Origin: Oscillospiraceae bacterium
Lineage (GTDB): Bacteria > Bacillota > Clostridia > Oscillospirales > Acutalibacteraceae
Length of the DNA stretch: 64,000 bases
Reading direction: 5' to 3'
Assembly (NCBI GenBank): GCA_910574995.1
Contig: CAJTCS010000001.1
Span: 372,001 to 436,000, forward strand
Shown: one piece after another, positions 1-64,000 of the stretch
How the letters are laid out: every line of letters begins with the position of its first letter
How positions within the stretch are numbered: position 1 is the first letter of the stretch
Program-made: the position numbers and the translations under genes
Notes under the pieces: model-generated
What the model saw: only the letters and a program-made list of their open reading frames with translations
Told to the model about the DNA's origin: nothing
Database searches by the model: none

Positions 1-567
1 GTTGGCAGCAGCCCAGGCAGCCATTTTGCCGGGGTCTGTGTCCGCCCCTGTCATGGAGGCCACTACCATAGCCATGGCTGTGGGGCCGCAGCCGTAGGGC
101 CCGATAGGGTCGTCGCCGTAAGGCATGTTCGCCCAGGCCGGGTCCCGTTGGTTGAAGTATACGCAGGGCATAGCGCCGCCGGTAAGAACCTCCTGCCCAT
201 CCTTGATGATCAGTTGGGTGACCACCGGGTCAGCGGGGGGGGCGTCCGGCGTAGGGGCCGGCTCGATAGCCACCTGGGGCGGTGAAAATTCCAAAGGGAA
301 AGGGGAGATGGCAGCCTTTGCTGAGGCCGCGCACCGTGATCTTACAAAGTGCCCGGTCTGCCAGGCTTGTATTTGGGCCTGGGCCGCCTGTACGGCCTCC
401 ATGACGGTGTCTCCTATTGCCTGGGCGGCGTTTGCCACAGGCGCGGTGATGCGGGCGAACAGCGCCGGGGAAAACCAGCTGCAGAACAGCAGTTCCATAA
501 TACCCACACATAGCGCCGCCAACAGGAAGTACCCCCATATCCTCTTTTTCTTCTTCGTATGCTTCAC
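1..567 (-). CDS. Membrane-anchored C39-like cysteine peptidase (partial, 3' end outside window)
   Basis: The visible part is 189 codons from a GTG start at 567, with GGAGG at 576-580 as ribosome binding site. Residues 1-10 are very basic and about 11-34 form a membrane segment or uncleaved signal. A Pro/Ala-rich linker (about 90-115) follows. From about 133 the protein reads as the start of a Peptidase_C39_2 domain, with YFNQRDPAW and PYGCGPTAMAM; Cys160 is the expected nucleophile. The His/Asp catalytic residues would lie outside the window. Members of this family are cell-surface cysteine peptidases of mostly unknown substrate. The gene is divergent from the motility-flanking genes and has its own promoter at 632-660. 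Confidence 0.75.
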   Translation of the reverse strand, partial: MKHTKKKKRIWGYFLLAALCVGIMELLFCSWFSPALFARITAPVANAAQAIGDTVMEAVQAAQAQIQAWQTGHFVRSRCAASAKAAISPFPLEFSPPQVAIEPAPTPDAPPADPVVTQLIIKDGQEVLTGGAMPCVYFNQRDPAWANMPYGDDPIGPYGCGPTAMAMVVASMTGADTDPGKMAAWAAAN

Positions 568-631
568 AGGGATACCTCCATGGACACACAAACCGCATTT
601 GCTGGCTTTTGTACCAGCCTTTCTATAATAA

Positions 632-660
632 AGTATAACAAATGCGAGTATTTTTGTAAA
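632..660 (-). promoter_or_regulatory. Predicted sigma-A promoter for the C39-like peptidase gene
   Basis: Read on the minus strand there is TTTACA (660-655), a 17-nt spacer and TATACT (637-632). The start point would be near 625, giving a 5' leader of about 58 nt before the GTG at 567. A TATAAT-like box also occurs on the plus strand at 624-629, but it has no good -35, so promotion of the ABC-like gene at 702 is uncertain. Confidence 0.55.
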
Positions 661-701
661 GCGGCCACCCAGCAGGCAGGGCGCGAAGGAGCTAACAATT
701 T

Positions 702-1406
702 ATGCCAACCATCCGTTTGGAACACGTTTCAAAAGTATTCAAAGGCCGCCGCCACAAGTTCGAAACCTTACGTGACGTAAACCTTACCATAGAACAAGGC
801 GAGTTTGTTTTCCTCATTGGCAGCCGGGGCGCGGGCAGCACCACACTGCTGAATATGATTGCGGGCGACCTGCCACCAGACGACGGCAACGTGTATCTGG
901 ATCGCTTTGACCTTGACAAGCTTAACCGCCGGCAGCAGAAAAAACTGCCCTACATTTTCGGGCGGGTTCCCCAGGAATCCCAGCTGGTGCGGGGGGCCAC
1001 GGTGTATGACAACATGTGCTCCATGAAGAAAATGGAACGGTTGCGCGCCAAGCTGACCGACGAGCCCCGGATGAAGAAAGCGCTAGCCTTGGTGGGCATG
1101 GCCGGCTGTGAATACCGTTACCCCCTGGAGATGTCTATTTCAGAGTGCAAAAGGGTCGAACTGGCAAAGGCGATCCTCAACAGCCCGCCTATCCTGCTGT
1201 TGGATAAAATTACCGACCGGATGGACGACGACAGCATCTGGGATATTTTCCACCTTTTGCATGAGATGAACAAGCTGGGGACCACGGTGGTTATGTCCAC
1301 ACACGCCAGGCAGTTCGTAAATATAATGCGCAGGCGTGTGGTTACGTTGGTAGATGGACGGGTGGTGGGGGATGTGGAAAAAGGGCGCTTTGGCGATATC
1401 GTGTAA
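702..1406 (+). CDS. FtsE-like ABC protein with degenerate catalytic motifs (probable pseudo-ATPase)
   Basis: The 234-residue protein has the length and order of motifs of FtsE, the ATPase partner of the FtsX membrane protein in cell division. The motifs are broken. The Walker A loop at 40-48 reads GSRGAGSTT, with Ser46 where the invariant Lys should be. The signature at 144-148 reads MSISE instead of LSGGE. After Walker B Asp168 comes Lys169 where the catalytic Glu should be. Gln91 (Q-loop) and His201 (switch) are retained. The frame is intact with normal codon use, so it is not an obvious pseudogene. No FtsX-like gene follows; the next gene is a chemoreceptor. I infer an ATP-binding-fold protein that cannot hydrolyse ATP normally, perhaps a partner or regulator of a true FtsE elsewhere. 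Confidence 0.75.
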   Translation: MPTIRLEHVSKVFKGRRHKFETLRDVNLTIEQGEFVFLIGSRGAGSTTLLNMIAGDLPPDDGNVYLDRFDLDKLNRRQQKKLPYIFGRVPQESQLVRGATVYDNMCSMKKMERLRAKLTDEPRMKKALALVGMAGCEYRYPLEMSISECKRVELAKAILNSPPILLLDKITDRMDDDSIWDIFHLLHEMNKLGTTVVMSTHARQFVNIMRRRVVTLVDGRVVGDVEKGRFGDIV

Positions 1407-1500
1407 ACGGGAAAATACGGGGACGCGGCCCAGGCCGGTTTGCAGCCCCGATTTTATATAAAGAACATTTCCAGAACTAAAAATCAAGGAGGGAACTATC

Positions 1501-3282
1501 ATGCTCAAGAACATGAAAGTCAAAGCGAGCCTGATAATGGGGTGGGCCGTCACACTGTTGGTTGCCGTGGCCATCATCGTGGCTACACTGGTTATCATGA
1601 ACCAGCAGACCGGAACGTATCAGGAGATCATTGACACGAACATACGGGCCAGCAGCCTGATTTACCAGGCCCGCATGAACACGAATATCGGGGCGCGCCA
1701 CCTGCGCGACATTGCCCTATCCCCCGATGGAAGCGACAGCGCATCCAAAGAGACGCGCATCAACGAAACCTTGGCGGCCCTTTCCGAACAGCTGAAAGAG
1801 CTTAAGGAGATATACCCCCTGGATGATACGACTAAATTGGACGAGTACTTAAACAGCGTTGGCAATTGGGGCACGTTGGTACCCAGCATCCTGGAGGCCC
1901 TGAAGACGGATAAGGATGAGGGCATCCGCATGATCTTGGAGGAGTGCTCCCCCTTGATCAACGCCACGGCAGATATCTCCCAGTCTGTAACTACAGCTTT
2001 GGAGGAATCGGAAGCCAGCATCCTGGCGCGCCAGGAACTGGTGGTCATGTGGTCTATCATCATCATCGTGGCGGTCCTGTTGTTCTCAGCTATTTTTGTG
2101 TTCATCATGGAGATCCGCATTATCAAGGGCATCACAAAGCCTGTTGAAGAAGTCCGCACCGCGTTGATGGGCTTCAGCGAGGGCAACCTGGATATCCCGG
2201 TTACCTATGAGAGTGAGAACGAGTTGGGCGACATGTGCAAGGCCTTGCGCACCAGCCAGCATGTGCTTACCTCCGTTATCAGCGACGAGAGCCATATCCT
2301 GGAAGAAATGGCGGGGGGCAATTTCAATGTACGCACCCAGGCCGAGGATATGTACGTGGGCGCCCTCTCTTCTGTTTTGACCTCTGTACGGGGCATCAAC
2401 CACAGCCTCAGCACTACATTGCAGCAGATCCAGTCTTCGTCTGACCAGGTTTCTTCCGGCGCCGAACAGGTGTCCAACAGCGCCCAGGCCCTGGCCCAGG
2501 GCGCCACCCAGCAGGCCAGTGCCGTGGAAGAGTTGTCCGCTACTGTTACTGAGATTGCCCAGGGCGCCGAAGAGAGCGTGGGCCTGGCCAAGGATTCCAG
2601 TTCTATGTCCAACGACGCGAACACCCAGATTACGGTTTGCAACGAGCATATGCGCGGCATGGTTACGGCCATGGACGAGATCAAGACCTCTGCGGAAGAA
2701 GTCCGGGAGATCATCGACACTATTTCCAATATCGCATTCCAGACCAACATCCTGGCCCTCAACGCAGCCGTAGAGGCCGCCCGTGCCGGTTCTGCTGGCA
2801 AGGGCTTCGCGGTTGTGGCGGATGAAGTGCGGCAGCTGGCCTCTAAATCTGACGAGGCTTCTAAGGCCACCAAGGCCCGCATTGAAAATGCGATCAGCGC
2901 CGTCCAGAAGGGCAGCACCTATGTGTCCGACGTTTCCGAGGCTTTGGAGAAGACCGTGGAGCTGGTAAGTTCGGCTGTTTCCAAGATGGGCGATGTGGCC
3001 GACGCCAGCCGGCAGCAGGCTGAATCTATCGAGCAGATCCGCGAGGGCATCGACCAGATTTCCGCCGTGGTGCAGAACAACTCCGCTACAAGCGAGCAGA
3101 GCGCCGCCGCCAGCGAAGAGCTGTCCAGCCAGGCCCAGCTGATGAAGCAGCTGATGGCCAAGTTCACCCTGCGGGATTTCGGTGAGAGCGGTTCCTTTAC
3201 CGCCGCCCCCGTCAAAGAATCCGCGAATACCGAGGGCGTTTCTTACGCGTCTTCCGGTAACTATTACGACGATAAGTATTAA
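1501..3282 (+). CDS. Methyl-accepting chemotaxis protein
   Basis: This 593-residue chemoreceptor senses an extracytoplasmic cue and controls the CheA kinase. TM1 lies at about 12-36, a periplasmic-type four-helix-bundle sensor (4HB_MCP-like) at about 37-183, TM2 at about 184-208, and HAMP at about 209-262. The rest is the long coiled-coil signalling domain, with the conserved hairpin tip around [19 protein letters not shown] near residues 414-432. The C-terminal tail is Gly/Ser/Tyr-rich. The start follows AGGAGGG at 1488-1494. No CheA, CheW, CheR or CheB gene is in the window, so the receptor works with proteins encoded elsewhere. It lies between the FtsE-like and FtsA-like genes, about 3 kb upstream of flgB. 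Confidence 0.95.
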
Positions 3283-3333
3283 AGACAGAAAACGTGGGGG
3301 GCGGCCGCCTGCCCGCTGAAGAGCACGAGAACC

Positions 3334-3374
3334 TGCAAAGCCGGACGGCCCGCCTGGGCTTGCCCGGCTTTGCA
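3334..3374 (+). terminator. GC-rich hairpin after the chemoreceptor gene (no T-run)
   Basis: TGCAAAGCCGG (3334-3344) pairs perfectly with CCGGCTTTGCA (3364-3374), enclosing a second GC-rich pairing. It is followed by AATAAAAAATTT rather than a T-run, so it is an atypical terminator or an attenuator between the receptor and the FtsA-like gene at 3410. Confidence 0.4.
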
Positions 3375-3409
3375 AATAAAAAATTTCCGAAGAACGTGAG
3401 GGGATCGCT

Positions 3410-5431
3410 GTGCCAGAGAAACAGGACGCAGGGACCATTTTTGCCCTTGATATCGGCACCCGCAGTATTATTGGGGTCTTGGGCAAGGCAGAGAAGGGCC
3501 GTTTCCATGTTACGGCCATTGAAAAAGAAGAGCACGGCCGCAGGGCCATGCTGGATGGGCAGATCGTGGAGATCGAACAGGTGGCGGCTGTAGCCAAAAC
3601 GGTCCTGCAGCGGCTGGAAGCCAAATCCCAGCTGAAATTGCAGCGGGTGTGCGTGGCTGCCGCAGGGCGGGCCCTGCGCTCTCAAGAGGCATGCTTTTCT
3701 TTGGAATTCCCAGAGCTGCGGGTAGCAGACGCCGACTTGGTAGGCCAGCTGGAAGCCGGCGCGGTCTCCGCCGCCGAGCGCGCCCTGTCCGAGCAGGCAG
3801 AGACCCAGGACCGCTTCTATATGGTGGGCTACACAGCCCGCCAATACCGCCTGGACGGGTACCCCCTGGGGAACCTGCTGGGCCACCGGGGCCGGCGCTT
3901 TGAAGTGGATGTAGTCTCCACATTTTTGCCCTGCGGGGTGGTGGAAAGCCTGTACGCCGTGGTGTCCAGGCTGGGGCTGGAAGTCTCTAGCCTGACCCTG
4001 GAGCCTATCGCTTCCTTGAATGCCTGCATCCCCGAGGATATCCGCTTATTAAATTTGGTGCTGGCGGATATCGGTGCGGGCACCTCTGACCTGGCCGTAT
4101 GCCGGGAAGGCAGCGTGGTGGGGTACACCATGGCTACGGTAGCGGGGGATGAGGTGACGGAGGCGTTGATGAAGGGCCTTCTGGTGGACTTTAAAACAGC
4201 CGAACGGCTGAAGCTGCAGATCGGCTCGCAAGAACCCCAGCCCTATTCGGACATCCTGGGCCTGAAACATGAGGCGGATCCTCGCCGGTTATGGGAGCTG
4301 GCCCAACCCGCCGCCCAACGCCTGGCAAAGGAGATTGCCGCTAAGGTATTGGAGCTTAACGGCGCGCCGCCCTCCGCGGTGTTCCTGGCCGGGGGCGGCG
4401 CAAAGCTGCAGGGTTTATCCCAGCTGGTGGCGGAGGAACTGGAAATGGGGGAAAGCCGGGTGGCCTTGGCAGGCCGCCACTTCGAGTCCAGCGCCTACTC
4501 TGACGAATATGAGTTGGGCGACCCGGAATTTGCCACGCCCCTGGGTATCGGGATTTCCGCAGCTTTGGGTATGATCAACGACAGCTATATGATCACCCTG
4601 AACGGCAGCCCGGCCAAGCTGTTCCGCAGCGGCCTGTTGACCCTGCGGGATGTGCTGCTGATGAACGGCTACCATTATGGGGATATGATGGGCCGCACAG
4701 GCTCGAACCTTACCATAACGCTCAATGGGCAGCGGAAGTTTTTCCGGGGCGAGGCGGCTGTGCCTGCCAAAATCCTGCGCAACGGCGAAGAGGCCGCCCT
4801 GTCCGACGTAGTGCATGCCGGGGACCGGGTGGATTTTACCCCAGCCGTACAGGGCCGCTCTGCCAGCCCGACGCTCTTAGACCTGTTAGGCCCCGGCTTT
4901 ACGGGCCTGCTGCGGGTGAACGGCGAGCCCCAGTCCCTTCGGTACCGCTTGTGCCCAGGGGATTCGGTGGAGGCCCGGGCGGATGCCGCCGCGCCTACAA
5001 AGCCGCCCCTTGCGGCGGGAAAGCCGGCTATCCCCGAAGCGCCGCCTGCGCCCCCACTGGAGCAGAAGCCTGCCCCAGTGGAAAAGAAGGCCCCGCCGGC
5101 CAGCCAAACGGCCGCGCCCGACCCATTGCCCCCTGCCCCCAAAAAGGAGCCGCAGCGGGAAGAATTGGCTGGGCAGATGGCCTTTGGCAGCCAGAGTGCC
5201 CCCAGTGGGCCAGCCTGGCCTGGGGAGCTATGCATCCAGCTGAACGGGGCCATGCTGCGCTTGCCGCCTAAACCACAGGGCAACCATTATTACCTGATGG
5301 ATGTGCTGGAATATTCCGGGCTGGACTTCCAGCATTTGGAGAGCCCGGTAGAGCTATTGGTAAATGGGCAGCCCGGGCAGTTTACCCAGGTGCTGCGGCA
5401 GGGCGACGATGTGGTAATCTGCACAGAGTAG
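3410..5431 (+). CDS. FtsA-like actin-fold protein with C-terminal Pro-rich linker and repeated beta-rich domains
   Basis: The protein has 673 residues, much longer than a typical FtsA of about 400-440. The GTG start follows GAGGGG at 3397-3402. It carries the actin/Hsp70-type phosphate-1 motif (FALDIGT, 11-17), an SHS2-like insert, phosphate-2 (LADIGAGTSDL, 218-228) and the adenosine motif (LAGGGAK, 326-332). After about residue 385 come a beta-rich module (TITLNG...VVHAGDRVDF), a Pro/Ala-rich linker (about 525-580) and a second copy of the same kind of module (IQLNG...LRQGDDVVI). FtsA tethers FtsZ to the membrane. Long FtsA-domain proteins with such tails are common in Clostridia and poorly characterised. 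Whether this is the main FtsA or a motility-associated paralogue cannot be told here. Confidence 0.75.
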   Translation: MPEKQDAGTIFALDIGTRSIIGVLGKAEKGRFHVTAIEKEEHGRRAMLDGQIVEIEQVAAVAKTVLQRLEAKSQLKLQRVCVAAAGRALRSQEACFSLEFPELRVADADLVGQLEAGAVSAAERALSEQAETQDRFYMVGYTARQYRLDGYPLGNLLGHRGRRFEVDVVSTFLPCGVVESLYAVVSRLGLEVSSLTLEPIASLNACIPEDIRLLNLVLADIGAGTSDLAVCREGSVVGYTMATVAGDEVTEALMKGLLVDFKTAERLKLQIGSQEPQPYSDILGLKHEADPRRLWELAQPAAQRLAKEIAAKVLELNGAPPSAVFLAGGGAKLQGLSQLVAEELEMGESRVALAGRHFESSAYSDEYELGDPEFATPLGIGISAALGMINDSYMITLNGSPAKLFRSGLLTLRDVLLMNGYHYGDMMGRTGSNLTITLNGQRKFFRGEAAVPAKILRNGEEAALSDVVHAGDRVDFTPAVQGRSASPTLLDLLGPGFTGLLRVNGEPQSLRYRLCPGDSVEARADAAAPTKPPLAAGKPAIPEAPPAPPLEQKPAPVEKKAPPASQTAAPDPLPPAPKKEPQREELAGQMAFGSQSAPSGPAWPGELCIQLNGAMLRLPPKPQGNHYYLMDVLEYSGLDFQHLESPVELLVNGQPGQFTQVLRQGDDVVICTE

Positions 5432-5487
5432 ATGGGCCGGGGAACCTGACTTAAAAAAACCCAGTAATAAAGGAGAGTTCGATAGAA

Positions 5488-5904
5488 ATGAGACATGCAG
5501 CAGCACTTTTTGCAGGGGCGCTGCTCCTGCTTGCCCTGTCCGGATGTGGGGGAGGCGAGGCAACGTCCTCTATGGGGACGCTGGCGGAAAGCGCACAAAG
5601 CCAGTTGGAATCCGCTGCCAGCGAGTTGGAAGTGATGACAGTGGAGGAGGCAGTGGATTATTTCAAAACCCTTTCCCCCCAGGTGCTGGGGCTGGAGGGC
5701 AAGAGCTTAGGGGAGTATGACGTCCTACATAGCCAGGCCATGGTGCCTGTAGACAACGTCCCTTGCGTGGAGATATCGGTCTATGGCAAAAGCGAAACTA
5801 CCGACACCCACACCCTAGCGGGCAGCTACCTTCTTGCTAGGGACGGCACGGCCCTTTACAAGCTGGACGAGGCCACTGACAGCATCACCCGCCTGGAGTT
5901 TTAG
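5488..5904 (+). CDS. Small predicted lipoprotein, function unknown
   Basis: The 138-residue product begins with a lipoprotein signal: a basic start, a hydrophobic stretch at about 5-17, and the lipobox LSGC with Cys20 followed by a Gly-rich spacer. It should be lipidated and held on the outer face of the membrane. The mature part is a small mixed alpha/beta domain with no motif I recognise. The start follows AAGGAGAG at 5469-5476. It is the last gene before the flagellar promoter and is close behind the FtsA-like gene, so both may share a transcript. Confidence 0.75.
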   Translation: MRHAAALFAGALLLLALSGCGGGEATSSMGTLAESAQSQLESAASELEVMTVEEAVDYFKTLSPQVLGLEGKSLGEYDVLHSQAMVPVDNVPCVEISVYGKSETTDTHTLAGSYLLARDGTALYKLDEATDSITRLEF

Positions 5905-6248
5905 CCACAAAAAGTGCGGCTTGCCATGAATAATATACTATTATAGGGTTTTAGATAGTGTTTCATATTTGAATTGGTGAAAAATGTAGAAATAGCACGA
6001 AAGTACAGGGCGGATTTTAGCAGATATTTTTTAAGGCAGGGGGGCGGAAACTCGTCCCCCTGCCTTGTCTTGATAAGAAAAAGGCTGATTTTTTTTGAAT
6101 TGGCCACCAAAAATAGGAAGAAAAAAAGCTTGGGGCACAAAATATGGTAGATTATCCGGAAGGGGCCCCATCTATGGGTTGGGGGCGCGCCATTATGGGG
6201 AACATATGAAATAAACTTTTTTCAATCCAACACTCTAGAAATTACCTC
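5905..6248. other. AT-rich intergenic region with a long inverted repeat
   Basis: No gene was found in this AT-rich stretch. It contains an 11-bp perfect inverted repeat, AAGGCAGGGGG (6033-6043) with CCCCCTGCCTT (6056-6066), with no T-run on either strand. It may end transcription from the lipoprotein gene or act as a boundary before the flagellar promoter. Confidence 0.5.
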
Positions 6249-6277
6249 TTGAATTGTCAAGGGCTATATGGTATACT
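6249..6277 (+). promoter_or_regulatory. Main promoter of the flagellar/chemotaxis operon (extended -10, sigma-A type)
   Basis: TTGAAT (6249-6254), a 17-nt spacer and TATACT (6272-6277) are preceded by TG at 6269-6270, making an extended -10 TGnTATACT. The predicted start is near 6284, giving a leader of about 130 nt before flgB. The match is to a housekeeping sigma-A promoter, not to the sigma-28 consensus, which fits an early basal-body operon. Confidence 0.75.
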
Positions 6278-6283
6278 GTTATA

Positions 6284-6412
6284 GCTTGATAAAAGTGGGA
6301 AAGTGCCCGGAATATGTCTTGAAAATGGAAAAGGCCGGGTACACCTTTTATAAAAATAGCGTGCATTTTTATGGCATATCGCACATAGGCTGCAAAGGAA
6401 AGGAGCCTTGCA
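6284..6412 (+). promoter_or_regulatory. Structured 5' leader of the flagellar operon; flgB SD in a hairpin loop
   Basis: Two structures are visible. A long-range stem pairs 6289-6295 with 6345-6351 (7 bp) and 6303-6310 with 6335-6342 (8 bp, one G-U). The second is a hairpin directly before the flgB ATG: TGCAAAGG (6391-6398) pairs with CCTTGCA (6406-6412, one bulged A), leaving the loop AAAGGAG. That loop is the Shine-Dalgarno, and two GGA triplets occur nearby. This suggests post-transcriptional control of the first gene, for example by an RNA-binding protein of the CsrA type, though none is encoded in the window. Confidence 0.5.
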
Positions 6413-6805
6413 ATGATTAGCTTGACGAACAACAGCATGCGCATGATGGAAAAGTCCATGGAGTTCCTCTGGGCCCGCCAAGCGGCTATCCTGGATAATA
6501 TATCCAACGCGGAGACCCCCAATTATAAGGTAAAGAACGTTACCTTTGAAGAGCAGTTCCAGCTGGCTTTGGAGGGGGCCGACCGTAAGCGCGAGGGATC
6601 GGGCACACAGGCCGCCATGCGCAGCGCCATCGAAAATGCCCGTTGGACAGCGACAGAACCCCAGGAAGCTACCCGCATGGACGAGAACGGGGTAAATGTT
6701 ACGGAACAAAGCGTAGAGGCGGTGCGTACCGCATATCAATTGCAATATGTATATCAGAGCATTTCCAGCGATATCAATGTCCTGCGTACGGCTATTACCG
6801 GCTAA
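6413..6805 (+). CDS. flgB: Flagellar basal-body rod protein FlgB
   Basis: This is the first gene of the operon (130 residues). FlgB is the proximal rod subunit next to the MS ring and is exported by the flagellar type III apparatus. The N-terminal region has the rod-family pattern FLWARQAAILDNISNAETP. The C-terminal helix (SVEAVRTAYQLQYVYQ) matches the rod/hook family end needed for polymerisation. Length is normal. The start follows AAAGGAG at 6399-6405, which sits in a hairpin loop. flgC and fliE follow in the usual order. Confidence 0.96.
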   Translation: MISLTNNSMRMMEKSMEFLWARQAAILDNISNAETPNYKVKNVTFEEQFQLALEGADRKREGSGTQAAMRSAIENARWTATEPQEATRMDENGVNVTEQSVEAVRTAYQLQYVYQSISSDINVLRTAITG

Positions 6806-6826
6806 TTGGGTTAGGAGGAATACATA

Positions 6827-7285
6827 ATGGCTTTTTTGGGCAGCATCAATATCGTGGGCTCGGGCCTGACGGCCCAGCAGCTGCGGCTAGATGTGATTTC
6901 GGAAAATATTACAAACCTGAATACCACGCGTACGGAAAACGGCGACGGCCCCTACCGCCGGAAGATGGTCGTCTTCCAGGCGGAGAGTGGCAAAGATGAT
7001 TTCCGTTTGGCGCTGCAAAGTGCCATGGGCGCTTCTAACTGCGGTTATGAAAAAGCGGGGGGCGTGCGCGTTACGGAAATTGCGGAGGACCCCTCTCCGT
7101 TTGCCGTTTCGTACGACCCTACCCACCCGGACGCCAACGAAGAGGGCTATCTGGAGATGCCCAATGTGATTTTGGTCAAGGAGATTACAGACGCCATGGC
7201 GGCCACACAAGCATATTCCGCCAACGTAACGGCGTTTAATACGCTGAAGGGCGTTATCGCCAAAGGCATGGAGATCGGCAGATAA
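6827..7285 (+). CDS. flgC: Flagellar basal-body rod protein FlgC
   Basis: FlgC (152 residues) is the second proximal rod component. The N-terminus has the rod-family motif SGLTAQQLRLDVISENITNL, followed by the arginine-rich PYRRKMVVF that is typical of FlgC. The C-terminus (ITDAMAATQAYSANVTAFN) forms the conserved coiled helix. The start follows AGGAGG at 6811-6816. It is 21 nt downstream of flgB and so is co-transcribed. Confidence 0.96.
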   Translation: MAFLGSINIVGSGLTAQQLRLDVISENITNLNTTRTENGDGPYRRKMVVFQAESGKDDFRLALQSAMGASNCGYEKAGGVRVTEIAEDPSPFAVSYDPTHPDANEEGYLEMPNVILVKEITDAMAATQAYSANVTAFNTLKGVIAKGMEIGR

Positions 7286-7354
7286 AAGACTTTTGCCGGG
7301 TTTTTGTGCTTTGCGGCGGGTTTTATAGTTCATAGAAAAGGAAGGGACTACATA

Positions 7355-7693
7355 ATGATTGTTAATGGGATTTTGCCAGCGTCCACTTTAAGCGGGACGC
7401 CGCTGGTATCCCCTTTGTGGGGTTCCATGCCCACGGCGGGCGAGGAGGCAGGGGGGGCTTCCGGGGCTTCGGGCGCCTCTTTTGCGGATATATTCCAGTA
7501 CGCTATCGACGCGGTGAAGGAATCGGACGCGGAAAAGACCCAGGCCCAATACCTGATGGCCACGGGGCAGCTGGACAATCCCGCCCAGCTTACCTTGGCG
7601 GCCAGCAAGTATGAGCTTTCCGTCAGCCTGCTGGTGCAGCTGCGCAACAAGGCTGTGGAGACCTATAACGAGCTGATGCGCATCAGCCTGTAA
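7355..7693 (+). CDS. fliE: Flagellar hook-basal body complex protein FliE
   Basis: FliE (112 residues) joins the MS ring to the rod. The start chosen is ATG 7355 after AAGGAAGGG (7339-7347); the frame is open further upstream, but no better site exists. The C-terminal half carries the typical FliE pattern with TAQYLMATGQLDNPAQLTLA-like and LVQLRNKAVETYNELMRISL segments. The N-terminal 40 residues are Gly/Ala/Ser-rich and poorly conserved, as usual. It lies between flgC and fliF. Confidence 0.93.
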   Translation: MIVNGILPASTLSGTPLVSPLWGSMPTAGEEAGGASGASGASFADIFQYAIDAVKESDAEKTQAQYLMATGQLDNPAQLTLAASKYELSVSLLVQLRNKAVETYNELMRISL

Positions 7694-7757
7694 ACGCATA
7701 CTAAGGAATTCGGCTTCGGGCACACCTGGCCCTTGGGCTTGAGTGGAGGTAGACCGC

Positions 7758-9428
7758 GTGGGAGATAAAGCAAAAGATATCTGGTCGAAAACAAAAGGCC
7801 AAATCGGGAAACTGGGAAAGAAAATATGGGTCCTGGTCATTGCTGCTGTGGCTGTAATCGGCATTGTCATCGGCCTGGTGCTGTGGCAGAACTCCTCGAA
7901 GGACGGCTATTCTGTGCTGTTCACTGGGATGACCAGCGAGGACATGACGTCTGTCACCAACTACCTGGCGGGCGAGGGGATAACAGACTACAAGATCAGC
8001 GACATGAACACCATTATGGTGCCCGCCAACCAAGAACCCAGCTTGAAAGCCAAGCTTTTGATGCAGGGGTACCCTTCTTCCGGGTTTGGTTATGAAACAT
8101 ATTTGAAAAATGTGGGTTCGCTTTCCACAGAATCGGACCGGCGGACCCTGTACCTATATGACCTGCAGGACCGCCTGGGCGCGGTTATCCGCTGTTTGGA
8201 CGGCGTGCAGGACGCCCGTGTAACCATTACACAGGGGGAGGACAGGCGGTATGTCCTGGGGCAGGATGACGTGCTGAAAGCTTCGGCAGGGGTCATTGTC
8301 ACTATGAAGGGCAACGAGGCTTTGTCCCAGAAATCCGCCAATGCCATCCGTTCCTTGGTGGGCAGTTCCGTCCAGGGGCTGGAATTTGAAGAGATCAGTA
8401 TTGTGGATACCCTGGGCAATACATATGACGGACAGGAGGTGGGCAGCGACGCCTCCCTTGCCGATACGAAATTTGCCTTGGAGGAGCAGACCAACAACAA
8501 GATACGCAAAAGCATTTTGGATGTGTTGACCCCGATGTATGGTGCGGAAAACGTTTCAGTAGGCGTGAACACCACCGTGGAGATGAGCAACGCTGTAGAG
8601 GATTCCACTACTTATGATTTGCCCGAGTGGGCCGCGGACGGCCAGACGAACGGCGAAGGTATCGTAGGCAAGAAGATTTGGGAAGGCGACGTCATTCAAG
8701 GAGAAGACGAGGAAGGCGGCGTGGTGGGCACCCAGACCAACGCCGACCTGCCCACCTATGTGGAAGAATATAATCCGGATGGCACGGAAAAAGAGCTGCA
8801 TGGCAGCGGCGAGAAGGACTTTTTGGTGGATACCACCCACACCCGGCGTGAGCGCATGGCCGGCACGGTGGCGGATGTGATGGTTTCCGTTACCATCAAC
8901 AGCAATGTCCCCAACACGGCCGACCCCGACGCTTTGGTGGGCCATGTGGCCCGGGCCGCGGGCATCGACGCCGCTACCCAGGCGGACAAGATATCTATTA
9001 TCAGCCATCCGTTCTATGCGCCCGAAGATTCTATCGACAACCGGCCCGCCGATACAAACCCAGGCACCTTGCTGGGCATCTTGCCCGATTGGGTACTGTA
9101 CGCCTTGGCTGCCGGCCTGCTGCTGTTCATGATGCTCACCTTCCTGCTCTTGCTGCTGCGCAGGAAAAAGCGCAATCGGATACAGCTGGAAGAGGCTTCC
9201 CTGTTGGATGCTATCCCCTCTATTTTGCCAGAGGAGGAAATATCTGTACAGCAGCCCGAGCAAGAGCCCGAAGGCGCGGATATTATGGAAGTGCATGCCG
9301 AGCGCAGTATGGAGCTAAGGCGCGGTGTGCGTGAGTTCGCAGAGCAGAATCCTGAAATTGCGGCCCAGATGGTCAAGACCTGGCTGAAGGGAGATGAGGA
9401 CGGCAATGCCCACGAAGCAGAAGCGTGA
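7758..9428 (+). CDS. fliF: Flagellar MS-ring protein FliF
   Basis: FliF (556 residues from the preferred start) builds the membrane-embedded MS ring that carries the C-ring and houses the export gate. The GTG at 7758 has GGAGGT at 7745-7750 with 7-nt spacing, so it is preferred over the GTG at 7743, which overlaps that site. TM segments lie at about 24-44 and 444-468, bracketing the large ring-building region. The cytoplasmic tail ends with the FliG-binding segment (VREFAEQNPEIAAQMVKTWL). Its end overlaps the start of fliG. Confidence 0.95.
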   Translation: MGDKAKDIWSKTKGQIGKLGKKIWVLVIAAVAVIGIVIGLVLWQNSSKDGYSVLFTGMTSEDMTSVTNYLAGEGITDYKISDMNTIMVPANQEPSLKAKLLMQGYPSSGFGYETYLKNVGSLSTESDRRTLYLYDLQDRLGAVIRCLDGVQDARVTITQGEDRRYVLGQDDVLKASAGVIVTMKGNEALSQKSANAIRSLVGSSVQGLEFEEISIVDTLGNTYDGQEVGSDASLADTKFALEEQTNNKIRKSILDVLTPMYGAENVSVGVNTTVEMSNAVEDSTTYDLPEWAADGQTNGEGIVGKKIWEGDVIQGEDEEGGVVGTQTNADLPTYVEEYNPDGTEKELHGSGEKDFLVDTTHTRRERMAGTVADVMVSVTINSNVPNTADPDALVGHVARAAGIDAATQADKISIISHPFYAPEDSIDNRPADTNPGTLLGILPDWVLYALAAGLLLFMMLTFLLLLLRRKKRNRIQLEEASLLDAIPSILPEEEISVQQPEQEPEGADIMEVHAERSMELRRGVREFAEQNPEIAAQMVKTWLKGDEDGNAHEAEA

Positions 9429-10599
9429 GAAAAAAGAAAAGAAAGAAAAAAAGCGCAGGCGGAAAAAGGGCGAGCCTGAGATAGAGGAAATGGCGCTTGC
9501 GCCTATGCCAGAGCAAGCGCCCGCCCCGCCGCCCAGGCCTGTCATGACGCCGGAAGGGATACTGAGTTTACAATCAGACCGGCCTATCTCCCCTATCGTA
9601 CAAGGGATGAGCGGTTCCCAGAAGGCCGCGGCTGTTATCGTGGCGCTGGGCGTAGATAAGGCCTCGATGCTGTACCAGTATATGGACCCGGAGGACGTGG
9701 AGCTGCTTACCCTGGAGGTGGCAAAGCTGGGCTTCCTGGATTCCGACGCCACGGAAGACGTGCTGACGGAATTCTACCAGATGTGCCTGACCAACAAGAC
9801 CGTTACCGAAGGCGGCCTGGAATACGCCAAGACAGTCTTGGAAAAGGCTTTTGGCGAGCAGAACGCCAACAGCCTTTTGGATAAGGTGACGAAGTCCTTG
9901 AAGAACCGGGAATTCTCTTTTATGAACAAGGCCGGCGAGAAGGATTTGTTTACCGCCTTGCAGCACGAGCGCCCCCAGACCATTGCCTTGGTGCTTTCTT
10001 ACATAGAGCCCGACAAGGCGGCGGCGGTGGTGGCCCAGTTAAACCCAGTCACACAGCTGAACGTAGTACAGCGTATTGCCCAGATGGACAGCGCCTCTCC
10101 TTCAGCCATTAAGATTATCGAGGCGGAGATGTCAAACAAGTTTGCCAGCATTTTCAGCGCCAACAACGTGCAGGTGGGCGGCATCGACTTTGTGGCCGAT
10201 GTGATGAACCACTTGGACCGTTCCAGCGAAAAGGGGATTTTCGACGGCCTCAACGCCCACGACGCGGAGTTGGCCGACGAGATCCGCAAGCGCATGTTCG
10301 TTTTCGACGATATCATCACCATGGACGACCGTTCGGTACAGCGTTTCCTGCGGGACTGCGACCCCCGCGACCTGGTGCTGTCCCTCAAGGCGGCCAATTC
10401 CGAGGTGGCCAACAAGCTGTTTACCAATATGTCTTCCCGTATGGCAGAGTCTATCCGGGACGACCTGGAAATTACGACCAATGTGCGCATGAAGGATGTG
10501 GACGAGGCCCAGCAGCGCATTGTCAATATCATCCGCACGCTGGAGGAACGCAACGAGATTATTATCTTGAAGGGCGGAAAGGACGATATCATTGCCTAA
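9406..10599 (+). CDS. fliG: Flagellar motor switch protein FliG with a long basic N-terminal extension
   Basis: FliG converts stator force into rotation at the C-ring. The FliG body begins near MSGSQKAAAVIVAL (residue 68 of this model) and has the normal ARM, middle and C-terminal domains, including HERPQTIALVLSY and the conserved end IIILKGGKDDII. The 67 residues before it are unusual: a Lys/Arg-rich stretch, an acidic patch, then a Pro-rich segment. The ATG at 9406 has GAGGA just upstream and overlaps fliF by 23 nt. Internal ATGs at 9490, 9544 and 9607 could start shorter forms, but none has a clear SD. Total length is 397 against about 335-340 for the family. Confidence 0.92.
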   Translation: MPTKQKREKKEKKEKKRRRKKGEPEIEEMALAPMPEQAPAPPPRPVMTPEGILSLQSDRPISPIVQGMSGSQKAAAVIVALGVDKASMLYQYMDPEDVELLTLEVAKLGFLDSDATEDVLTEFYQMCLTNKTVTEGGLEYAKTVLEKAFGEQNANSLLDKVTKSLKNREFSFMNKAGEKDLFTALQHERPQTIALVLSYIEPDKAAAVVAQLNPVTQLNVVQRIAQMDSASPSAIKIIEAEMSNKFASIFSANNVQVGGIDFVADVMNHLDRSSEKGIFDGLNAHDAELADEIRKRMFVFDDIITMDDRSVQRFLRDCDPRDLVLSLKAANSEVANKLFTNMSSRMAESIRDDLEITTNVRMKDVDEAQQRIVNIIRTLEERNEIIILKGGKDDIIA

Positions 10600-11413
10600 T
10601 ATTTTTAAGCGATTTGCCAACGTCACCGCCGATAAATATGTTTTCACAGATGCCGCCGCCTTGCCTATACAGCCCGACACGCCCCCTGCCCCGGAGCCCG
10701 AGGAGGCCCCCCAGGAGGGGGAGGCGGCAGAAGCGCCCCCAGAGCCGGAACCCCAGACGCCGGTAGACTTTGCCCAGGTGCAGGCCGAAGCGATTTTAGC
10801 CGACGCCCGGAGGGAAGCCGACGCCTTGATGACGGACGCGCGGCAGGCTGTGGCGGAAGAGCTGGAAACCCTGCGGCAAGAGGCTGCCGCGGAAGGGTAT
10901 AAGCAGGGCTTTCAGGAAGGGCAGGCAGCCGGCCGTTTGGAAGCGCGCCAGCAGCAGGAAGTACAGGCTCTCCGCTTAGAGGAGCAGGTAAAGTCCTTCC
11001 TGGATGCGGCCGCCAGGGAAAAGGACCGGATGTTGGAAAAGAGCCAGAATGATTTGAAGGAACTGGCCTTAACGATCGCTGAAAAGGTGATACGGGTCAG
11101 CCTGCGCAGCAGCAGCGACATTTTGATCCGCATGATCGAATCTGCCACCGCTAAAAAGCGCAGGTGTGAATGGGTCCAGATTTATATAGCAGATTGCGAC
11201 GCCCGTACGTCGGTGTCGACCGTGCCGGAGTTGGCAGAGGCTATGCGCCACTTGTCCGACCGGGTGCGGATTATCCCTATGGCGGACGACGAGTCTGGCA
11301 CATGCATCATTGAGATGCCCGACGAGATTATAGACGCCAGCGTGTCCACCCAGCTGGACAACCTGCGGGGTGTGCTGGAGAATGCAGAAGTAGACCGGGA
11401 AGACAGGAGATAG
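10592..11413 (+). CDS. fliH: Flagellar assembly protein FliH
   Basis: FliH (273 residues) is the peripheral stalk-like regulator of the FliI export ATPase. The start is TTG at 10592, overlapping fliG by 8 nt, with GGAAAGGA at 10576-10583 as SD. Residues about 25-60 are Pro/Glu-rich. Residues about 62-170 are a long charged helix with the GYKQGFQEGQAAGRLEA glycine-spaced repeat typical of FliH. The C-terminal FliH/VirB-type domain contains the TIAEKVIRVSL segment. Translational coupling with fliG is likely. Confidence 0.9.
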   Translation: MPNIFKRFANVTADKYVFTDAAALPIQPDTPPAPEPEEAPQEGEAAEAPPEPEPQTPVDFAQVQAEAILADARREADALMTDARQAVAEELETLRQEAAAEGYKQGFQEGQAAGRLEARQQQEVQALRLEEQVKSFLDAAAREKDRMLEKSQNDLKELALTIAEKVIRVSLRSSSDILIRMIESATAKKRRCEWVQIYIADCDARTSVSTVPELAEAMRHLSDRVRIIPMADDESGTCIIEMPDEIIDASVSTQLDNLRGVLENAEVDREDRR

Positions 11414-11416
11414 CGC

Positions 11417-12718
11417 ATGTTTCAGGATACCATCCGGCGGGTGCAGCAGGCGGAGACGATTGGCCACACTGGCAAGATTGAGAATATTGTGGGCATGTCC
11501 ATTGAGGCTTCGGGCAGCCGGGCGGCTGTGGGCGATATCTGCCGTATCTATAACGGTGAATCGGGCGGACAGATCCCCGCGGAGGTGGTAGGCTTTAAGA
11601 ACGACCGCATCCTTTTGATGCCCTATAGCGAGATGACGGGTATCTCTTCCGGCAATTTTGTCCGTAACACTGGCCATCAGCTGCGCATGCGGGTGGGCCC
11701 CTTCCTGAAAGGGCGTATTATCAACGCCCTGGGGCAACCCATCGACGACTTAGGCCCTTTTCAGGGGGGCGATTCCTATTGTATCGGCAGTTCCCATATC
11801 AACCCTTTGTCCCGCCCCCCCATCCGGGAACGGATGGAGTTTGGCGTAAAAGCCATTGACGGCTTGCTGACCATTGGAAAGGGCCAACGTATGGGCATAT
11901 TCGCCGGGTCTGGCGTGGGCAAAAGCACCTTGCTGGGCATGATAGCCAAAAATGTAAAGGCGGATATCAATGTCATTGCCCTGGTGGGGGAACGTGGCCG
12001 GGAAGTTTTGGAATTTGTGGAGAAGGATTTGGGGGAGGAAGGCATGCGCCGTTCCGTCTTGGTGGTGGCTACCTCTGACCAGCCCGCTATGCTGCGCATG
12101 AAGTGCCCTTCGGTGGCCACGGGTATTGCCGAGTATTTCCGGGACCAGGGGTTGGACGTCCTGTTGATGATGGACTCCCTTACCCGCTTTGCTATGGCCC
12201 AGCGGGAAATCGGCCTTGCTATTGGAGAGCCGCCGGTGGCAAGAGGGTATACCCCTTCCATTTATGCCGAATTGCCTAAGCTTTTAGAGCGCAGCGGTAA
12301 TTTCCGCAGGGGTTCCATTACAGCCATTTATACCGTGCTGGTGGAAGGCGACGACACCAACGAACCCATTGCCGACACGGTACGCGGCATCTTGGACGGG
12401 CACATCGTCCTGTCCCGGCGGCTGGCGGCCCAGAACCATTATCCAGCTATCGACATAGGGGCCAGCATTTCCCGTTTGATGGTGGAACTGGTGGACGATG
12501 GACACAAGCAGATGGCTTCCCGTCTGCGGGATATCCTGAGCACCTATAACCAGAACGCAGACCTGGTGTCCATCGGGGCCTATAAGTCTGGGACGAATCA
12601 AAAGCTGGATTTTGCGCTGACAAAAATAGATGAGATAAACGGTTTCCTTATGCAGGGCATCAACGAGGCTTTCAGTTATGAACAATGCCTGAAGGAAATG
12701 CATAAAATACTACGCTGA
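11417..12718 (+). CDS. fliI: Flagellum-specific ATPase FliI
   Basis: FliI (433 residues) is the F1-beta-like hexameric ATPase that energises flagellar export. Walker A is GSGVGKST (Lys169), and Walker B is within the LDVLLMMDSLTR segment. The conserved IGEPPVARGYTPS follows. The N-terminal domain and the C-terminal FliJ/FliH-contacting region are present, so all catalytic parts look intact. It starts 3 nt after fliH and precedes fliJ, the usual ATPase module. Confidence 0.97.
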   Translation: MFQDTIRRVQQAETIGHTGKIENIVGMSIEASGSRAAVGDICRIYNGESGGQIPAEVVGFKNDRILLMPYSEMTGISSGNFVRNTGHQLRMRVGPFLKGRIINALGQPIDDLGPFQGGDSYCIGSSHINPLSRPPIRERMEFGVKAIDGLLTIGKGQRMGIFAGSGVGKSTLLGMIAKNVKADINVIALVGERGREVLEFVEKDLGEEGMRRSVLVVATSDQPAMLRMKCPSVATGIAEYFRDQGLDVLLMMDSLTRFAMAQREIGLAIGEPPVARGYTPSIYAELPKLLERSGNFRRGSITAIYTVLVEGDDTNEPIADTVRGILDGHIVLSRRLAAQNHYPAIDIGASISRLMVELVDDGHKQMASRLRDILSTYNQNADLVSIGAYKSGTNQKLDFALTKIDEINGFLMQGINEAFSYEQCLKEMHKILR

Positions 12719-12740
12719 TAAAAAGGGGGGGGGATAGGCC

Positions 12741-13205
12741 ATGAAGAAATTCCAGTTTCAGCTGGACACGGTACTGCGGTATAAGCTGCAGGTGCTGGAT
12801 ACCCGCCTGGCAGAGCACGGCGCGGTAATGGCCCAGGTGAACCGGCAGGAGGAGGCGCTGGGCCAGGCCCAGGACAACCTCTGGTCCTGCGAGGAGGAAT
12901 ACCGCCAAAAGCAGGCGGAAGGCATGACCGTCCTGGAGGCTATGAAGTATCAGACCGGCATTGAGGTGCTGGAAAAGGTGCGGCGCAGGGAAGAAGAGAA
13001 GCTGCGGCGTTTGCAGCAGCTGGAAGAGGAAAAGCGCGCCCGTGTAGTAGAGGCCAAGCAGGAGACTTCTTCGCTGGAAAGGTTGAAGGAACTGAAACTG
13101 GAAGAGTATAATTCGGCTGTGGCAAAGGAAGAGGAAAAGCTGATTGATGACCTGGTGATGGCGCGGCGGGCTGCCAGCTTGGCGCAGGCGGAAACCCCTG
13201 CATAA
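12741..13205 (+). CDS. fliJ: Flagellar export chaperone/stalk protein FliJ
   Basis: This 154-residue protein is almost entirely two long charged helices (coiled coil), opening with FQFQLDTVLRYKLQVLD, the usual FliJ start pattern. FliJ links the FliI ring to FlhA and helps deliver export substrates. It is recognised by position directly after fliI, length and coiled-coil composition, since sequence identity in this family is low. A G-rich SD (12725-12733) precedes the ATG. Confidence 0.88.
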   Translation: MKKFQFQLDTVLRYKLQVLDTRLAEHGAVMAQVNRQEEALGQAQDNLWSCEEEYRQKQAEGMTVLEAMKYQTGIEVLEKVRRREEEKLRRLQQLEEEKRARVVEAKQETSSLERLKELKLEEYNSAVAKEEEKLIDDLVMARRAASLAQAETPA

Positions 13206-13495
13206 AGGGTTTGCGCGCTACCGCTAAAAATAGGGGACAGGTTGCCGCAACGTGCGGATGCATACAAACAGGCAAGGCAGTATGGGTATATAGGGCCCCG
13301 AAAGGTAGGGGTAAAAGCTTTATTATATAGTTTACAATTCGTTTACCATAGTACCGCAGGAGCAGACTGGCCGATCGAGGCCAGGGTATGGCGCACGGGG
13401 CGCCACGTGGAAGCAGAGTTTATTTTAAATGGGAGAACAAGGCTGGGAAACCGGCAGGCATATAGATAGCATAAACTGGAAAGGAGGTGGAAAGA
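13206..13495 (+). other. Unusually long gap between fliJ and fliK with several small hairpins
   Basis: This is the only gap of nearly 300 bases in the front half of an otherwise tight operon, and no convincing gene is seen in it. Perfect small hairpins can form at 13245-13257 (CCGCA/TGCGG), 13367-13384 (CTGGCC/GGCCAG) and 13389-13405 (TGGCGC/GCGCCA). The AT-rich middle (13316-13345) has TATA-like boxes but no clear -35. It could be a structured intercistronic RNA, a processing site or an internal promoter. Confidence 0.35.
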
Positions 13496-14662
13496 ATGCA
13501 GATTAATACCATGTACCAGGCCATGCTGGAGATAGGCCAGGCACTTCCGGGCAAAGGCGCGGAGCCTACGGGACGGGAGGAAGACTTACAGTTTGACGCC
13601 ATGCTGCAAGAGCAGGCGCAGGCTTCCCAGGCCCCCCGCAAGGACAAAGAAGGCCCTGCGGCCCAACAAAAGCCCAAAGAAGGGGAAGACCCCCAGCAAC
13701 CGGCCGAGGAAGAGACCATGCCTACCCAGGCAGGATACGCGGTGGCGGCGTCTTTGGTGACCAGCCAGCCGGTGGTGAACCTGATGGTGGAAAACCAGGG
13801 GGCACAGATACCTGTGGCGCTGGACCCAGTGGGGACCGTCCAGGAGGAAGCAGCGGTTTTGCCAGGGCAACCTGTTGTCATCCAAGAGGAGGCCGATGTG
13901 CCGGTCCTGCAGGAGGGCGTAATGGCTTCTGGCATACAGGAGCAGCCCCAGGCCCCGGTAGAGGCGGCCCACGAGTTGGAACTTGAACCGGAAGCTGGCC
14001 AGCAGGCGGCCCCAGTGGAAGCAAACCTCTCCCAGGAGCAGCCAGAGCTGGAAGTAGAACCCCAGCGGCAGGAAGCCCCTCGGGCAGAGCGCGTTATCCA
14101 TAGGGAGGAAGCCCCTGTTCAGGAAGAGCAGCCCCAGGAGGCGGAGGCCCAGGGGACAGAGGTACAGGCAAGGCCTATGTTCCAACGGGAGGACGCCGTG
14201 CCGGTAAAGGTGGCGGAGCCCTATGAACCTGTAGAGCCGGAAACGGTAGAAGCGCCTCAGCAACTGGCAGACCGTTTGACTCAGATGCTGGAGCAGGGGG
14301 AATCCCGTGTGGAGATTGCCCTTAGCCCGGAAAATTTGGGCCGTATGACCGTGGAGATTACTCGGACCGGGGACGGCGCGCTGCATGTGGTGCTGGGCGC
14401 GGCAAGCGAGAAGGTTACGGCGCTTTTGCAGCAGAACAGCTCGAACTTGCACAGCCTTTTGGCGGCCAACAACCAGGGCGAGGTACACATCCAGGTGCAG
14501 CAGGAGCAGCCTGCCCAAGAGCAGCCCAATCCTTTCATGAACCCAGACGAGGGCAGGGGCCAGCAGCAGCAACAGCAGCACAAGCCCCAGCAGCAGCCCA
14601 GCGAGGACTTTGTCCAGCAGCTGCGGCTAGGCCTGGTAGACCGGGATACGCAGGAACTGTAG
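13496..14662 (+). CDS. fliK: Flagellar hook-length control protein FliK
   Basis: FliK (388 residues) measures hook length and switches export specificity through FlhB. The ATG at 13496 follows a strong AAAGGAGG at 13480-13487; the in-frame GTG at 13487 overlaps that site and is rejected. Residues about 20-255 are Pro/Glu/Gln-rich and of low complexity, as expected for the ruler part. The C-terminal Flg_hook domain begins about 258, with VEIALSPENLGRMTVEI as its signature. A Gln-rich patch lies near 345-365. It is followed by flgD and flgE. Confidence 0.9.
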   Translation: MQINTMYQAMLEIGQALPGKGAEPTGREEDLQFDAMLQEQAQASQAPRKDKEGPAAQQKPKEGEDPQQPAEEETMPTQAGYAVAASLVTSQPVVNLMVENQGAQIPVALDPVGTVQEEAAVLPGQPVVIQEEADVPVLQEGVMASGIQEQPQAPVEAAHELELEPEAGQQAAPVEANLSQEQPELEVEPQRQEAPRAERVIHREEAPVQEEQPQEAEAQGTEVQARPMFQREDAVPVKVAEPYEPVEPETVEAPQQLADRLTQMLEQGESRVEIALSPENLGRMTVEITRTGDGALHVVLGAASEKVTALLQQNSSNLHSLLAANNQGEVHIQVQQEQPAQEQPNPFMNPDEGRGQQQQQQHKPQQQPSEDFVQQLRLGLVDRDTQEL

Positions 14663-14698
14663 GCAGGGAAACCTGAAAGAAAGGTGGGATTTAAGAAA

Positions 14699-15262
14699 AT
14701 GGCAAGTAGCTATATGGGTGATCTGTCCAAAATCATGGGCACCACCACCACTGGTAAAGTAGCTGACAAGAGCACCAACAAGAAAGCGGGCCAGGATCTG
14801 GATATGACCGATTTCTTGACGCTGATGGTGGCTACGTTCCAGAATCAGGACATTGATAATACGGCCTCTACAGCGGACATGATGAACCAGATGGTGCAGA
14901 TGTCTGTGGTACAGGCAATCAGCAACATCAGTGCGCTGATCAACGATTCGACTATTATGACCTATTCGGCCTCGCTGGTGGGCAAGGAAGTGACCGTGGG
15001 TAAATATGAGGGTAAGGAACTCAAGGAAATCCAGGGTGTGGTGACCGGTACCGGCACCTTGAACGGCGAGCAGATCATCTTCATCGGTGAAGACAGCTAC
15101 TATCTAGACCAGATCATGGCTATCGGTAAGCTGCCTGAAAAGAAGGAAGATATCGACCCCACAGAGCCAGGCGGAGACAACAACGGCAGCCAGGGCGGAA
15201 CAGGATCGGACGGCAGCGGAGACAGCGGCGTAGAGACTGGATACGTGCCGGACAGCATCTAA
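14699..15262 (+). CDS. flgD: Flagellar hook-capping (scaffold) protein FlgD
   Basis: FlgD (187 residues) caps the growing hook and is needed for FlgE assembly. The diagnostic N-terminal block MTDFLTLMVATFQNQD and QMVQMSVVQAISNI are present, followed by a small beta-rich part around SLVGKEVTVGKYEG. The tail is Gly/Ser/Asn-rich. The protein is shorter than enterobacterial FlgD (about 230), as is common in Clostridia and Bacilli. The start chosen is ATG 14699 after AAGGTGGG (14681-14688). Confidence 0.93.
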   Translation: MASSYMGDLSKIMGTTTTGKVADKSTNKKAGQDLDMTDFLTLMVATFQNQDIDNTASTADMMNQMVQMSVVQAISNISALINDSTIMTYSASLVGKEVTVGKYEGKELKEIQGVVTGTGTLNGEQIIFIGEDSYYLDQIMAIGKLPEKKEDIDPTEPGGDNNGSQGGTGSDGSGDSGVETGYVPDSI

Positions 15263-15302
15263 GGCCTTTGGCCGTTCTGAAACAAGGAAGGGTGGCCCTA
15301 CC

Positions 15303-15677
15303 ATGATCAACAGGATTACGCGGGGGGCAGGCGCGGGCGTAAACACAAACCAGGCCGCGCAGAAGGCCACCGCAAAGCAGCAAGGCAGCTTTGGGGCATT
15401 GTTACAGGGCGAGTTCCAGAAACAGCAGGTGAACTTTTCAAAGCACGCTATGACGCGCGCAGAAGAGCGGGGCATCGAGTTGACGCCCAGCCTGATGGAA
15501 AAGCTGGCAGGCTCTGTAGAGAAAGCCCAGGAAAAGGGCGCGAAGAACATTTTAGCGTTTGACGCGACCCAGGCCTTTATCATCAACGTCCCTTATGGAC
15601 GGGTCATCACAACCATGTCCCAGGACGAGATGAAAGAAAACATCTTTACCAACATCGATGGCGCTGTGCTCCTGTAA
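15303..15677 (+). CDS. Flagellar operon protein of the TIGR02530 (flg_new) type
   Basis: The 124-residue protein lies between flgD and flgE, where Gram-positive fla operons carry a conserved small protein of unknown biochemical role. The pattern VNFSKHAMTRAEERGIELTP and AFIINVPYGRVITTM matches that family as I recall it. No membrane segment or signal is seen, so it should be cytoplasmic, perhaps an export or hook-assembly factor. The start follows AAGGAAGGG at 15284-15292. Confidence 0.85.
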   Translation: MINRITRGAGAGVNTNQAAQKATAKQQGSFGALLQGEFQKQQVNFSKHAMTRAEERGIELTPSLMEKLAGSVEKAQEKGAKNILAFDATQAFIINVPYGRVITTMSQDEMKENIFTNIDGAVLL

Positions 15678-15809
15678 AAAAGGATCCAAGATACAGATAG
15701 CCGGCCCCTACCGCGTCCCCCCGCAAGACCGGGAAGACGCGCGGGATGCTATGGCGGAGGGCCCGTTTGGCCCCCGCCGGCAGCGCCGAGAAAAGGAGTA
15801 TTATAACCT

Positions 15810-17111
15810 ATGACTGGTGCAATGTACGCAGCGGTTGCCGGGTTAAGGGCACACATGAACGCCCTGAACGTTATCGGCAACAATATTTCCAATGTGAACA
15901 CGAACGCATATAAGGCAAGCCGCTACACCTTTTTAGAGAGCCTGTACACCAACATGCGCAACGGCTCGAACGGCACGAACACGGTGGGCGGCAAAAACCC
16001 GGCCCAGATCGGCTATGGCGGCAATATCGGCACCATCGACCTGGACATGAGCACCAAAAACTATGCCCCCACAGGCCGTGACAGCGACGTGATGATAAAC
16101 GGCAACGGCTTCTTCATTGTGGGCGACAAGAATGTGGAAATCCGGGATAATACGGATCTGAAAAATATGTATCTGACCCGTTTAGGTAACTTGAAGTTTG
16201 ACAACGGGGGTTATCTCGTAGACGGCCAGGGTAAATGTGTGTACGGCTTTTTGGCTACAGAGAAGCGCGTAAAAGTGATGGAAGCGGTAAAGGACGACCA
16301 AGGCAACGTGACTTATCAGCCCAAAGAGCCTGAGGAGTGGACTACCGAATACACTGGCCAGCCTGTCCTGACTGCTATCCGCCTGCCCATGATGGCCACA
16401 AAGGAGTGTGCTACCATTACCATGGTAGACGAGACAACAGGGCAGGAATATCAGAAGATTATCAGCCGCGAAGAGTATGACCAGTTGGTAAAGGATTACA
16501 ATGCCATGACTGCTGAGGAGAAGAAGGCATGCCCGAGGGAAGAAAACCCCAGTGCCTATACTTTGAAGAAAAAGGGTGATTCTATTTATCCGGCTTTGGA
16601 TAAAGATACGCAGGAACTTCTGGACTGCCAGGATGGGCAGTATGTTGCAAGTGACCGTACGGTTTCGGACAGCATTGCTATCGATGAGAAATCTGGGCGT
16701 ATTACCTGCACCACTACCAACGGCGAGACCGTGGTGGTGGGTTACATTGCCCTGGCAAAGGTGGATAACCCCGACGGCGTAAGCCATGTGGACGGTATGT
16801 ACTACCAGGCTTTGGAAGGCGCCGGTAAAGTGTATGCTACTTCTATTGGTGGCGCCGTAGGTAATACGCCTACAGAGCGAGTACTGGAAGATGGGACCAA
16901 GGTTGACGTTAGTCCGCTGCCTGGGGAATATAGTGGTATTCTTAGCGCCGGGGATACTTCCCTGGTGGCGGGCGGTTTGGAATCTTCTGGTACAGACCTG
17001 GCCTATGAAGTGAGCAATATGATACTGGTGCAGAGGGGCTATCAGGCCAACACCCGTATCGTAACCGTAACGGACACCATGCTGGAAGAGCTGGTGAACA
17101 TGAAGCGATAA
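15810..17111 (+). CDS. flgE: Flagellar hook protein FlgE
   Basis: FlgE (433 residues) forms the hook. The N-terminus (MYAAVAGLRAHMNALNVIGN) and GYGGNIGTIDLDMS are typical of hook proteins, and the C-terminus (YEVSNMILVQRGYQANTRIV) forms the D0 coiled coil. The middle contains a variable charged insert (about 155-300), where hook proteins differ most. A 132-nt GC-rich spacer after flg_new contains a hairpin near 15754-15780. The SD AAAAGGAG precedes the ATG. Confidence 0.95.
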   Translation: MTGAMYAAVAGLRAHMNALNVIGNNISNVNTNAYKASRYTFLESLYTNMRNGSNGTNTVGGKNPAQIGYGGNIGTIDLDMSTKNYAPTGRDSDVMINGNGFFIVGDKNVEIRDNTDLKNMYLTRLGNLKFDNGGYLVDGQGKCVYGFLATEKRVKVMEAVKDDQGNVTYQPKEPEEWTTEYTGQPVLTAIRLPMMATKECATITMVDETTGQEYQKIISREEYDQLVKDYNAMTAEEKKACPREENPSAYTLKKKGDSIYPALDKDTQELLDCQDGQYVASDRTVSDSIAIDEKSGRITCTTTNGETVVVGYIALAKVDNPDGVSHVDGMYYQALEGAGKVYATSIGGAVGNTPTERVLEDGTKVDVSPLPGEYSGILSAGDTSLVAGGLESSGTDLAYEVSNMILVQRGYQANTRIVTVTDTMLEELVNMKR

Positions 17112-17193
17112 TATTTTTCAGCGCCATGGCTGCCGGGGGCGGAAGGACGTCCCCGGCGGCGCGTGGCCGCGTTATAGGGGAGGCGGCTGCTGT

Positions 17194-17412
17194 ATGATCG
17201 TATTGACAAAGACAAACAAGGAACGTTTTTTGGTCAACCACATGCAGATCGAGTGTATCGAGATGATACCGGGCACAAAAGTGGTTATGATGAACCGCGA
17301 TTTTTACCTTGTGCAGGAAAGCGCCCAGGAGATCATCCAGAAGATCGCGGACTATAACGCGAAGGTGATGGATATCCGCCGGGAAGTGACTGTGAAGGAT
17401 GCCAGGAAGTAA
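17194..17412 (+). CDS. swrD: FlbD/SwrD family flagellar protein
   Basis: This 72-residue protein has the compact FlbD fold pattern: a basic N-terminal strand (VLTKTNKERFLVNHMQIECI), then GTKVVMMNRDFYLVQES and a helix. In Bacillus subtilis SwrD raises motor power by acting on the stator. Its place just upstream of motA/motB fits that role. The start is ATG 17194 after GGGGAGG. Length is normal. Confidence 0.88.
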   Translation: MIVLTKTNKERFLVNHMQIECIEMIPGTKVVMMNRDFYLVQESAQEIIQKIADYNAKVMDIRREVTVKDARK

Positions 17413-17512
17413 CCTCTGGCACAGGGAATAGCGTCCGGCGCAAAATCACTGTTACCAACGCCCGGAAATAAGGCGCCGGGGGAAATCTACTGAATGAGGG
17501 TGAAGTAAAACT

Positions 17513-18319
17513 ATGAACATAGGTTATTTAATTGGCTTAGTGCTGGCCCTTGCCGTTATGCTGCTGGGTATGGCGTTCGATCCGTTCCCTTCCCTTAACT
17601 TTACACTGCTGGGCAACTTCGTGGATCCGTCCAGTATCTTTATTGTTATCGGATGTACCATTGCCATTGTGCTGGCCAGTTTCCCACTGAAAACATTCCT
17701 CAGCATCCCGAAGCATTTTGCGATCCTGCTGAAAAACCCCAAGCTGACCCCCGACGCCATCATCAACCGCTTGGTAGAGCTTGCCGGTATTGCCCGTAAA
17801 GACGGCCTGTTGGCGCTGGAAGAGCATGCCAACCAGGAGGAAGACCCCTTCTTTAAGCAAGCAATTATGCTCATTGTGGACGCGAACGACCCAGACCGGG
17901 TGCGGGCCACCCTGGAGAACGACATAGAGTGCATGTCCGCCCGCCATCAGGCGGCCGCAGGCCTGTACGATAAGGGCTCGGCCGTGGCCCCGGCTTTCGG
18001 TATGGTGGGCACCCTGGTGGGCCTGATCAACATGCTGCAGAACATGGATCCGGAAAACGGCTCGTCCAGCATCGGTAAAGATATGGGCGTAGCCCTTATC
18101 ACCACGTTGTATGGCTGTGTGCTGGCCCATATGATTTTCAGTCCTATCGCCAATAACCTGCGTGTGCGGGATGAGGACGAGGTGCTGCTGAAGCTGATTA
18201 TCGTAGAGGGCATCACCTGCATACAGGCCGGCGAGAACCCCAAGATGCTGAAGGAAAAGCTGCTGACCTTTGTGGCGCAGAAGCAGCGTGAGAAGATCGG
18301 TGCGGCAGGCGGCGAATAG
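17513..18319 (+). CDS. motA: Flagellar motor stator protein MotA
   Basis: MotA (268 residues) is the five-fold ring of the ion-driven stator that pushes on FliG. Four membrane segments are visible (about 3-21, 35-55, 150-175 and 183-205). The large cytoplasmic loop between TM2 and TM3 contains the charged residues that contact FliG. PAFGMVGTLVGLINML is the conserved TM3 region. Whether H+ or Na+ is used cannot be told from this subunit. It is co-transcribed with motB. Confidence 0.95.
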   Translation: MNIGYLIGLVLALAVMLLGMAFDPFPSLNFTLLGNFVDPSSIFIVIGCTIAIVLASFPLKTFLSIPKHFAILLKNPKLTPDAIINRLVELAGIARKDGLLALEEHANQEEDPFFKQAIMLIVDANDPDRVRATLENDIECMSARHQAAAGLYDKGSAVAPAFGMVGTLVGLINMLQNMDPENGSSSIGKDMGVALITTLYGCVLAHMIFSPIANNLRVRDEDEVLLKLIIVEGITCIQAGENPKMLKEKLLTFVAQKQREKIGAAGGE

Positions 18320-18374
18320 CCACTGTGCCTGTTACCCTACATAAGAAACTAGGTAAAGGAAGTGACTGGCTGCC

Positions 18375-19241
18375 ATGAAAATGAAAAAGAACGACGGCGG
18401 TGGCGGCGGCGCCAACTGGATGGACACCTATGGCGACATGGTTACCCTGCTGTTGTGTTTCTTCGTGCTGCTGTATTCTATGTCCACGGTTGACGAAAAC
18501 AAGTGGAAGGCTTTGGTGCAAAGCTTCAACCCAGACGCCATCGTAGACCAGACGTCTATCCCCGAAGGCGTAAGCGGCCCCCTGGCCGAGCTTCCCTCTT
18601 CTTCCGCGTTGGAGGACGCGGCCCAGGCCCAGCTGCAGGCGGAACAGGACGAGGTGGACAATGCCATGGAGCAGCTGTATCAGGCGCTGCTGCAATATAT
18701 ACAGGATTCGGGGAAGAATATCGAACTGACCAAGGGCGACGGCGTAGTGTACGTGAATTTTGACGACACTGTGTTTTTCGAGGGGGAAGAGTATACGATA
18801 CTCCCCGAAGGGCAGGAAACGCTGAACGTGGTGTGCGGCGTGTTGGACCAGGCGGCGCCCTATATCGATGAGCTGCGGGTGATGGGGCACACGGCCCAGG
18901 CCACATTGGAGCGGCCTAACTATGTGCGGACCGACCGTTTCCTGTCTTCCAACCGGGCCACGGAAACTACGGTATATATACAAGAGCATTGCAGCCTGGA
19001 CCCTAGCCGTATCATTAGCGAAGGGTATGGCCAGCACCGGCCTATCGTGCCCAACGACGACGCGAACAGGGCGAAGAACCGCCGGGTGGAGATGACAATC
19101 TCCGGCAAGAACGTGTTGAACCAGATGGGGGACAGCATAGAGCGATATGAGGACCTTCGGAATGGCGTGACGCGCGGGGCAGCCTCCTCGGAAAGCCCCT
19201 CTTCCGGGCAGAGTAACGCCGAAGGGCAGGAAAGAGGTTAG
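18375..19241 (+). CDS. motB: Flagellar motor protein MotB
   Basis: MotB (288 residues) is the plug-and-anchor subunit of the stator. After a basic N-terminus comes WMDTYGDMVTLLLCFFVLLY, where Asp21 is the essential ion-binding residue. A plug region and a long linker follow. The OmpA-like peptidoglycan-binding domain lies at about 120-255, with RVMGHTAQA and RIISEGYGQHRPI-type motifs. All key parts are intact. The Ser-rich tail ends 2 nt before fliM. Confidence 0.95.
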   Translation: MKMKKNDGGGGGANWMDTYGDMVTLLLCFFVLLYSMSTVDENKWKALVQSFNPDAIVDQTSIPEGVSGPLAELPSSSALEDAAQAQLQAEQDEVDNAMEQLYQALLQYIQDSGKNIELTKGDGVVYVNFDDTVFFEGEEYTILPEGQETLNVVCGVLDQAAPYIDELRVMGHTAQATLERPNYVRTDRFLSSNRATETTVYIQEHCSLDPSRIISEGYGQHRPIVPNDDANRAKNRRVEMTISGKNVLNQMGDSIERYEDLRNGVTRGAASSESPSSGQSNAEGQERG

Positions 19242-19243
19242 GC

Positions 19244-20272
19244 ATGCCAGAGGTATTATCACAAGCGCAGATAGACGCGCTGCTAAACTCGATGAACGGC
19301 GGGGGAAGCGACGCCGAGCCCAAAAAGGAGGAGGCCCCCGAGAAGAAATACCGGAAATATGATTTCAGCGACCCGCGAAAATTTACCAAGGACAGGCTGA
19401 AAATGTTGAACGGTATCTTCGAGAATTATTCGCGCGTGCTGAACACCCGCGTAAACGGCCTGGCCCGGGAGACCTGCGAGGTCGAAGTGGAGACCGTAGA
19501 GGAGCACCGGTATTTCGACTTTGCCAACGCCTTGATGGATGGGACGGTGTTGACAGTATCTTACCTGAACCTGCAGGGCCAGCAGGACGATACCCCGGTT
19601 TTGATGTATTTAAGCACCCCGTTCATGGTAAGCATGATGGACCGCCTGACCGGCGGCGATGGGGATGTGATGAGTTATCTGCCGGACGATTATACCTACA
19701 CCGAGTTGGATTTAAAGCTGTATGAAAGCCTGGTGCGGGATTTTGTATCGGTGATGGGGCGCAGCTGGGAAAACTACATACCACTGAACTTTGACTTTGG
19801 CCGGATAGAGACGAATCCTTCCTTGGTACAGCTTATCGGCATGGATGAGACGGTGGTGATGGTAGACATGATGGTAAAGTTCCCGAATGTAGAGGGGCGC
19901 ATCAGTATCTGCCTGCCAGGCGTGACGTTGACAAAGATCTTTACGGCCATTGATGTAGCGAAGGCCCCGGCGAAAAAGCTTATACTGGATGAGGAAAGCC
20001 CGGGCGACATTATGGATAATTTGCGGGAGTCCACTCTGGAGATCCAGGCAGAGCTGGCCCGCACCACCCTGCGGCTGGGGGATATTTACCGCCTGAACGT
20101 GGGGGATGTGATCGACTTGAACCAGAAGCAGGACACCCCCATTTATTTGCGGATAGGTGGGCAGCAGTGGTTCGACGGGCTGATGGGAGTCAGCGAAAAG
20201 AAAATAGCGGTGAAGATCAAAGAGGTATATCATAACGCCGAGAGAAGGGGCCTTGTAGAAAATGAGCAATAA
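19244..20272 (+). CDS. fliM: Flagellar motor switch protein FliM
   Basis: FliM (342 residues) is the C-ring subunit that binds CheY-P and passes the signal to FliG. The N-terminal CheY-P-binding peptide LSQAQIDALL is at residues 5-14. The middle CheC-like domain and the C-terminal SpoA domain (RLNVGDVIDLNQ) are present. The gene overlaps fliY by 11 nt, so the two are likely translated together. This copy of the CheY motif is worth comparing with those inside FliY. Confidence 0.96.
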   Translation: MPEVLSQAQIDALLNSMNGGGSDAEPKKEEAPEKKYRKYDFSDPRKFTKDRLKMLNGIFENYSRVLNTRVNGLARETCEVEVETVEEHRYFDFANALMDGTVLTVSYLNLQGQQDDTPVLMYLSTPFMVSMMDRLTGGDGDVMSYLPDDYTYTELDLKLYESLVRDFVSVMGRSWENYIPLNFDFGRIETNPSLVQLIGMDETVVMVDMMVKFPNVEGRISICLPGVTLTKIFTAIDVAKAPAKKLILDEESPGDIMDNLRESTLEIQAELARTTLRLGDIYRLNVGDVIDLNQKQDTPIYLRIGGQQWFDGLMGVSEKKIAVKIKEVYHNAERRGLVENEQ

Positions 20273-21632
20273 TGTTTTTAAGCCAATAGAATTGGACGCC
20301 ATCGGCGAGATCATGAATATCAGCTTGGGCTCATCGGCTACCGCTGTGTCCAACCTGTTGGATCACCGGGTGGACATTACAACGCCAACTGTCTCCGTTG
20401 TAGATGCCCAAGAGTTCTCCCTGGGATCCATCGAGCCCGCCGTTGGCGTAGAGATCAAATATGTGACAGGCCTGGAGGGCAGCAACATCATGTTGCTGCG
20501 TTTAAGCGATATCAAGGTGATCGTGGATATCCTGATGGGCACAGACACCCCCCTGGAGGAGTTTGTGCTGGATGACCTGACACTAAGCGCCGCCTGTGAG
20601 GTCATGAACCAGATGATGGGCGCGGCGTCTACCGCCTTGTCGGATTTCCTGGGGAGGGTCGTGAATATTTCGACGCCCCAGACCTTTGACGTTTACGACC
20701 TGGAAGCTTTTAAAAAGGATCGTTTGCCGGTAGAGACCGGACCTATTGTCGTGGTGCGGTTCGCCCTAAGCATTGAGAACAAGCTGAAGAGCGAATTTAT
20801 GAACGTGATTTCCGTAGACCTGGCCAAAGAGCTGATTGCGGGCTTCGGGCTGGATGTGGAAGATACGCCCGCGGTGGCGGCCCCCGCGCCGACGCCGGCA
20901 CCACCAGCCCCTGCCCCAGCGCCTGCCGCCTCAGGTGGGACGCTGAGCCAGGAGGAGATCGAGAAGCTGATGGCAGGCGGGGCAGCGGCCGCTCCTGCGC
21001 CAGCGCCAGCCGCCTCGGGTGGGACGTTGAGCCAGGAGGAGATCGAGAAACTGATGGCAGGCGGGGCGGCGGCCACACCGGCGCCAGCACCGGCCGCCCC
21101 TGCGGCGCCCCCGGCCCCAGCCCCAACACCGATGCCTTCCGCTATGCCGGGCGCAGAGGGCGCGGCGCCACCTCCGCCCCCTTACTATCCGCCGTATCCG
21201 GGGCAGGAGGGCGCCCAGGCTTACCCGGGTTACCCCTATTATCCGCCCTATTATGGCTGGCCGGCCCCGCCGGCCCAGCCCCAGCCGGCAGACCCGAAGG
21301 TTATTGAGACCAGGCCCCCCACCATGCCCAGGCTGGAAAACGGCCAGGAGCTGACCCAGGAGCAGGCGGTAAACCTGGATCTGATTATGAATGTACCGCT
21401 GGAAGTTACGGTAGAGATTGGGCGGACCAGGCGGCGCGTACAGGAGATCCTATCCTTCTCCAAGGGGTCGTTGGTTATTTTGGATAAGCTGGCAGGAGAC
21501 CAGGTAGACCTGTTCGTAAACGGCAAGTGCATCGCCAAGGGCGATGTGGTAGTCATCGACGACAATTTCGGCATCCGTGTAACGGAAATCTTAAAGCGGC
21601 CTGATCTGGAAGACGTGGCACAGATGAAATGA
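20262..21632 (+). CDS. fliY: Flagellar switch phosphatase FliY (FliN fusion) with CheY-binding-like motifs in the linker
   Basis: FliY (456 residues) is the CheC-FliN fusion of Gram-positive motors: a C-ring subunit that also dephosphorylates CheY-P. The CheC-like domain (1-200) keeps both ExxN sites, Glu16/Asn19 and Glu113/Asn116. The FliN-type SpoA domain is at about 372-446. Bacillus FliY begins with a CheY-binding LSQDEIDALL; here that N-terminal motif is missing. Instead, LSQEEIEKLMAGG occurs twice in the Pro/Ala-rich linker (228-240 and 256-268). A Pro/Tyr-rich segment (302-333) follows. The linker is about 170 residues, longer than usual. Confidence 0.94.
   Translation: MSNNVFKPIELDAIGEIMNISLGSSATAVSNLLDHRVDITTPTVSVVDAQEFSLGSIEPAVGVEIKYVTGLEGSNIMLLRLSDIKVIVDILMGTDTPLEEFVLDDLTLSAACEVMNQMMGAASTALSDFLGRVVNISTPQTFDVYDLEAFKKDRLPVETGPIVVVRFALSIENKLKSEFMNVISVDLAKELIAGFGLDVEDTPAVAAPAPTPAPPAPAPAPAASGGTLSQEEIEKLMAGGAAAAPAPAPAASGGTLSQEEIEKLMAGGAAATPAPAPAAPAAPPAPAPTPMPSAMPGAEGAAPPPPPYYPPYPGQEGAQAYPGYPYYPPYYGWPAPPAQPQPADPKVIETRPPTMPRLENGQELTQEQAVNLDLIMNVPLEVTVEIGRTRRRVQEILSFSKGSLVILDKLAGDQVDLFVNGKCIAKGDVVVIDDNFGIRVTEILKRPDLEDVAQMK
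20925..21074 (+). repeat. 84-bp tandem duplication inside fliY
   Basis: The units 20925-20990 and 21009-21074 are nearly identical (few synonymous changes) with an 84-bp period. Each encodes AASGGTLSQEEIEKLMAGGA, the FliM-like CheY-binding motif with a flexible Ala/Pro spacer. The repeat is in frame, 28 residues per unit. Confidence 0.9.
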
Positions 21633-21705
21633 ACCATGGAGTCCAGCATACAGATAGAGCAAAATATAAACCCGTTATAATCATAAGAAAAGAGGATGAG
21701 CTACA

Positions 21706-22071
21706 ATGGCAAAGATTTTATTGGTTGACGACGCGGCCTTTATGCGCAAGGTAATCAAGGACACCCTGAGCAAAAACGGATACACGGATCTGCACGAGGC
21801 TGTAGACGGCGCGGATGCTGTGGAGAAGTTCAATGCCCTGAACCCTGATCTGGTGATTATGGACATTACAATGCCCAATATGGATGGCCTGGAGGCCCTG
21901 AAAGCCATGAAGGCCGCCAACCCTGGCTGCAACGTGGTGATGTGTTCGGCCATGGGCCAGGAGGCCATGGTTATCGAGGCCATCCAGTCTGGCGCGAAGG
22001 ACTTTATTGTAAAGCCTTTCAAGCCGGACCGTATCATGAAGACCGTAACCTCTATCGTAGGGGAGCCGTAA
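21706..22071 (+). CDS. cheY: Chemotaxis response regulator CheY
   Basis: CheY (121 residues) is a single receiver domain that carries the signal from CheA to the switch. Acid-pocket Asp8/Asp9, phospho-acceptor Asp53 (LVIMDITMPNMDG), Ser81 and the Lys of FIVKPF are all present. It sits between fliY and fliO, as in other clostridial fla operons. The SD AGAGGATGAG is just upstream. Confidence 0.96.
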   Translation: MAKILLVDDAAFMRKVIKDTLSKNGYTDLHEAVDGADAVEKFNALNPDLVIMDITMPNMDGLEALKAMKAANPGCNVVMCSAMGQEAMVIEAIQSGAKDFIVKPFKPDRIMKTVTSIVGEP

Positions 22072-22077
22072 GGTAAG

Positions 22078-22437
22078 ATGCCGCAAACGGTCTTTTCGTT
22101 GCTGGGCGTGCTTCTGACGGTGGGCGTGGTGCTGTTCTTAGCTTATTGGTGCACCAAGCTCATCGCGAAGCGCGGCCTGCCGGGTTGGCCGCAACCAGGA
22201 AGCCCTGCTGGGGAGATGCGCCTTTTGTGGCAGCAGAACGTGGGCAAAGGCGAGCGGCTGGTTTTGTTGCAGGTGCACGGGCGTTGTTTGTTGCTGGGCG
22301 TGACGGCGGGGGGGATCACCCTGTTGGATGAGCTGGGGAAGGAAGAAGCGGCGCAGTGGCTGCAAAAGCCGCCGGACCAACCCCAAGCCCCCAGTTTCGC
22401 GCAGGTGTTGCGTAGCAATTTCGGAAAGAAAAAGTAG
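22078..22437 (+). CDS. fliO: Flagellar biosynthesis protein FliO
   Basis: FliO (119 residues) is a one-pass membrane protein that helps the FliP gate assemble. A TM segment lies at about 6-26. The cytoplasmic part has the family pattern RLLWQQNVGKGERLVLLQVHGRCLLLGV, given here as flanking pieces MRLLWQQNVGKGERL and CLLLGVTAGGITLL. It follows cheY by 6 nt and precedes fliP. Sequence conservation in FliO is low, so position helps the call. Confidence 0.9.
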   Translation: MPQTVFSLLGVLLTVGVVLFLAYWCTKLIAKRGLPGWPQPGSPAGEMRLLWQQNVGKGERLVLLQVHGRCLLLGVTAGGITLLDELGKEEAAQWLQKPPDQPQAPSFAQVLRSNFGKKK

Positions 22438-22546
22438 CTTTTTGGGCCTGTTCTGCACAGGCTCTTGTTAGATGTACCCAGAAGGCCAAGGATGTCTCTG
22501 GGTGGGAAGCAATTGGGAAGGAGATGGCGGCGTTTTGGAGAATGGG

Positions 22547-23218
22547 ATGAACGGGCTGGACGGCTTGATCAACATTAATGGCGACAGCGTGCAGGCGCTG
22601 GACATTATCCTGTTGACGACCATCATCACGCTACTGCCCTCTTTGGTGATTTTATGCACGTCTTTTACGCGGTATATCGTCTCCCTCTCCTTTTTGCGCA
22701 GTGCCATGGGTACCCAGCAGACGCCCCCCAACATGGTCTTGGTGGGGCTGGCGCTGTTTTTGACGCTGTTTACCATGGGGCCGGTGATTACAGAGGTGCA
22801 GAACACGGCCTATGAACCCTATGTGAACGGGCAGATCACCCAGGAAGAATTTTTTGAACGGGCCAAAGACCCCTTGAAAAATTTTATGCTGCGGCAAACA
22901 GAGCCCTCTTCTTTGAACATGTATTGCGGCATGGCGCAGGTGGAGGAGCCGGAGACGGAGGAAGAGGCCATGGAGCTGCCTATGCGCATCATCATGCCGG
23001 CCTTTGCCACCACCGAGCTGAAACGGGCTTTTGAAATAGGCTTCTATTTGTACATCCCGTTTTTGCTGATCGACATTGTGGTGGCCTCTACGCTTATGTC
23101 CATGGGCATGGTGATGCTGCCGCCGTCTATGATCTCTTCCCCTTTCAAGCTGCTGCTGTTCATTTCCCTGAACGGTTGGGAGCTGGTTTTCTCGACCTTG
23201 ATACAAGGGTTCCGTTAA
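22547..23218 (+). CDS. fliP: Flagellar export gate protein FliP
   Basis: FliP (223 residues) forms the core of the export gate with FliQ and FliR. The frame is open back to 22472, but the ATG at 22547 has GGAG with about 6-nt spacing and gives a normal length. A TTG at 22535 is a second option. Family hallmarks include TSFTRYIVSLSFLR, MGTQQTPPNMVL and LLIDIVVASTLMSMGMVMLPP. Four hydrophobic segments are present. The upstream 100 bases carry no other gene. Confidence 0.94.
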   Translation: MNGLDGLININGDSVQALDIILLTTIITLLPSLVILCTSFTRYIVSLSFLRSAMGTQQTPPNMVLVGLALFLTLFTMGPVITEVQNTAYEPYVNGQITQEEFFERAKDPLKNFMLRQTEPSSLNMYCGMAQVEEPETEEEAMELPMRIIMPAFATTELKRAFEIGFYLYIPFLLIDIVVASTLMSMGMVMLPPSMISSPFKLLLFISLNGWELVFSTLIQGFR

Positions 23219-23277
23219 AGCGCCGGATAGAAACAGGTTTTCAGTTTATTTTTTAGGAAGGCAGGTGGCCAGGCCAA

Positions 23278-23538
23278 ATGGAGATCACACAAGTGGTAGA
23301 CGTTTTCCGGGACGGGGTAGGCGTGGCGATCCGCCTGACGGCTCCCATGCTGCTGCTGAGCATGGTGGTGGGGGTGCTCACTGCCATCCTGCAGGCTGTG
23401 ACCCAGATCCATGAACAGACTATCTCCTTTATCTTAAAGCTGGTGGTGGTGATATTGTTCCTGGTGCTGGGGGGAAGCTGGATGCTGGGCGTTTTACAGG
23501 AATACGCATTAGAGCTGTTCGAGTTGATGAAAGCGTGA
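23278..23538 (+). CDS. fliQ: Flagellar export gate protein FliQ
   Basis: FliQ (86 residues) has two membrane hairpin helices (about 14-37 and 50-73), with the family motif LTAILQAVTQIHEQTISFI between them. Four copies wrap the FliP/FliR core. Length is normal. The start follows GGCAGGTGG. fliR begins 4 nt after its stop. Confidence 0.95.
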   Translation: MEITQVVDVFRDGVGVAIRLTAPMLLLSMVVGVLTAILQAVTQIHEQTISFILKLVVVILFLVLGGSWMLGVLQEYALELFELMKA

Positions 23539-23542
23539 CGCT

Positions 23543-24328
23543 ATGGCTGACGTGATCAACTGGGACAGCTTTACCCTGTTTCTCTATATAACGGCCAGGA
23601 TGTCCGGCTTTGTACTGTTCAACCCCCTGTTGGGACGCAGCAGCATCCCTGCCTATTTCAAGACAGGGTTCATCCTGTTGCTCTCGTTCTCCGCCGCGTC
23701 CAGCTATACCGGCATGGCGCAGGCCCCAGGCACGATCCTGGAGCTAATGGTAAAGCTGCTGTTAGAGCTGGGGCTGGGTTTCTTGGTGGGTGTAGTCATG
23801 AATATTTTCTTTTACATCCCGGCCCAGGCAGGCACGGCGATGGATGAACAGATGGGCCTGAGCATGGCCCAGACCTATAACCCCAGTTTCCAGGGGAATC
23901 TGACGCCTTCCGCCAGCTTGTTGAATGTTTTTGCCATGCTGCTGTTTTTTACAGCCAACGGGCATTATACCCTTTTGCGGCTGATGCTTACCTCGGGGGA
24001 TTTGGTACCCTTTGGGTCTGCCAGCCTGGGGGAGGCGGCGGCCGAGCGGGTGGTAGAGCTTTTTGTAGACTGCGTTTTGTTGGCTGTCAAGCTGTGCCTG
24101 CCCATTTTAGCCTCGGAATTCATGGGCCAGGTGGGTATGGGCATCCTGATGAAAGTCATCCCGCAAATCAATGTATTTGCCATCAACATCGAACTGAAGG
24201 TGCTGGTGGGCATGGTCATCCTCTTTTTGTTGATTTCCCCTTTCAGCGAATACCTTTTGGGGGTAGAGACTACCATGCTGTCCGAGATCGAGCGGGCGCT
24301 GGCCCAGGTGGCAGGCCCGGCGGGGTGA
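23543..24328 (+). CDS. fliR: Flagellar export gate protein FliR
   Basis: FliR (261 residues) completes the export gate. It is highly hydrophobic with about six membrane segments. It has the family patterns RMSGFVLFNPLLGRSSIPAY near the start and LPILASEFMGQVGMGILMKVIPQINVF in two pieces near the end. Length matches the family. It lies directly between fliQ and flhB. Confidence 0.94.
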   Translation: MADVINWDSFTLFLYITARMSGFVLFNPLLGRSSIPAYFKTGFILLLSFSAASSYTGMAQAPGTILELMVKLLLELGLGFLVGVVMNIFFYIPAQAGTAMDEQMGLSMAQTYNPSFQGNLTPSASLLNVFAMLLFFTANGHYTLLRLMLTSGDLVPFGSASLGEAAAERVVELFVDCVLLAVKLCLPILASEFMGQVGMGILMKVIPQINVFAINIELKVLVGMVILFLLISPFSEYLLGVETTMLSEIERALAQVAGPAG

Positions 24329-24394
24329 AAAACAAGTAGGCTGAAGGGGGATGCGTCCCAGGGCTGGAAACGGGGATAAAGGGGGGAACTACAG

Positions 24395-25456
24395 GTGCCA
24401 GGTGATAAAACCGAAAAGGCTACGCCGAAACGACGGCGGGACGAACGGAAGAAAGGTAACGTTTTACTGTGCCAGGATATTATCGCCGTGGCAACCTTGA
24501 TTGGCAGCGTGATGATGATACGCCTGTTGTTCCCCAGCTATGTGGAAAAGCTGCATGAGATGTTTATGTATTGCTATTCTTTTGCGGGAGAGGCAGGCGG
24601 GCACCCTGTGACAGACCACCTGGGGGAGATAGCCGTGCAGGGGGTGGCTATCTTTGCCCAGACGGCTGGGCTGATGCTGTGTGTGACCATTCTGATGGCT
24701 GTAATTGCCACCTTTGCCCAGACCCGGCTGTTGGTGACAGGGGAACTGTTAAAGCCGAAGTTCAACCGGATCAGCCCGGCCCAGGGTATCAAGCGGCTGT
24801 TTTCCATGCGCAGCGTGGTAGAGGCCCTGAAAGGGATTATTAAAATCAGCATTCTGTTATATTTGATCTATACCAGCCTGCAGGATGTGGTTGGGATTGC
24901 GTCTACGTACCTGTATACGGACATTGGGGAGACTTGCCGGGACTTCCTGGGGGCAATATTCTTCATGATGTTGAAGGTGTGCCTGGCCTTTACGGCGCTG
25001 GCGGGTTTGGACTTCCTGTACCAATGGTGGGAACACGAGCGGAAGATGAAAATGTCCAAGCAGGAGATTAAAGAAGAGTACAAGCAGACAGAGGGCGACC
25101 CCCAGGTGAAGGGCCGTATCAAAGAAATTCAGAGGAAGATGGCCCAGGCACGCATGATGCAGCAGGTGCCCCAGGCCGATGTAATCATCCGCAACCCCAC
25201 GCATTTTGCGGTGGCGCTGCGTTATAAGCAAGGGCGGGACCAGGCCCCTGTGGTGCTGGCAAAAGGCCAGGACGAAGTGGCTGCGCGTATTGTGCGCAAG
25301 GCCCAGGAATGTGAGATTGCCATTATTGAAAACGTGCCGCTGGCACGGGCGCTGTATGCCCAGGCTGAATTGAACCAGGAGATCCCGCCGGACTTGTATG
25401 GGCCTGTGGCGGAGGTGCTGGTATACCTATACAAATTGGGACACAAGCTGCAATAG
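24395..25456 (+). CDS. flhB: Flagellar export switch protein FlhB
   Basis: FlhB (353 residues) sets export specificity, changing from rod/hook to filament substrates after self-cleavage. The GTG start follows AAAGGGGGG (24379-24387). The family opening DKTEKATPKRRRDERKKGN, four membrane segments and the cleavage motif Asn267-Pro-Thr-His are all present, so the switch should work. FliK acts on this domain. Confidence 0.96.
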   Translation: MPGDKTEKATPKRRRDERKKGNVLLCQDIIAVATLIGSVMMIRLLFPSYVEKLHEMFMYCYSFAGEAGGHPVTDHLGEIAVQGVAIFAQTAGLMLCVTILMAVIATFAQTRLLVTGELLKPKFNRISPAQGIKRLFSMRSVVEALKGIIKISILLYLIYTSLQDVVGIASTYLYTDIGETCRDFLGAIFFMMLKVCLAFTALAGLDFLYQWWEHERKMKMSKQEIKEEYKQTEGDPQVKGRIKEIQRKMAQARMMQQVPQADVIIRNPTHFAVALRYKQGRDQAPVVLAKGQDEVAARIVRKAQECEIAIIENVPLARALYAQAELNQEIPPDLYGPVAEVLVYLYKLGHKLQ

Positions 25457-25575
25457 CATAAGCATATAGTAGTATGGAGGGGGGACCGCGTCGGCGGGGA
25501 TACCCCTGGTTACCGGTGTGGCAGAAATTTCTGCGGGCAGATGGGAAGATACACTTCCTTTACCGGATATTTTAT

Positions 25576-25612
25576 GATATAATAAACGCGTATGGCATGC
25601 TGGCATGCCATA
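25576..25612 (+). promoter_or_regulatory. Internal promoter before flhA with a palindrome at the start point
   Basis: TGATATAAT (25575-25583) is a perfect extended -10; the -35 region is weak. The predicted start is near 25590. Immediately there, TATGGCATG (25591-25599) pairs with CATGCCATA (25604-25612), a 9-bp perfect dyad with a 4-nt loop. It could be an operator covering the start point or a 5'-stabilising hairpin. It would drive flhA, the sigma-28 gene and the genes after them. Confidence 0.55.
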
Positions 25613-25635
25613 GAAAACAGCAAAGGAGGATGTGT

Positions 25636-27741
25636 ATGAAACGGCTGCTTAATAATGCGGTATCCCTGTTCGTGGTCGTTGTGGTGCTGTTCCTTATTTT
25701 GCCCCTTCCCACCTTTATGTTGGATGTGCTGCTGGTCATCAACATTGCCCTGTCTGTGGTGATCCTGCTCATTACCATGAATATCGCGGAGGCCCTGGAG
25801 TTTTCCATCTTCCCATCTTTATTGTTGATTACCACCCTGTTCCGCCTGGGCATGAACGTGTCCTCTACCCGCCTGATCTTGACAAACGGCGGCAACGCGG
25901 GCCAGGTTATTGCCGCTTTTGGGCAGCTTATCACCAGCGGCAACATTGTAGTAGGCTTTATCATCTTCTTTATCATTGTGCTGGTACAGTTTATCGTCAT
26001 TACAAAGGGCGCCGAGCGCGTGGCCGAGGTGGCCGCCCGCTTTACCTTGGACGCTATGCCAGGCAAGCAGATGGCCATTGACGCAGACCTGAATACGGGT
26101 GTTATCGACGAGCAGCAGGCCCGGGTGCGCCGGGCCAAAATCCAGAAGGAGTCAGACTTCTACGGCGCTATGGACGGCGCTACGAAAATCGTCAAGGGCG
26201 ACGCGGTGATGTCCCTGATCATCACCCTGATCAACCTGATTGGCGGTATCGTCATCGGCATGGTGCAGGGCGGGCAGGACATCGGCACGGTGGCTTCTAT
26301 CTATTCCACCGCCACCATCGGCGACGGCTTGGTATCCCAGCTGCCGGCCCTGATGATTTCCACCGCTACCGGTATGATCGTCACCCGGTCCGTGTCCGAG
26401 GGCAGCTTGAACACGGACGTGCTGGCCCAGTTCAAAGCCCAGCCCCGGGCGCTGATGACGGCGGCGGCGGCCCTGGTCTTCTTGGCCGTGATCCCCAATA
26501 CCCCTACCGTACCTCTGCTGGTGGTGGCGGCTTTGCTTTTTGGCATGGGTTTTTTCATCACCCGTACCGGCCGCGTCCAACAGGAAGAGGCGGCCCAGGC
26601 GGAAGAGGCGGCTGCCCTGGAACAGGCCCCAGAGGCCGCGCCCAGCGAATCGGATTATTATAAGGACATCAGCAATGTATATTCCCTGCTTTCGGTGGAG
26701 CCTATCGAACTGGAGGTGGGCTACAGCCTGATACCCATGGTGGACGAGAGCAGCGGCGGCAAGCTGATCAACCGTATCGTCATTTTCCGCAGGCAGTATG
26801 CCCAAGAGATGGGCTTTGTGGTGCCCACGGTGCGGATGCATGACAGCTCGGCCATTGGCACGAACCAATACATCATCCGCATCAAGGGGGAGGAAGTGGC
26901 CAAAGGCGAGATCCTGGTGGACTACTACCTGGCGTTGGAGCCTGCCAAACCCTTGGGCGAGATCGACGGCATCGAGACGGTGGAGCCCGCCTATGGCATC
27001 CCCTCCCGGTGGATCTTGCCGGAAAACAAGGAGATGGCGGAAATCTACGGCTATACGGTCATAGACCCCCTGTCCGTCATGCTGACCCATCTAAGCGAGA
27101 CTATCCGCCGCCATGCCTACGAGCTGCTGACCCGCACCGAAACGATCCAGCTGGTAGAAAACCTAAAGAGGACTTCCCCCGAGCTGGTGGAGGAGGCCTG
27201 CCCGGCGGTGGTGTCTTACGCCCTGTTAGAAAAGGTGCTGCGGAACCTGTTGCTGGAGGGGGTGCCCATCCGGGATATGGAGACGATCCTGGAGACCATG
27301 GTGGACTCTATGAACACGACCCGGGACCCAGACCTGATTACCGAAAGTGTGCGTAACGCTTTAAGCCGGACGATTACCCGGCGTTTCTGCGAGGACGGGC
27401 AGCTTAGGGCTGTCACCCTGGACGCGGAAGTGGAGCGTAAAATCGTGGCTTCCCTGGTGAAGAACGAGCATGGCGTATACCTGGCCATGGAGCCGGACCT
27501 GATACAGACGTTGATTACCCAGCTGGCCGAGCACATCCCCAAATTTGGCGAACTGAACCAGTCCCCCATCTTGCTGACCAGCCAGGTGATACGGATCTAC
27601 CTCAGCCGGCTGCTTTCCCAGTATTTCTCCAATATGTACGTCTTATCTTTTGGGGAAATTGTGGGGACGGTGCAGATCCAGTCCATTGGCAACGTGACCA
27701 TGCAGCAGCCAACGCCGGTTAGAAGGGCGGTGGGTACATGA
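25636..27741 (+). CDS. flhA: Flagellar export gate protein FlhA
   Basis: FlhA (701 residues) forms the nonameric export channel ring and docks substrates and chaperones. The ATG at 25636 follows AAAGGAGG (25623-25630) at proper distance; the ATG at 25630 overlaps it. Eight membrane segments lie in the first about 310 residues, with NVSSTRLIL and FVVRFTLDAMPGKQMAID-type motifs. A Glu/Ala-rich linker (about 315-340) leads to the cytoplasmic docking domain. Its last codons overlap the sigma-28 gene. In most Gram-positive fla operons flhF and flhG would follow; here they do not. Confidence 0.95.
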   Translation: MKRLLNNAVSLFVVVVVLFLILPLPTFMLDVLLVINIALSVVILLITMNIAEALEFSIFPSLLLITTLFRLGMNVSSTRLILTNGGNAGQVIAAFGQLITSGNIVVGFIIFFIIVLVQFIVITKGAERVAEVAARFTLDAMPGKQMAIDADLNTGVIDEQQARVRRAKIQKESDFYGAMDGATKIVKGDAVMSLIITLINLIGGIVIGMVQGGQDIGTVASIYSTATIGDGLVSQLPALMISTATGMIVTRSVSEGSLNTDVLAQFKAQPRALMTAAAALVFLAVIPNTPTVPLLVVAALLFGMGFFITRTGRVQQEEAAQAEEAAALEQAPEAAPSESDYYKDISNVYSLLSVEPIELEVGYSLIPMVDESSGGKLINRIVIFRRQYAQEMGFVVPTVRMHDSSAIGTNQYIIRIKGEEVAKGEILVDYYLALEPAKPLGEIDGIETVEPAYGIPSRWILPENKEMAEIYGYTVIDPLSVMLTHLSETIRRHAYELLTRTETIQLVENLKRTSPELVEEACPAVVSYALLEKVLRNLLLEGVPIRDMETILETMVDSMNTTRDPDLITESVRNALSRTITRRFCEDGQLRAVTLDAEVERKIVASLVKNEHGVYLAMEPDLIQTLITQLAEHIPKFGELNQSPILLTSQVIRIYLSRLLSQYFSNMYVLSFGEIVGTVQIQSIGNVTMQQPTPVRRAVGT

Positions 27742-28517
27742 AGCGGGCGGCAACGCGCAAGCCTTATGATGAAATGACCACCGACGAGCTTTTCGCCTGT
27801 TACGCGCAAGAACGGGACCCCAGCTTGAAATGGGAGATTGCCTTGCGGTATACCGGGCTTATCAAAAGCATAGCCTTACAGATACGGGGGGTGTTCTGCA
27901 GCTTTACCCAGCTGGATGATATTATCAACGAAGGGCTTATCGTGCTGGCGGACGCGGTGGATAAATTCGACCCGGAGAAGGGCCGCTTTGAGATGTACGT
28001 GGCCAAACGTATCCGGGGGATGATTGTAGACCTGGCCCGGCAGCAGGACTGGGTGCCCCGCACGGTGCGCCAACGGGCCCAGCGCATCGAAAAAACTGTG
28101 ACGGAAATATATAATGCTACAGGACGCATGCCCACGGACAGCGAGGTGGCCCAAGAGATGGGGATCACCATTGAGGAGTATCAAGAGGCTATGGCAAACG
28201 CTTCGCTGCACAGCATCCTTTCCTTAGATGAGCTGTTCGATAGCACGGACCAATGGCAGGCCCCGGCCGACCCGGACAATGGCGGCCACCCAGAGCAGGC
28301 ATTGATGGGGGAAGAGCTGGTTTCTACCCTGGCAAAGGCCATCGGCTCTTTAAAGGAGAACGAGCAGCTGGTGCTTTCGCTGTATTATGAGCGGAACCTG
28401 AAGATGAAAGACATTGCCACGGTGCTGGAAATCAGTGCGCCGCGGGTGTCGCAGATACACGCCAAGGCCGTACAGAAGCTGAAGGTTATTATGAGCGAAT
28501 ACTTACAAAGCGGATAA
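27738..28517 (+). CDS. fliA: Flagellar sigma factor (FliA/SigD, sigma-28 type)
   Basis: This 259-residue protein directs RNA polymerase to late flagellar and chemotaxis promoters. It lacks region 1.1 and has region 2 (LDDIINEGLIVLADAVDKFD and FEMYVAKRIRGMIVDLARQQD), region 3 (RMPTDSEVAQEMGITIEEY) and region 4 with a helix-turn-helix (MKDIATVLEISAPRVSQIHA). Its ATG overlaps the flhA stop by 4 nt, so translation is coupled. No flgM anti-sigma gene is in the window. Confidence 0.95.
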   Translation: MKRAATRKPYDEMTTDELFACYAQERDPSLKWEIALRYTGLIKSIALQIRGVFCSFTQLDDIINEGLIVLADAVDKFDPEKGRFEMYVAKRIRGMIVDLARQQDWVPRTVRQRAQRIEKTVTEIYNATGRMPTDSEVAQEMGITIEEYQEAMANASLHSILSLDELFDSTDQWQAPADPDNGGHPEQALMGEELVSTLAKAIGSLKENEQLVLSLYYERNLKMKDIATVLEISAPRVSQIHAKAVQKLKVIMSEYLQSG

Positions 28518-28571
28518 GGCTTAGCTTTTTTACAGCTATCGGAACAGTATAACTTTTGGGAGGGAACAGGA

Positions 28572-29318
28572 ATGTTCAAGGGATTCTACAATCTGGCTTC
28601 CGGGATGATTACCCACGGGAAGAACCTGGATGTCATCTCCAATAACATGGCCAATGTGGCCACGGCGGGCTTCAAGGCGGATTGCTTTACAGGGCAGACC
28701 TTTGACGAAGTGATGTGGAGCCGCGTGGGCAACAAGCAGAAGACATACATAGATATTGGGGAGATCAGCTATGCCACGGTGCCCAGCCAGGTGTACACAG
28801 ATTATACCCAGGGCGCCTGGGACGATACGGGCATGCCCCTGGATTTCGGCATAGAGGGGGAAGGCTTCTTCGCCGTGCGCACGGCGGATGGCATCGCCTA
28901 TACCCGGGCGGGGAACTTTACCCTGGACGAGGAGGGGTACCTGGCTTTGCCGGGCTTCGGACGGGTGCTGGACATCAATAATGAAGACATCCTGTTGGTG
29001 ACAGACAAGATACGGGCCGACGACTATGGGCGCATCTATACCGAGGAAGGGGCTTTCCTGGGGCAGCTGGGAGTATTTGAGTTCCAAGACCTGGAGGCCC
29101 TGGATAAAACCCCCCAGGGGCTGTTTACCGGAGGCGGGCAAGCCCAGCTGGGCACAGCCCGGGTGTTGAACCGGATGGTGGAACGCTCTAACGTGGGGCT
29201 GGTGCAGCAGATGACCAAGATGATGACCACCCAGCGGGCGTATCAAAGCGCGGCGCAGGTGACGAAAATGTATGACCAGGTGATGAACCAGGCTACCACC
29301 GAGCTGGGCCGGGTATAA
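28572..29318 (+). CDS. flgF: Flagellar rod protein, FlgF/FlhO-like
   Basis: This 248-residue hook-basal-body family protein has the N-terminal motif GKNLDVISNNMANVATAGFK, a middle beta domain with LDFGIEGEGFFAV, and the C-terminal helix MTKMMTTQRAYQSAAQVTKM. It belongs to the FlgF/FlgG rod group. Because two such genes lie in tandem, I take this as the FlgF/FlhO equivalent; the order is not proof. The SD GGGAGGG is upstream. Confidence 0.85.
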   Translation: MFKGFYNLASGMITHGKNLDVISNNMANVATAGFKADCFTGQTFDEVMWSRVGNKQKTYIDIGEISYATVPSQVYTDYTQGAWDDTGMPLDFGIEGEGFFAVRTADGIAYTRAGNFTLDEEGYLALPGFGRVLDINNEDILLVTDKIRADDYGRIYTEEGAFLGQLGVFEFQDLEALDKTPQGLFTGGGQAQLGTARVLNRMVERSNVGLVQQMTKMMTTQRAYQSAAQVTKMYDQVMNQATTELGRV

Positions 29319-29424
29319 CCTAAAACGGGGCCGGGATATAGGAAGCGGCGCATCCCCGTAAGGCGGCAAAGATAGATGGCCAGGCGGGGGGCAAGGCCCC
29401 AATCGACAGAAAGAGGGCAGGTAT

Positions 29425-30156
29425 ATGAATCAATCCTTTTATACGGCGGCAGTGGGCGCGTGGCAGCAGCAAGAACGGCTGAATGTGCACGGCAACAACA
29501 TTGCCAATGTGAACAACTACGGCTTTAAGGCAAAAAAGCCGGCTTTTTCGGCTTTGATGTACGATTATATCCGGGGCGCCCAGGATGACGAGCTTCCCCG
29601 GGGCACCGGCACCTATATGGTAGGGGCGGACACGGACTTTTCCCAGATGGGTCTATCGGAGACGGGGCTGGATTTGGACTATGCCATAGAGGGCCACGGC
29701 TTTTTCGCCCTGTGGGACCCAGCCACCAACGAATATAGCTATACCCGGGACGGCACTTTTACCATGTCCGAGCTGCAGGTGCGGGGGGCCAATGGGGAGA
29801 TGGAAAGCCGCTGGTACCTGTCGGATGGGGACGGGCGTTTTGTCATGGGCCGTGACGGCAGGCTGGTGGAGGTGAACGAGCAGAACCGGAAGCGGGAACT
29901 GCCTATCGGCATATACGACTTCATCAATACGAATGGCATGCAAAGCGTAAGCCATAACCGGTTTGTCCCGGTCGACAAGAACGGGCAGCTGCAGATTGGC
30001 CAGGGCAAGCTGGTGAAAGGGTATTTGGAACGCTCGAACACGGATTTGGCCCATGAGATGGTAAAGGTCATCGAATCCCAGAGGTCTTTCAGCTACGCGC
30101 TGAAAATGATACAGACCTCAGATGAGATCGAGACAACGGTGAACGGTCTTCGGTAA
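29425..30156 (+). CDS. flgG: Flagellar distal rod protein, FlgG/FlhP-like
   Basis: The 243-residue protein shares the rod-family ends with its upstream neighbour: ERLNVHGNNIANVNNYGFK at the start and MVKVIESQRSFSYALKMIQ at the end. The middle is a beta domain with LDYAIEGHGFFAL. It is taken as the distal rod FlgG/FlhP equivalent on order and similarity, though the assignment between the two could be swapped. The SD AGAGGG lies just upstream of the ATG. Confidence 0.83.
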   Translation: MNQSFYTAAVGAWQQQERLNVHGNNIANVNNYGFKAKKPAFSALMYDYIRGAQDDELPRGTGTYMVGADTDFSQMGLSETGLDLDYAIEGHGFFALWDPATNEYSYTRDGTFTMSELQVRGANGEMESRWYLSDGDGRFVMGRDGRLVEVNEQNRKRELPIGIYDFINTNGMQSVSHNRFVPVDKNGQLQIGQGKLVKGYLERSNTDLAHEMVKVIESQRSFSYALKMIQTSDEIETTVNGLR

Positions 30157-30182
30157 AATTCTGGCCTGAGAGGAGGGCATAC

Positions 30183-30809
30183 ATGGAAATCAAAAATTAC
30201 AGTGACCTGGACGCCCTGGAAATGGATACCCTGCGGGAGGTAGGCAGCATTGGCACCGGAAATGCCGCTACGGCTCTTTCAGGGCTGCTGGGGTGCCCTG
30301 TGCGCATTACCTTGCCCGAGGTGCGCATCATGGGGTATAACGAGGCTATAGACTGGATAGGCGGGCCGGAGAATGTGACCGCCGGCGTGCTGGTACATAT
30401 CAGCGGCGACATGGGGGGCATTATGCTGGCTGTGCAGCCCCTGGAGTTTGTCAACGCCATCCTGCATCACATGCTGGGCAACCAGGTGGACAGCTATGGG
30501 CAGCTGGACGAACTGCAGCGTTCGGCCCTGGTAGAGGTGGGGAATATCATGATCTCCACTTTCATCAACGCTTTGACCGGCCTTTCCGGCATGCGGGTGG
30601 CGCTGACAGTGCCTAGCATCACGGTGGACATGCAGGGCGCCATTTTGGCTGTGCCCATGGCGGAATATGGCGGGCAGACAGACTATTTGATGACGATTGG
30701 CGGCAACTTTATCTGCGATCAATACGAGCTCCCATGCAGGCTGCTGCTTTCACCGGATATCCGGTCTTTGAATTACCTTTTGCAGAAGCTGGGCGTTTCA
30801 AATGGGTAA
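30183..30809 (+). CDS. cheC: CheY-P phosphatase CheC, first site altered
   Basis: CheC (208 residues) removes phosphate from CheY-P and binds CheD in the adaptation system of Gram-positive bacteria. The family has two ExxN active sites. The second (Glu118, Asn121 in LVEVGNIM) is intact. The first reads Glu19-Val-Gly-Ser22, with Ser in place of Asn. That predicts a one-site phosphatase. The gene overlaps cheD by 8 nt, consistent with a CheC-CheD pair. Confidence 0.92.
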   Translation: MEIKNYSDLDALEMDTLREVGSIGTGNAATALSGLLGCPVRITLPEVRIMGYNEAIDWIGGPENVTAGVLVHISGDMGGIMLAVQPLEFVNAILHHMLGNQVDSYGQLDELQRSALVEVGNIMISTFINALTGLSGMRVALTVPSITVDMQGAILAVPMAEYGGQTDYLMTIGGNFICDQYELPCRLLLSPDIRSLNYLLQKLGVSNG

Positions 30810-31293
30810 GCCTGGCCAGAAGCTGGTTGTAAAGATTGCCGACATGCAGATAGCGCAGCACGGGGAGGAGCTTATAACGTACGCGCTGGGGTCATGCATC
30901 GGCATTTGCCTGCAGGATAAGGTCACAAAGCTTTCTGCCCTCATCCATATCATGCTGCCCATCAACATGGAGGCGGGGCGGAAGAATACCATGAAATACG
31001 CGGACACGGGTATCCGGGAAACCCTGAAACAGATGGAGGCCCGCGGCGCCCGTAAAGGCAACATCGTTGCCAAGGTGGCGGGCGGCGCCAAAATGTTTGA
31101 TACCGCGCCGGGGAGTTCCCTAGGGAACATAGGGAAAAGGAACGTGGAAAGCGTACACCTGGTGTTGAAGAAAGAAGGCATCCGCCTGCTGGCGGAGGAC
31201 GTGGGGGGCACAGTGGCCCGTACGGTATCCTTTGACCCATCCACGGGGCAAGCCACGGTGCGCAGCTATGGCAAGCCGGACCATGTGATTTGA
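30802..31293 (+). CDS. cheD: Chemoreceptor glutamine deamidase CheD
   Basis: CheD (163 residues) deamidates glutamines on chemoreceptors and is regulated by CheC. The catalytic triad residues are visible: Cys32 in ALGSCIGI, His49 in ALIHIMLP and Thr26 in LITYALG. The substrate-recognition part with AGGAKMF is present. It overlaps cheC and shares its transcript. The receptor at 1501 is a possible client. Confidence 0.95.
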   Translation: MGKPGQKLVVKIADMQIAQHGEELITYALGSCIGICLQDKVTKLSALIHIMLPINMEAGRKNTMKYADTGIRETLKQMEARGARKGNIVAKVAGGAKMFDTAPGSSLGNIGKRNVESVHLVLKKEGIRLLAEDVGGTVARTVSFDPSTGQATVRSYGKPDHVI

Positions 31294-31414
31294 AAGGATG
31301 GCCTGCTGGGGGAATGCTGCTTTGCAAGGCTGCAAAAGCGACCCAAAAGAAGCCGGGGACTGGCGTTCCCACTTCTTTTGACTATAACAGGAGAAGAAGG
31401 GAGCGGACGAAAGT

Positions 31415-32338
31415 ATGGCTGTGGAGAAAGAGAAGATTCTGTTGGAGTCAGGCACCAACGAGATCGAGGTAATGGAGTTTACCATTGACGGGGTGCTGTA
31501 TGGCATCAACGTGGCAAAGGTACTGGAGATTATGATAACGGAACCGGTAAAGTTCATGCCCCATACCCACGAGGCCGTAGAGGGCATCTTCAAACCCCGG
31601 GACGTGGTGATCACGGTAATCAACCTGCCCAAGTACCTGGGATGTACCGACTGTGCCCCCAAGGAGAACGACCTGTTTATTGTGACCAACTTTAACAAAA
31701 TGACCATCGCTTTCCGTGTGCATACGGTGGTGGGCATCAACCGGATCTCCTGGACAGACATCCAGAAGCCCGATAAGACGGTTAGCGGCGGCGAGGAGGG
31801 CGTGGCCACGGGTATCGCCCAATGTGGGGCGGATCTGGTGACGATCTTGGATTTTGAAAAGATTATTGCGGAAATTGCCCCCGAAACCTCTATCCAAATG
31901 AGCGAGATAGACCAGATGGGCCCCCGGGACCGGAACCTGAGCCCCATTTACATAGCGGAAGATTCTGTCCTGCTTTCCCGTATGATCCGTGACGCCCTTA
32001 GCAAGGCGGGCTATACCAACCTGAGCATGTACCCCAACGGCCGGGAACTGTGGGAGCATGTGTTGGAAAGCAAGCGCCACGGGACAGTGGACCAAGATGT
32101 GGCGCTGGTTGTCACAGACATTGAGATGCCCCAGATGGACGGCCACCGCTTGACCAAGCTGATTAAGGACGACGCGGAGCTAAAGCATATCCCCCTCATC
32201 ATTTTCTCCTCCCTGATAAGCCAGGAGATGCGCGTAAAAGGCGAGGAGCTGGGGGCCGACGAGCAGCTGACCAAGCCGGAGATTGGCAGGCTGGTGTCAG
32301 TTATGGACCGGCTGCTGGCAGGCAGGAGGCAAGGCTGA
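31415..32338 (+). CDS. cheV: Chemotaxis coupling protein CheV
   Basis: CheV (307 residues) joins a CheW-like coupling domain (about 1-155) to a receiver domain (about 178-300). The predicted phospho-acceptor is Asp235 in LVVTDIEMPQMDG. CheV couples receptors to CheA and tunes the array on phosphorylation. As no separate CheW gene is in the operon, this may be a main or additional coupler. The SD AGAAGGGAG precedes the ATG. Confidence 0.95.
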   Translation: MAVEKEKILLESGTNEIEVMEFTIDGVLYGINVAKVLEIMITEPVKFMPHTHEAVEGIFKPRDVVITVINLPKYLGCTDCAPKENDLFIVTNFNKMTIAFRVHTVVGINRISWTDIQKPDKTVSGGEEGVATGIAQCGADLVTILDFEKIIAEIAPETSIQMSEIDQMGPRDRNLSPIYIAEDSVLLSRMIRDALSKAGYTNLSMYPNGRELWEHVLESKRHGTVDQDVALVVTDIEMPQMDGHRLTKLIKDDAELKHIPLIIFSSLISQEMRVKGEELGADEQLTKPEIGRLVSVMDRLLAGRRQG

Positions 32339-32463
32339 CAAGCAATGCCTTTTAGAGGAGGCGCAGTCTGGCCGGGCTGCGCGCCAAAGGGCGATGGCGT
32401 GAAAAATTTGGAGAAAGGAGCGGTAACAGGCGTATTGGCGGCCTGTACCGTGTGGCGATTCCC

Positions 32464-33714
32464 ATGAGAGAAAAATATATTGTGCGGCAGCCTATCAAGA
32501 ATGCCAGCAGCAAAGTGGTGGGGTATGAGATCCTTTACCACGGTGAGAACCAGGCCTATGGCTCGGATGAGGCCGCGGCCACTGCCTCGGATTTTGCCGC
32601 GGCGGACACAGTATACAACTTTTTGCTGCAAAACGCCGAACGTTCGCTGCGGGGGCTGCACTTTATGACGTTTACCTCTACGCTGCTGATGAAACGGGCC
32701 CCCAACCTGTTTAAAAAGGAAGAGCTGGTCATCCAGATTGATGACAGCGTGCTGATACACCCTTTTGCCATGCGGTTCGTGCAGCAGTATGGCAAAGAGG
32801 GCTATAAGATAGCGGTGAACGAGTTCCAGTTCTCCCCCCGGTACCTGGGCATCATGGGGGATATCGACTACATCAAGCTGAATTTCCAGCATATCCAAGA
32901 CGCGTCTTTGCGGCACATTTTGGAACTGGCCCGCAGCATGGGCAAGAAATGTATCGCCACCGGGATAGATACCAAAGAGTTGTACAGCAAGGCTATCTCT
33001 ATGGGGGTGGACGCGCTGCAGGGCTCGTATGTGGCACAGAAGATGGCCACCAAGGCCCACACCAGCGGCTATCTCCAAAGCAACTTCTTCCGGCTGATGA
33101 TAGCGGTGGTACAGGATGAGCCGAACCTGGAAGAGATCGAAGAGATTATCTCCATGGACGCCACTTTGACTTACGGGCTTTTGCGCGTGGCAAACTCGGC
33201 GTATTTTTCCACCAGCCGTGTCACCACCATCCGCCAGGCTATTATGACGCTGGGCATCGGGCAGCTAAAGCAGTGGATTTATCTGCTAAGCGCCAGCAAC
33301 GCGGAAAACCAGATCGACCCAGGTGCGGAAGAGTTCTTGAAGCTCTCCTTTATGCGGGGCAGTTTTTGCAGCGAATTGATAAAATATGCCCAAAATATGC
33401 CTATCTCCCGGTCAGATGCATACTTGATGGGTATGTTCTCCACCCTGGATTACTTGATTGACGCGCCTTTAGAGGAAATTTTAGCCTCGGTACCAGTGGC
33501 AGAGCCTATTAAGGCGGCGTTGTTGAACCATGAAGGACGCTGTGGCGTGCTGTACGACCTGGTGGTTTGCTATGAGCGGGCAGATTGGCGGCGTATCAAT
33601 GGCCTGGCCGAGGAACTGGGTATTGCCACGAACCTACTGACCAGCCTGTACTTCACCTGTATGGAAGAAGTGAACGCCACCTGGGAGCAGTTGGAGCTGC
33701 AGGAGGCGACATAA
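32464..33714 (+). CDS. Degenerate EAL plus HDOD domain signalling protein
   Basis: The 416-residue protein has an EAL-fold domain (about 1-195) and an HDOD domain (about 200-400), the YuxH-like arrangement. The EAL catalytic motifs are lost: NEFQ where DDFG is expected, YIKLN where KxD should give an acid, and TGID for EGVE. It should not hydrolyse c-di-GMP, though it may bind it or a partner. It is the last gene of the fla/che operon. The start is unsure: ATG 32464 and GTG 32452 are both possible and neither has a close SD. Confidence 0.82.
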   Translation: MREKYIVRQPIKNASSKVVGYEILYHGENQAYGSDEAAATASDFAAADTVYNFLLQNAERSLRGLHFMTFTSTLLMKRAPNLFKKEELVIQIDDSVLIHPFAMRFVQQYGKEGYKIAVNEFQFSPRYLGIMGDIDYIKLNFQHIQDASLRHILELARSMGKKCIATGIDTKELYSKAISMGVDALQGSYVAQKMATKAHTSGYLQSNFFRLMIAVVQDEPNLEEIEEIISMDATLTYGLLRVANSAYFSTSRVTTIRQAIMTLGIGQLKQWIYLLSASNAENQIDPGAEEFLKLSFMRGSFCSELIKYAQNMPISRSDAYLMGMFSTLDYLIDAPLEEILASVPVAEPIKAALLNHEGRCGVLYDLVVCYERADWRRINGLAEELGIATNLLTSLYFTCMEEVNATWEQLELQEAT

Positions 33715-33742
33715 AAGCTGCAGGCAAGGATAAGAAAAAGGG

Positions 33743-33780
33743 ACAGCCATGGACAAATGTGCCATGGCTGTTTTTGCGTT
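33743..33780 (+). terminator. Intrinsic terminator of the flagellar/chemotaxis operon
   Basis: ACAGCCATGG (33743-33752) pairs perfectly with CCATGGCTGT (33762-33771) over a 9-nt loop and runs into TTTTTGCGTTT. It is a textbook intrinsic terminator and marks the end of about 27.5 kb of co-directional genes. Confidence 0.9.
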
Positions 33781-33913
33781 TACACATATACCAATGCCGG
33801 CCTGGGGGTTTTAACCCGAAAAGGGCATCCATAACAGGCATTTTGGAAAGGGGGAATTTTTTTCTATTTAAGGGGAATATATTTCACATTATCCAATATT
33901 TTTTGTGATTCCA

Positions 33914-33942
33914 TTGTGTTTTTGTAAAATACATGGTATAGT
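33914..33942 (+). promoter_or_regulatory. Promoter of the cohesin/cadherin-like surface protein gene
   Basis: TTGTGT (33914-33919), a 17-nt spacer and TATAGT (33937-33942) with TG at 33934-33935 form an extended -10 promoter. The leader of about 114 nt contains an imperfect hairpin with AGCTTT (33989-33994) and AAAGCT (34015-34020) arms. Nothing else is seen in the 33781-34062 gap. Confidence 0.6.
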
Positions 33943-34062
33943 CAAAGACACGAAAGCGTCCTTCTGGCCCGCGTGCATGGATGTTTTTTAGCTTTGGCAT
34001 GTATGGTTCATCATGAAAGCTGCGGCTTTTGTATTGCACATATAGGGGAAGGGGGGACAGCT

Positions 34063-36567
34063 ATGGGGCGCTGGGTGCGGTGTGGCCTGCTGGCCTTGCT
34101 TTTGGTTTTCCTAGCCCCTGTAGCTGTCCAGGCAGCAGAAGCCCCGGTTTTTCACGCCCAGCTGTCTGCTGTGCAGGGGCGGGAAGGGGAGGCGGCCGAC
34201 TTGCTTGTCTCCTATGACGGAAGCCTGGGCCCCGTGGGGGCTTTCCTGTTGCGCATCCACTATGACCCAACCCGGTTCCAATTTGTCCGGACACGCACCC
34301 TTGGCCTCTTGGAAAATGCCTATACCACCACTTCGGCTAAGGATGAGGGGCTGGTTTCCTTTGTGTATACCCAACGGGATGCGGCAACATGTTTGGACAG
34401 GCCGGGGGATATCCTATCCTTCCGCTTCCAGGTGCGGGAGGGTGCGCCCGCTGGATTGGCTGATTTTACCCTATCTGTAACCCAGGCTGTCACGCCCCAG
34501 GCGGAAGCTCTGGACGGGGATTTTATGGATACCAGTGCTTTTCAAGTGATAGGATTACCCAGCCCGGATGCTTCCTTACTTTCCTTAGAGCCTTCTGTAG
34601 GCCGGTTGGACCAGCCCTTTACCAGCGGCCAGCTTTTTTATACTATGACTGTCCCCTGTAATGTCACCTCACTGGTATTCACTGCCCAGCCAGCGGAAGG
34701 GGCTTCTTGCTGGGTGAACCGGAAAAATTTGGGTGCGCAGGGCTCGGACACGGATTTCCTCATCACAGTTACAGCGGAAGATGGGAAAACCAAACGTGTA
34801 TATACGGTCACCGTCCACCGGGAGGAGGAAGAGCCTCTTCGCTCGGATGCATATCTGCTTTCCTTAGTACCAGCCTCAGGACAATTAGAGCCGGCTTTTT
34901 CCCCCGGGCATTTGTCTTATAGCATGTCCGTGGGCCACGAGGTCACTTTTATGACCTTTACAGCCCAGGGAGCCCCTGGGTCCTCTTACCGGGTGAACCG
35001 GAAAAATTTGGGGGCGCAGGGCTCGGACACGGATTTCCTCATCACAGTTACAGCGGAAGATGGGAAAACCAAACGTGTATATACGGTCACTGTCCACCGG
35101 GAGGAGGAAGAGCCTCTTCGCTCGGACGCATATTTGCTCTCCTTAGTACCGGCATCAGGGCAATTGGAGCCAGCTTTTTCCCCCGGGCATCTGTCTTATA
35201 GCATGTCTGTGGGCCATGACGTCACTTTTATGACCTTTACAGCCCAAGCGGCCCCTGGGGCTTCTTACCGGGTAAACCGGAAAAACCTGGGTGCGCAGGG
35301 CTCGGACACGGATTTCCTCATCACAGTTACAGCGGAAGATGGGAAAACCAAACGCGTATATACGGTCACCGTCCACCGGGAGGAGGAAGAGCCTCTTCGC
35401 TCGGACGCATATCTGCTTTCCTTAGTACCGGCTTCTGGGCAATTGGAGCCAGCTTTTTCCCCCGGGCATCTGTCTTATAGCATGTCTGTGGGCCACGACG
35501 TCACCTTTATGACCTTTACAGCCCAAGCGGCCCCTGGGTCCTCTTACCGGGTGAACCGGAAAAATTTGGGTGCGCAGGGCTCGGACACGGATTTCTTGAT
35601 TACAGTTACAGCGGAAGATGGGAAAACCAAACGCGTATATACGGTCACCGTCCACCGGAAGGAGGAAGAGCCTCTTCGCTCGGACGCATATTTGCTTTCC
35701 TTAGTACCGGCTTCTGGGCAATTGGAGCCAGCTTTTTCCCCCGGGCATCTGTCTTATAGCATGTCTGTGGGCCACGACGTCACCTTTATGACCTTTACAG
35801 CCCAAGCGGCCCCTGGGTCCTCTTACCGGGTGAACCGGAAAAATTTGGGTGCGCAGGGCTCGGACACGGATTTCTTGATTACAGTTACAGCGGAAGATGG
35901 GAAAACCAAACGCGTATATACGGTCACCGTCCATCGGGAGGAGGAAGAGCCTCTTCGCTCGGACGCATATCTGCTTTCCTTGGTACCGGCCTCTGGGCAA
36001 TTAGAGCCGGCCTTTTCCCCCGGCCATCTGTCTTATAGCATGTCTGTGGGCCACGACGTCACCTTTATGACCTTTACAGCCCAGGCATCCCCTGGGGCTT
36101 CTTACCGGGTGAACCGGAAAAACCTGGGGGCAGGTGGAAGCAGCACAGAATTTTTGATCGTTGTGACAGCCGAAGACGGCAAGTCGAAAAAGACTTACAC
36201 GGTGGCGGTGTACAGGGAAGAGCGGGTGGTAGAAGCTGCCAGCACGGCCCCTTCTGGCACAGCGGGACCGGCGGCTACGCCGAAACCTTCCCCCACGCCA
36301 AAGGCCACGCCTGCGCCTACGCAGGCCCCCACGCCAGAGGCGATGGAGATCCCCGTCTGGGTGGAAGGCGGCGAAGGCATATCCGCCCCACCAGAAGCAT
36401 CGGACATTTCACAGGCGCGCTCCCCGGCCCCCGTGCTGATAATCCAGGAAGGGGGGAATCCGTCCGCTTATGTGCTGGCAGTGGGATTGTCCCTTCTGGC
36501 GGCGTATGCCTCTGGCCCGCTGGCAAAGCTTTTGATGGGCCTTTTGGGGAAGAAAGGCCGCAAATAA
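34063..36567 (+). CDS. Surface protein: cohesin-like domain, six cadherin-like beta-sandwich repeats, C-terminal membrane anchor
   Basis: The ATG at 34063 follows GGGGGGAC; the frame is open further upstream without a site. The 834-residue product has a signal peptide (about 1-25) and a cohesin-like domain (about 27-165). Six tandem 93-residue cadherin-like beta-sandwich units (PF12733-type, each with AEDGKTKRVYTVTV) follow from about 168. Then come a Pro/Thr-rich stretch and a C-terminal membrane helix (about 803-827) ending GKKGRK. Units 2-5 are almost identical. I infer an extracellular stalk displaying a cohesin-like head; no dockerin is recognised here. Ligands are unknown. Confidence 0.85.
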   Translation: MGRWVRCGLLALLLVFLAPVAVQAAEAPVFHAQLSAVQGREGEAADLLVSYDGSLGPVGAFLLRIHYDPTRFQFVRTRTLGLLENAYTTTSAKDEGLVSFVYTQRDAATCLDRPGDILSFRFQVREGAPAGLADFTLSVTQAVTPQAEALDGDFMDTSAFQVIGLPSPDASLLSLEPSVGRLDQPFTSGQLFYTMTVPCNVTSLVFTAQPAEGASCWVNRKNLGAQGSDTDFLITVTAEDGKTKRVYTVTVHREEEEPLRSDAYLLSLVPASGQLEPAFSPGHLSYSMSVGHEVTFMTFTAQGAPGSSYRVNRKNLGAQGSDTDFLITVTAEDGKTKRVYTVTVHREEEEPLRSDAYLLSLVPASGQLEPAFSPGHLSYSMSVGHDVTFMTFTAQAAPGASYRVNRKNLGAQGSDTDFLITVTAEDGKTKRVYTVTVHREEEEPLRSDAYLLSLVPASGQLEPAFSPGHLSYSMSVGHDVTFMTFTAQAAPGSSYRVNRKNLGAQGSDTDFLITVTAEDGKTKRVYTVTVHRKEEEPLRSDAYLLSLVPASGQLEPAFSPGHLSYSMSVGHDVTFMTFTAQAAPGSSYRVNRKNLGAQGSDTDFLITVTAEDGKTKRVYTVTVHREEEEPLRSDAYLLSLVPASGQLEPAFSPGHLSYSMSVGHDVTFMTFTAQASPGASYRVNRKNLGAGGSSTEFLIVVTAEDGKSKKTYTVAVYREERVVEAASTAPSGTAGPAATPKPSPTPKATPAPTQAPTPEAMEIPVWVEGGEGISAPPEASDISQARSPAPVLIIQEGGNPSAYVLAVGLSLLAAYASGPLAKLLMGLLGKKGRK
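34564..36213 (+). repeat. Six 279-bp in-frame tandem repeats
   Basis: Unit starts are 34564, 34843, 35122, 35401, 35680 and 35959. Units 2-5 differ at only scattered bases. Unit 1 is diverged in its first half but matches in its second, and unit 6 is diverged in its last third. The pattern points to recent unequal exchange or gene conversion, and copy number may vary between strains. Confidence 0.95.
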
Positions 36568-36649
36568 ACCGGATATATAGGCGTGCCGCTGCATGCGGGG
36601 GCATAATCCATCAATGGCTGCCCATCCTAACCACATTGAGGTGATTAAG

Positions 36650-38587
36650 ATGGCAAACCATTTGCAAAACGAAACCAGCCCTTACCTGCTTCAGCACGCA
36701 GATAACCCAGTGGATTGGTATCCATGGGGCAAAGAAGCTTTCCTTCGGGCGAAAGCGGAGGATAAGCCCATATTCCTCAGCATAGGCTACAGCACCTGCC
36801 ACTGGTGCCACGTTATGGCCAAGGAGAGCTTCCAGGACGCTGGGGTTGCCCAGCGCCTGAACCAGTGGTTCGTCTGTATCAAGGTGGACCGGGAAGAACG
36901 GCCCGACGTGGACAGCGTCTACATGGCGGCTTGCCAAGCCTTTACGGGCAGCGGCGGCTGGCCCACCAGCGTTTTTTTAACGCCGGAACAGGAGCCCTTC
37001 TTTGCAGGGACATATTTCCCCAAGCACAGCCAGGGCGGCATGGTGGGATTCTGGGAACTGCTGGGGCTGGTCCACACAAAATGGGAGCGGGACCGCCCAG
37101 CCTTGCTGCGCAGCGCAAAGGAGACCGTATCCCTATTGAACCGGCAAGGGAAGCCGGGCAGCGGGGCGGTAGGCCCCGGGCTGCTGGAAAAGGCGGTGCT
37201 GGCCTACAAACAAAGCTTTGACAGGGAGCATGGGGGATTTGGCGGCGCGCCCAAATTCCCCTCCCCTCATAATCTCCTGTTTCTGCTGGCCTATTCCCGC
37301 AGGCGCGGGGACAGGGAGTGCCTGGAAATGGCGGAAAAGACCTTGCTGCAGATGTACCGGGGCGGCCTGTTCGACCACATTGGCGGCGGGTTTTGCCGCT
37401 ATTCCACAGACAGCCGTTTTTTAGCGCCCCACTTTGAAAAGATGCTGTATGACAATGCCCTGCTGGTTTTCGCGTATTGCCAGGCGTATGCGGACACAAA
37501 AAAAGGCGTGTACCTGCTGGCGGCGCGGCGCACGGCCGACTACGTGCTGCGGGAGATGGCTGCGCCCGAAGGCGGCTTCTATAGCGCCCAGGATGCGGAC
37601 AGCGGCGGCGAGGAGGGGAAATACTACCTTTTTGCGCCGGATGAGGTGGCCCGCGTACTGGGCCGGGAACAGGGGAGGCGGTTCAACCGGCATTTTGACA
37701 TTACCAGCGCCGGGAACTTTGCCGGGAAAAGCATCCCGAACCTTCTGGGCAGCGACCCGCTGGACCGGTCTTTTGACGGCCCTTTGGAGCAGCTCTACCT
37801 GTACCGCAAGGGGCGGTGCCCCCTCCACCTGGACGACAAGGTGTTGGCCGCCTGGAATGGGCTGATGACAGGCGCGCTGTGCCGGCTGTACCGGGCCAGC
37901 GGGGAGCGGGAATACCTGGACGCAGCCAAGAAGGCCGACCGTTTCCTGTGGGGGAACCTGTGGGACGGGGGCTTGTTACATGTAAGCTTCCGGGCTGGGC
38001 GCCGGGGTGTAAAGGGCTTCCTGGACGACTATGCCGCCATTGTCTTTTCCCAGATAGAGCTTTATGGCGCTACGCTGGAACCGGGATACCTTGCCCGTGG
38101 GGAACAGCTTTGCCAAGAAACCATCCGTCAATTCTGGGACGGGGAAAATGGCGGCTTTACACTTTCGGGGGCCGGGAATGAAGGTTTAGTTTTACGGCCA
38201 AAGGAGGTCTACGACGGGGCGGCGCCAAGCGGGAATTCCTGGATGGCGTGGAACCTGGTGCGGCTGGCCCAGCTTACCCCAGGGGGGAAATACGGCCAGC
38301 TGGCCGGGCGTCAAATGGATTTTATGGCAGGGGAGGCGGAAGCATACCCCACAGGCTTCGGCATGTCCTGGCTTGCCTTGTTGGACTACACCGACCCGCC
38401 GCCCAGCGTTACAGTGGTGCTGGCAGATAAAGGGGAAAAAGGGGAATTGCCGCTGGAACTCCCGGCGGAAGCGGCCGTCACCCTGCAAAAGCCGGGCGGG
38501 GGCTATCCGCTGCTGGACGGCAAAACAACCTATTATGTTTGCCAGGGCCGCCAATGCCTACCGCCGCGTACCCAATGGCAGGGATGA
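36650..38587 (+). CDS. DUF255/YyaL-type protein: thioredoxin-like plus six-hairpin-glycosidase-like domains
   Basis: The ATG at 36650 follows GAGGTG. The 645-residue protein opens with the family motif [20 protein letters not shown], and a thioredoxin-like domain (1-165) has Cys50-His-Trp-Cys53. The rest is an alpha/alpha barrel like that of six-hairpin glycosidases, with [17 protein letters not shown]-type motifs ([17 protein letters not shown], 380s region in DNA 37370-37420). Relatives (YyaL, SPATA20) are cytoplasmic with an unclear role, sometimes called N-acylglucosamine-epimerase-like. It is not linked to its neighbours by any visible operon structure. Confidence 0.9.
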
Positions 38588-38665
38588 CCCCCTTGCGGCC
38601 AGGCCCACGTTTGCAGCTGGGGAGGGGGATAGTATAGCTTTTTGTGCAAGAGAACAGGAACTCCA

Positions 38666-38694
38666 TTGCAAAGCGGGCGGGGATATGGTAAGAT
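38666..38694 (+). promoter_or_regulatory. Promoter of the large SLH-domain protein gene
   Basis: TTGCAA (38666-38671), a 17-nt spacer and TAAGAT (38689-38694) with TG at 38686-38687 form an extended -10 promoter. The predicted leader is about 134 nt. It has no structure I recognise beyond a small TACGCGCGTA dyad near 38743. Confidence 0.55.
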
Positions 38695-38834
38695 AACAAT
38701 GTGTTTAGAGCATTTTGAGGAGGTTACTTGCAGGTAATGGGAGTACGCGCGTATCATGCCTGGACACCCCATAGCTAGGACAGGGCGGATGTATAAGGCT
38801 GCGGGTATTTTTACCATAAAAAGGAGGAATCATT

Positions 38835-41800
38835 ATGCAAAAAAAGTTTCTTGCGGTGCTGCTTTCCGTATGCACCCTGTTGTGCTGCCTGCCCATGCCG
38901 GCCGGCGCGGCCGCGGCAGGGGAAACGCCCAGCGGCGGCCAGGAGATCCAAAAGCTGAGCAAGGAGGAAATTATCCAGCTTTTGGCCGATAACCCTTCCA
39001 CAACCCCAGAAGAGCCCTTCGATGCGCAGCCCAGCTGCGGTTACCCCTATGCCACGGGCAAGGTGAAGGATACGGCTTTGCAGCATGTTACCAACCGGCT
39101 GAACGCCCTGCGCACCTTGGCGGGCCTGCCCACTGTAACGCTGGACAGCGCCTTGTGCGAAAACGCCCAGTATGGGGCGGTCATCCTGGGCGCGCTGGGG
39201 GATTTAACCCATAACCCGGAACAGCCCGCCGACATGCCCGATGATTTTTATCAGAAAGCTAAAGAGGCCTGTTCAAGCAGCAACCTTTACGCCAGCATGC
39301 CTCTGGGCGGTACGCCCGATGGGTTTATGGACGATTCTGACAACAGCAATGTAGACCGCCTGGGCCACCGCCGCTGGCAGCTGAACCCGGCTATGGGCAA
39401 GGTGGGCTTCGGCTACGTTGCCAACGGCAACGGCTATGGGCGGTTCACGGTGGAAAAGGTCTTTGACACAAGCGGCGGGGGCTGCAGCTATGATTATATC
39501 AGCTGGCCTGCCTCTGGGAACTTCCCCACTGGGGATTTCTTCGACAGGAGCACCGCCTGGAGCGTCACCCTGAATCCGGACAAATACGCGCAGCCGGACA
39601 TAAACCAGATATCGGTGCGGCTGGTGCGGCAGTCGGACGGGGCGGTGTGGACTTTCTCCAGCGCCGATAATGTTGTCACCACGTATGCCAATTATTTCAA
39701 TGTAAACGCCCAGTGGTTCGGCGTAAACAACTGCATCATCTTCCGGCCCGGCAGCGAGGTGAACGGCTGGGGCCGGGACTATCTGGGCGGGGAGTATACC
39801 GTGACCATTTCCGGCCTGCAGGAGAAGGGCGGCGCCGCCGCCGAGCTGGTATACACGGTCGATATTTTCGACCCGAAATATCATGCCAACCCCACCCCTA
39901 CGCCCACCCCAGTCCCCACGCCCGCACCCGAATTCGAGATAGACCCGGATACGGGCACGCTGCGCAAGTATAACGGCGGCGCCCTGGACGTGGTTGTGCC
40001 AGATGGCGTTACCAGCATTGGAATGGAGGCTTTCTCTGGCAAGCAGGTAGAATCCATCACCCTGCCCGAGGGCTTACATACTCTGGAGGAGCGCGCTTTT
40101 TACAACAGCCGTGGGCTTACCACGGTCTACCTGCCATCTACCTTGGCCAGCATAGAATACGCGGCCTTCAGCCGGTGCAGCAGCCTGCGGGACGTGTACT
40201 ATAACGGGACGCAGGCCAAATGGGACCAGGTTGAGATAGACGACACCTATAATTTCAACGACTACCTGTACCAGGCCACCCTTCATGTACAAACAGGGGA
40301 GTCTTGGGATATCTCTGGCTTTCAGACCTGGACGCTGGACAACGGGACCCTTACCATCTCTGGGCAGGGCTGGGCCAACCGGCTGGACCCTGAACACGAG
40401 CTGTCCCAAAGGAGGGGCGAGGTAGAACGGCTGGTGATAGAGCCAGACATTGAGGGCATCGGAAACGGCGCTTTCGCTGATTTTGCAAACCTGAAGCAGG
40501 TCGCTTTGCCCGATGGTTTGGAAGGGATCAAGGGGAGCGCGTTCAGCGGCTGCACGGCTTTGGAAGAGATAAACATCCCAGACAGCGTGACATCCTTTGA
40601 CAGGGCTTCCCTTTGGGACTGCCACAGCCTGAAGCACATCAAGATGCCCCCGTCCATGACCGTGCTGGACGACTGGTTCTTCTACAACTGCTACGCGCTG
40701 GAATCCGTCATCCTTCCAGATGGCTTAACTACCATCGAAGAGAAGGCTTTTTATGGCTGCAACAGCATGAAAGAGCTTGAGATACCGGCTTCTGTAACCA
40801 GCATTGACCCCGACTTTTTAGAGGGGTGCGCCATAAAATCGGTTATTTATGGCGGTACCCGGGAGCAGCTGATTGCCGCTGGGATAGACCCGGCGGACTA
40901 TCCTAATCAAGAGTTCCTTTTCCAAGGGGAGCCCGTGTATACGGTGACGTTTGACCCCAATGGCGGCAGCGTTGATGTATCGTCTATACAGGTACGGCGG
41001 TATACCCCGTACGGTTCTCTGCCGGTTCCTGTTGGCGGTGCCGGCCAGACCTTCCTGGGATGGTATACGGAAGCAGCGGGCGGGGAGCTGGTTATCGCCA
41101 CCACCGTTGCAGACCTTTCCGGCGACCAGACCCTGTATGCCCACTGGTTCAAGGGCAGCGGTCCGGCCCTTATCCCGGCGGGGACCGGCCAGCAGCCGGA
41201 CATGTTGGAGGACAGCCCCAATGCTGGGCGGCAGGTCTATGGGAACTGGGCAGGCCCCATACGGTCTTACCTATATGAAAACGGCAAGGGCGGCCTGACC
41301 CGGGTGGCATGCAGCTATCTGGACGCCTGGGGGAACGGTGAACAGAAGGTGGTTGTGGAAGAATATGACAAGGATTATACCTTGCAGGGCTTCCTGTACC
41401 CCCAAATGGAGCTTCCCATCTGGGGCGGGTTCTTCCCTGGGGAGCTGTATAACTTCCTGATTTTCGGCCAACAGAACCCCCATGAGGACGACAATTTGGA
41501 GGTCCTGCGTATAGTGCGCTATGACAAGGATTGGAACCGCATCGACCACACCAGCGTGCGCAGCCGTAACGGCGTGAACCTTTATGAGCCCATTGCCGCT
41601 GGCAGTGTGCGCTGCGCAGAGAAGGATGGCTTCCTTTTCATACGTACCGGCCGCACCATGTACCAGGGCAGCGATGGCCTCCGCCATGAATCCAACTGGA
41701 CGGTCTCTATTGACGAGACCTCCATGGAAGTGGTGGAATCCGGCACGCCCGGCTATGTCAGCCACTCCTTTAACCAGTTTATCCTGGCCAACCAAGAGGG

Positions 41801-44324
41801 CGGCATGGTCTCCTTAGACCACGGCGACGCCTATCCCCGCTGCCTGCGTGCCCAGAAGTACACCGCCTCCAAGGGCAGGATGTTAGGGGACGGGGACCCC
41901 TTTGATTTCCAGGCGTTCCCCGGTGAGACGGGCGACAACTACACCGGGGCCAGTGTGGGCGGCTTTGTAGAGACGCAGGGCGGCTATCTGGCTGCCTATG
42001 ACTATGATGGGGACTCTATAGACACCCCAAATGTCCGGGATAGGGACGTATATTACTGTTATATTGACAAGGAATCCTTTACAGGTTCGCCTGTGCGGCT
42101 GACCGATGCCAAAGACGCGTCTACGCCTGTTTTAGCCTCTATGGGCTTGGACGGCGGATACATTATGTGGAACGCCTGGGAAGACGGCGCCTGTACCGAT
42201 ACGCTGTACTATGCAAGGTATACGGCGGACGGACAGGTGGGCGAAATCAGGCAGGCCGCAGGCCGGCTGTCCGACTGCGCGCCGGTTTACCACGATGGCA
42301 GGCTGGTGTGGTACGCCACCTATAAGGAAGCGGGGGACGAATACGCTTCTATGGCTTTCTACTCCTTGGATGCCCATGGGGATATTACGGTGGAAAAAGG
42401 CTTTACCCCGGGGAGCGGGCCTACCCCTACGCCCACCCCCACGCCTACACCCACCCCTACCCCCGGCGGCTCTGCCCTCATCCCAGTGGAAGCGGGCGCT
42501 TTGCCGGATATGCTGGACCGGGAGACAGGCTTCCCCAATACGCACTGGTATGAACGGGGCAGCGTCAGGACCCATGTGGACCCCATCGCTTCATACCTTT
42601 ATGAAAACCAAGACGGCGGCCTCATCCGGGTACAGTGCTTTGACAGTACGGTGCAGTATGTGGACGATGTGGTGCTGGTAGAGGAATATGACAGCGGCTT
42701 CAACCTGCAAAGCCGCCTGTATCCCGAAATGGAGCTCCCCATCTGGGGCGGCTTCTTTGCCGGGGAAACGTACAATTTCCTGATCTTTGGCCGCGGATCG
42801 AAAGAGGGGGAAGACACCGAGGTGCTGCGGGTGGTATTCTATGACAAGGGGTGGAACCGCCTGGGCCACGCCAGCCTGTATGGGGCGAACACCTCCCTTC
42901 CTTTCAATTTCGGCACCCTGCGCTGCACGGAGGTAAACGGCTATCTGTTCATCCACACCAGCCACCAGATGTATAAGAGCACGGACGGGCTCCGCCACCA
43001 GTCCAACATGACGGTTTCCATCGACCAAGACGCCATGGAGGTGGCCTATGCCCGCTATGAGATAGGGGGCCCTGACTATGTCAGCCATTCTTTCAACCAG
43101 TTTATTTTGACCAACCAGGAGGGCCGCCTGGTCACCCTGAACCAGGGAGACGCTTATCCCCGTGCTTTGGTGATCCAGGAATATGCAGCCGAGGGGGCGG
43201 CCCAGGGGGTGCTGCAAGGCCTCCGGCGCAGCTTTCTCCAGGAGTTCCCTGGCAACATAGGCAACAACTATACCGGCGCCAGTGTGGGCGGCCTTGCTGA
43301 AACTGCAAACGGTTATCTGGTTTCCTATAGCTATGAGGGGGATAACCCAGACGAGGGGCAGGACGGCCGGGACGTGTACCTGTGCCTTATTGATAAAGAG
43401 ACGTTCTCAGGCGAGCCCGTCCCCATCACCGATACAAAGGACGCCGCGATGCCCATCCTGGCCCCCATGGGCCTGGACGGGGGCTATATCCTGTGGAATA
43501 CGTTGGAGAATTCCAACAGTACAGACACGTTGTACTACGCAAAATATGACGCAGACGGGCAGGTGGGCGAAATCAGGCAGGCCGCAGGCCGGCTGTCCGG
43601 CTGCGCGCCTATCCTCTATCATGGCAAGCTGGTTTGGTATACCACTACCTGGGAGAAGTATGGCGAGCCTATGTCCTTGACGTTCTACTCCTTGGATGCC
43701 AACGGGGACCTTACCACCGAGAAAACCTTTGCCCCAGGTACCACGCCAACACCCCCGCCCGGCCCGCAATTTATCGACGTGCCTGCCGGCAGCTGGTACG
43801 CAAAGGCTGTGGAGTACGTGGCTGCTAATGGCATCATGGTGGGTACTAACGGCGGCAAAACCTTTGAACCCGATACCAAAACCACCCGTGCCATGGTCGC
43901 CCAGATGCTGTACCAGATGGAGGGCAAGCCAGATGGCAGGGGGGCCCCGTTCCTGGATGTGGACCCAGGCCAGTGGTACGCGAAAGCGGTGTATTGGGCA
44001 GCGGGGAAAGGGATCGTCTCTGGCATTGGCGGCGGCAAATTTGCCCCGAACCAAACGGTTACCCGTGAACAGCTGGCCGTGATGCTGTACAACTATGCCC
44101 GCTTCAAGGGCGCCGACCTGGCAGGAAGCGCCTATCTGGGCACGTTCCCTGACGCCGGCTCTGTAAGCGGCTGGGCGGAGACAGCTGTAAGATGGGCCGT
44201 GTCTAAGAAGCTTATCAACGGCAAGACCAACAATGGCGTTACCCGGCTGGACCCGCAGGGCATGGCCACCCGCGCTGAAATCGCGCAGGTCTTTATGAAA
44301 TTCTGCGAGGTTGTCTTACCATAA
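38835..44324 (+). CDS. Large S-layer-anchored surface protein: CAP, leucine-rich, Listeria-Bacteroides repeat, duplicated propeller-like and three SLH domains
   Basis: The 1829-residue protein starts after a strong AAGGAGG. Order: signal peptide (1-28), CAP/SCP-like domain (about 70-345, with HRRWQLNPAMGKVGFGYV), Thr-Pro linker (about 353-368), BspA-type leucine-rich repeats (about 385-690), a Listeria-Bacteroides repeat (about 700-775, YTVTFDPNGG), two copies of a 410-residue domain (about 777-1190 and 1213-1630) rich in Asp/Gly/Trp strands and perhaps beta-propellers, and three SLH domains (1645-1829). SLH domains bind pyruvylated cell-wall polymer. It is probably an adhesin or scaffold. 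The copies share long segments such as ELPIWGGFF and YVSHSFNQFIL. Confidence 0.88.
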   Translation: MQKKFLAVLLSVCTLLCCLPMPAGAAAAGETPSGGQEIQKLSKEEIIQLLADNPSTTPEEPFDAQPSCGYPYATGKVKDTALQHVTNRLNALRTLAGLPTVTLDSALCENAQYGAVILGALGDLTHNPEQPADMPDDFYQKAKEACSSSNLYASMPLGGTPDGFMDDSDNSNVDRLGHRRWQLNPAMGKVGFGYVANGNGYGRFTVEKVFDTSGGGCSYDYISWPASGNFPTGDFFDRSTAWSVTLNPDKYAQPDINQISVRLVRQSDGAVWTFSSADNVVTTYANYFNVNAQWFGVNNCIIFRPGSEVNGWGRDYLGGEYTVTISGLQEKGGAAAELVYTVDIFDPKYHANPTPTPTPVPTPAPEFEIDPDTGTLRKYNGGALDVVVPDGVTSIGMEAFSGKQVESITLPEGLHTLEERAFYNSRGLTTVYLPSTLASIEYAAFSRCSSLRDVYYNGTQAKWDQVEIDDTYNFNDYLYQATLHVQTGESWDISGFQTWTLDNGTLTISGQGWANRLDPEHELSQRRGEVERLVIEPDIEGIGNGAFADFANLKQVALPDGLEGIKGSAFSGCTALEEINIPDSVTSFDRASLWDCHSLKHIKMPPSMTVLDDWFFYNCYALESVILPDGLTTIEEKAFYGCNSMKELEIPASVTSIDPDFLEGCAIKSVIYGGTREQLIAAGIDPADYPNQEFLFQGEPVYTVTFDPNGGSVDVSSIQVRRYTPYGSLPVPVGGAGQTFLGWYTEAAGGELVIATTVADLSGDQTLYAHWFKGSGPALIPAGTGQQPDMLEDSPNAGRQVYGNWAGPIRSYLYENGKGGLTRVACSYLDAWGNGEQKVVVEEYDKDYTLQGFLYPQMELPIWGGFFPGELYNFLIFGQQNPHEDDNLEVLRIVRYDKDWNRIDHTSVRSRNGVNLYEPIAAGSVRCAEKDGFLFIRTGRTMYQGSDGLRHESNWTVSIDETSMEVVESGTPGYVSHSFNQFILANQEGGMVSLDHGDAYPRCLRAQKYTASKGRMLGDGDPFDFQAFPGETGDNYTGASVGGFVETQGGYLAAYDYDGDSIDTPNVRDRDVYYCYIDKESFTGSPVRLTDAKDASTPVLASMGLDGGYIMWNAWEDGACTDTLYYARYTADGQVGEIRQAAGRLSDCAPVYHDGRLVWYATYKEAGDEYASMAFYSLDAHGDITVEKGFTPGSGPTPTPTPTPTPTPTPGGSALIPVEAGALPDMLDRETGFPNTHWYERGSVRTHVDPIASYLYENQDGGLIRVQCFDSTVQYVDDVVLVEEYDSGFNLQSRLYPEMELPIWGGFFAGETYNFLIFGRGSKEGEDTEVLRVVFYDKGWNRLGHASLYGANTSLPFNFGTLRCTEVNGYLFIHTSHQMYKSTDGLRHQSNMTVSIDQDAMEVAYARYEIGGPDYVSHSFNQFILTNQEGRLVTLNQGDAYPRALVIQEYAAEGAAQGVLQGLRRSFLQEFPGNIGNNYTGASVGGLAETANGYLVSYSYEGDNPDEGQDGRDVYLCLIDKETFSGEPVPITDTKDAAMPILAPMGLDGGYILWNTLENSNSTDTLYYAKYDADGQVGEIRQAAGRLSGCAPILYHGKLVWYTTTWEKYGEPMSLTFYSLDANGDLTTEKTFAPGTTPTPPPGPQFIDVPAGSWYAKAVEYVAANGIMVGTNGGKTFEPDTKTTRAMVAQMLYQMEGKPDGRGAPFLDVDPGQWYAKAVYWAAGKGIVSGIGGGKFAPNQTVTREQLAVMLYNYARFKGADLAGSAYLGTFPDAGSVSGWAETAVRWAVSKKLINGKTNNGVTRLDPQGMATRAEIAQVFMKFCEVVLP

Positions 44325-44436
44325 TGCTTTTATGGAAGGGCCTTGTGATATAGCCGTCCGCACCCTGGCAAAACAGTTCTACCTTGCTTTCCACGCCCGG
44401 GACCTTTTGGGCGGGTTGGCATTGCCAGGGGTTGTG

Positions 44437-44475
44437 AAAAGGGGATGGGCCGCAGTGCGGCCCATCCCCTTTTTG
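44437..44475. terminator. Bidirectional intrinsic terminator between convergent genes
   Basis: AAAAGGGGATGGGCCGC (44437-44453) pairs with GCGGCCCATCCCCTTTT (44457-44473), followed by T on the plus strand and preceded by A on it, so it works for both strands. It separates the SLH protein gene from the converging ABC genes. Confidence 0.85.
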
Positions 44476-44494
44476 TAAAATGATAAGCTTGCAG

Positions 44495-44534
44495 CCCTCT
44501 TGGGCAAATTCCGTACGGAATTTGCCCAAGAGGG
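44495..44534. repeat. Perfect 40-bp palindrome
   Basis: The 20-bp arms CCCTCTTGGGCAAATTCCGT and ACGGAATTTGCCCAAGAGGG abut with no spacer. There is no T-run, and a further GGCGTCC/GGACGCC hairpin follows at 44539-44559. It sits in the intergenic space between convergent genes, after a complete terminator, so termination alone does not explain it. Confidence 0.9.
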
Positions 44535-44616
44535 AGGCGGCGTCCCGGGTTGGACGCCGGGGGGCGGATAGAATTGCACATGTAACAGGCCCTCCCCTCT
44601 GTACCCGGCGGGCCCC

Positions 44617-46386
44617 TTACTCTTCCAGCTGGGCTGTATAGAGCTGGTAGTATCTGCCCTTCTTTGCCATCAGCTGCCCGTGGCTGCCCATTTCGGCGAT
44701 CCCCTTATCGGCAATGTAGAGGATGCGGTCAGAGTTTTTGATGGTAGAAAGCCGGTGGGCAATGATAAACGACGTGCGCCCTTTTAAGAGGGCCTGCAGG
44801 CCCTGCTGCACCAGCTTTTCGGTTTTGGCGTCGATAGAGGAGGTGGCTTCATCTAACACCAGGATCTTAGGGTCGGAAAGCAAGGTCCGCGCAAAGGCCA
44901 CCAGCTGGCGTTGGCCCTGGCTCAGCCGGGAGCCCCTCTCGTTGACCTGGGTGTAGTAGCCGTCCTCCATCTGGCTGATAAACTCGTGGGCGCACACAGT
45001 TTTGGCGGCCGCCACTACTTCCTCGTCCGTGGCGTCCAGGCGGCCATAGCGGATGTTGTCCAGGATTGTACCGGAGAAAATAAAGCTGTCTTGCAGCATG
45101 ATGCCCATCTGGCTTCGTAAAGAGCGCAGGGTTACCCCGGCTATGTCGTGGCCGTCCAGCAGCAGCCGGCCCCCGGTCAGGTTGTAAAAACGGGAAAGCA
45201 GGTTTACGACGGTGGTTTTGCCAGCGCCGGTGGGGCCCACCAAGGCGATAGATTCACCTGGGGTAATTTCCAGGTTGAAGTTTTGCAGGACGTTTACGCT
45301 GCCATCGTAAGAGAAGGTCACGTCTTGGAAGGACACCGCGCCCTGTATGGGGGGCAAATCGGTAGCGCCCGGCGCGTCGTCTACGGTAACAGGTTCATCC
45401 ATCATTTCGAAGATGCGCTCTAGGTAGGCCACGGCGTTGATAAAGGTGTTGTACAAATTCGAGAGGCTTAGCATGGGCTGCCAAAACCGCCAGGCGTACG
45501 AGGACAGGGCAAGGATGGTCCCAATCTGCATTCCAGGCCCCAAGGCGCACAGGCCCACCAGGTACATGGCCCCCACCACCCAGGTGGAAATGTTGTCCAC
45601 AGACACCCAAATCAGGTTCGAGGTGTATTGGGCGCGCATCCAGCTGCGGCGGTAGTTCTGGTTCAGCTTGTCGTAAATGCCCGCGTTTTCCTCTTCCCGT
45701 ACAAAGGCCTGGGTAATTTTCATGCCGTCCAGGCTCTCGTGCAGGTATGCGTTCAGGTTGGAAGATTTATTGGAAACGTCCTGCCAGGCCCGGCGCTGGG
45801 CGGGCTTTACCAAAACGATGACGATGAACAGCAGGGGTACGCCCGCCATTACCACCAAGGACAGCCGCACGTCGCACAGAAGCATAAAAACGGCAATAAG
45901 CAGCAGGTTGAAAATCTCCAGCACAAAGTTGATGATGCCGTTGGAGAGGGCGTCGGACACACTGTTTATGTAGTTGATGACCCGCACAAGGATCTTCCCG
46001 TGGGGGCGGTCGTCATAGAACTGGAAGGGCAGCCTTTGCAGATGGGCAAAAAGGTCTTTGCGGATGTCATATATGATCTCCTGGCCCACCGAGATCATAT
46101 ACCGGCTGCGTGCCCGGCCAAACAAAACGGAAACCAGGATTGCGGCCAGCATGGCCGCGGACAGCAGAACCAGTTCCTCATAATCCTTGTTGGGCACCGA
46201 GACATTGATGCCGCGCTGTACCAGCAAGGGCCCAACCAACGCCGCGGCCGCTGAAATGGCTGAGTATAGAAGCGAGAGCGCCATCTGCTTTTTGTGCCGG
46301 CCAATGTACGTGCCGGCCCGCAGCAGGTGCTTTATATTAAAGGGCGCCTCTAGGTTTTCGTCCACGTCAAAGCGGTTGCGTGCCAT
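44617..46386 (-). CDS. ABC exporter half-transporter with intact ATP site (partner of the next gene)
   Basis: The 589-residue protein has an N-terminal six-helix exporter domain (about 40-330) and an ATPase domain (about 350-589). Walker A is GPTGAGKTT, the Walker B is ILVLDEATSSID with the catalytic Glu, the signature is LSQGQ (Gln for Gly), and the switch His is in IAHRLST. With the gene upstream, which has a degenerate site, it forms a heterodimeric multidrug/lipid-type exporter of the TM287/288 or BmrCD kind. The start directly abuts the stop of the partner gene, so they are translated together. The substrate is unknown. Confidence 0.92.
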   Translation of the reverse strand: MARNRFDVDENLEAPFNIKHLLRAGTYIGRHKKQMALSLLYSAISAAAALVGPLLVQRGINVSVPNKDYEELVLLSAAMLAAILVSVLFGRARSRYMISVGQEIIYDIRKDLFAHLQRLPFQFYDDRPHGKILVRVINYINSVSDALSNGIINFVLEIFNLLLIAVFMLLCDVRLSLVVMAGVPLLFIVIVLVKPAQRRAWQDVSNKSSNLNAYLHESLDGMKITQAFVREEENAGIYDKLNQNYRRSWMRAQYTSNLIWVSVDNISTWVVGAMYLVGLCALGPGMQIGTILALSSYAWRFWQPMLSLSNLYNTFINAVAYLERIFEMMDEPVTVDDAPGATDLPPIQGAVSFQDVTFSYDGSVNVLQNFNLEITPGESIALVGPTGAGKTTVVNLLSRFYNLTGGRLLLDGHDIAGVTLRSLRSQMGIMLQDSFIFSGTILDNIRYGRLDATDEEVVAAAKTVCAHEFISQMEDGYYTQVNERGSRLSQGQRQLVAFARTLLSDPKILVLDEATSSIDAKTEKLVQQGLQALLKGRTSFIIAHRLSTIKNSDRILYIADKGIAEMGSHGQLMAKKGRYYQLYTAQLEE

Positions 46387-48150
46387 TTAGCCCGCCTCCT
46401 TTCCTAAGCCGCCGTTTTGCAGCAGGTATACTTCCCGGTAATAACCGGGCTGCTGGCACAGCTCTTTATGGGTGCCGGCCTGGGTAATCCGGCCGTTTTC
46501 GACCACCACAACCTTATCGGCCCGCTTGGTGGTAGAGATGCGCTGGGCCACAATGATCTTCGTACAAGGGAAGCTGAGGCTGGAAAGCTGCCCTTGTATG
46601 TATTTCTCCGTCTCCAGGTCTACGGCGGAGGTGGTATCGTCCAGGATTAAGATACTGGGCTTGACAGCGAGGGCCCGGGCCAAGGCAATGCGCTGCTTCT
46701 GCCCGCCAGAAAGGCCGGTGCCCCGCTCGCCAATCACCGTGTCAAAGCCCTGGGGAAGCTTCTCGGCAAAGTCTACCGCCGCCATTTTGGCAAAAGCCTG
46801 TACCTCGTCCTCAGGCATGCCGCTATTGCCGTAGCAAATATTGCCGTCAACGGAATCGGAAAAAAGGAACACGTCTTGCGTGGCAATGCCGATGGAAGCC
46901 CGCAGCTTATGCAGGCCATACATACGCACAGGCACGCCGTCTATGGACACCTCGCCCTGGCTCGCGTCTACAAAGCGGGGGATAAGGTTGACAAGGGAAG
47001 TTTTGCCCGCGCCTGTTGGCCCCATGATGGCTACCGTCTCGCCAGGCTCTACCGTCAGGTTGATATCGGACAGCACCTGGGCGCCGTGCAGCTTCAAGCC
47101 CACCCCTTTGAACTCCACCTTGCCCTGCAGGCGGCTTTCGGGGCTGACGGCGTCGGGGCGGGTGGTGATAGTAGACTTGGCATAGTAAAGCTCGACAATT
47201 TTACTGGAGCTGGCGAAAAACCTTTGCAGGTCGTTCAAGTGCATCCCCAGCATACGCATGGGTTCTACCAGCGTCCAGGTCAGCCCGTTAAACAGCGTGA
47301 AAGCGCCGATGGTGATGCGGCCATTGATGAGGAAAACGCCCCCCACCAGCAGCACTGCTGCAGAAAGGGACTGGGACAGGGTGTCCACATAGGGGCTGAA
47401 TTTCAGCCAAAGCAGAGAAGCTGTCTTGTTGGCCCGTTTATAATCCTGGTTCTTCTCGTCGAACCGCCCTTTCTCATACTCTTCCCGGGCAAACGCCTTT
47501 ACCACCCGGTTGCCCGCAATGTTTTCCTGGGCGGCGGTGTTCAAGCGGGATAGCTTCTCGCGCAGCTCTACGTAAAGGGGGTGGACTTGGCGGGAAAAGG
47601 CCAGGGTGATGGCAAAGATGAAGGGCGTTACAGCCAGCATGATGAGGGCAAAGAGCCAGTCTGTGGCAAAAAAGGTGATGGTGGCCGTAAGGAACAGCAC
47701 CACGCAGTGGATCAGCTGGCGGACCACCCAGCACACGGTATGGCGGATCATATCCATGTCACCGGTAAGGCGGGTCATCAGGTCGCCGGTGCGGGTGGCG
47801 GTGTAGAAAGCCTGGTCTTGTTCCTGCATGTTTTGATAGAGGTCGCGGCGCAGGTCGTAGATAAGCTTTTGGGAAACGTTCTCGTAGGTCATTATGGACA
47901 GATAGCCAAACCCCGTGCGGAATAGGGTAAAGCCGATAAGCACCGCTACCAGAACTATAAGCTGGCGTACGGCGTCCTCGGTCACCACGCCGGATTCTTG
48001 GAGGGGCCGGAAGATGGTGTCCATAATGTGGGCGGATATGGTAGAGTTGCCTAGTGCCAGCACGGCCAGCACCATGGTAGAGCATAAAGCGAACACGTAC
48101 TTTTTGCGCAGGCCCTTCATCCTGGCCCACACCCATCGCAATTGAAACAT
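46387..48150 (-). CDS. ABC exporter half-transporter with degenerate ATP site
   Basis: This 587-residue half-transporter has an exporter membrane domain (about 15-330) and an ATPase domain (about 345-587). Walker A (GPTGAGKTS) and the signature LSGGQ are intact, but Walker B ends in DD (ILILDDTTSAVD) where DE is catalytic, and the switch position reads VAQRIST with Gln for His. Such a pairing, one degenerate and one canonical site, is standard in heterodimeric exporters. It is the first gene of the pair and is transcribed from the promoter at 48234-48261. No drug-responsive regulator is adjacent. Confidence 0.92.
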   Translation of the reverse strand: MFQLRWVWARMKGLRKKYVFALCSTMVLAVLALGNSTISAHIMDTIFRPLQESGVVTEDAVRQLIVLVAVLIGFTLFRTGFGYLSIMTYENVSQKLIYDLRRDLYQNMQEQDQAFYTATRTGDLMTRLTGDMDMIRHTVCWVVRQLIHCVVLFLTATITFFATDWLFALIMLAVTPFIFAITLAFSRQVHPLYVELREKLSRLNTAAQENIAGNRVVKAFAREEYEKGRFDEKNQDYKRANKTASLLWLKFSPYVDTLSQSLSAAVLLVGGVFLINGRITIGAFTLFNGLTWTLVEPMRMLGMHLNDLQRFFASSSKIVELYYAKSTITTRPDAVSPESRLQGKVEFKGVGLKLHGAQVLSDINLTVEPGETVAIMGPTGAGKTSLVNLIPRFVDASQGEVSIDGVPVRMYGLHKLRASIGIATQDVFLFSDSVDGNICYGNSGMPEDEVQAFAKMAAVDFAEKLPQGFDTVIGERGTGLSGGQKQRIALARALAVKPSILILDDTTSAVDLETEKYIQGQLSSLSFPCTKIIVAQRISTTKRADKVVVVENGRITQAGTHKELCQQPGYYREVYLLQNGGLGKEAG

Positions 48151-48233
48151 ATCGTTACCTCCCTGCCGGAAAGGCAGCCGGTTTGGCGGCGGGGCGGGAG
48201 AGCGCCCCTGTGGTTTTTTTGCAAGCTCTGCCT

Positions 48234-48261
48234 ATTATAGGACTACTGGGGAAAAATGCAA
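48234..48261 (-). promoter_or_regulatory. Promoter of the ABC exporter operon
   Basis: On the minus strand, TTGCAT (48261-48256), a 16-nt spacer and TATAAT (48239-48234) form a good sigma-A promoter. The leader before the ATG at 48150 is about 75 nt. Confidence 0.65.
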
Positions 48262-48528
48262 GATAGATTTGTGTGAATTTCAAATTTCGGCGAAATAACA
48301 AGAAACCCCTTGCGGGTTTCGTACAGTTTAACCAGGGCTGCCTGGCACGCATGCACCGTGCCCTCCCGCGCAAAGCCGGTACCCGCCGTGGCCCTAAAAG
48401 GCTTCTTTGCCACGTAAATTCAGGAATTTGGCTTTGAAGCAGGCGCGCCTCTTGCATTTTTGTACAGAAGGGGGGAGGGTGCATTTTTGGGAAAAACCAT
48501 ATTTTTTCAGACTTTATGGAAAAACTTC
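48262..48528. other. Intergenic region between divergent promoters
   Basis: No gene is seen. A small dyad GAAACCC/GGGTTTC lies at 48302-48319, and GC-rich inverted segments occur at about 48330-48400. They carry no T-run or recognisable RNA motif. The stretch between the ABC promoter and the sigma-factor promoter is otherwise unremarkable. Confidence 0.4.
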
Positions 48529-48557
48529 TTGACGCGGGCGGGCCGATACGCTATCAT
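48529..48557 (+). promoter_or_regulatory. Promoter of the SigH-like sigma factor gene
   Basis: TTGACG (48529-48534), a 17-nt spacer and TATCAT (48552-48557) form a sigma-A-type promoter. The start point would be near 48564, leaving about 27 nt before the ATG at 48591. Confidence 0.65.
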
Positions 48558-48590
48558 TAGTATAAAGAAACTCTGCCGAGAGGTGCCAGA

Positions 48591-49169
48591 ATGTCCGGAG
48601 ATCCAGAAACGTACGCTATATCCCAGCTGCTTTCCCGGGTGCGCGCAGGTGAGCCAGACGCTTTTGCCCAGTTAAGCGCCCGTTACTTGTGGCTGGTCCG
48701 GGGGAAGGCCCAGCACTTTACGGGGGCGGGCGTGCCCGAGCAGGAAGACCTTTTCCAAGAAGGGCTTTTGGGGCTGTATGTGGCCGCCAGGACCTACGAC
48801 GAAGGGGGCGGCGCTTCCTTTGCCACGTATGCGGGCATATGCATATATAACCGCATGGCAAGCGCGGTTCGCCGCCACATGAACAGCGGCAACCGTACCT
48901 TGAACGAATCCCTGTCGTTAAGCAGCGACGATGCCTGTGCCCTTTCTACCGGGGAGGAGCCCGGCATGGTAGTAGAACTGCAAGAGCAGCTTGCCCAGCT
49001 GCACAGGCAGATGGAAGCGGCCCTTTCCCCCCTGGAGCACCGGGTGGTTACCCTATATCTGGGCGGGTGCAGGCGCAGGGAGCTGCCCCAAAGGCTGGGC
49101 ATTTCACAGAAGGCGTGTGACAATGCCTTGCACCGGGTGCGGGCAAAGCTGCGGGGCCTGCGGCGGTAG
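48591..49169 (+). CDS. Sigma-70 family factor, SigH-like
   Basis: The 192-residue protein follows the layout of SigH, the early-sporulation/competence sigma factor, rather than the ECF group. It has region 2 with DLFQEGLLGLYVAARTYD and ASFATYAGICIYNRMASAVR, and region 4 with LSPLEHRVVTLYLGGCRRRE and SQKACDNALHRVRAKL. The Ser-rich linker between them resembles the SigH linker. Length is a little shorter than SigH (218). It may be the true SigH or a paralogue. The SD is GAGAGGTG just upstream. A zinc-ribbon gene follows. Confidence 0.8.
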   Translation: MSGDPETYAISQLLSRVRAGEPDAFAQLSARYLWLVRGKAQHFTGAGVPEQEDLFQEGLLGLYVAARTYDEGGGASFATYAGICIYNRMASAVRRHMNSGNRTLNESLSLSSDDACALSTGEEPGMVVELQEQLAQLHRQMEAALSPLEHRVVTLYLGGCRRRELPQRLGISQKACDNALHRVRAKLRGLRR

Positions 49170-49293
49170 GCCGGCTATTGGGCGTGCGCTGGGGCCTGCC
49201 AGTAGTTTCTTTCCCTACAGGTTTACGCCTGGGTCCCGGCAGGGGGCCGCGGGCCGATACGATCCATACAAAAAAGAGTGAGGTAGAAAAACC

Positions 49294-49575
49294 ATGTATG
49301 AAGACAAGACCCTAACCTGCAAGGAATGTGGCAGGGAGTTTGTGTTTACAGCTGGCGAGCAAGAGTTTTATGCGGAGAAGGGCTTTGTAAACGAGCCCCA
49401 GCGGTGCAAGGAGTGCCGCCATGCGCGCAGGGGTGCGGGCCGCTCTGAGCGGGACGCCTTTATCGCTGTATGCGCCTCCTGTGGGAAAGAGGCGCGGCTT
49501 CCTTTCCAGCCCCGGGAAGACCGCCCTGTCTATTGTAGCGAGTGTTTTGCCCGCATAAAGGAAGACCGGGGATAA
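49294..49575 (+). CDS. Double zinc-ribbon protein, function unknown
   Basis: The 93-residue protein has two Cys4 zinc ribbons: CKECGREF with CKECRHAR (residues about 8-44), and CASCGKEA with CSECFARI (about 60-86). The first resembles the short zinc-ribbon domain often called zf-trcl. No enzyme domain or membrane segment is present. It follows the SigH-like gene by 124 nt and may share its transcript. Such proteins are common in Clostridia; their role is unknown, with nucleic-acid or protein binding most likely. Confidence 0.75.
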   Translation: MYEDKTLTCKECGREFVFTAGEQEFYAEKGFVNEPQRCKECRHARRGAGRSERDAFIAVCASCGKEARLPFQPREDRPVYCSECFARIKEDRG

Positions 49576-49600
49576 AACCTGGGGGTTTTCCCCTTTTCCC

Positions 49601-49629
49601 TTGACAAACAGGGCAAACCGTGTTACACT
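49601..49629 (+). promoter_or_regulatory. Strong promoter before the leader RNA and decarboxylase beta gene
   Basis: TTGACA (49601-49606), a 17-nt spacer and TACACT (49624-49629) form a near-consensus sigma-A promoter. The predicted start is near 49636, only a few bases before the folded leader at 49641. Confidence 0.8.
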
Positions 49630-49640
49630 TTTGGCAATAG

Positions 49641-49764
49641 CTGGGGGAGTAGTCAACAGCGTTTGCTGTAGCTGATTCAACAAGCATGGGCTTTAGCCCT
49701 GGATCAGCTTGAAATGACCAGACCTGTGCTGCCTTTTATGGCGCGCACAGGTCTGTTTTATTTT
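49641..49764 (+). ncRNA. Riboswitch-like leader RNA with overlapping terminator
   Basis: A compact fold begins with CUGGGGGAGUAG. P1 pairs CUGG (49641-49644) with CCAG (49718-49721). A hairpin forms at 49656-49669 (ACAGC/GCUGU). A longer arm pairs GCUGAU (49671-49676) with AUCAGC (49703-49708), topped by GGGC/GCCC (49688-49699). The 3' side of P1 is also the first bases of the terminator at 49719-49755, so the two structures exclude each other: P1 formation should allow read-through. The GGGGAGUAG box, a UCAA...GG internal loop and a closing GACC resemble the yybP-ykoY (Mn2+) riboswitch as I remember it, but the last arm of that class is missing. The gene downstream pumps Na+, so a Na+-sensing class is also possible. 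Confidence 0.65.
49719..49764 (+). terminator. Conditional terminator of the leader RNA
   Basis: CAGACCUGUGC (49719-49729) pairs perfectly with GCACAGGUCUG (49745-49755), an 11-bp stem with a small inner GCC/GGC pairing, and is followed by UUUUAUUUU. Its left arm overlaps the 3' strand of P1 of the upstream fold, as expected for an on-type switch. Confidence 0.85.
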
Positions 49765-49850
49765 GCGGTGCTTTCCACGGCGGGCTTCTGGTTTTTCTTT
49801 CCTGAATTGGGAAAGCTAGGACAGAATATAAAAGAGAGGAAGGGTAAAGT

Positions 49851-50978
49851 ATGGAATTCTTATGGGAGGGCTTGCTATCTATTACATGGCAGCAGGGCGT
49901 GATGTACCTGGTAGGGGCTGTGCTTATCTGGCTTGCCATCAAAAAGGATTATGAGCCGGCGCTGCTGCTGCCCATGGGTTTTGGGGCCATTTTGGTGAAT
50001 TTGCCCCTGTCTGGCGTGCTGAACCAGACCATGCAGGGCGTGGGGGAGACCCAGGGCATTATCCAGTGGCTGTTCGAGACGGGGATAGAGGCGTCAGAGG
50101 CGTTCCCGCTGCTGCTGTTTATCGGGATCGGAGCTATGATCGATTTTGGCCCCCTGCTCTCCAACCCCAAGATGTTCCTGTTTGGGGCGGCCGCCCAGTT
50201 CGGCATTTTCCTGACCATCGTGCTGGCCGCGGTGCTGGGGTTCGACATCCGGGACGCGGCATCCATCGGGATCATTGGCGCTGCGGACGGGCCTACTTCT
50301 ATTTTGGTAAGCCAGGTGCTGAAATCCAATTATATCGGGCCCATTGCTGTGGCGGCTTATTCCTATATGGCATTAGTGCCCATCATCCAGCCCATGGCCA
50401 TCAAGGCTGTGACCACCAAGAAAGAGCGGGCCATCCGCATGGATTACCGGCCCAATGCCGTTAGCAAGGCCACCCGTATCCTGTTCCCCATCATTGTCAC
50501 TTTTGTAGCGGGGCTGGTGGCCCCGGCTTCCGTAAGCTTAGTGGGCTTCCTCATGTTCGGCAACCTGATACGGGAATGCGGCGTGCTGAACCGGCTGTCT
50601 GAAACGGCCCAGAACGATTTGGCCAACCTAGTGACGCTGCTGCTGGGCATCACCATCTCTTTCTCCATGCGGGCCGAGCAGTTTGTCACCCTGCAGACGC
50701 TGATGATCATGGGGCTGGGGCTTTTTGCCTTTGTATTCGATACCATTGGCGGCGTACTGTTTGCCAAGCTGCTGAACCTGTTCAGCAGGGACAAGATCAA
50801 CCCCATGGTGGGCGCCGCCGGTATCTCGGCTTTCCCCATGTCCGCCCGGGTGGTAGAAAAAATGGGCATTGCCGAGAACAACCAGAACCACCTTTTGATG
50901 CATGCCGTGGGCGCCAATGTCTCCGGGCAGGTTGCCTCCGCCGTGGCAGGCGGGATCGTATTAGGGTTCTTTATGTAG
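49851..50978 (+). CDS. Na+-translocating decarboxylase beta subunit (OadB/GcdB/MmdB family)
   Basis: The 375-residue membrane protein has about nine to ten hydrophobic segments and the family motifs GIGAMIDFGPLLSNP, IGIIGAADGPTSILVS (with the ion-coordinating Asp region) and GANVSGQVASAVAGG. The beta subunit couples carboxylate decarboxylation on biotin to Na+ export. No alpha (carboxyltransferase), gamma or biotin-carrier gene is nearby, so the substrate cannot be named. The start follows GAGGAAGGG at 49836-49844. It is controlled by the leader RNA, and a 67-residue companion follows. Confidence 0.92.
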   Translation: MEFLWEGLLSITWQQGVMYLVGAVLIWLAIKKDYEPALLLPMGFGAILVNLPLSGVLNQTMQGVGETQGIIQWLFETGIEASEAFPLLLFIGIGAMIDFGPLLSNPKMFLFGAAAQFGIFLTIVLAAVLGFDIRDAASIGIIGAADGPTSILVSQVLKSNYIGPIAVAAYSYMALVPIIQPMAIKAVTTKKERAIRMDYRPNAVSKATRILFPIIVTFVAGLVAPASVSLVGFLMFGNLIRECGVLNRLSETAQNDLANLVTLLLGITISFSMRAEQFVTLQTLMIMGLGLFAFVFDTIGGVLFAKLLNLFSRDKINPMVGAAGISAFPMSARVVEKMGIAENNQNHLLMHAVGANVSGQVASAVAGGIVLGFFM

Positions 50979-51114
50979 GCTGCGTTCCGCCGCGCAGACA
51001 GGATAGTACAACGACGAAAACGGGGTTTGTTTTTAGGCGGCATATATGCAAAGCACAGCTTTTCACGTGTGCCGGGGCTTAAGAAAACACCGAATAGGAA
51101 AGGATGGCAAAAGA

Positions 51115-51318
51115 ATGTTGCATCAAATAGTAGCTAGCTCTATTGGCGTCATCGGCGGGGCCGATGGGCCCACCGCCGTTTTTGTAACGGCAAAACCGGG
51201 CATGGAAAATGTTATGGAAGCTTTGGGGATTATGGGCAAAGGCATGCTGGGCATCTTTGCCGTAGTTGGGCTGATTGCGCTTATTGTATTGGCGCTGACC
51301 AAGGCTGGGAATAAATAG
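51115..51318 (+). CDS. Small membrane protein carrying the beta-subunit GGADGPT motif
   Basis: The ATG at 51115 follows AAAGGATGG; the frame is open upstream without a site. The 67-residue protein has a short N-terminal part with SIGVIGGADGPTAVFVTAK, matching the cation-site motif of the beta subunit (IGIIGAADGPTSILVS), and one C-terminal membrane helix (about 42-62). Some beta subunits of this family, as I recall, carry an extra copy of this motif near their N-terminus; here it is a separate gene. I infer an accessory subunit of the pump rather than a gamma subunit, whose single helix would be N-terminal. Confidence 0.7.
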   Translation: MLHQIVASSIGVIGGADGPTAVFVTAKPGMENVMEALGIMGKGMLGIFAVVGLIALIVLALTKAGNK

Positions 51319-51401
51319 CCCGCAAGCCTTGCCGTATGCTGGGGCCGGGCTGGGCATGTTCGTGGCGCAGGCGCTGGCAAACGTGTGGGACCGGCAACAG
51401 C

Positions 51402-51449
51402 ACAGATAAAAAGATCCGCCTGCGTTGGCAGGCGGATCTTTTTATCTGT
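51402..51449. terminator. Bidirectional intrinsic terminator
   Basis: ACAGATAAAAAGATCCGCCTGC-type arms (51402-51423 and 51428-51449) form a 22-bp stem over a 4-nt loop, with A and T tracts inside the arms serving both strands. It ends the decarboxylase transcript and overlaps the 3' end of the convergent acetyltransferase gene. Confidence 0.88.
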
Positions 51450-51975
51450 CGGCGTTCAATTTGGCATAGATATACGTATCTTTCCAGATGGGGTTCCCAT
51501 CCTGGTCTTTCCAAAAATATACGTTTTGCCTCAAATGTGCTTCCCTGCGGAAGCCAAGGGTTTCCAGCAGCTTCCACGAGCGCGGGTTTTGGGGGTCGCA
51601 TTCAGCGTATATACGGTGCACCCCGTTGGAAAACGCCTGCTGCATAAGGGCTTGGCAGCTTTCAGCCGCATATCCTTTCCCCCAATAATCCCGGTTAAAT
51701 ACATACCCCATTTCCAATGTTTCCAGTTCCCTTTTCCCCATATACACGTTGCCAATCATTTTGCGGCTGCATTTCAATGCAACCGCGACCATTTCCTCCG
51801 TCCCTATGCGCCACGTAAGGTTTTCCTCTGTTTCCTCTATGGTCATAGGCTTATAAGGCTCATACTCCACAACTTTCCCGTCAGATAGGTATTCGTATAA
51901 GTCCTGCAAATCCCCTTTTTGGAATCTCCGTAAAACCAGCCTGTCTGTTTCCGCCAGTATGGCCCTGTCCCCCAT
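51442..51975 (-). CDS. GNAT acetyltransferase, RimJ/RimL-like
   Basis: The protein is 177 residues from ATG 51975, which has AAGGGG at good distance; ATGs at 51984 and 52011 are alternatives without a proper site. It shows ETDRLVLRRFQKGD at the start, the acetyl-CoA-binding RDYWGKGYAAES and AECDPQNPRSWKLLETLGF, all typical of Acetyltransf_3. It should acetylate an amine on a protein or small molecule; the substrate is unknown. It stands alone and converges on the decarboxylase genes. Confidence 0.88.
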   Translation of the reverse strand: MGDRAILAETDRLVLRRFQKGDLQDLYEYLSDGKVVEYEPYKPMTIEETEENLTWRIGTEEMVAVALKCSRKMIGNVYMGKRELETLEMGYVFNRDYWGKGYAAESCQALMQQAFSNGVHRIYAECDPQNPRSWKLLETLGFRREAHLRQNVYFWKDQDGNPIWKDTYIYAKLNADR

Positions 51976-52139
51976 TACGATCATCCCCTTGTCCAGCCTT
52001 ATGGCGCCCATCGGTTTTTATACGTATGTTACCATATCCATTTTGGGGTGTCAAGGGGCGCGCATTGGGCCGGGCACGCCCCTTGGGGGTGCCCTTATAG
52101 GGATGTAAGGGTTTGAAAAAGCAAAATAGCAATATATAC

Positions 52140-52170
52140 TTGACTTTTAGTAAGATATAGTATATACTAT
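52140..52170 (+). promoter_or_regulatory. Promoter and overlapping operator of the XRE-membrane protein operon
   Basis: TTGACT (52140-52145), a 17-nt spacer and TATACT (52163-52168) form a strong promoter. The perfect 14-bp palindrome ATAGTATATACTAT (52157-52170) covers the -10, the usual place for an autorepressor, and the next gene encodes a small HTH repressor. Confidence 0.75.
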
Positions 52171-52187
52171 CTGCAAGAGGTGATGGG

Positions 52188-52409
52188 ATGGGCAAAAACC
52201 TGCGATTGAAAGCGGCCCGGGCCAACCTGGGTTTAACCCAGCAAGGCTTGGCGGATATGGTGGGCGTTACCCGGCAAACCATTGTGGCCATCGAGAAGGG
52301 GGACTATAACCCCACCGTCAAGCTGTGCATACAGATATGCCAGGTCCTGGGTAAGACCTTGGACGGCCTGTTCTGGCCGGAACCGGAAGGAGGAAACGAC
52401 CGTGTTTAA
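52188..52409 (+). CDS. Small XRE-family transcriptional regulator
   Basis: The 73-residue protein is a single helix-turn-helix domain with LTQQGLADMVGVTRQTIVAI and NPTVKLCIQICQVLGKTLD, the pattern of small Cro/CI-type regulators in Gram-positive bacteria. It probably represses its own operon through the palindrome at 52157-52170. The SD AAGAGGTGATG precedes the ATG. Two membrane-protein genes overlap in series behind it. Confidence 0.9.
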   Translation: MGKNLRLKAARANLGLTQQGLADMVGVTRQTIVAIEKGDYNPTVKLCIQICQVLGKTLDGLFWPEPEGGNDRV

Positions 52410-52854
52410 ATGTAGGAACGAGTTGGACGAGCGGCAGCTGCTGCAGCGGGGCAACGTGTTCCAGCACGCCATGATACTATTCGTCGTGCTGCTGTCTATA
52501 AACGCCCTGTTGAAAGAATGCGATATCACGTGGGCCGAGGGTATGTATGAAGACATGCTCATCATGTGGGTGGCCATCACCCTGTGCTTGGGGGAATTTG
52601 CCATACTGGAGATATACCCCATTGGCGGCGGCATGAATGTCATCTATATTGTAGAGGGCGTCGCCGGGGCGTTCCTGTTTGGCATGTGCCTGTTTGAAGT
52701 GCTCACCGGGCGGGAAGCTTTCCTGACCGGCCATACCCTCACCCGGACAGGCGCGGAAATGGTGCAGGGCGGCTGTATGCTGCTTCTTTTGCTGGTGTTT
52801 TGCGGCAAAAAGGTGTATAATCACAGGAAGGGGGGTGGGGAAGATGAAGCGTAA
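52402..52854 (+). CDS. Four-helix membrane protein of the XRE cassette, function unknown
   Basis: The start is GTG 52402 after AAGGAGG (52387-52393), overlapping the regulator by 8 nt. The 150-residue protein has a short N-terminal segment NELDERQLLQRG, then about four membrane helices (about 20-38, 52-70, 78-98 and 118-138), ending in a charged tail. The architecture (small XRE regulator followed by such a protein) recurs in Firmicutes, where the pair is thought to respond to membrane stress, but the function is not known to me. Confidence 0.75.
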   Translation: MFKCRNELDERQLLQRGNVFQHAMILFVVLLSINALLKECDITWAEGMYEDMLIMWVAITLCLGEFAILEIYPIGGGMNVIYIVEGVAGAFLFGMCLFEVLTGREAFLTGHTLTRTGAEMVQGGCMLLLLLVFCGKKVYNHRKGGGEDEA

Positions 52855-53053
52855 GGGCAATGCGTTCCTGACGTTCTGGCCTTGGCTGCTGCCCATTGGG
52901 ATGGCTGTTGCCGCCGTAGGCCTGATACTGGGCGGCATGGGGAAGCTTTCTGACTATTGGAGCGGCTTTTTGCTGGGTATGGGCGCGTTTTTGGCCCTGG
53001 TGGGCTTTGGCATGTTGCTGGCCCGGCTGTACCACTGCCGGAAGGGCCGATAA
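52844..53053 (+). CDS. Two-helix small membrane protein of the XRE cassette
   Basis: The 69-residue product starts at ATG 52844 inside the end of the previous gene (11-nt overlap), after a G-rich site. It has a basic start, two membrane helices (about 8-31 and 39-61, Gly-rich) and a basic end. It is coupled to the genes before it. No motif is recognised. Confidence 0.7.
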   Translation: MKRKGNAFLTFWPWLLPIGMAVAAVGLILGGMGKLSDYWSGFLLGMGAFLALVGFGMLLARLYHCRKGR

Positions 53054-53088
53054 AAGGGTGCTGGAAGCCCTCCTGGCCGCCCCCGGCT

Positions 53089-53155
53089 TCCCGGAAAGCG
53101 GCGCTTTCCGGGAGGGGCGCGCCTGCGCCCAGGCAAGGAGCGTGCGCTCCTTGCC
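53089..53155. repeat. Two adjacent perfect inverted repeats
   Basis: TCCCGGAAAGC/GCTTTCCGGGA (53089-53113) and GGCAAGGAGC/GCTCCTTGCC (53132-53155) form GC-rich hairpins in the gap after the XRE cassette. There is no T-run. They may be weak terminators or a two-hairpin element. Confidence 0.6.
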
Positions 53156-53217
53156 TCCGGGGGCGGCCTGCTGCTTTCCGTACCCTCCTGGTATATTAAA
53201 GAAAGGGGCGGTGCCAT

Positions 53218-53643
53218 GTGCATACCGTGACGTATCAGCGGGAGGTTTTCTACTATGAGACCGACCGCATGGACTGCGTACACCATTCCAATTACATCCG
53301 CTGGTTTGAGGAAGCCCGCGTACACTACATGCGGGAACAGGGCTTCCCTTATGACCAGCTGGAGGCTTCGGGTATACTAAGCCCGGTGCTGAAGGCCGAA
53401 GCGGAATACCGCAGCATGTGCCGTTTTGGGGACCGGGTGGAGATATCCGCTGGGATTGAAAGCTATACGGGCACCCGCATCGGCTTTTTTTACCAGGTGG
53501 TAGATCAGGGGACAGGGGAACTGCGCTGCCAGGGCCGGACGCTGCACTGCTTTGTGAACGGGCAGGGCCGCCCCGTTTCCCTGCGCAAGGCCAGCCCTGC
53601 GTACGATGCCAAAGTGCGGGCCCAGCTAGGCCTGGCTGGATAA
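53218..53643 (+). CDS. Acyl-CoA thioesterase, YbgC/FadM-like hotdog fold
   Basis: The 141-residue protein (GTG start at 53218, AAAGGGG upstream) has the 4HBT/YbgC signature YYETDRMDCVHHSNYIRWFEEAR, in pieces YYETDRMDCVHHSNY and IRWFEEARVHYM, with the catalytic-type Asp. The rest is the beta sheet of the hotdog fold (RFGDRVEISAGIESYTGTRI). It should hydrolyse acyl-CoA thioesters in the cytoplasm; chain length is unknown. It precedes the GH3 gene by 125 nt. Confidence 0.9.
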   Translation: MHTVTYQREVFYYETDRMDCVHHSNYIRWFEEARVHYMREQGFPYDQLEASGILSPVLKAEAEYRSMCRFGDRVEISAGIESYTGTRIGFFYQVVDQGTGELRCQGRTLHCFVNGQGRPVSLRKASPAYDAKVRAQLGLAG

Positions 53644-53768
53644 GGGATTTGTATTCACAGCCGAAAGGCGCGGCCTGAACGTTTCTCCACATGGCGCGTA
53701 TGTAAATGCCCCTGCCCATTGCCGTATGGAAATACAGGTTTTGAGAAAACTTTTGGAAGGAGACCGGT

Positions 53769-56024
53769 ATGCTGTATCTGGACCAGACGAAAAGCCCCCG
53801 GGAACGGGCGGAAGATCTGCTCTCCCGGCTGACCCTGCGGGAGAAGGTGGGGCAGATCAACCAAAAGCTGTATGGTTTTGCCTGTTATGAACGCAAAGGC
53901 GAGGAGATCCGCCTTACCCCGGCTTTCCAGGGGCATGTGGAAAAATTTGGCGGGCTGGGGGTGCTGTACGGCCTGTACCGGGCCGATCCCTGGTCCCAGA
54001 AGGACTATGCAAACGGGTTAAGCGGCGTGGGCATGAAGCGGGCCTACAACCTGGTACAGGGTTTTGTGCTGGAGCATTCCCGGCTGCGCATCCCGGCGCT
54101 GATGAGCAGCGAGTGCCCTCACGGCCACCAGGCCCTGGACGGGTACCTATTGCCGGTCAATTTAGGGGTAGGGGCGGCGTGGAACCCGGAATTGACAAAA
54201 AGGGCCTATGGGGTGTGCGGGCGGCAGCTGCGGGGGCTGGGGGTAGGCCTGGCCCTTATCTCCATGTTGGACGTGCTGCGGGACCCCCGCTGGGGCCGCA
54301 GCGAAGAATGCTATGGGGAAGACCCTTACCTTTGCGGGGCATTGGCCCGTGCCGCCGTAATGGGCTGCCAGGAAGCCGGGGTAGGCGTGGTGGCCAAGCA
54401 TTTCTGCGCCCAGGGGGAGACCACCGGCGGCGTGAACGCCAGCGCCGCGCGCATCGGCCCCCGCGAGCTGCGGGAGATACACCTGCCCCCCATGGAAGCC
54501 TGCTGCCAGGCCGGTGTGGCCGGCGTAATGGCGGCATACAACGAAATAGACGGGGTGTACTGCCACGCAAACCCCTGGCTGTTACAGGACGTGCTGCGGG
54601 GGGAGCTGGGCTTTAAAGGGCTGGTGATGGCCGATGGCGGGGCCATAGACCGGCTGGACAGCCTGACAGGGGGTGCGGCTGCCTCGGGGGCGCTGGCATT
54701 GCGGTCTGGGGTGGACGTGAGCCTGTGGGACGACGGCTTTACCTTGCTGGAGGAAGCCGTGAAGGCCGGGTTGGCCGATGAGGCGGATGTAGACCGGGCG
54801 GCCTTGGGGGTGCTGGAGATGAAGTTCGCCCAGGGCCTGTTTGAACATCCTTTCTTAGAGGAAGAGCCGCCCCATGTTTTTTCCTACAATTCCCACCCGG
54901 AAAGCCTGGAGCTGGCCCGGCAAGGGGCGGTGCTGCTGAAAAATGAGGGCCTGCTGCCCATCAAGCAAAAGGGCCTGCGGGTGGCGGTCATTGGGCCCAA
55001 TGGGGACAGCGTATACAACCAGCTGGGGGACTACACCCCTGCCCAGCGGGAAGGCGTGTGCGTCACTTTGCGGGAGGGCCTGGAAAGGCTGCTGGGGGCC
55101 GGGAACGTCCGTTATGCCCAGGGGTGCCCTGTGTGCGGTATAGACGAAAGCGGCATACCCGCGGCGGTGGGATTGGCCCAAGACAGCAGCCTGGTGGTGT
55201 TGGCCCTGGGGGGCAGCTCCAGCCGCTTTGCCGGGGCTGATTTTGAGGCAAACGGCGCGGCCCGCCTGAACGGCCCCCTGCAGATGGACTGTGGCGAAGG
55301 GGTAGACTGCTCCTCTCTGGGGCTGCCCGGCAGCCAGGCGGCCTTGGCCCGGGCCATCTTCGCCACAGGCAAGCCCGTGGCGGCGGTGGTCATCGCGGGC
55401 AGGCCCTATGCCATCCCAGAACTTGCAGAACGCGCCCAGTCTTTGCTTTATGCTTTCTACCCCGGCCCCATGGGCGGCCAGGCCCTGGCGGAGATCCTTA
55501 CCGGGGCGGTGTGCCCCTCGGGGAAACTTCCGGTATCCCTGCCCCGCAGCGCGGGGCAGCTGCCCTGCTATTACAACCCCAAACGCTCGTACCGGCCCAT
55601 GGAGTATTGTGACCTGCCCGCCGCTGCCTTGTACCCTTTTGGCTTTGGGCTTTCCTATACATCCTTTAAGGTGTCCCATGTGCGGTTCCCGGCCCCGGTT
55701 GCCCTGGACAGCCTGCGGGCCGGCCAGCGGGCGGAAGTGCGGTTTACGGTGGAGAATACCGGCCGCATGGACGGCTGGGCGGTGGCGCAGCTTTTCGTCC
55801 AAGACCTGCAAGCCTCTACTGTGCGCCGGGAACGGGAATTGAAAGCTTTCCAGAAAGTGTTCCTACAGGCAGGGGGGAAAAAGGGCTGCGTCCTGTCCCT
55901 GGGCTGGGAGGAGCTGGCCCTGTGGGACGCGGCCATGCGCTATACGGTAGAGCCCGGGGGCTTCCGGCTGCTCCTGTCCTGTGAAGGGCAAACGCTTTCT
56001 GCTGTGCTGGATGTCCTGGATTGA
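53769..56024 (+). CDS. Glycoside hydrolase family 3 (beta-glucosidase/beta-xylosidase type)
   Basis: This 751-residue enzyme has the GH3 barrel (about 15-330), with RDPRWGRSEECYGEDPYL and VVAKHFCAQGE, and the nucleophile Asp289 in LVMADGGA. The alpha/beta sandwich domain (about 375-600) and the C-terminal fibronectin-like domain (about 645-745) are present. There is no signal peptide, so it acts in the cytoplasm on imported oligosaccharides or aryl glycosides. The SD AAGGAGA precedes the ATG. The exact sugar specificity cannot be told. Confidence 0.92.
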   Translation: MLYLDQTKSPRERAEDLLSRLTLREKVGQINQKLYGFACYERKGEEIRLTPAFQGHVEKFGGLGVLYGLYRADPWSQKDYANGLSGVGMKRAYNLVQGFVLEHSRLRIPALMSSECPHGHQALDGYLLPVNLGVGAAWNPELTKRAYGVCGRQLRGLGVGLALISMLDVLRDPRWGRSEECYGEDPYLCGALARAAVMGCQEAGVGVVAKHFCAQGETTGGVNASAARIGPRELREIHLPPMEACCQAGVAGVMAAYNEIDGVYCHANPWLLQDVLRGELGFKGLVMADGGAIDRLDSLTGGAAASGALALRSGVDVSLWDDGFTLLEEAVKAGLADEADVDRAALGVLEMKFAQGLFEHPFLEEEPPHVFSYNSHPESLELARQGAVLLKNEGLLPIKQKGLRVAVIGPNGDSVYNQLGDYTPAQREGVCVTLREGLERLLGAGNVRYAQGCPVCGIDESGIPAAVGLAQDSSLVVLALGGSSSRFAGADFEANGAARLNGPLQMDCGEGVDCSSLGLPGSQAALARAIFATGKPVAAVVIAGRPYAIPELAERAQSLLYAFYPGPMGGQALAEILTGAVCPSGKLPVSLPRSAGQLPCYYNPKRSYRPMEYCDLPAAALYPFGFGLSYTSFKVSHVRFPAPVALDSLRAGQRAEVRFTVENTGRMDGWAVAQLFVQDLQASTVRRERELKAFQKVFLQAGGKKGCVLSLGWEELALWDAAMRYTVEPGGFRLLLSCEGQTLSAVLDVLD

Positions 56025-56154
56025 TATGTACGGGACATTGCGGCGTGTGGGGCCGGCGCGGCCCTTGTGTCTGGGCTGGTCCCACAGCATGGCTTGCGCT
56101 TGGGTTCCGTTATGCGCATCTCTTGTACGGATGGGAAGGCTATCATACATAAAT

Positions 56155-56190
56155 GGCAGGCCCCCGGTTTTTAAAAGTCGGGGGCCTGCC
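56155..56190. terminator. Hairpin between the convergent GH3 and MarR genes
   Basis: GGCAGGCCCCCG (56155-56166) pairs perfectly with CGGGGGCCTGCC (56179-56190). A T/A tract lies in the loop rather than after the stem, so it is an atypical terminator between the two converging genes. Confidence 0.5.
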
Positions 56191-56207
56191 TGTGGTATAT
56201 TTGGGGT

Positions 56208-56672
56208 TTATTTGCCAGCCTGATGGGATTGGCCAGTCATTTTAACCAACAGGGAGAGCAGAGTGGCCCGTTCGTCCTCCTGCAGGTCCGCGGTCATCTC
56301 CTTGCCCCACTGGCCCAGGTAGCCGCGGATTACCGGCGCCAACTGGGAGCCCTTTTCCGTCAGGTACAGGCTGTTCTGCCGGCGGTCGGCCTGGTTGGTC
56401 TCCCGGTGCAAGTATCCCAGCAGCTCCAGCTTTTTTGTGTGGCGGGCCACGTTGCATTTATTGATGTACATGTGGTTGGCAATGCTGTCCTGGCTGGCGC
56501 CGGGATGGCGGGACACATGGAGCAAAATCATATACATGGCCCCCGAAAAGCCATAGTCCCGCAGGCACTCGCCCATGAATTTACTGCGGCTGCGCTGCAG
56601 GCAGGTCAAAGCCCGGCCAAATTCCCGGACAAATTCGTCTTGCCGCGCCGTTGTTTTTGCCTTTCCTTCCAC
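56208..56672 (-). CDS. MarR-family transcriptional regulator
   Basis: The 154-residue protein is a winged-helix regulator with helix-turn-helix ASQDSIANHMYINKCNVARH and wing RETNQADRRQNSLYLTEKG, where DRR is the family mark. The dimerisation helices are at both ends. It is likely a ligand-responsive repressor of its own gene through the dyad at 56710-56724. The target genes are not obvious from the neighbourhood. Confidence 0.92.
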   Translation of the reverse strand: MEGKAKTTARQDEFVREFGRALTCLQRSRSKFMGECLRDYGFSGAMYMILLHVSRHPGASQDSIANHMYINKCNVARHTKKLELLGYLHRETNQADRRQNSLYLTEKGSQLAPVIRGYLGQWGKEMTADLQEDERATLLSLLVKMTGQSHQAGK

Positions 56673-56709
56673 GCTGCCGCCTCCTCCCTATGGGACGCTA
56701 TATCATCCA

Positions 56710-56754
56710 ATGGTATACAACCATATTATAAACCCTTCCACGCCCAGTTGTCAA
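56710..56754 (-). promoter_or_regulatory. Near-consensus promoter and operator-like dyad of the MarR gene
   Basis: On the minus strand TTGACA (56754-56749), an 18-nt spacer and TATAAT (56730-56725) are both perfect hexamers. Just downstream, ATGGT (56710-56714) and ACCAT (56720-56724) form a dyad with a 5-bp centre covering the start point, a plausible MarR operator. Confidence 0.75.
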
Positions 56755-56782
56755 AGGCTTTTCGCAAAGGCCCGCCCACAGC

Positions 56783-57352
56783 CTATTCCTCCAGCCTGCG
56801 TTGGATGTAGCAGCTGGCCACGTCTACGCCCTGGGCCCGGTCCAATACGCCGTTGACCACCAGGTCCGCGTGCCAGCGGGTGGGCTCGATGAGCTCGTTA
56901 TGCCGGAAACGCACCGTGTCCAGATACCGCTCTGTGACCTCCTCAAAGGTCTGGCCCCAAGCCATGAAGCGGACAATCCGGCGGGCCAGCCGCTCGTCGC
57001 TGGGCAGGTCTACAAAGATCTTCAGGTCTGCCCGCTCCCGGATAGGGTCCAGGTACAGGGCGAAAAGGCCTTCTACCAGAAGCAGGTCCAGGCCGCTGCC
57101 TGGGGCGGCCAGTTTCTGGAAGTCGGCGTACATCCGGTCCAGCTCCAGGGTGTCGGGGCTGTTGTGCTCTACGTAGACCTTCCGCGTAATGGGCGCCACC
57201 GTGGTGGGCGGCTCTTTTTTAAAATAACCGTCCATGTGCAGGGCCTGTACCGTGCATTTGGGGGCAAAGGCTGCCTCCAGATTGTCTGCCAGGGTGGATT
57301 TGCCGCTGCAGGTCCCGCCGGCAATGGCCACCACATAGGGCTTTCGGTTCAT
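56783..57352 (-). CDS. Uridine-kinase-like P-loop nucleoside kinase
   Basis: The 189-residue protein has the P-loop GGTCSGKST, LHMDGYFKK (the Asp that follows in uridine kinases), and the lid DERLARRIVRFMAWG. The start is ATG 57352 with AAAGGA at good distance; the ATG at 57361 overlaps that site. The family phosphorylates uridine/cytidine or related compounds such as pantothenate. Specificity cannot be set from this sequence alone. It lies 94 nt below an acetyltransferase gene on the same strand. Confidence 0.82.
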   Translation of the reverse strand: MNRKPYVVAIAGGTCSGKSTLADNLEAAFAPKCTVQALHMDGYFKKEPPTTVAPITRKVYVEHNSPDTLELDRMYADFQKLAAPGSGLDLLLVEGLFALYLDPIRERADLKIFVDLPSDERLARRIVRFMAWGQTFEEVTERYLDTVRFRHNELIEPTRWHADLVVNGVLDRAQGVDVASCYIQRRLEE

Positions 57353-57446
57353 GTATACCATCCTTTCTTGGTCTGGGCCGCCTTTTGCTCAACCCAGGCG
57401 GGTTTCCGCCCGGCCCTTAGCCAGGCAGCTGCCCTGCAGGGGCGTT

Positions 57447-57959
57447 TTAGGCCAGCAGGGAGAAGAGCATGTCGTCGTGTATAACGCCGTCCTGCGTCTG
57501 TATAGCCAGGCGCAGCGTCCCCTCGTGGGTAAAGCCCAGTTTTTCCAGAACCCGTGCCGAGGCCGCGTTGTCCCGGAAAACCCGGGCGGAAACCACCTGG
57601 GCCCCCAGCTTCTGGAAAGCGTAGGGTATGGCATGGGAAAGGGCTTCGGTCATATAGCCTTTGCCCGCCTGGTTTTCTGCCAGGTAATAGGACAGGTCAA
57701 ACGCGGCCGGGCCATAGCGCAGGGCGTCCTCCCCCAGCCAAATGCCGCCGATAAGCCCCCCGGCGGTTTTTTCCTCTATGTACAACACCCTGTCAGAATG
57801 GCTTTCCTCTTCCACCTGTTGTTCCATGCGTGCCAGGTCCCAGGGCTTCATGGGGTTGAAGCGCAGCACATAGGGGCTGTTGCGGATGGCCAGCAGCGGC
57901 CCCGCGTCCGTTGGGCGGGGGGTGCGCAGCCGCAGCCGGCCCGTCTCTATACATACCAT
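57447..57959 (-). CDS. GNAT acetyltransferase
   Basis: The 170-residue protein carries an N-terminal ETGRLRLRTPRPTD and the acetyl-CoA-binding region ENQAGKGYMTEALSHAIPYA and RDNAASARVLEKLGF, the Acetyltransf_3 pattern. It should acetylate an amine on a protein or small molecule; the substrate is unknown. The SD AGGAGG lies 10-15 nt upstream of the ATG. It follows the DivIVA-like gene by 36 nt and may belong to that transcript. Confidence 0.85.
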   Translation of the reverse strand: MVCIETGRLRLRTPRPTDAGPLLAIRNSPYVLRFNPMKPWDLARMEQQVEEESHSDRVLYIEEKTAGGLIGGIWLGEDALRYGPAAFDLSYYLAENQAGKGYMTEALSHAIPYAFQKLGAQVVSARVFRDNAASARVLEKLGFTHEGTLRLAIQTQDGVIHDDMLFSLLA

Positions 57960-57995
57960 CTGTAAGCGTCCTCCTTTTTGCGTTTGGGCGCGGCC

Positions 57996-58346
57996 CTATA
58001 GCAGCTTGTCCGAGTCCAGGTGGCGCGCCTGTTCCAACAGGCGCTGGGCGTCCTGTTCAACGGCCTGCCGGAACTGTTCGCGGAACTGCTTAAGTACCCG
58101 CACGTCCTCCAACAGCCTGGCCCGCTCCTCGGCTGGGCTGGGGCCGTGCTGGGGGGCGGGCTTCCCTGCCTGCTGCAGCTTGCCCTTCAAAGCCTGGACC
58201 TCCTGGCGCAGCCTGTCGGCCTCTTGGCGGCTGCCCTCGATGGCTGCGGCCAGCTCGTCCAAAAAAGCGTCTACCTGGTCGGCGTTGTACCACCTGCCTC
58301 TGGTTTCGAATTTCGCATCATCCAGAACCTGCCTGGTCAGCTCCAT
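57996..58346 (-). CDS. DivIVA-domain-like coiled-coil protein
   Basis: The 116-residue protein starts with FETRGRWYNADQVDAFLDEL, close to the DivIVA N-terminal motif (F...RGYD..EVD.FL). A coiled coil follows (about 35-110), broken by a Pro-rich patch. DivIVA proteins mark curved membrane at septa or poles; this short one lacks a long C-terminal tail and may be a GpsB-like adaptor. The start overlaps the upstream gene by 10 nt. The SD GAGGAGG is strong. Confidence 0.75.
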   Translation of the reverse strand: MELTRQVLDDAKFETRGRWYNADQVDAFLDELAAAIEGSRQEADRLRQEVQALKGKLQQAGKPAPQHGPSPAEERARLLEDVRVLKQFREQFRQAVEQDAQRLLEQARHLDSDKLL

Positions 58347-58960
58347 GTGCCATCCTCCTCTTTGTTCCCCCTGGCCAGCCGGAAGAACTCCTCGCGGCTA
58401 TACAGGGCGTTTATCACCTGCAGCAGCCCGTTTGCGGAAAGCCGCTGGGGCAGGCCCAGGGCTTTTTGCAGGGCCTGCCTGTGCCGGCTGCTGTCGGGGC
58501 CGCCGGCCAGCCCTAAGCTGAAGAAATCCGCTTTTGTCACGGGCGGCTCCTTTTTTGCGGCTGTGCCCGCCGCCTCTGTCCCTTCGACCTGGGCCCCGGC
58601 CCGTTCCAGGGCTTCCTGCAGGACGGGGAGGCTCATGCCCTCTACCCCCAGCTTGCCCTCCCGGGAAGGGCGTGCCTTGCGGCGTTCTTTGCCAAAGCAG
58701 TCGGGGATATAGGCGTGCTTCAGCTGGCTGGGGGGGATGCAGGCCGAGAGTTTACTGCGTATCAAAAAGCCCGCCCCGTCGCTGTCCGTCAGCACGATAA
58801 GCCCCCGTTCTTCAGCCAGGCGGCGCAGCAGGGCCATCTTCTGCCTGTCCCGGAAAATGCCGAAGCCCCCGGTCTCCACAATGACCCCCTCTACCAGGGC
58901 GGAAAGCTTGTGCTTGTCATAGCGGCCCTCCACCACAATGGCCTCCTTTACCCGGATCAC
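58337..58960 (-). CDS. RNase M5-like TOPRIM protein
   Basis: The 207-residue protein has a TOPRIM domain (about 1-100) with Glu in VVEGRYD and the Asp pair in VLTDSDGAG, as in RNase M5 (RnmV), which matures 5S rRNA. A longer C-terminal part (about 100-207, DUF4093-like) contains TKADFFSLGL and REEFFRLA. It starts at a GTG whose GTGA overlaps the holA stop, with GGAGG just upstream. It may be true RnmV or a related nuclease. Confidence 0.8.
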   Translation of the reverse strand: MIRVKEAIVVEGRYDKHKLSALVEGVIVETGGFGIFRDRQKMALLRRLAEERGLIVLTDSDGAGFLIRSKLSACIPPSQLKHAYIPDCFGKERRKARPSREGKLGVEGMSLPVLQEALERAGAQVEGTEAAGTAAKKEPPVTKADFFSLGLAGGPDSSRHRQALQKALGLPQRLSANGLLQVINALYSREEFFRLARGNKEEDGTWS

Positions 58961-60015
58961 CGGTCCGCCTCCGGGCTGGCGGCCAGCAAAAGCCTGGCAA
59001 TCAGCCCGTCCATGACCACCCGGGGCTCCAGCCGGGAGCCCTTCAAGGCCAAATCGGCTTCCAGCAGCAGGGAGAGGCTTTTATGCAGCACAGGGCCGGG
59101 CAGGCGGCGCAGGTTCCGTTCCGCCCTGCGCAGGCGGAATTCCTTCCCCTTATAGTCGCCGTATTCCGTCGGGGCGCTGGCGGGCAGCCCGCTGTCCAGG
59201 GCGGCCCGCACCCGGTACATGTCCACATACGAGGCGGCCAGCGCCCCGATGATAGCGATGGGCTCTTCCCGCTGATAGAACAGGCTGTCCAGCAGGCTGT
59301 AGGCCTTTTCATAACTGCCGGCTACAAGGGCGTCCACCATCAAAAACACCGTGACCTCTGTGCTTTTGGCCACCAGTTTTTCCACCATGGCCGGGGTGAT
59401 GGATGGTTGGCCGGTACCCAGGGCATAGGCGCACAGCTTTTCCACTTCCCCCAATAGCCGGTTTAAGTCCTGGCCCGCATAGTCCAGCAGCCGCTGGACG
59501 CCCTGGCTGGGGAAGGAGCACCCGGCCTTGCCGGCTTCCTTGGCCAGCAGGCGCTTCAACTCCCCCTCGGTGCGCCGGGCGCACAAAAGCACGCAGCCAT
59601 ATTTTTCCGCCTTGCGCAGGAAAGACTGCCACCGGGAGGCGGCCTTCCCCCCTGTCCCGGCTGTGGGGAACCACAGCACCAGGGTGGTGGTGCCTGGCAG
59701 GTTTTCCAGCAGCTGGTCCAGCTTGTCCAGTTCCCCCTGGCTTCGGTCCCATAGATCCAGGTCCTGCACGGCCACGCACTTGTGTTCTGCCATAAAGGGC
59801 AGGGCCTCCACAGCGTCCGCCAGGCTGTCAATGGTACAGGCGCCGTCCAGCTCGTTCCGGTTGAATTCGGGGAACAAGCTGCCCCCCGCCTTGTCAATAA
59901 GCTGCCGGGCAGCCCGCTTCACCAGGTATTTTTCCTCTCCGGCCAAAACGTATAAAGACGCGAACGCGCCCTGTGTCAGGTGCCTTTTCAGCTCTGCCTC
60001 TTCGATCCGCGCCAT
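58957..60015 (-). CDS. holA: DNA polymerase III delta subunit HolA
   Basis: HolA (352 residues from ATG 60015; the frame is open to 60045) is the delta subunit of the clamp loader that opens the beta clamp. It has the N-terminal LYVLAGEEKYLVKRAA and FNRNELDG patterns, and the collar domain at the C-terminus with LRRAERNLRRLPG and LLEADLALKGSR. No clear SD is seen for any start. It lies between comEC and the TOPRIM gene, a common arrangement in Firmicutes. Confidence 0.92.
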   Translation of the reverse strand: MARIEEAELKRHLTQGAFASLYVLAGEEKYLVKRAARQLIDKAGGSLFPEFNRNELDGACTIDSLADAVEALPFMAEHKCVAVQDLDLWDRSQGELDKLDQLLENLPGTTTLVLWFPTAGTGGKAASRWQSFLRKAEKYGCVLLCARRTEGELKRLLAKEAGKAGCSFPSQGVQRLLDYAGQDLNRLLGEVEKLCAYALGTGQPSITPAMVEKLVAKSTEVTVFLMVDALVAGSYEKAYSLLDSLFYQREEPIAIIGALAASYVDMYRVRAALDSGLPASAPTEYGDYKGKEFRLRRAERNLRRLPGPVLHKSLSLLLEADLALKGSRLEPRVVMDGLIARLLLAASPEADR

Positions 60016-60107
60016 GCTAACAGCCACGCGGTACGGGGCCGGCACAAAGGGCCGTAGAAAAACAGCCCGTTATACCTGCCGCCGCCCCTTTCCTTGTATT
60101 TTTCACA

Positions 60108-62294
60108 CTATCCTTCCTTCCCTATGGATATGTCTCCCGCAGGGCTTACCTGTATGCGCAAACCTTGCTGCCCGTCTGGCAGCAAGTATATCCCCCGTGG
60201 TAAGGATGGTTCTATTATAGCACCTGGGGGCAAAACAGTAAATACGGAATTTGCCCCTGATGCCATTAGGGTCCAGTCTTCCGGGCCGTCTGGCCCTTGC
60301 CGCAGGACAAAAGGCACGCCGTACAGGGAAAAGGCCAGGCTGTCCCCCTTTGGGGAAAGGAGCGCGTCTATCCCCGGCAGAACCTGGAAACTGCTTCCCA
60401 GGGCGGCGGCTTCCACAGAAACCCCGCCCTGGGCCAGGTCCCGCCCTACATAGGCCCCTTGGGGCAGCACCAGCCGCTCTGTCTTAAAGGATTGCAGCAC
60501 CCGCCGGGCAGATTGGCGGCTCTCACTGGCACTGCTTGACAGGAACAGCGTTTTCACACAGCGGGCGTTTTCCTGCCACAGGGCTTTCACAGCGGTATCC
60601 GCCCGGCCCCCCAGGGCCAGCACAGCGGCTTGGCGCCCTTGCGTCAGCAGCAGGCAGGCGCTGCCTTCCTCCCCAAAGGCGCATATCGTCACCACATCCT
60701 GGCCGGCCCAGGCCCCCCACAGGCTGCAAAAGGCCACCACCACAGCTATGCCTAGCCCAATAATCCGGCTGGGCCGGCTTGTACCGGCCGGGTAGGGGGC
60801 GAACAACAGGGAAAGCAGCAGCAGGCAGAAGCCCAGGGCTATCAGCCCTGGGGGCCGCAGGTATAGGTATCCGCCGGGCACAGAGGCAATCCAGCCGGCC
60901 GCCTGCTGGCTGTACCGGCACAGCCAGCCCGCGCAAAACCCAAAGGGCGCCGCCAGGGGGGAGAGGACGGGAAGCAGGGAAAAAACCGCCATGAAGAAGC
61001 CGCAGTACAGCAATAAGGTACAGGGGAGGATGAGGGCCAAGTTTGCCAAGGGGGCCAGCAGGGGTATGCCTCCAAAAGCCAGCAGCTGCCAGGGCAGCGT
61101 AAACCCCATGGCGGAAAGGGTAGCGGCTAAAGCATCCGTTGCGGGCTTTAGCACACGTTTGGCTGTGCCGTGGCCGGCCAGTGGCCGCAGCAGCCAGCCT
61201 GCCAAAGGGCGCTGGGCCGTAAGGATGCCCAAGGTGGCAAAGGCGGACAAAGCCAACCCCAAATCCCCGCCAGAAAAAGGGTTTTGCAGGCAGATGGCCA
61301 GCAGCGCCAGGCCCAAGGAGTTTACACCGTCTGCCCGGCGGCCCAGGCAGTCCCCCAGAAGGTACACAGCGGCCATGACGCAGGCCCGCACAGCGGAAAC
61401 GGGGAAGCCTGTCACACACAGGAAGGCCAGCAGCACCCCGGCGGCCAGCAGGTCCCGGGGCAGGCGGGCAAGGCCCATCCCTTTCAAGAGGTGGAGCAAG
61501 AGCCCGGACAACGCGCCCATATGCAGTCCGGAAACGACCAGCAGGTGGGCGCACCCGATCAGCTGGAACGCGGCGTACCCTTCTTCAGGCAGGCCGTCCC
61601 GCCGGCCCAGCACCATGGCGGACAGGAACGAGGCTTCGTCCTGGGGCAGCCAACGCCGGAAGCCTCTGCTTATCCTGTGCCGAAGCTGGCAAAACAGCTT
61701 CCAAAAGGGTTCCCGCAGGTCTGGCACCCGGCGGGCGTCCATGCCGGACAAATAAGCCCCCAATACGTCGCCGCCTGCCAGCCGGGAGTTCCGCTGGGAG
61801 TATAGCCCGCCTGTTGTAAAGCTGAAGAAGGAGGCCGTACACTCTACCGAATCATAGGGCCCGCAAGGCAGGGGCTGCACGGCCGATAGGCGTACGGTAA
61901 AGGGCCTGACCCTTTCCTTTTCGATACGTTCTACCCGCAGGCGGTAGTAGTACCGGCTGTACCGTTCTTCTGGATAATCCAGCACCTGCGCCTGTATCCG
62001 GGCTTTTGCCCCCGCCCATTGCTGGGCGGGGGCAAAAGCTGTGTCCCACTGGCGTACATACAGGCCCAGGGCCAACGCCGCGGCCAGGCAGGAAACAGCA
62101 AACAGGGGCGCCCGCACTGCGAACGCCCCCGCCAGCCCATTTGCCTTTTTCCAGGCCTTCCATGCGGCCAGGCCGCATGCAGCCGCCCCCAGGCATAGCC
62201 ATATGAGCCAACGGGCAGCCTCCGGCCCGGCCCAGGCTGCCAGCATCAGCCCAACATAAACAGAGAAGCCCAACGCCGCAAAAGGCCTTTTCAT
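60108..62294 (-). CDS. comEC: ComEC/Rec2-like competence DNA channel with degenerate C-terminal domain
   Basis: The 728-residue protein has an N-terminal DUF4131-like region with membrane segments, then the competence domain with about eight to ten membrane helices (LLVVSGLHMGALSGLLLHL and VRACVMAAVYLLGDCLGRRADGVNSLGLALL pieces). ComEC moves single-stranded DNA across the membrane. The C-terminal part (about 515-728) has the fold order of the metallo-beta-lactamase-like nuclease domain, but the HxHxDH metal motif is absent: TLFLSSSASES stands there. The function may be transport only. The gene ends 1 nt before the next. Confidence 0.88.
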   Translation of the reverse strand: MKRPFAALGFSVYVGLMLAAWAGPEAARWLIWLCLGAAACGLAAWKAWKKANGLAGAFAVRAPLFAVSCLAAALALGLYVRQWDTAFAPAQQWAGAKARIQAQVLDYPEERYSRYYYRLRVERIEKERVRPFTVRLSAVQPLPCGPYDSVECTASFFSFTTGGLYSQRNSRLAGGDVLGAYLSGMDARRVPDLREPFWKLFCQLRHRISRGFRRWLPQDEASFLSAMVLGRRDGLPEEGYAAFQLIGCAHLLVVSGLHMGALSGLLLHLLKGMGLARLPRDLLAAGVLLAFLCVTGFPVSAVRACVMAAVYLLGDCLGRRADGVNSLGLALLAICLQNPFSGGDLGLALSAFATLGILTAQRPLAGWLLRPLAGHGTAKRVLKPATDALAATLSAMGFTLPWQLLAFGGIPLLAPLANLALILPCTLLLYCGFFMAVFSLLPVLSPLAAPFGFCAGWLCRYSQQAAGWIASVPGGYLYLRPPGLIALGFCLLLLSLLFAPYPAGTSRPSRIIGLGIAVVVAFCSLWGAWAGQDVVTICAFGEEGSACLLLTQGRQAAVLALGGRADTAVKALWQENARCVKTLFLSSSASESRQSARRVLQSFKTERLVLPQGAYVGRDLAQGGVSVEAAALGSSFQVLPGIDALLSPKGDSLAFSLYGVPFVLRQGPDGPEDWTLMASGANSVFTVLPPGAIIEPSLPRGIYLLPDGQQGLRIQVSPAGDISIGKEG

Positions 62295-62295
62295 C

Positions 62296-62835
62296 TTATT
62301 TGAAGAACAAAGGCAGCGGTTCTAAGTAAAGGATATCCTCCCGGTCTTTGGCGTCCCCCTCTGCCAAAACGCAGGCCTTGCCCACTACTTCCCCACCGAT
62401 AGCGTGGAGCAGTTCTTCCATGGCGGCCAAAGACTCCCCCGTGGAGATCACGTCGTCCACAATGAGGATGCGTTTGCCCTTCAGGTTTTCGCAGTCGGCC
62501 TTAGAGAGGTATAGCTTCTGCACATGGTCGGTGGTGATGGATTTCACCTCTACATGGATGGGGTCTTCCATGTATGCCTTGACGCCCTTGCGGGCTACCA
62601 CATAATTCCGGCAGCCAATGCGCGCCATCTCATAGGCCAGGGGTATCCCCTTGCTTTCCGCGGTCACGATCACATCGTGCCCCGGGCATTTCCCCAGCAA
62701 GGCCTTGGCCGCTTGCTCGGTCACCTCTACATCCCCGAACATCACAAAGCCCGCAATGTCCAAACGCTCGTCTATGGGGCAGATGGGCAGCGCCCGCTTG
62801 CACCCGGCAATCTCCAGCTCGTATGTCTTGCTCAT
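62296..62835 (-). CDS. Purine phosphoribosyltransferase family protein
   Basis: The 179-residue protein (ATG 62835 after AAAGGG; a TTG at 62841 is less likely) has the PRPP-binding motif ILIVDDVISTGES and the N-terminal PRTase region VIVTAESKGIPLAYEMAR. It resembles adenine or xanthine phosphoribosyltransferases used in purine salvage. Substrate preference cannot be set. It is followed by comEC with a 1-nt gap, so both share a transcript. Confidence 0.85.
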   Translation of the reverse strand: MSKTYELEIAGCKRALPICPIDERLDIAGFVMFGDVEVTEQAAKALLGKCPGHDVIVTAESKGIPLAYEMARIGCRNYVVARKGVKAYMEDPIHVEVKSITTDHVQKLYLSKADCENLKGKRILIVDDVISTGESLAAMEELLHAIGGEVVGKACVLAEGDAKDREDILYLEPLPLFFK

Positions 62836-62881
62836 TCCCAATACACCCTTTCTTTTTGGCCGGGCCGCCGCCCAGGCCCGC

Positions 62882-62912
62882 TTTAAGGGGCTTTTTCAAA
62901 AAGCCCCTTAAA
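62882..62912. terminator. Hairpin between the Clp and phosphoribosyltransferase genes
   Basis: TTTAAGGGGCTTTTT (62882-62896) pairs with AAAAAGCCCCTTTAAA-type sequence (62898-62912), a 15-bp perfect stem with A/T tracts at its top. It probably ends the Clp transcript read on the minus strand. Confidence 0.6.
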
Positions 62913-62935
62913 AAACCTTTAAAATTTTCAACGCC

Positions 62936-64000
62936 TCACAACACGTCTAAAGCGAGTTCGCCGTCACGGGCGGCAAGGGCAATGGCGGCGATAGCCCCCT
63001 CGCCCCGTTCCACCAGAAGCATGGCCAGCTTATCCTCTACCATGCGCCGCAGGTTGTTGCGTAAATCCCGGGCCCCGCTGCGGCCGTGGATAGACTTCTC
63101 CGCCAACAGGGCGCAAGCGGAAACGTCGTATTGCAGGGCAATGCCTTTTTCTTTTAACGAACCTGTGTATTCGTCCAGCATCAAAGCGCAGATTTTTTTG
63201 TAGTCTTCCACGTCCAAAGGCCGGAACACCACCACCTCGTCTATGCGGCTGAGAAATTCCGGGCGGAGGAAATCATGTAAAGCCTTCATGGCTTTTTCCT
63301 TGCTCAGGTCCGCCGTGGATTTGGCAAAGCCCAGCGCGCCCTCTTTTTTGTCGCTGCCTGCGTTGGAAGTCATGACGATGACGGTGTTTTCAAAGTTTAC
63401 CGTGCGGCCGTGGGCGTCTGTGATGCGCCCTTCGTCCAGTATCTGTAAAAGGATGTTCAAGACGTCCGGGTGGGCCTTTTCGATCTCGTCGAACAGCAGC
63501 ACCGAATAGGGCCTGCGGCGCACCTTTTCCGTCAGCTGGCCTGCCTCGTCATAGCCCACATAGCCTGGGGGCGAACCAATAATTTTAGAAACCGAATGCT
63601 TCTCCATAAACTCGGACATGTCCAGGCGGATGAGGGTCTCTGGCGTGTCGAACAGCTCTTGGGAGAGCACCCGCACCAGCTCGGTCTTGCCGGTACCTGT
63701 GGGCCCCACAAAGATAAACGAGGCCGGGTGCCGCCGGGGGCTGATTTGTACCCGGCTGCGGCGCACGGCGGCGGATACTGCCGCGATAGCCTCTTCCTGG
63801 CCGATGATCCGCTTAGAAAGCACTCCCTCCAGCCCGGCCAGCTTCGAGAGCTCGTTCTCTTCCACCCGGGCGGCGGGGATGCCGGTCCACAACTCGATGA
63901 CATAGGCCAGGTCCTGCTCCTCCACCTGGGAGAACACCCCTTCCTGCCGCAGTTTGTCCAGCTCTTCCTCTAAGGTGGCGATGCGGTAGTGGGTTTTGGC
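62936..64000 (-). CDS. Clp/Hsp100 ATPase, C-terminal part (5' end outside window)
   Basis: The visible 354 codons cover the end of a coiled-coil middle region, then the D2 AAA+ domain: Walker A GPTGTGKTE, GSPPGYVGYDEAGQLTEKVR substrate loop, Walker B VLLFDEIEKAHP, sensor TSNAG and arginine-finger RPEFLSRIDEV. The C-terminal D2-small domain has GARDLRNNLRRM. This is a ClpC/ClpE-type unfoldase that feeds ClpP or remodels aggregates. The N-terminal domain, needed to tell ClpC from ClpB/ClpE, is missing. It is read on the minus strand, probably ending at the hairpin at 62882-62912. Confidence 0.92.
   Translation of the reverse strand, partial: AKTHYRIATLEEELDKLRQEGVFSQVEEQDLAYVIELWTGIPAARVEENELSKLAGLEGVLSKRIIGQEEAIAAVSAAVRRSRVQISPRRHPASFIFVGPTGTGKTELVRVLSQELFDTPETLIRLDMSEFMEKHSVSKIIGSPPGYVGYDEAGQLTEKVRRRPYSVLLFDEIEKAHPDVLNILLQILDEGRITDAHGRTVNFENTVIVMTSNAGSDKKEGALGFAKSTADLSKEKAMKALHDFLRPEFLSRIDEVVVFRPLDVEDYKKICALMLDEYTGSLKEKGIALQYDVSACALLAEKSIHGRSGARDLRNNLRRMVEDKLAMLLVERGEGAIAAIALAARDGELALDVL

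Follow-up and report, generated by a model that had tools for sequence, protein, structure and literature searches.

The stretch examined here, 64,000 nucleotides of the genome of an Oscillospiraceae bacterium (the window), raises the question of what controls a gene assigned to the beta subunits of Na+-pumping decarboxylases, and what that control says about the gene product. A first-pass annotation, made from the sequence alone, had proposed a cation-sensing riboswitch ahead of this gene and had left the choice between a short variant of the yybP-ykoY (Mn2+) class, a Na+ riboswitch, and a new class. Taken as a whole, the evidence is best explained by a yybP-ykoY element that acts on transcription as a Mn2+ on-switch, a reading that we consider highly probable; the leader looks like a divergent Mn2+ switch that lies too far from the standard RNA database model to be flagged.

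As read from the sequence, the leader follows a sigma-70-type promoter (49601..49629, + strand), in which TTGACA (49601-49606) and TACACT (49624-49629) are separated by a 17-base spacer, in agreement with the near-consensus promoter described earlier; TTGACA...TACACT/TATAAT-like boxes are also visible 5' of the leaders of the genus. The compact fold, the 11-bp terminator, and the U-run that were reported behind it are all present. The segment 49630-49770 folds at -63.3 kcal/mol compared with a shuffled mean of -42.8 kcal/mol (z -5.5), a value equalled by none of 200 shuffles, and the intrinsic terminator (49719..49759, + strand) consists of an 11-bp stem (49719-49729 with 49745-49755) and a U-rich tail. 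A terminator-like hairpin, defined as a stem of at least 6 bp with at least five T in nine positions, was found at the same place in 39 of 40 OadB leaders versus a mean of 9.1 over 20 shuffles of these leaders, and one of at least 10 bp in 34 of 40 versus a mean of 0.2.

Upstream of and overlapping the terminator lies a predicted Mn2+ (yybP-ykoY) aptamer including the helix P1.1 (49642..49726, + strand), which is indicated by covariation and by the covariance models R1 and R2, both matching 49632-49728 with the window itself as one of their training rows. The 5' strand of the switch helix P1.1 (UGGG, 49642..49645, + strand) pairs with CCUG (49723-49726) through two G-C and two G-U pairs, and in the window 49641 and 49727 are mismatched (C-U). 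GGGGAGUAG, the 5' strand of the internal loop L1 (49644..49652, + strand), shares bases with P1.1, and its last base is the first of P1; its G-G-A-G-U-A columns, examined over 49646-49651, show no variation in 79/79 OadB leaders and in 101/101 rows of a second set, to which the window and the mntP leader of E. coli belong. Opposite GGGGAGUAG stands AGAC (49720-49723), of which AGA-C is invariant in 79/79 OadB leaders and in 98-101 of the 101 other rows. P1 (49652..49718, + strand; 49652-49655 with 49715-49718) encloses the P2 hairpin ACAGC GUUU GCUGU (49656..49669, + strand) and an arm made of P3, L3, and P4 (49670..49709, + strand), in which P3 pairs 49670-49676 with 49703-49709. P4 joins GGGC (49688-49691) to GCCC (49696-49699), so that the terminal arm which the first-pass annotation had described as lacking is in fact there. 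Across 90 model-gathered elements, two-sided changes were seen in 4/5 model pairs of P1.1, 4/4 of P1, 6/6 of P2, 7/7 of P3, and 4/4 of P4. The L3 loop of the window reads UCAACAAGCAU...UGG. Crystal structures described in the available text of PMC6754395 have Mn2+ bound via N7 of an invariable adenosine, namely A48 in ACA48UACU of Xanthomonas oryzae and A41 in UCA41AUUC of Lactococcus lactis; alignment to this quoted motif places the predicted Mn2+-coordinating adenosine within UCAACA of the window at 49682 (+ strand), a position that is A in 79/79 OadB leaders and in 101/101 rows of the second set, in alignments fitted to the model.

The structured leader that had been observed in the window is a conserved one. 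A first alignment of 22 leaders, comprising the window, 19 of its genus, and two of another genus, was given a hand-written structure; one leader of the genus (L050) was left out because its end pattern did not fit, and was later recovered by the model. In this alignment, 94.6% of the pair cells hold standard pairs and 13/26 pairs change on both sides. The 90 elements are likewise paired in 94.6% of cells and the 79 OadB leaders in 91.6%, each with two-sided change in 25/26 pairs, in alignments that were fitted to the covariance model and are hence biased towards it; the covariation that the first-pass annotation had asked for among leaders of OadB homologues is strong. None of 500 shuffles attained any of five covariation measures in either the 22-leader or the 90-element set, and when pairing partners were slid by 1-3 columns only 24-43% of cells (90 elements) and 30-42% (79 OadB leaders) still paired. 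RNAalifold recovered P1, P2, P3, and P4 unaided from the 22-leader alignment and placed P1.1 in a different register. The closing helix proposed earlier, CUGG (49641-49644) with CCAG (49718-49721), was rejected: it is 70.5% paired with zero two-sided changes, a level matched by 154 of 500 shuffles, and the helices that have covariation behind them are P1 (49652-49655/49715-49718) and P1.1 (49642-49645/49723-49726).

The on-switch layout that had been deduced from that closing helix is nevertheless real, with P1.1 as the helix that excludes the terminator. The 5' arm of the terminator includes the P1.1 3' strand (49723-49726 within 49719-49729), and in the predicted fold P1 is compatible with the terminator and P1.1 is not. 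The aptamer helices form the best predicted fold before the 3' arm of the terminator is made. Predicted energies for the full leader are -54.9 kcal/mol with the terminator formed and -36.3 kcal/mol with P1.1 and P1 formed; P1.1 of the window is only 4 bp long, and as the terminator is far more stable at equilibrium, the choice between the two must be kinetic and take place during transcription. At low Mn2+, RNA polymerase would finish the 11-bp terminator hairpin and stop ahead of the gene. At high Mn2+, the ion would bridge L1 (GGGGAGUAG and AGA) and L3 (A49682), the two arms would dock and the weak helix P1.1 would be held, its 3' strand (49723-49726) would be withheld from the terminator, and the operon of oadB-A and a small transmembrane gene would then be transcribed. 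A precedent is reported for L. lactis, where P1.1 is stabilised by Mn2+ and an overlapping terminator is suppressed (PMC11087558, available text). One review, in the portion accessible, terms Mn2+ switches 'OFF' switches (PMC11477304), whereas the layout in the window is that of an on-switch. For the window leader, we infer both ligand binding and the direction of the response.

Rfam did not flag this RNA. At their own cut-offs, its families gave no match in the window, and within 49550-49860 at E<=10 there was none to RF00080 (yybP-ykoY), nor to the Na+-I (DUF1646) and Li+ (nhaA) riboswitch families, which we take to be included in Rfam 15; three unrelated weak matches in this interval (mir-320, mir-21, and Pseudomonas P1) were dismissed as chance. 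RF00080 matched 5/16 OadB loci scanned, all below the cut-off (best 34.0 of 45 bits, E 1.5e-5), which no relative scanned reached (best relatives up to 36.6 of 45 bits). This gathering cut-off is a detection threshold and not a structural definition, and applied in Rfam 15 it also misses the mntP (L294 4458-4548) and alx (L295) leaders of E. coli K-12. Model R2, which contains no E. coli sequence, scores 29.9 bits (E 3.3e-6) on the mntP leader of E. coli K-12 and gave no match on the alx leader. The option of a short yybP-ykoY variant fits this outcome, with the model landing on the E. coli mntP Mn2+ leader and also before MntP genes, and the option of a new class falls with it. An exact DNA pattern found nothing over the genome contigs, and a blastn-type leader search of 150 family genomes returned the window itself only; the leaders of relatives were obtained by protein-anchored search and covariance models.

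The consensus GGGAGUAG ... UCAACA.uc.UGg ... AAAcgaCgAGAC is the yybP-ykoY motif. With members of RF00080, such as L. lactis yoaB and the X. oryzae and E. coli mntP elements, the leader shares GGGGAGUAG in L1, the helices P1.1, P1, P2, P3, and P4, the sensor adenosine in L3, the AGAC 3' strand, and the P1.1-versus-terminator on-switch layout; it differs from yybP-ykoY elements elsewhere in scoring below the Rfam cut-off, in having one more base in L3 than the commonest form, and in its OadB-family target. The earlier interpretation was right in placing an on-switch of yybP-ykoY type, cation-sensing and controlled by a terminator, ahead of an OadB gene; the switch helix and the P4 arm had to be corrected. 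RF02617, 'SSRC10' (Streptococcus sRNA 10), aligns below its cut-off along the aptamer and terminator of several leaders (up to 38.6 bits in OadB loci of the genus and 42 bits in L222) and is, unlike the window leader, filed as an sRNA. It aligns to L044, L045, L043, L222, L269, and others, and may itself be a Mn2+ riboswitch leader.

Related elements are widespread and precede a recurrent set of genes. R1 matches 68/300 family genomes (42/135 genera) and R2 129/291 genomes of a class sample (91/181 genera). For 70 of the 73 family matches, the 3' gene encodes a P-type ATPase (30), MntP (16), OadB (8), a CaCA exchanger (7), a TetR-type regulator (6), GDT1 (1), or an ABC transporter (1), with one not assigned; R1 was trained on OadB leaders, and OadB is favoured in this set. 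The 58 best-scoring class matches are followed by genes for MntP (24), P-type ATPase (18), CaCA (6), ABC (5), OadB (3), and TetR (1), again with one not assigned. Downstream genes were typed by tblastn to seeds, with the ABC and Na/Pi labels given by eye, and one example per gene type was checked in Pfam. The window's own genome holds three elements, before OadB (window), MntP (L234), and a Na+/Pi-cotransporter (L235); a Na+/Pi-cotransporter-family gene also lies behind an element in three other genomes of the genus (L242, L243, and L244), making four. Six elements precede a gene for an ABC-transporter ATPase (L088, L214, L224, L232, L253, and L271), mostly with an FtsX-like permease ORF next, as judged by eye. 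The TetR-type regulator gene, an unusual target, is found behind the elements at L067, L070, L074, L086, L098, L128, and L219, and two elements stand in tandem ahead of a P-type ATPase gene in L210 (1501-1599 and 1645-1739).

Which ligand the class assignment implies has to be weighed against three other readings. A Na+ (or Li+) riboswitch driving a Na+ pump would suit a target family that is a Na+-pump subunit, and Na+-I riboswitches (DUF1646 motif) do at times precede OAD genes (PMC9337991, accessible text), but the window leader is unmatched by any such Rfam family in the interval searched and has the yybP-ykoY scaffold in both sequence and structure, which makes this option of the first-pass annotation very unlikely. 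Equally hard to credit is a conserved attenuator that has no metal ligand and is controlled by a protein or by translation: it would explain a terminator hairpin within the leader, but would account neither for the relation to mntP nor for the conservation of unpaired residues in L1 and L3. A yybP-ykoY variant sensing another divalent ion, e.g., Ca2+, on which OadB-A and the Na+/Ca2+ exchanger would act, is improbable, though less so. The L3 forms commonest before OadB (CCAACAAGCAU in 10, UCAACAAUCAU in 6, and UCAACAAGCAU in 5 of 79 leaders) are one base longer than UCAACAUACU, the form commonest before other genes (16/101), so that ligand specificity could have shifted; in the text available, a review mentions unpublished yybP variants for other divalent ions (PMC7266159) and folding with either Ca2+ or Mn2+ is reported for the mgtA aptamer of Streptococcus pneumoniae (PMC9495176), and the switch stands before a Na_Ca_ex gene in seven sister genomes. 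Against such a shift, both L3 types precede OadB genes and L3 is of ordinary length in many OadB leaders, none of the 79 has lost the Mn2+-coordinating adenosine, and the same type of switch precedes mntP in the window's genome and at 10 of the 42 elements of the genus. The Mn2+ reading of the OadB leader is accordingly the one retained below.

The gene behind the leader, oadB-A (49851..50978, + strand), encodes a 375-aa membrane protein of the OAD_beta family (PF03977, 514 bits) related to 6iva/6iww. It is followed by a small membrane-protein gene (51115..51318, + strand), whose product has 67 aa if the start is at 51115 (the ORF is open from 51046) and contains ...GGADGPT...IMGKGMLGIF...; a motif script found a small one-TM ORF with IMGKGMLGIF behind 40/51 OadB-A genes. 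The OadB tree has two deep clades of 89 and 15 rows (100/100 support), and all 40 switch-linked rows fall in the 89-row clade (OadB-A), apart from the canonical paralogue. Further along the window, an ORF of 190 aa (52282-52854) has no Pfam or NCBIfam match, and relatives of it occur near OadB-A in 9/21 OadB-A loci tested in the genus; on the other side, a very long ORF of 1829 aa (38835-44324) resembles a repeat protein of the secreted or surface kind.

Within the genus (29 genomes), every genome carries at least one element, and a close oadB-A orthologue is present in 22 (89-97% identity besides the window's own) and absent in seven. The 22 combine the switch with OadB-A, the other seven combine it with CaCA (Na+/Ca2+ exchanger), and none has both arrangements; PF01699 scores over its cut-off in exactly the seven genomes that lack OadB-A, and a Na_Ca_ex match of 19.9 bits, under the cut-off, occurs in one OadB-A genome (G150). 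This exclusivity has a Fisher's p of 6e-7, uncorrected for ancestry, and the seven CaCA genomes cluster together in the canonical paralogue's tree, so that the swap between OadB-A and CaCA may be one event, while their CaCA genes fall into two kinds that share about 35-40% identity. Among the 150 family genomes, CaCA occurs in 8/64 with OadB-A versus 35/86 without it (p 2e-4, likewise uncorrected); the two occur together in eight of the 150 and the exclusivity is therefore strict only in the genus. Five neighbour proteins of the window were compared with the flanks of the switch-CaCA loci; four of them revealed no shared genes there, and the fifth (52282-52854) matches OadB-A loci only.

The link between switch and OadB-A is close in the genus (22/22 OadB-A loci) and not universal: in the family sample, an element was found at only 15/63 OadB-A loci, a count that leaves out one partial gene (G111), and at 0/15 canonical loci. 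In a species-level collection, R2 matches 5' of the gene at E<=0.001 in 61 of the 80 closest OadB relatives, and at 0.048 in a further one. Training had used 18 of these 80 loci; of the remaining 62, 43 match R2 at E<=0.001. The records include Butyricicoccus, Agathobaculum, Oscillibacter, Pseudoflavonifractor, Anaerotruncus, Enterocloster, and Lachnospiraceae, the nearest named ones being Neglectibacter sp. X58 and Acutalibacter (Oscillospiraceae).

What OadB-A itself does is less settled. That the target is a Na+-coupled pump, as the first-pass annotation had put it, holds as far as family membership goes, and it is here, not in the Mn2+ ligand, that doubt is probably due. In one account, OadB-A would pump Na+ as any other beta subunit does, with alpha subunit and biotin carrier borrowed from elsewhere, and Mn2+ would induce it for an indirect reason, e.g., to energise Na+-coupled export; this is plausible without being probable. 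In the OAD beta subunit, Na+ is bound by D203, S382, and N412, and E40, R304, and N311 matter for decarboxylation (PMC7274780, available text). The residues E40, D203, S382, and N412 are kept in 40/40 switch-linked, 48-49/49 other OadB-A (one gap), and 15/15 canonical proteins, that is, in all letters seen, and the window's OadB-A retains R304 and N311 as well, hence all six. An oadA-like gene exists elsewhere in 8/10 genomes searched, including the window's (the genomes were chosen for the question), which rules out the notion that all OadB-A genomes lack any alpha subunit; in G055, G103, and G118, a PF01039 carboxyltransferase region lies beside a biotin carrier, with one of full length each in G055 and G103. 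Other observations tell against borrowing. Within flanks of up to 1.5 kb, or less where a contig ended, alpha or biotin-carrier genes occur at 0/51 OadB-A loci versus 8/8 canonical loci, and the canonical beta gene of the window's genome sits between alpha and biotin-carrier genes on a different contig. R304 is kept in 23/40 switch-linked and 3/49 other OadB-A proteins, and N311 in 32/40 and 15/49, compared with 15/15 canonical proteins for each. Two genomes, G134 (switch and OadB-A, 100% complete) and G120 (OadB-A, no switch found), have no oadA above 39 bits, with nothing over 28.9 bits in G134, and their PF01039 carboxyltransferase matches are only split ones of AccA/AccD type.

Like the beta subunit of the OAD Na+ pump, OadB-A thus belongs to PF03977 and keeps the Na+-site residues; unlike it, OadB-A forms a separate clade, has flanks that lack alpha and biotin-carrier genes, has a small one-TM partner, and stands behind a switch of Mn2+ type. 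OadB-A may be, or may replace, an exporter of Mn2+ or other divalent cations, where transport is what we infer. In its fuller form, which we put forward tentatively, OadB-A and its one-TM partner would be an unrecognised Mn2+ (or Mn2+/Ca2+) efflux family, a cation-coupled divalent exporter derived from a Na+-pump beta subunit that was freed from biotin and decarboxylation, wired to a Mn2+ riboswitch, and interchangeable with CaCA (Na_Ca_ex) across gut Clostridia. Our search of the open literature, outside which two 2015 papers on the Mn2+ assignment fell, found no paper joining the yybP-ykoY or manganese riboswitch to OadB or oxaloacetate decarboxylase, and the sole paper with both riboswitch and decarboxylase terms concerns, in its accessible text, Na+ riboswitches (PMC9337991). 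The OadB leader RNA is best taken as a further member of the known Mn2+ class, and what is new is the proposed functional reassignment of OadB-A.

A riboswitch of known ligand class serves as a functional annotation of its target gene. The elements are common in the class sample yet almost all fall under the Rfam cut-off, and the Mn2+ regulons of gut Clostridia are therefore under-annotated. In the present case the switch directs attention to a large transporter subfamily labelled in databases as a decarboxylase Na+-pump subunit, and suggests for it a role in Mn2+ or divalent-cation homeostasis.
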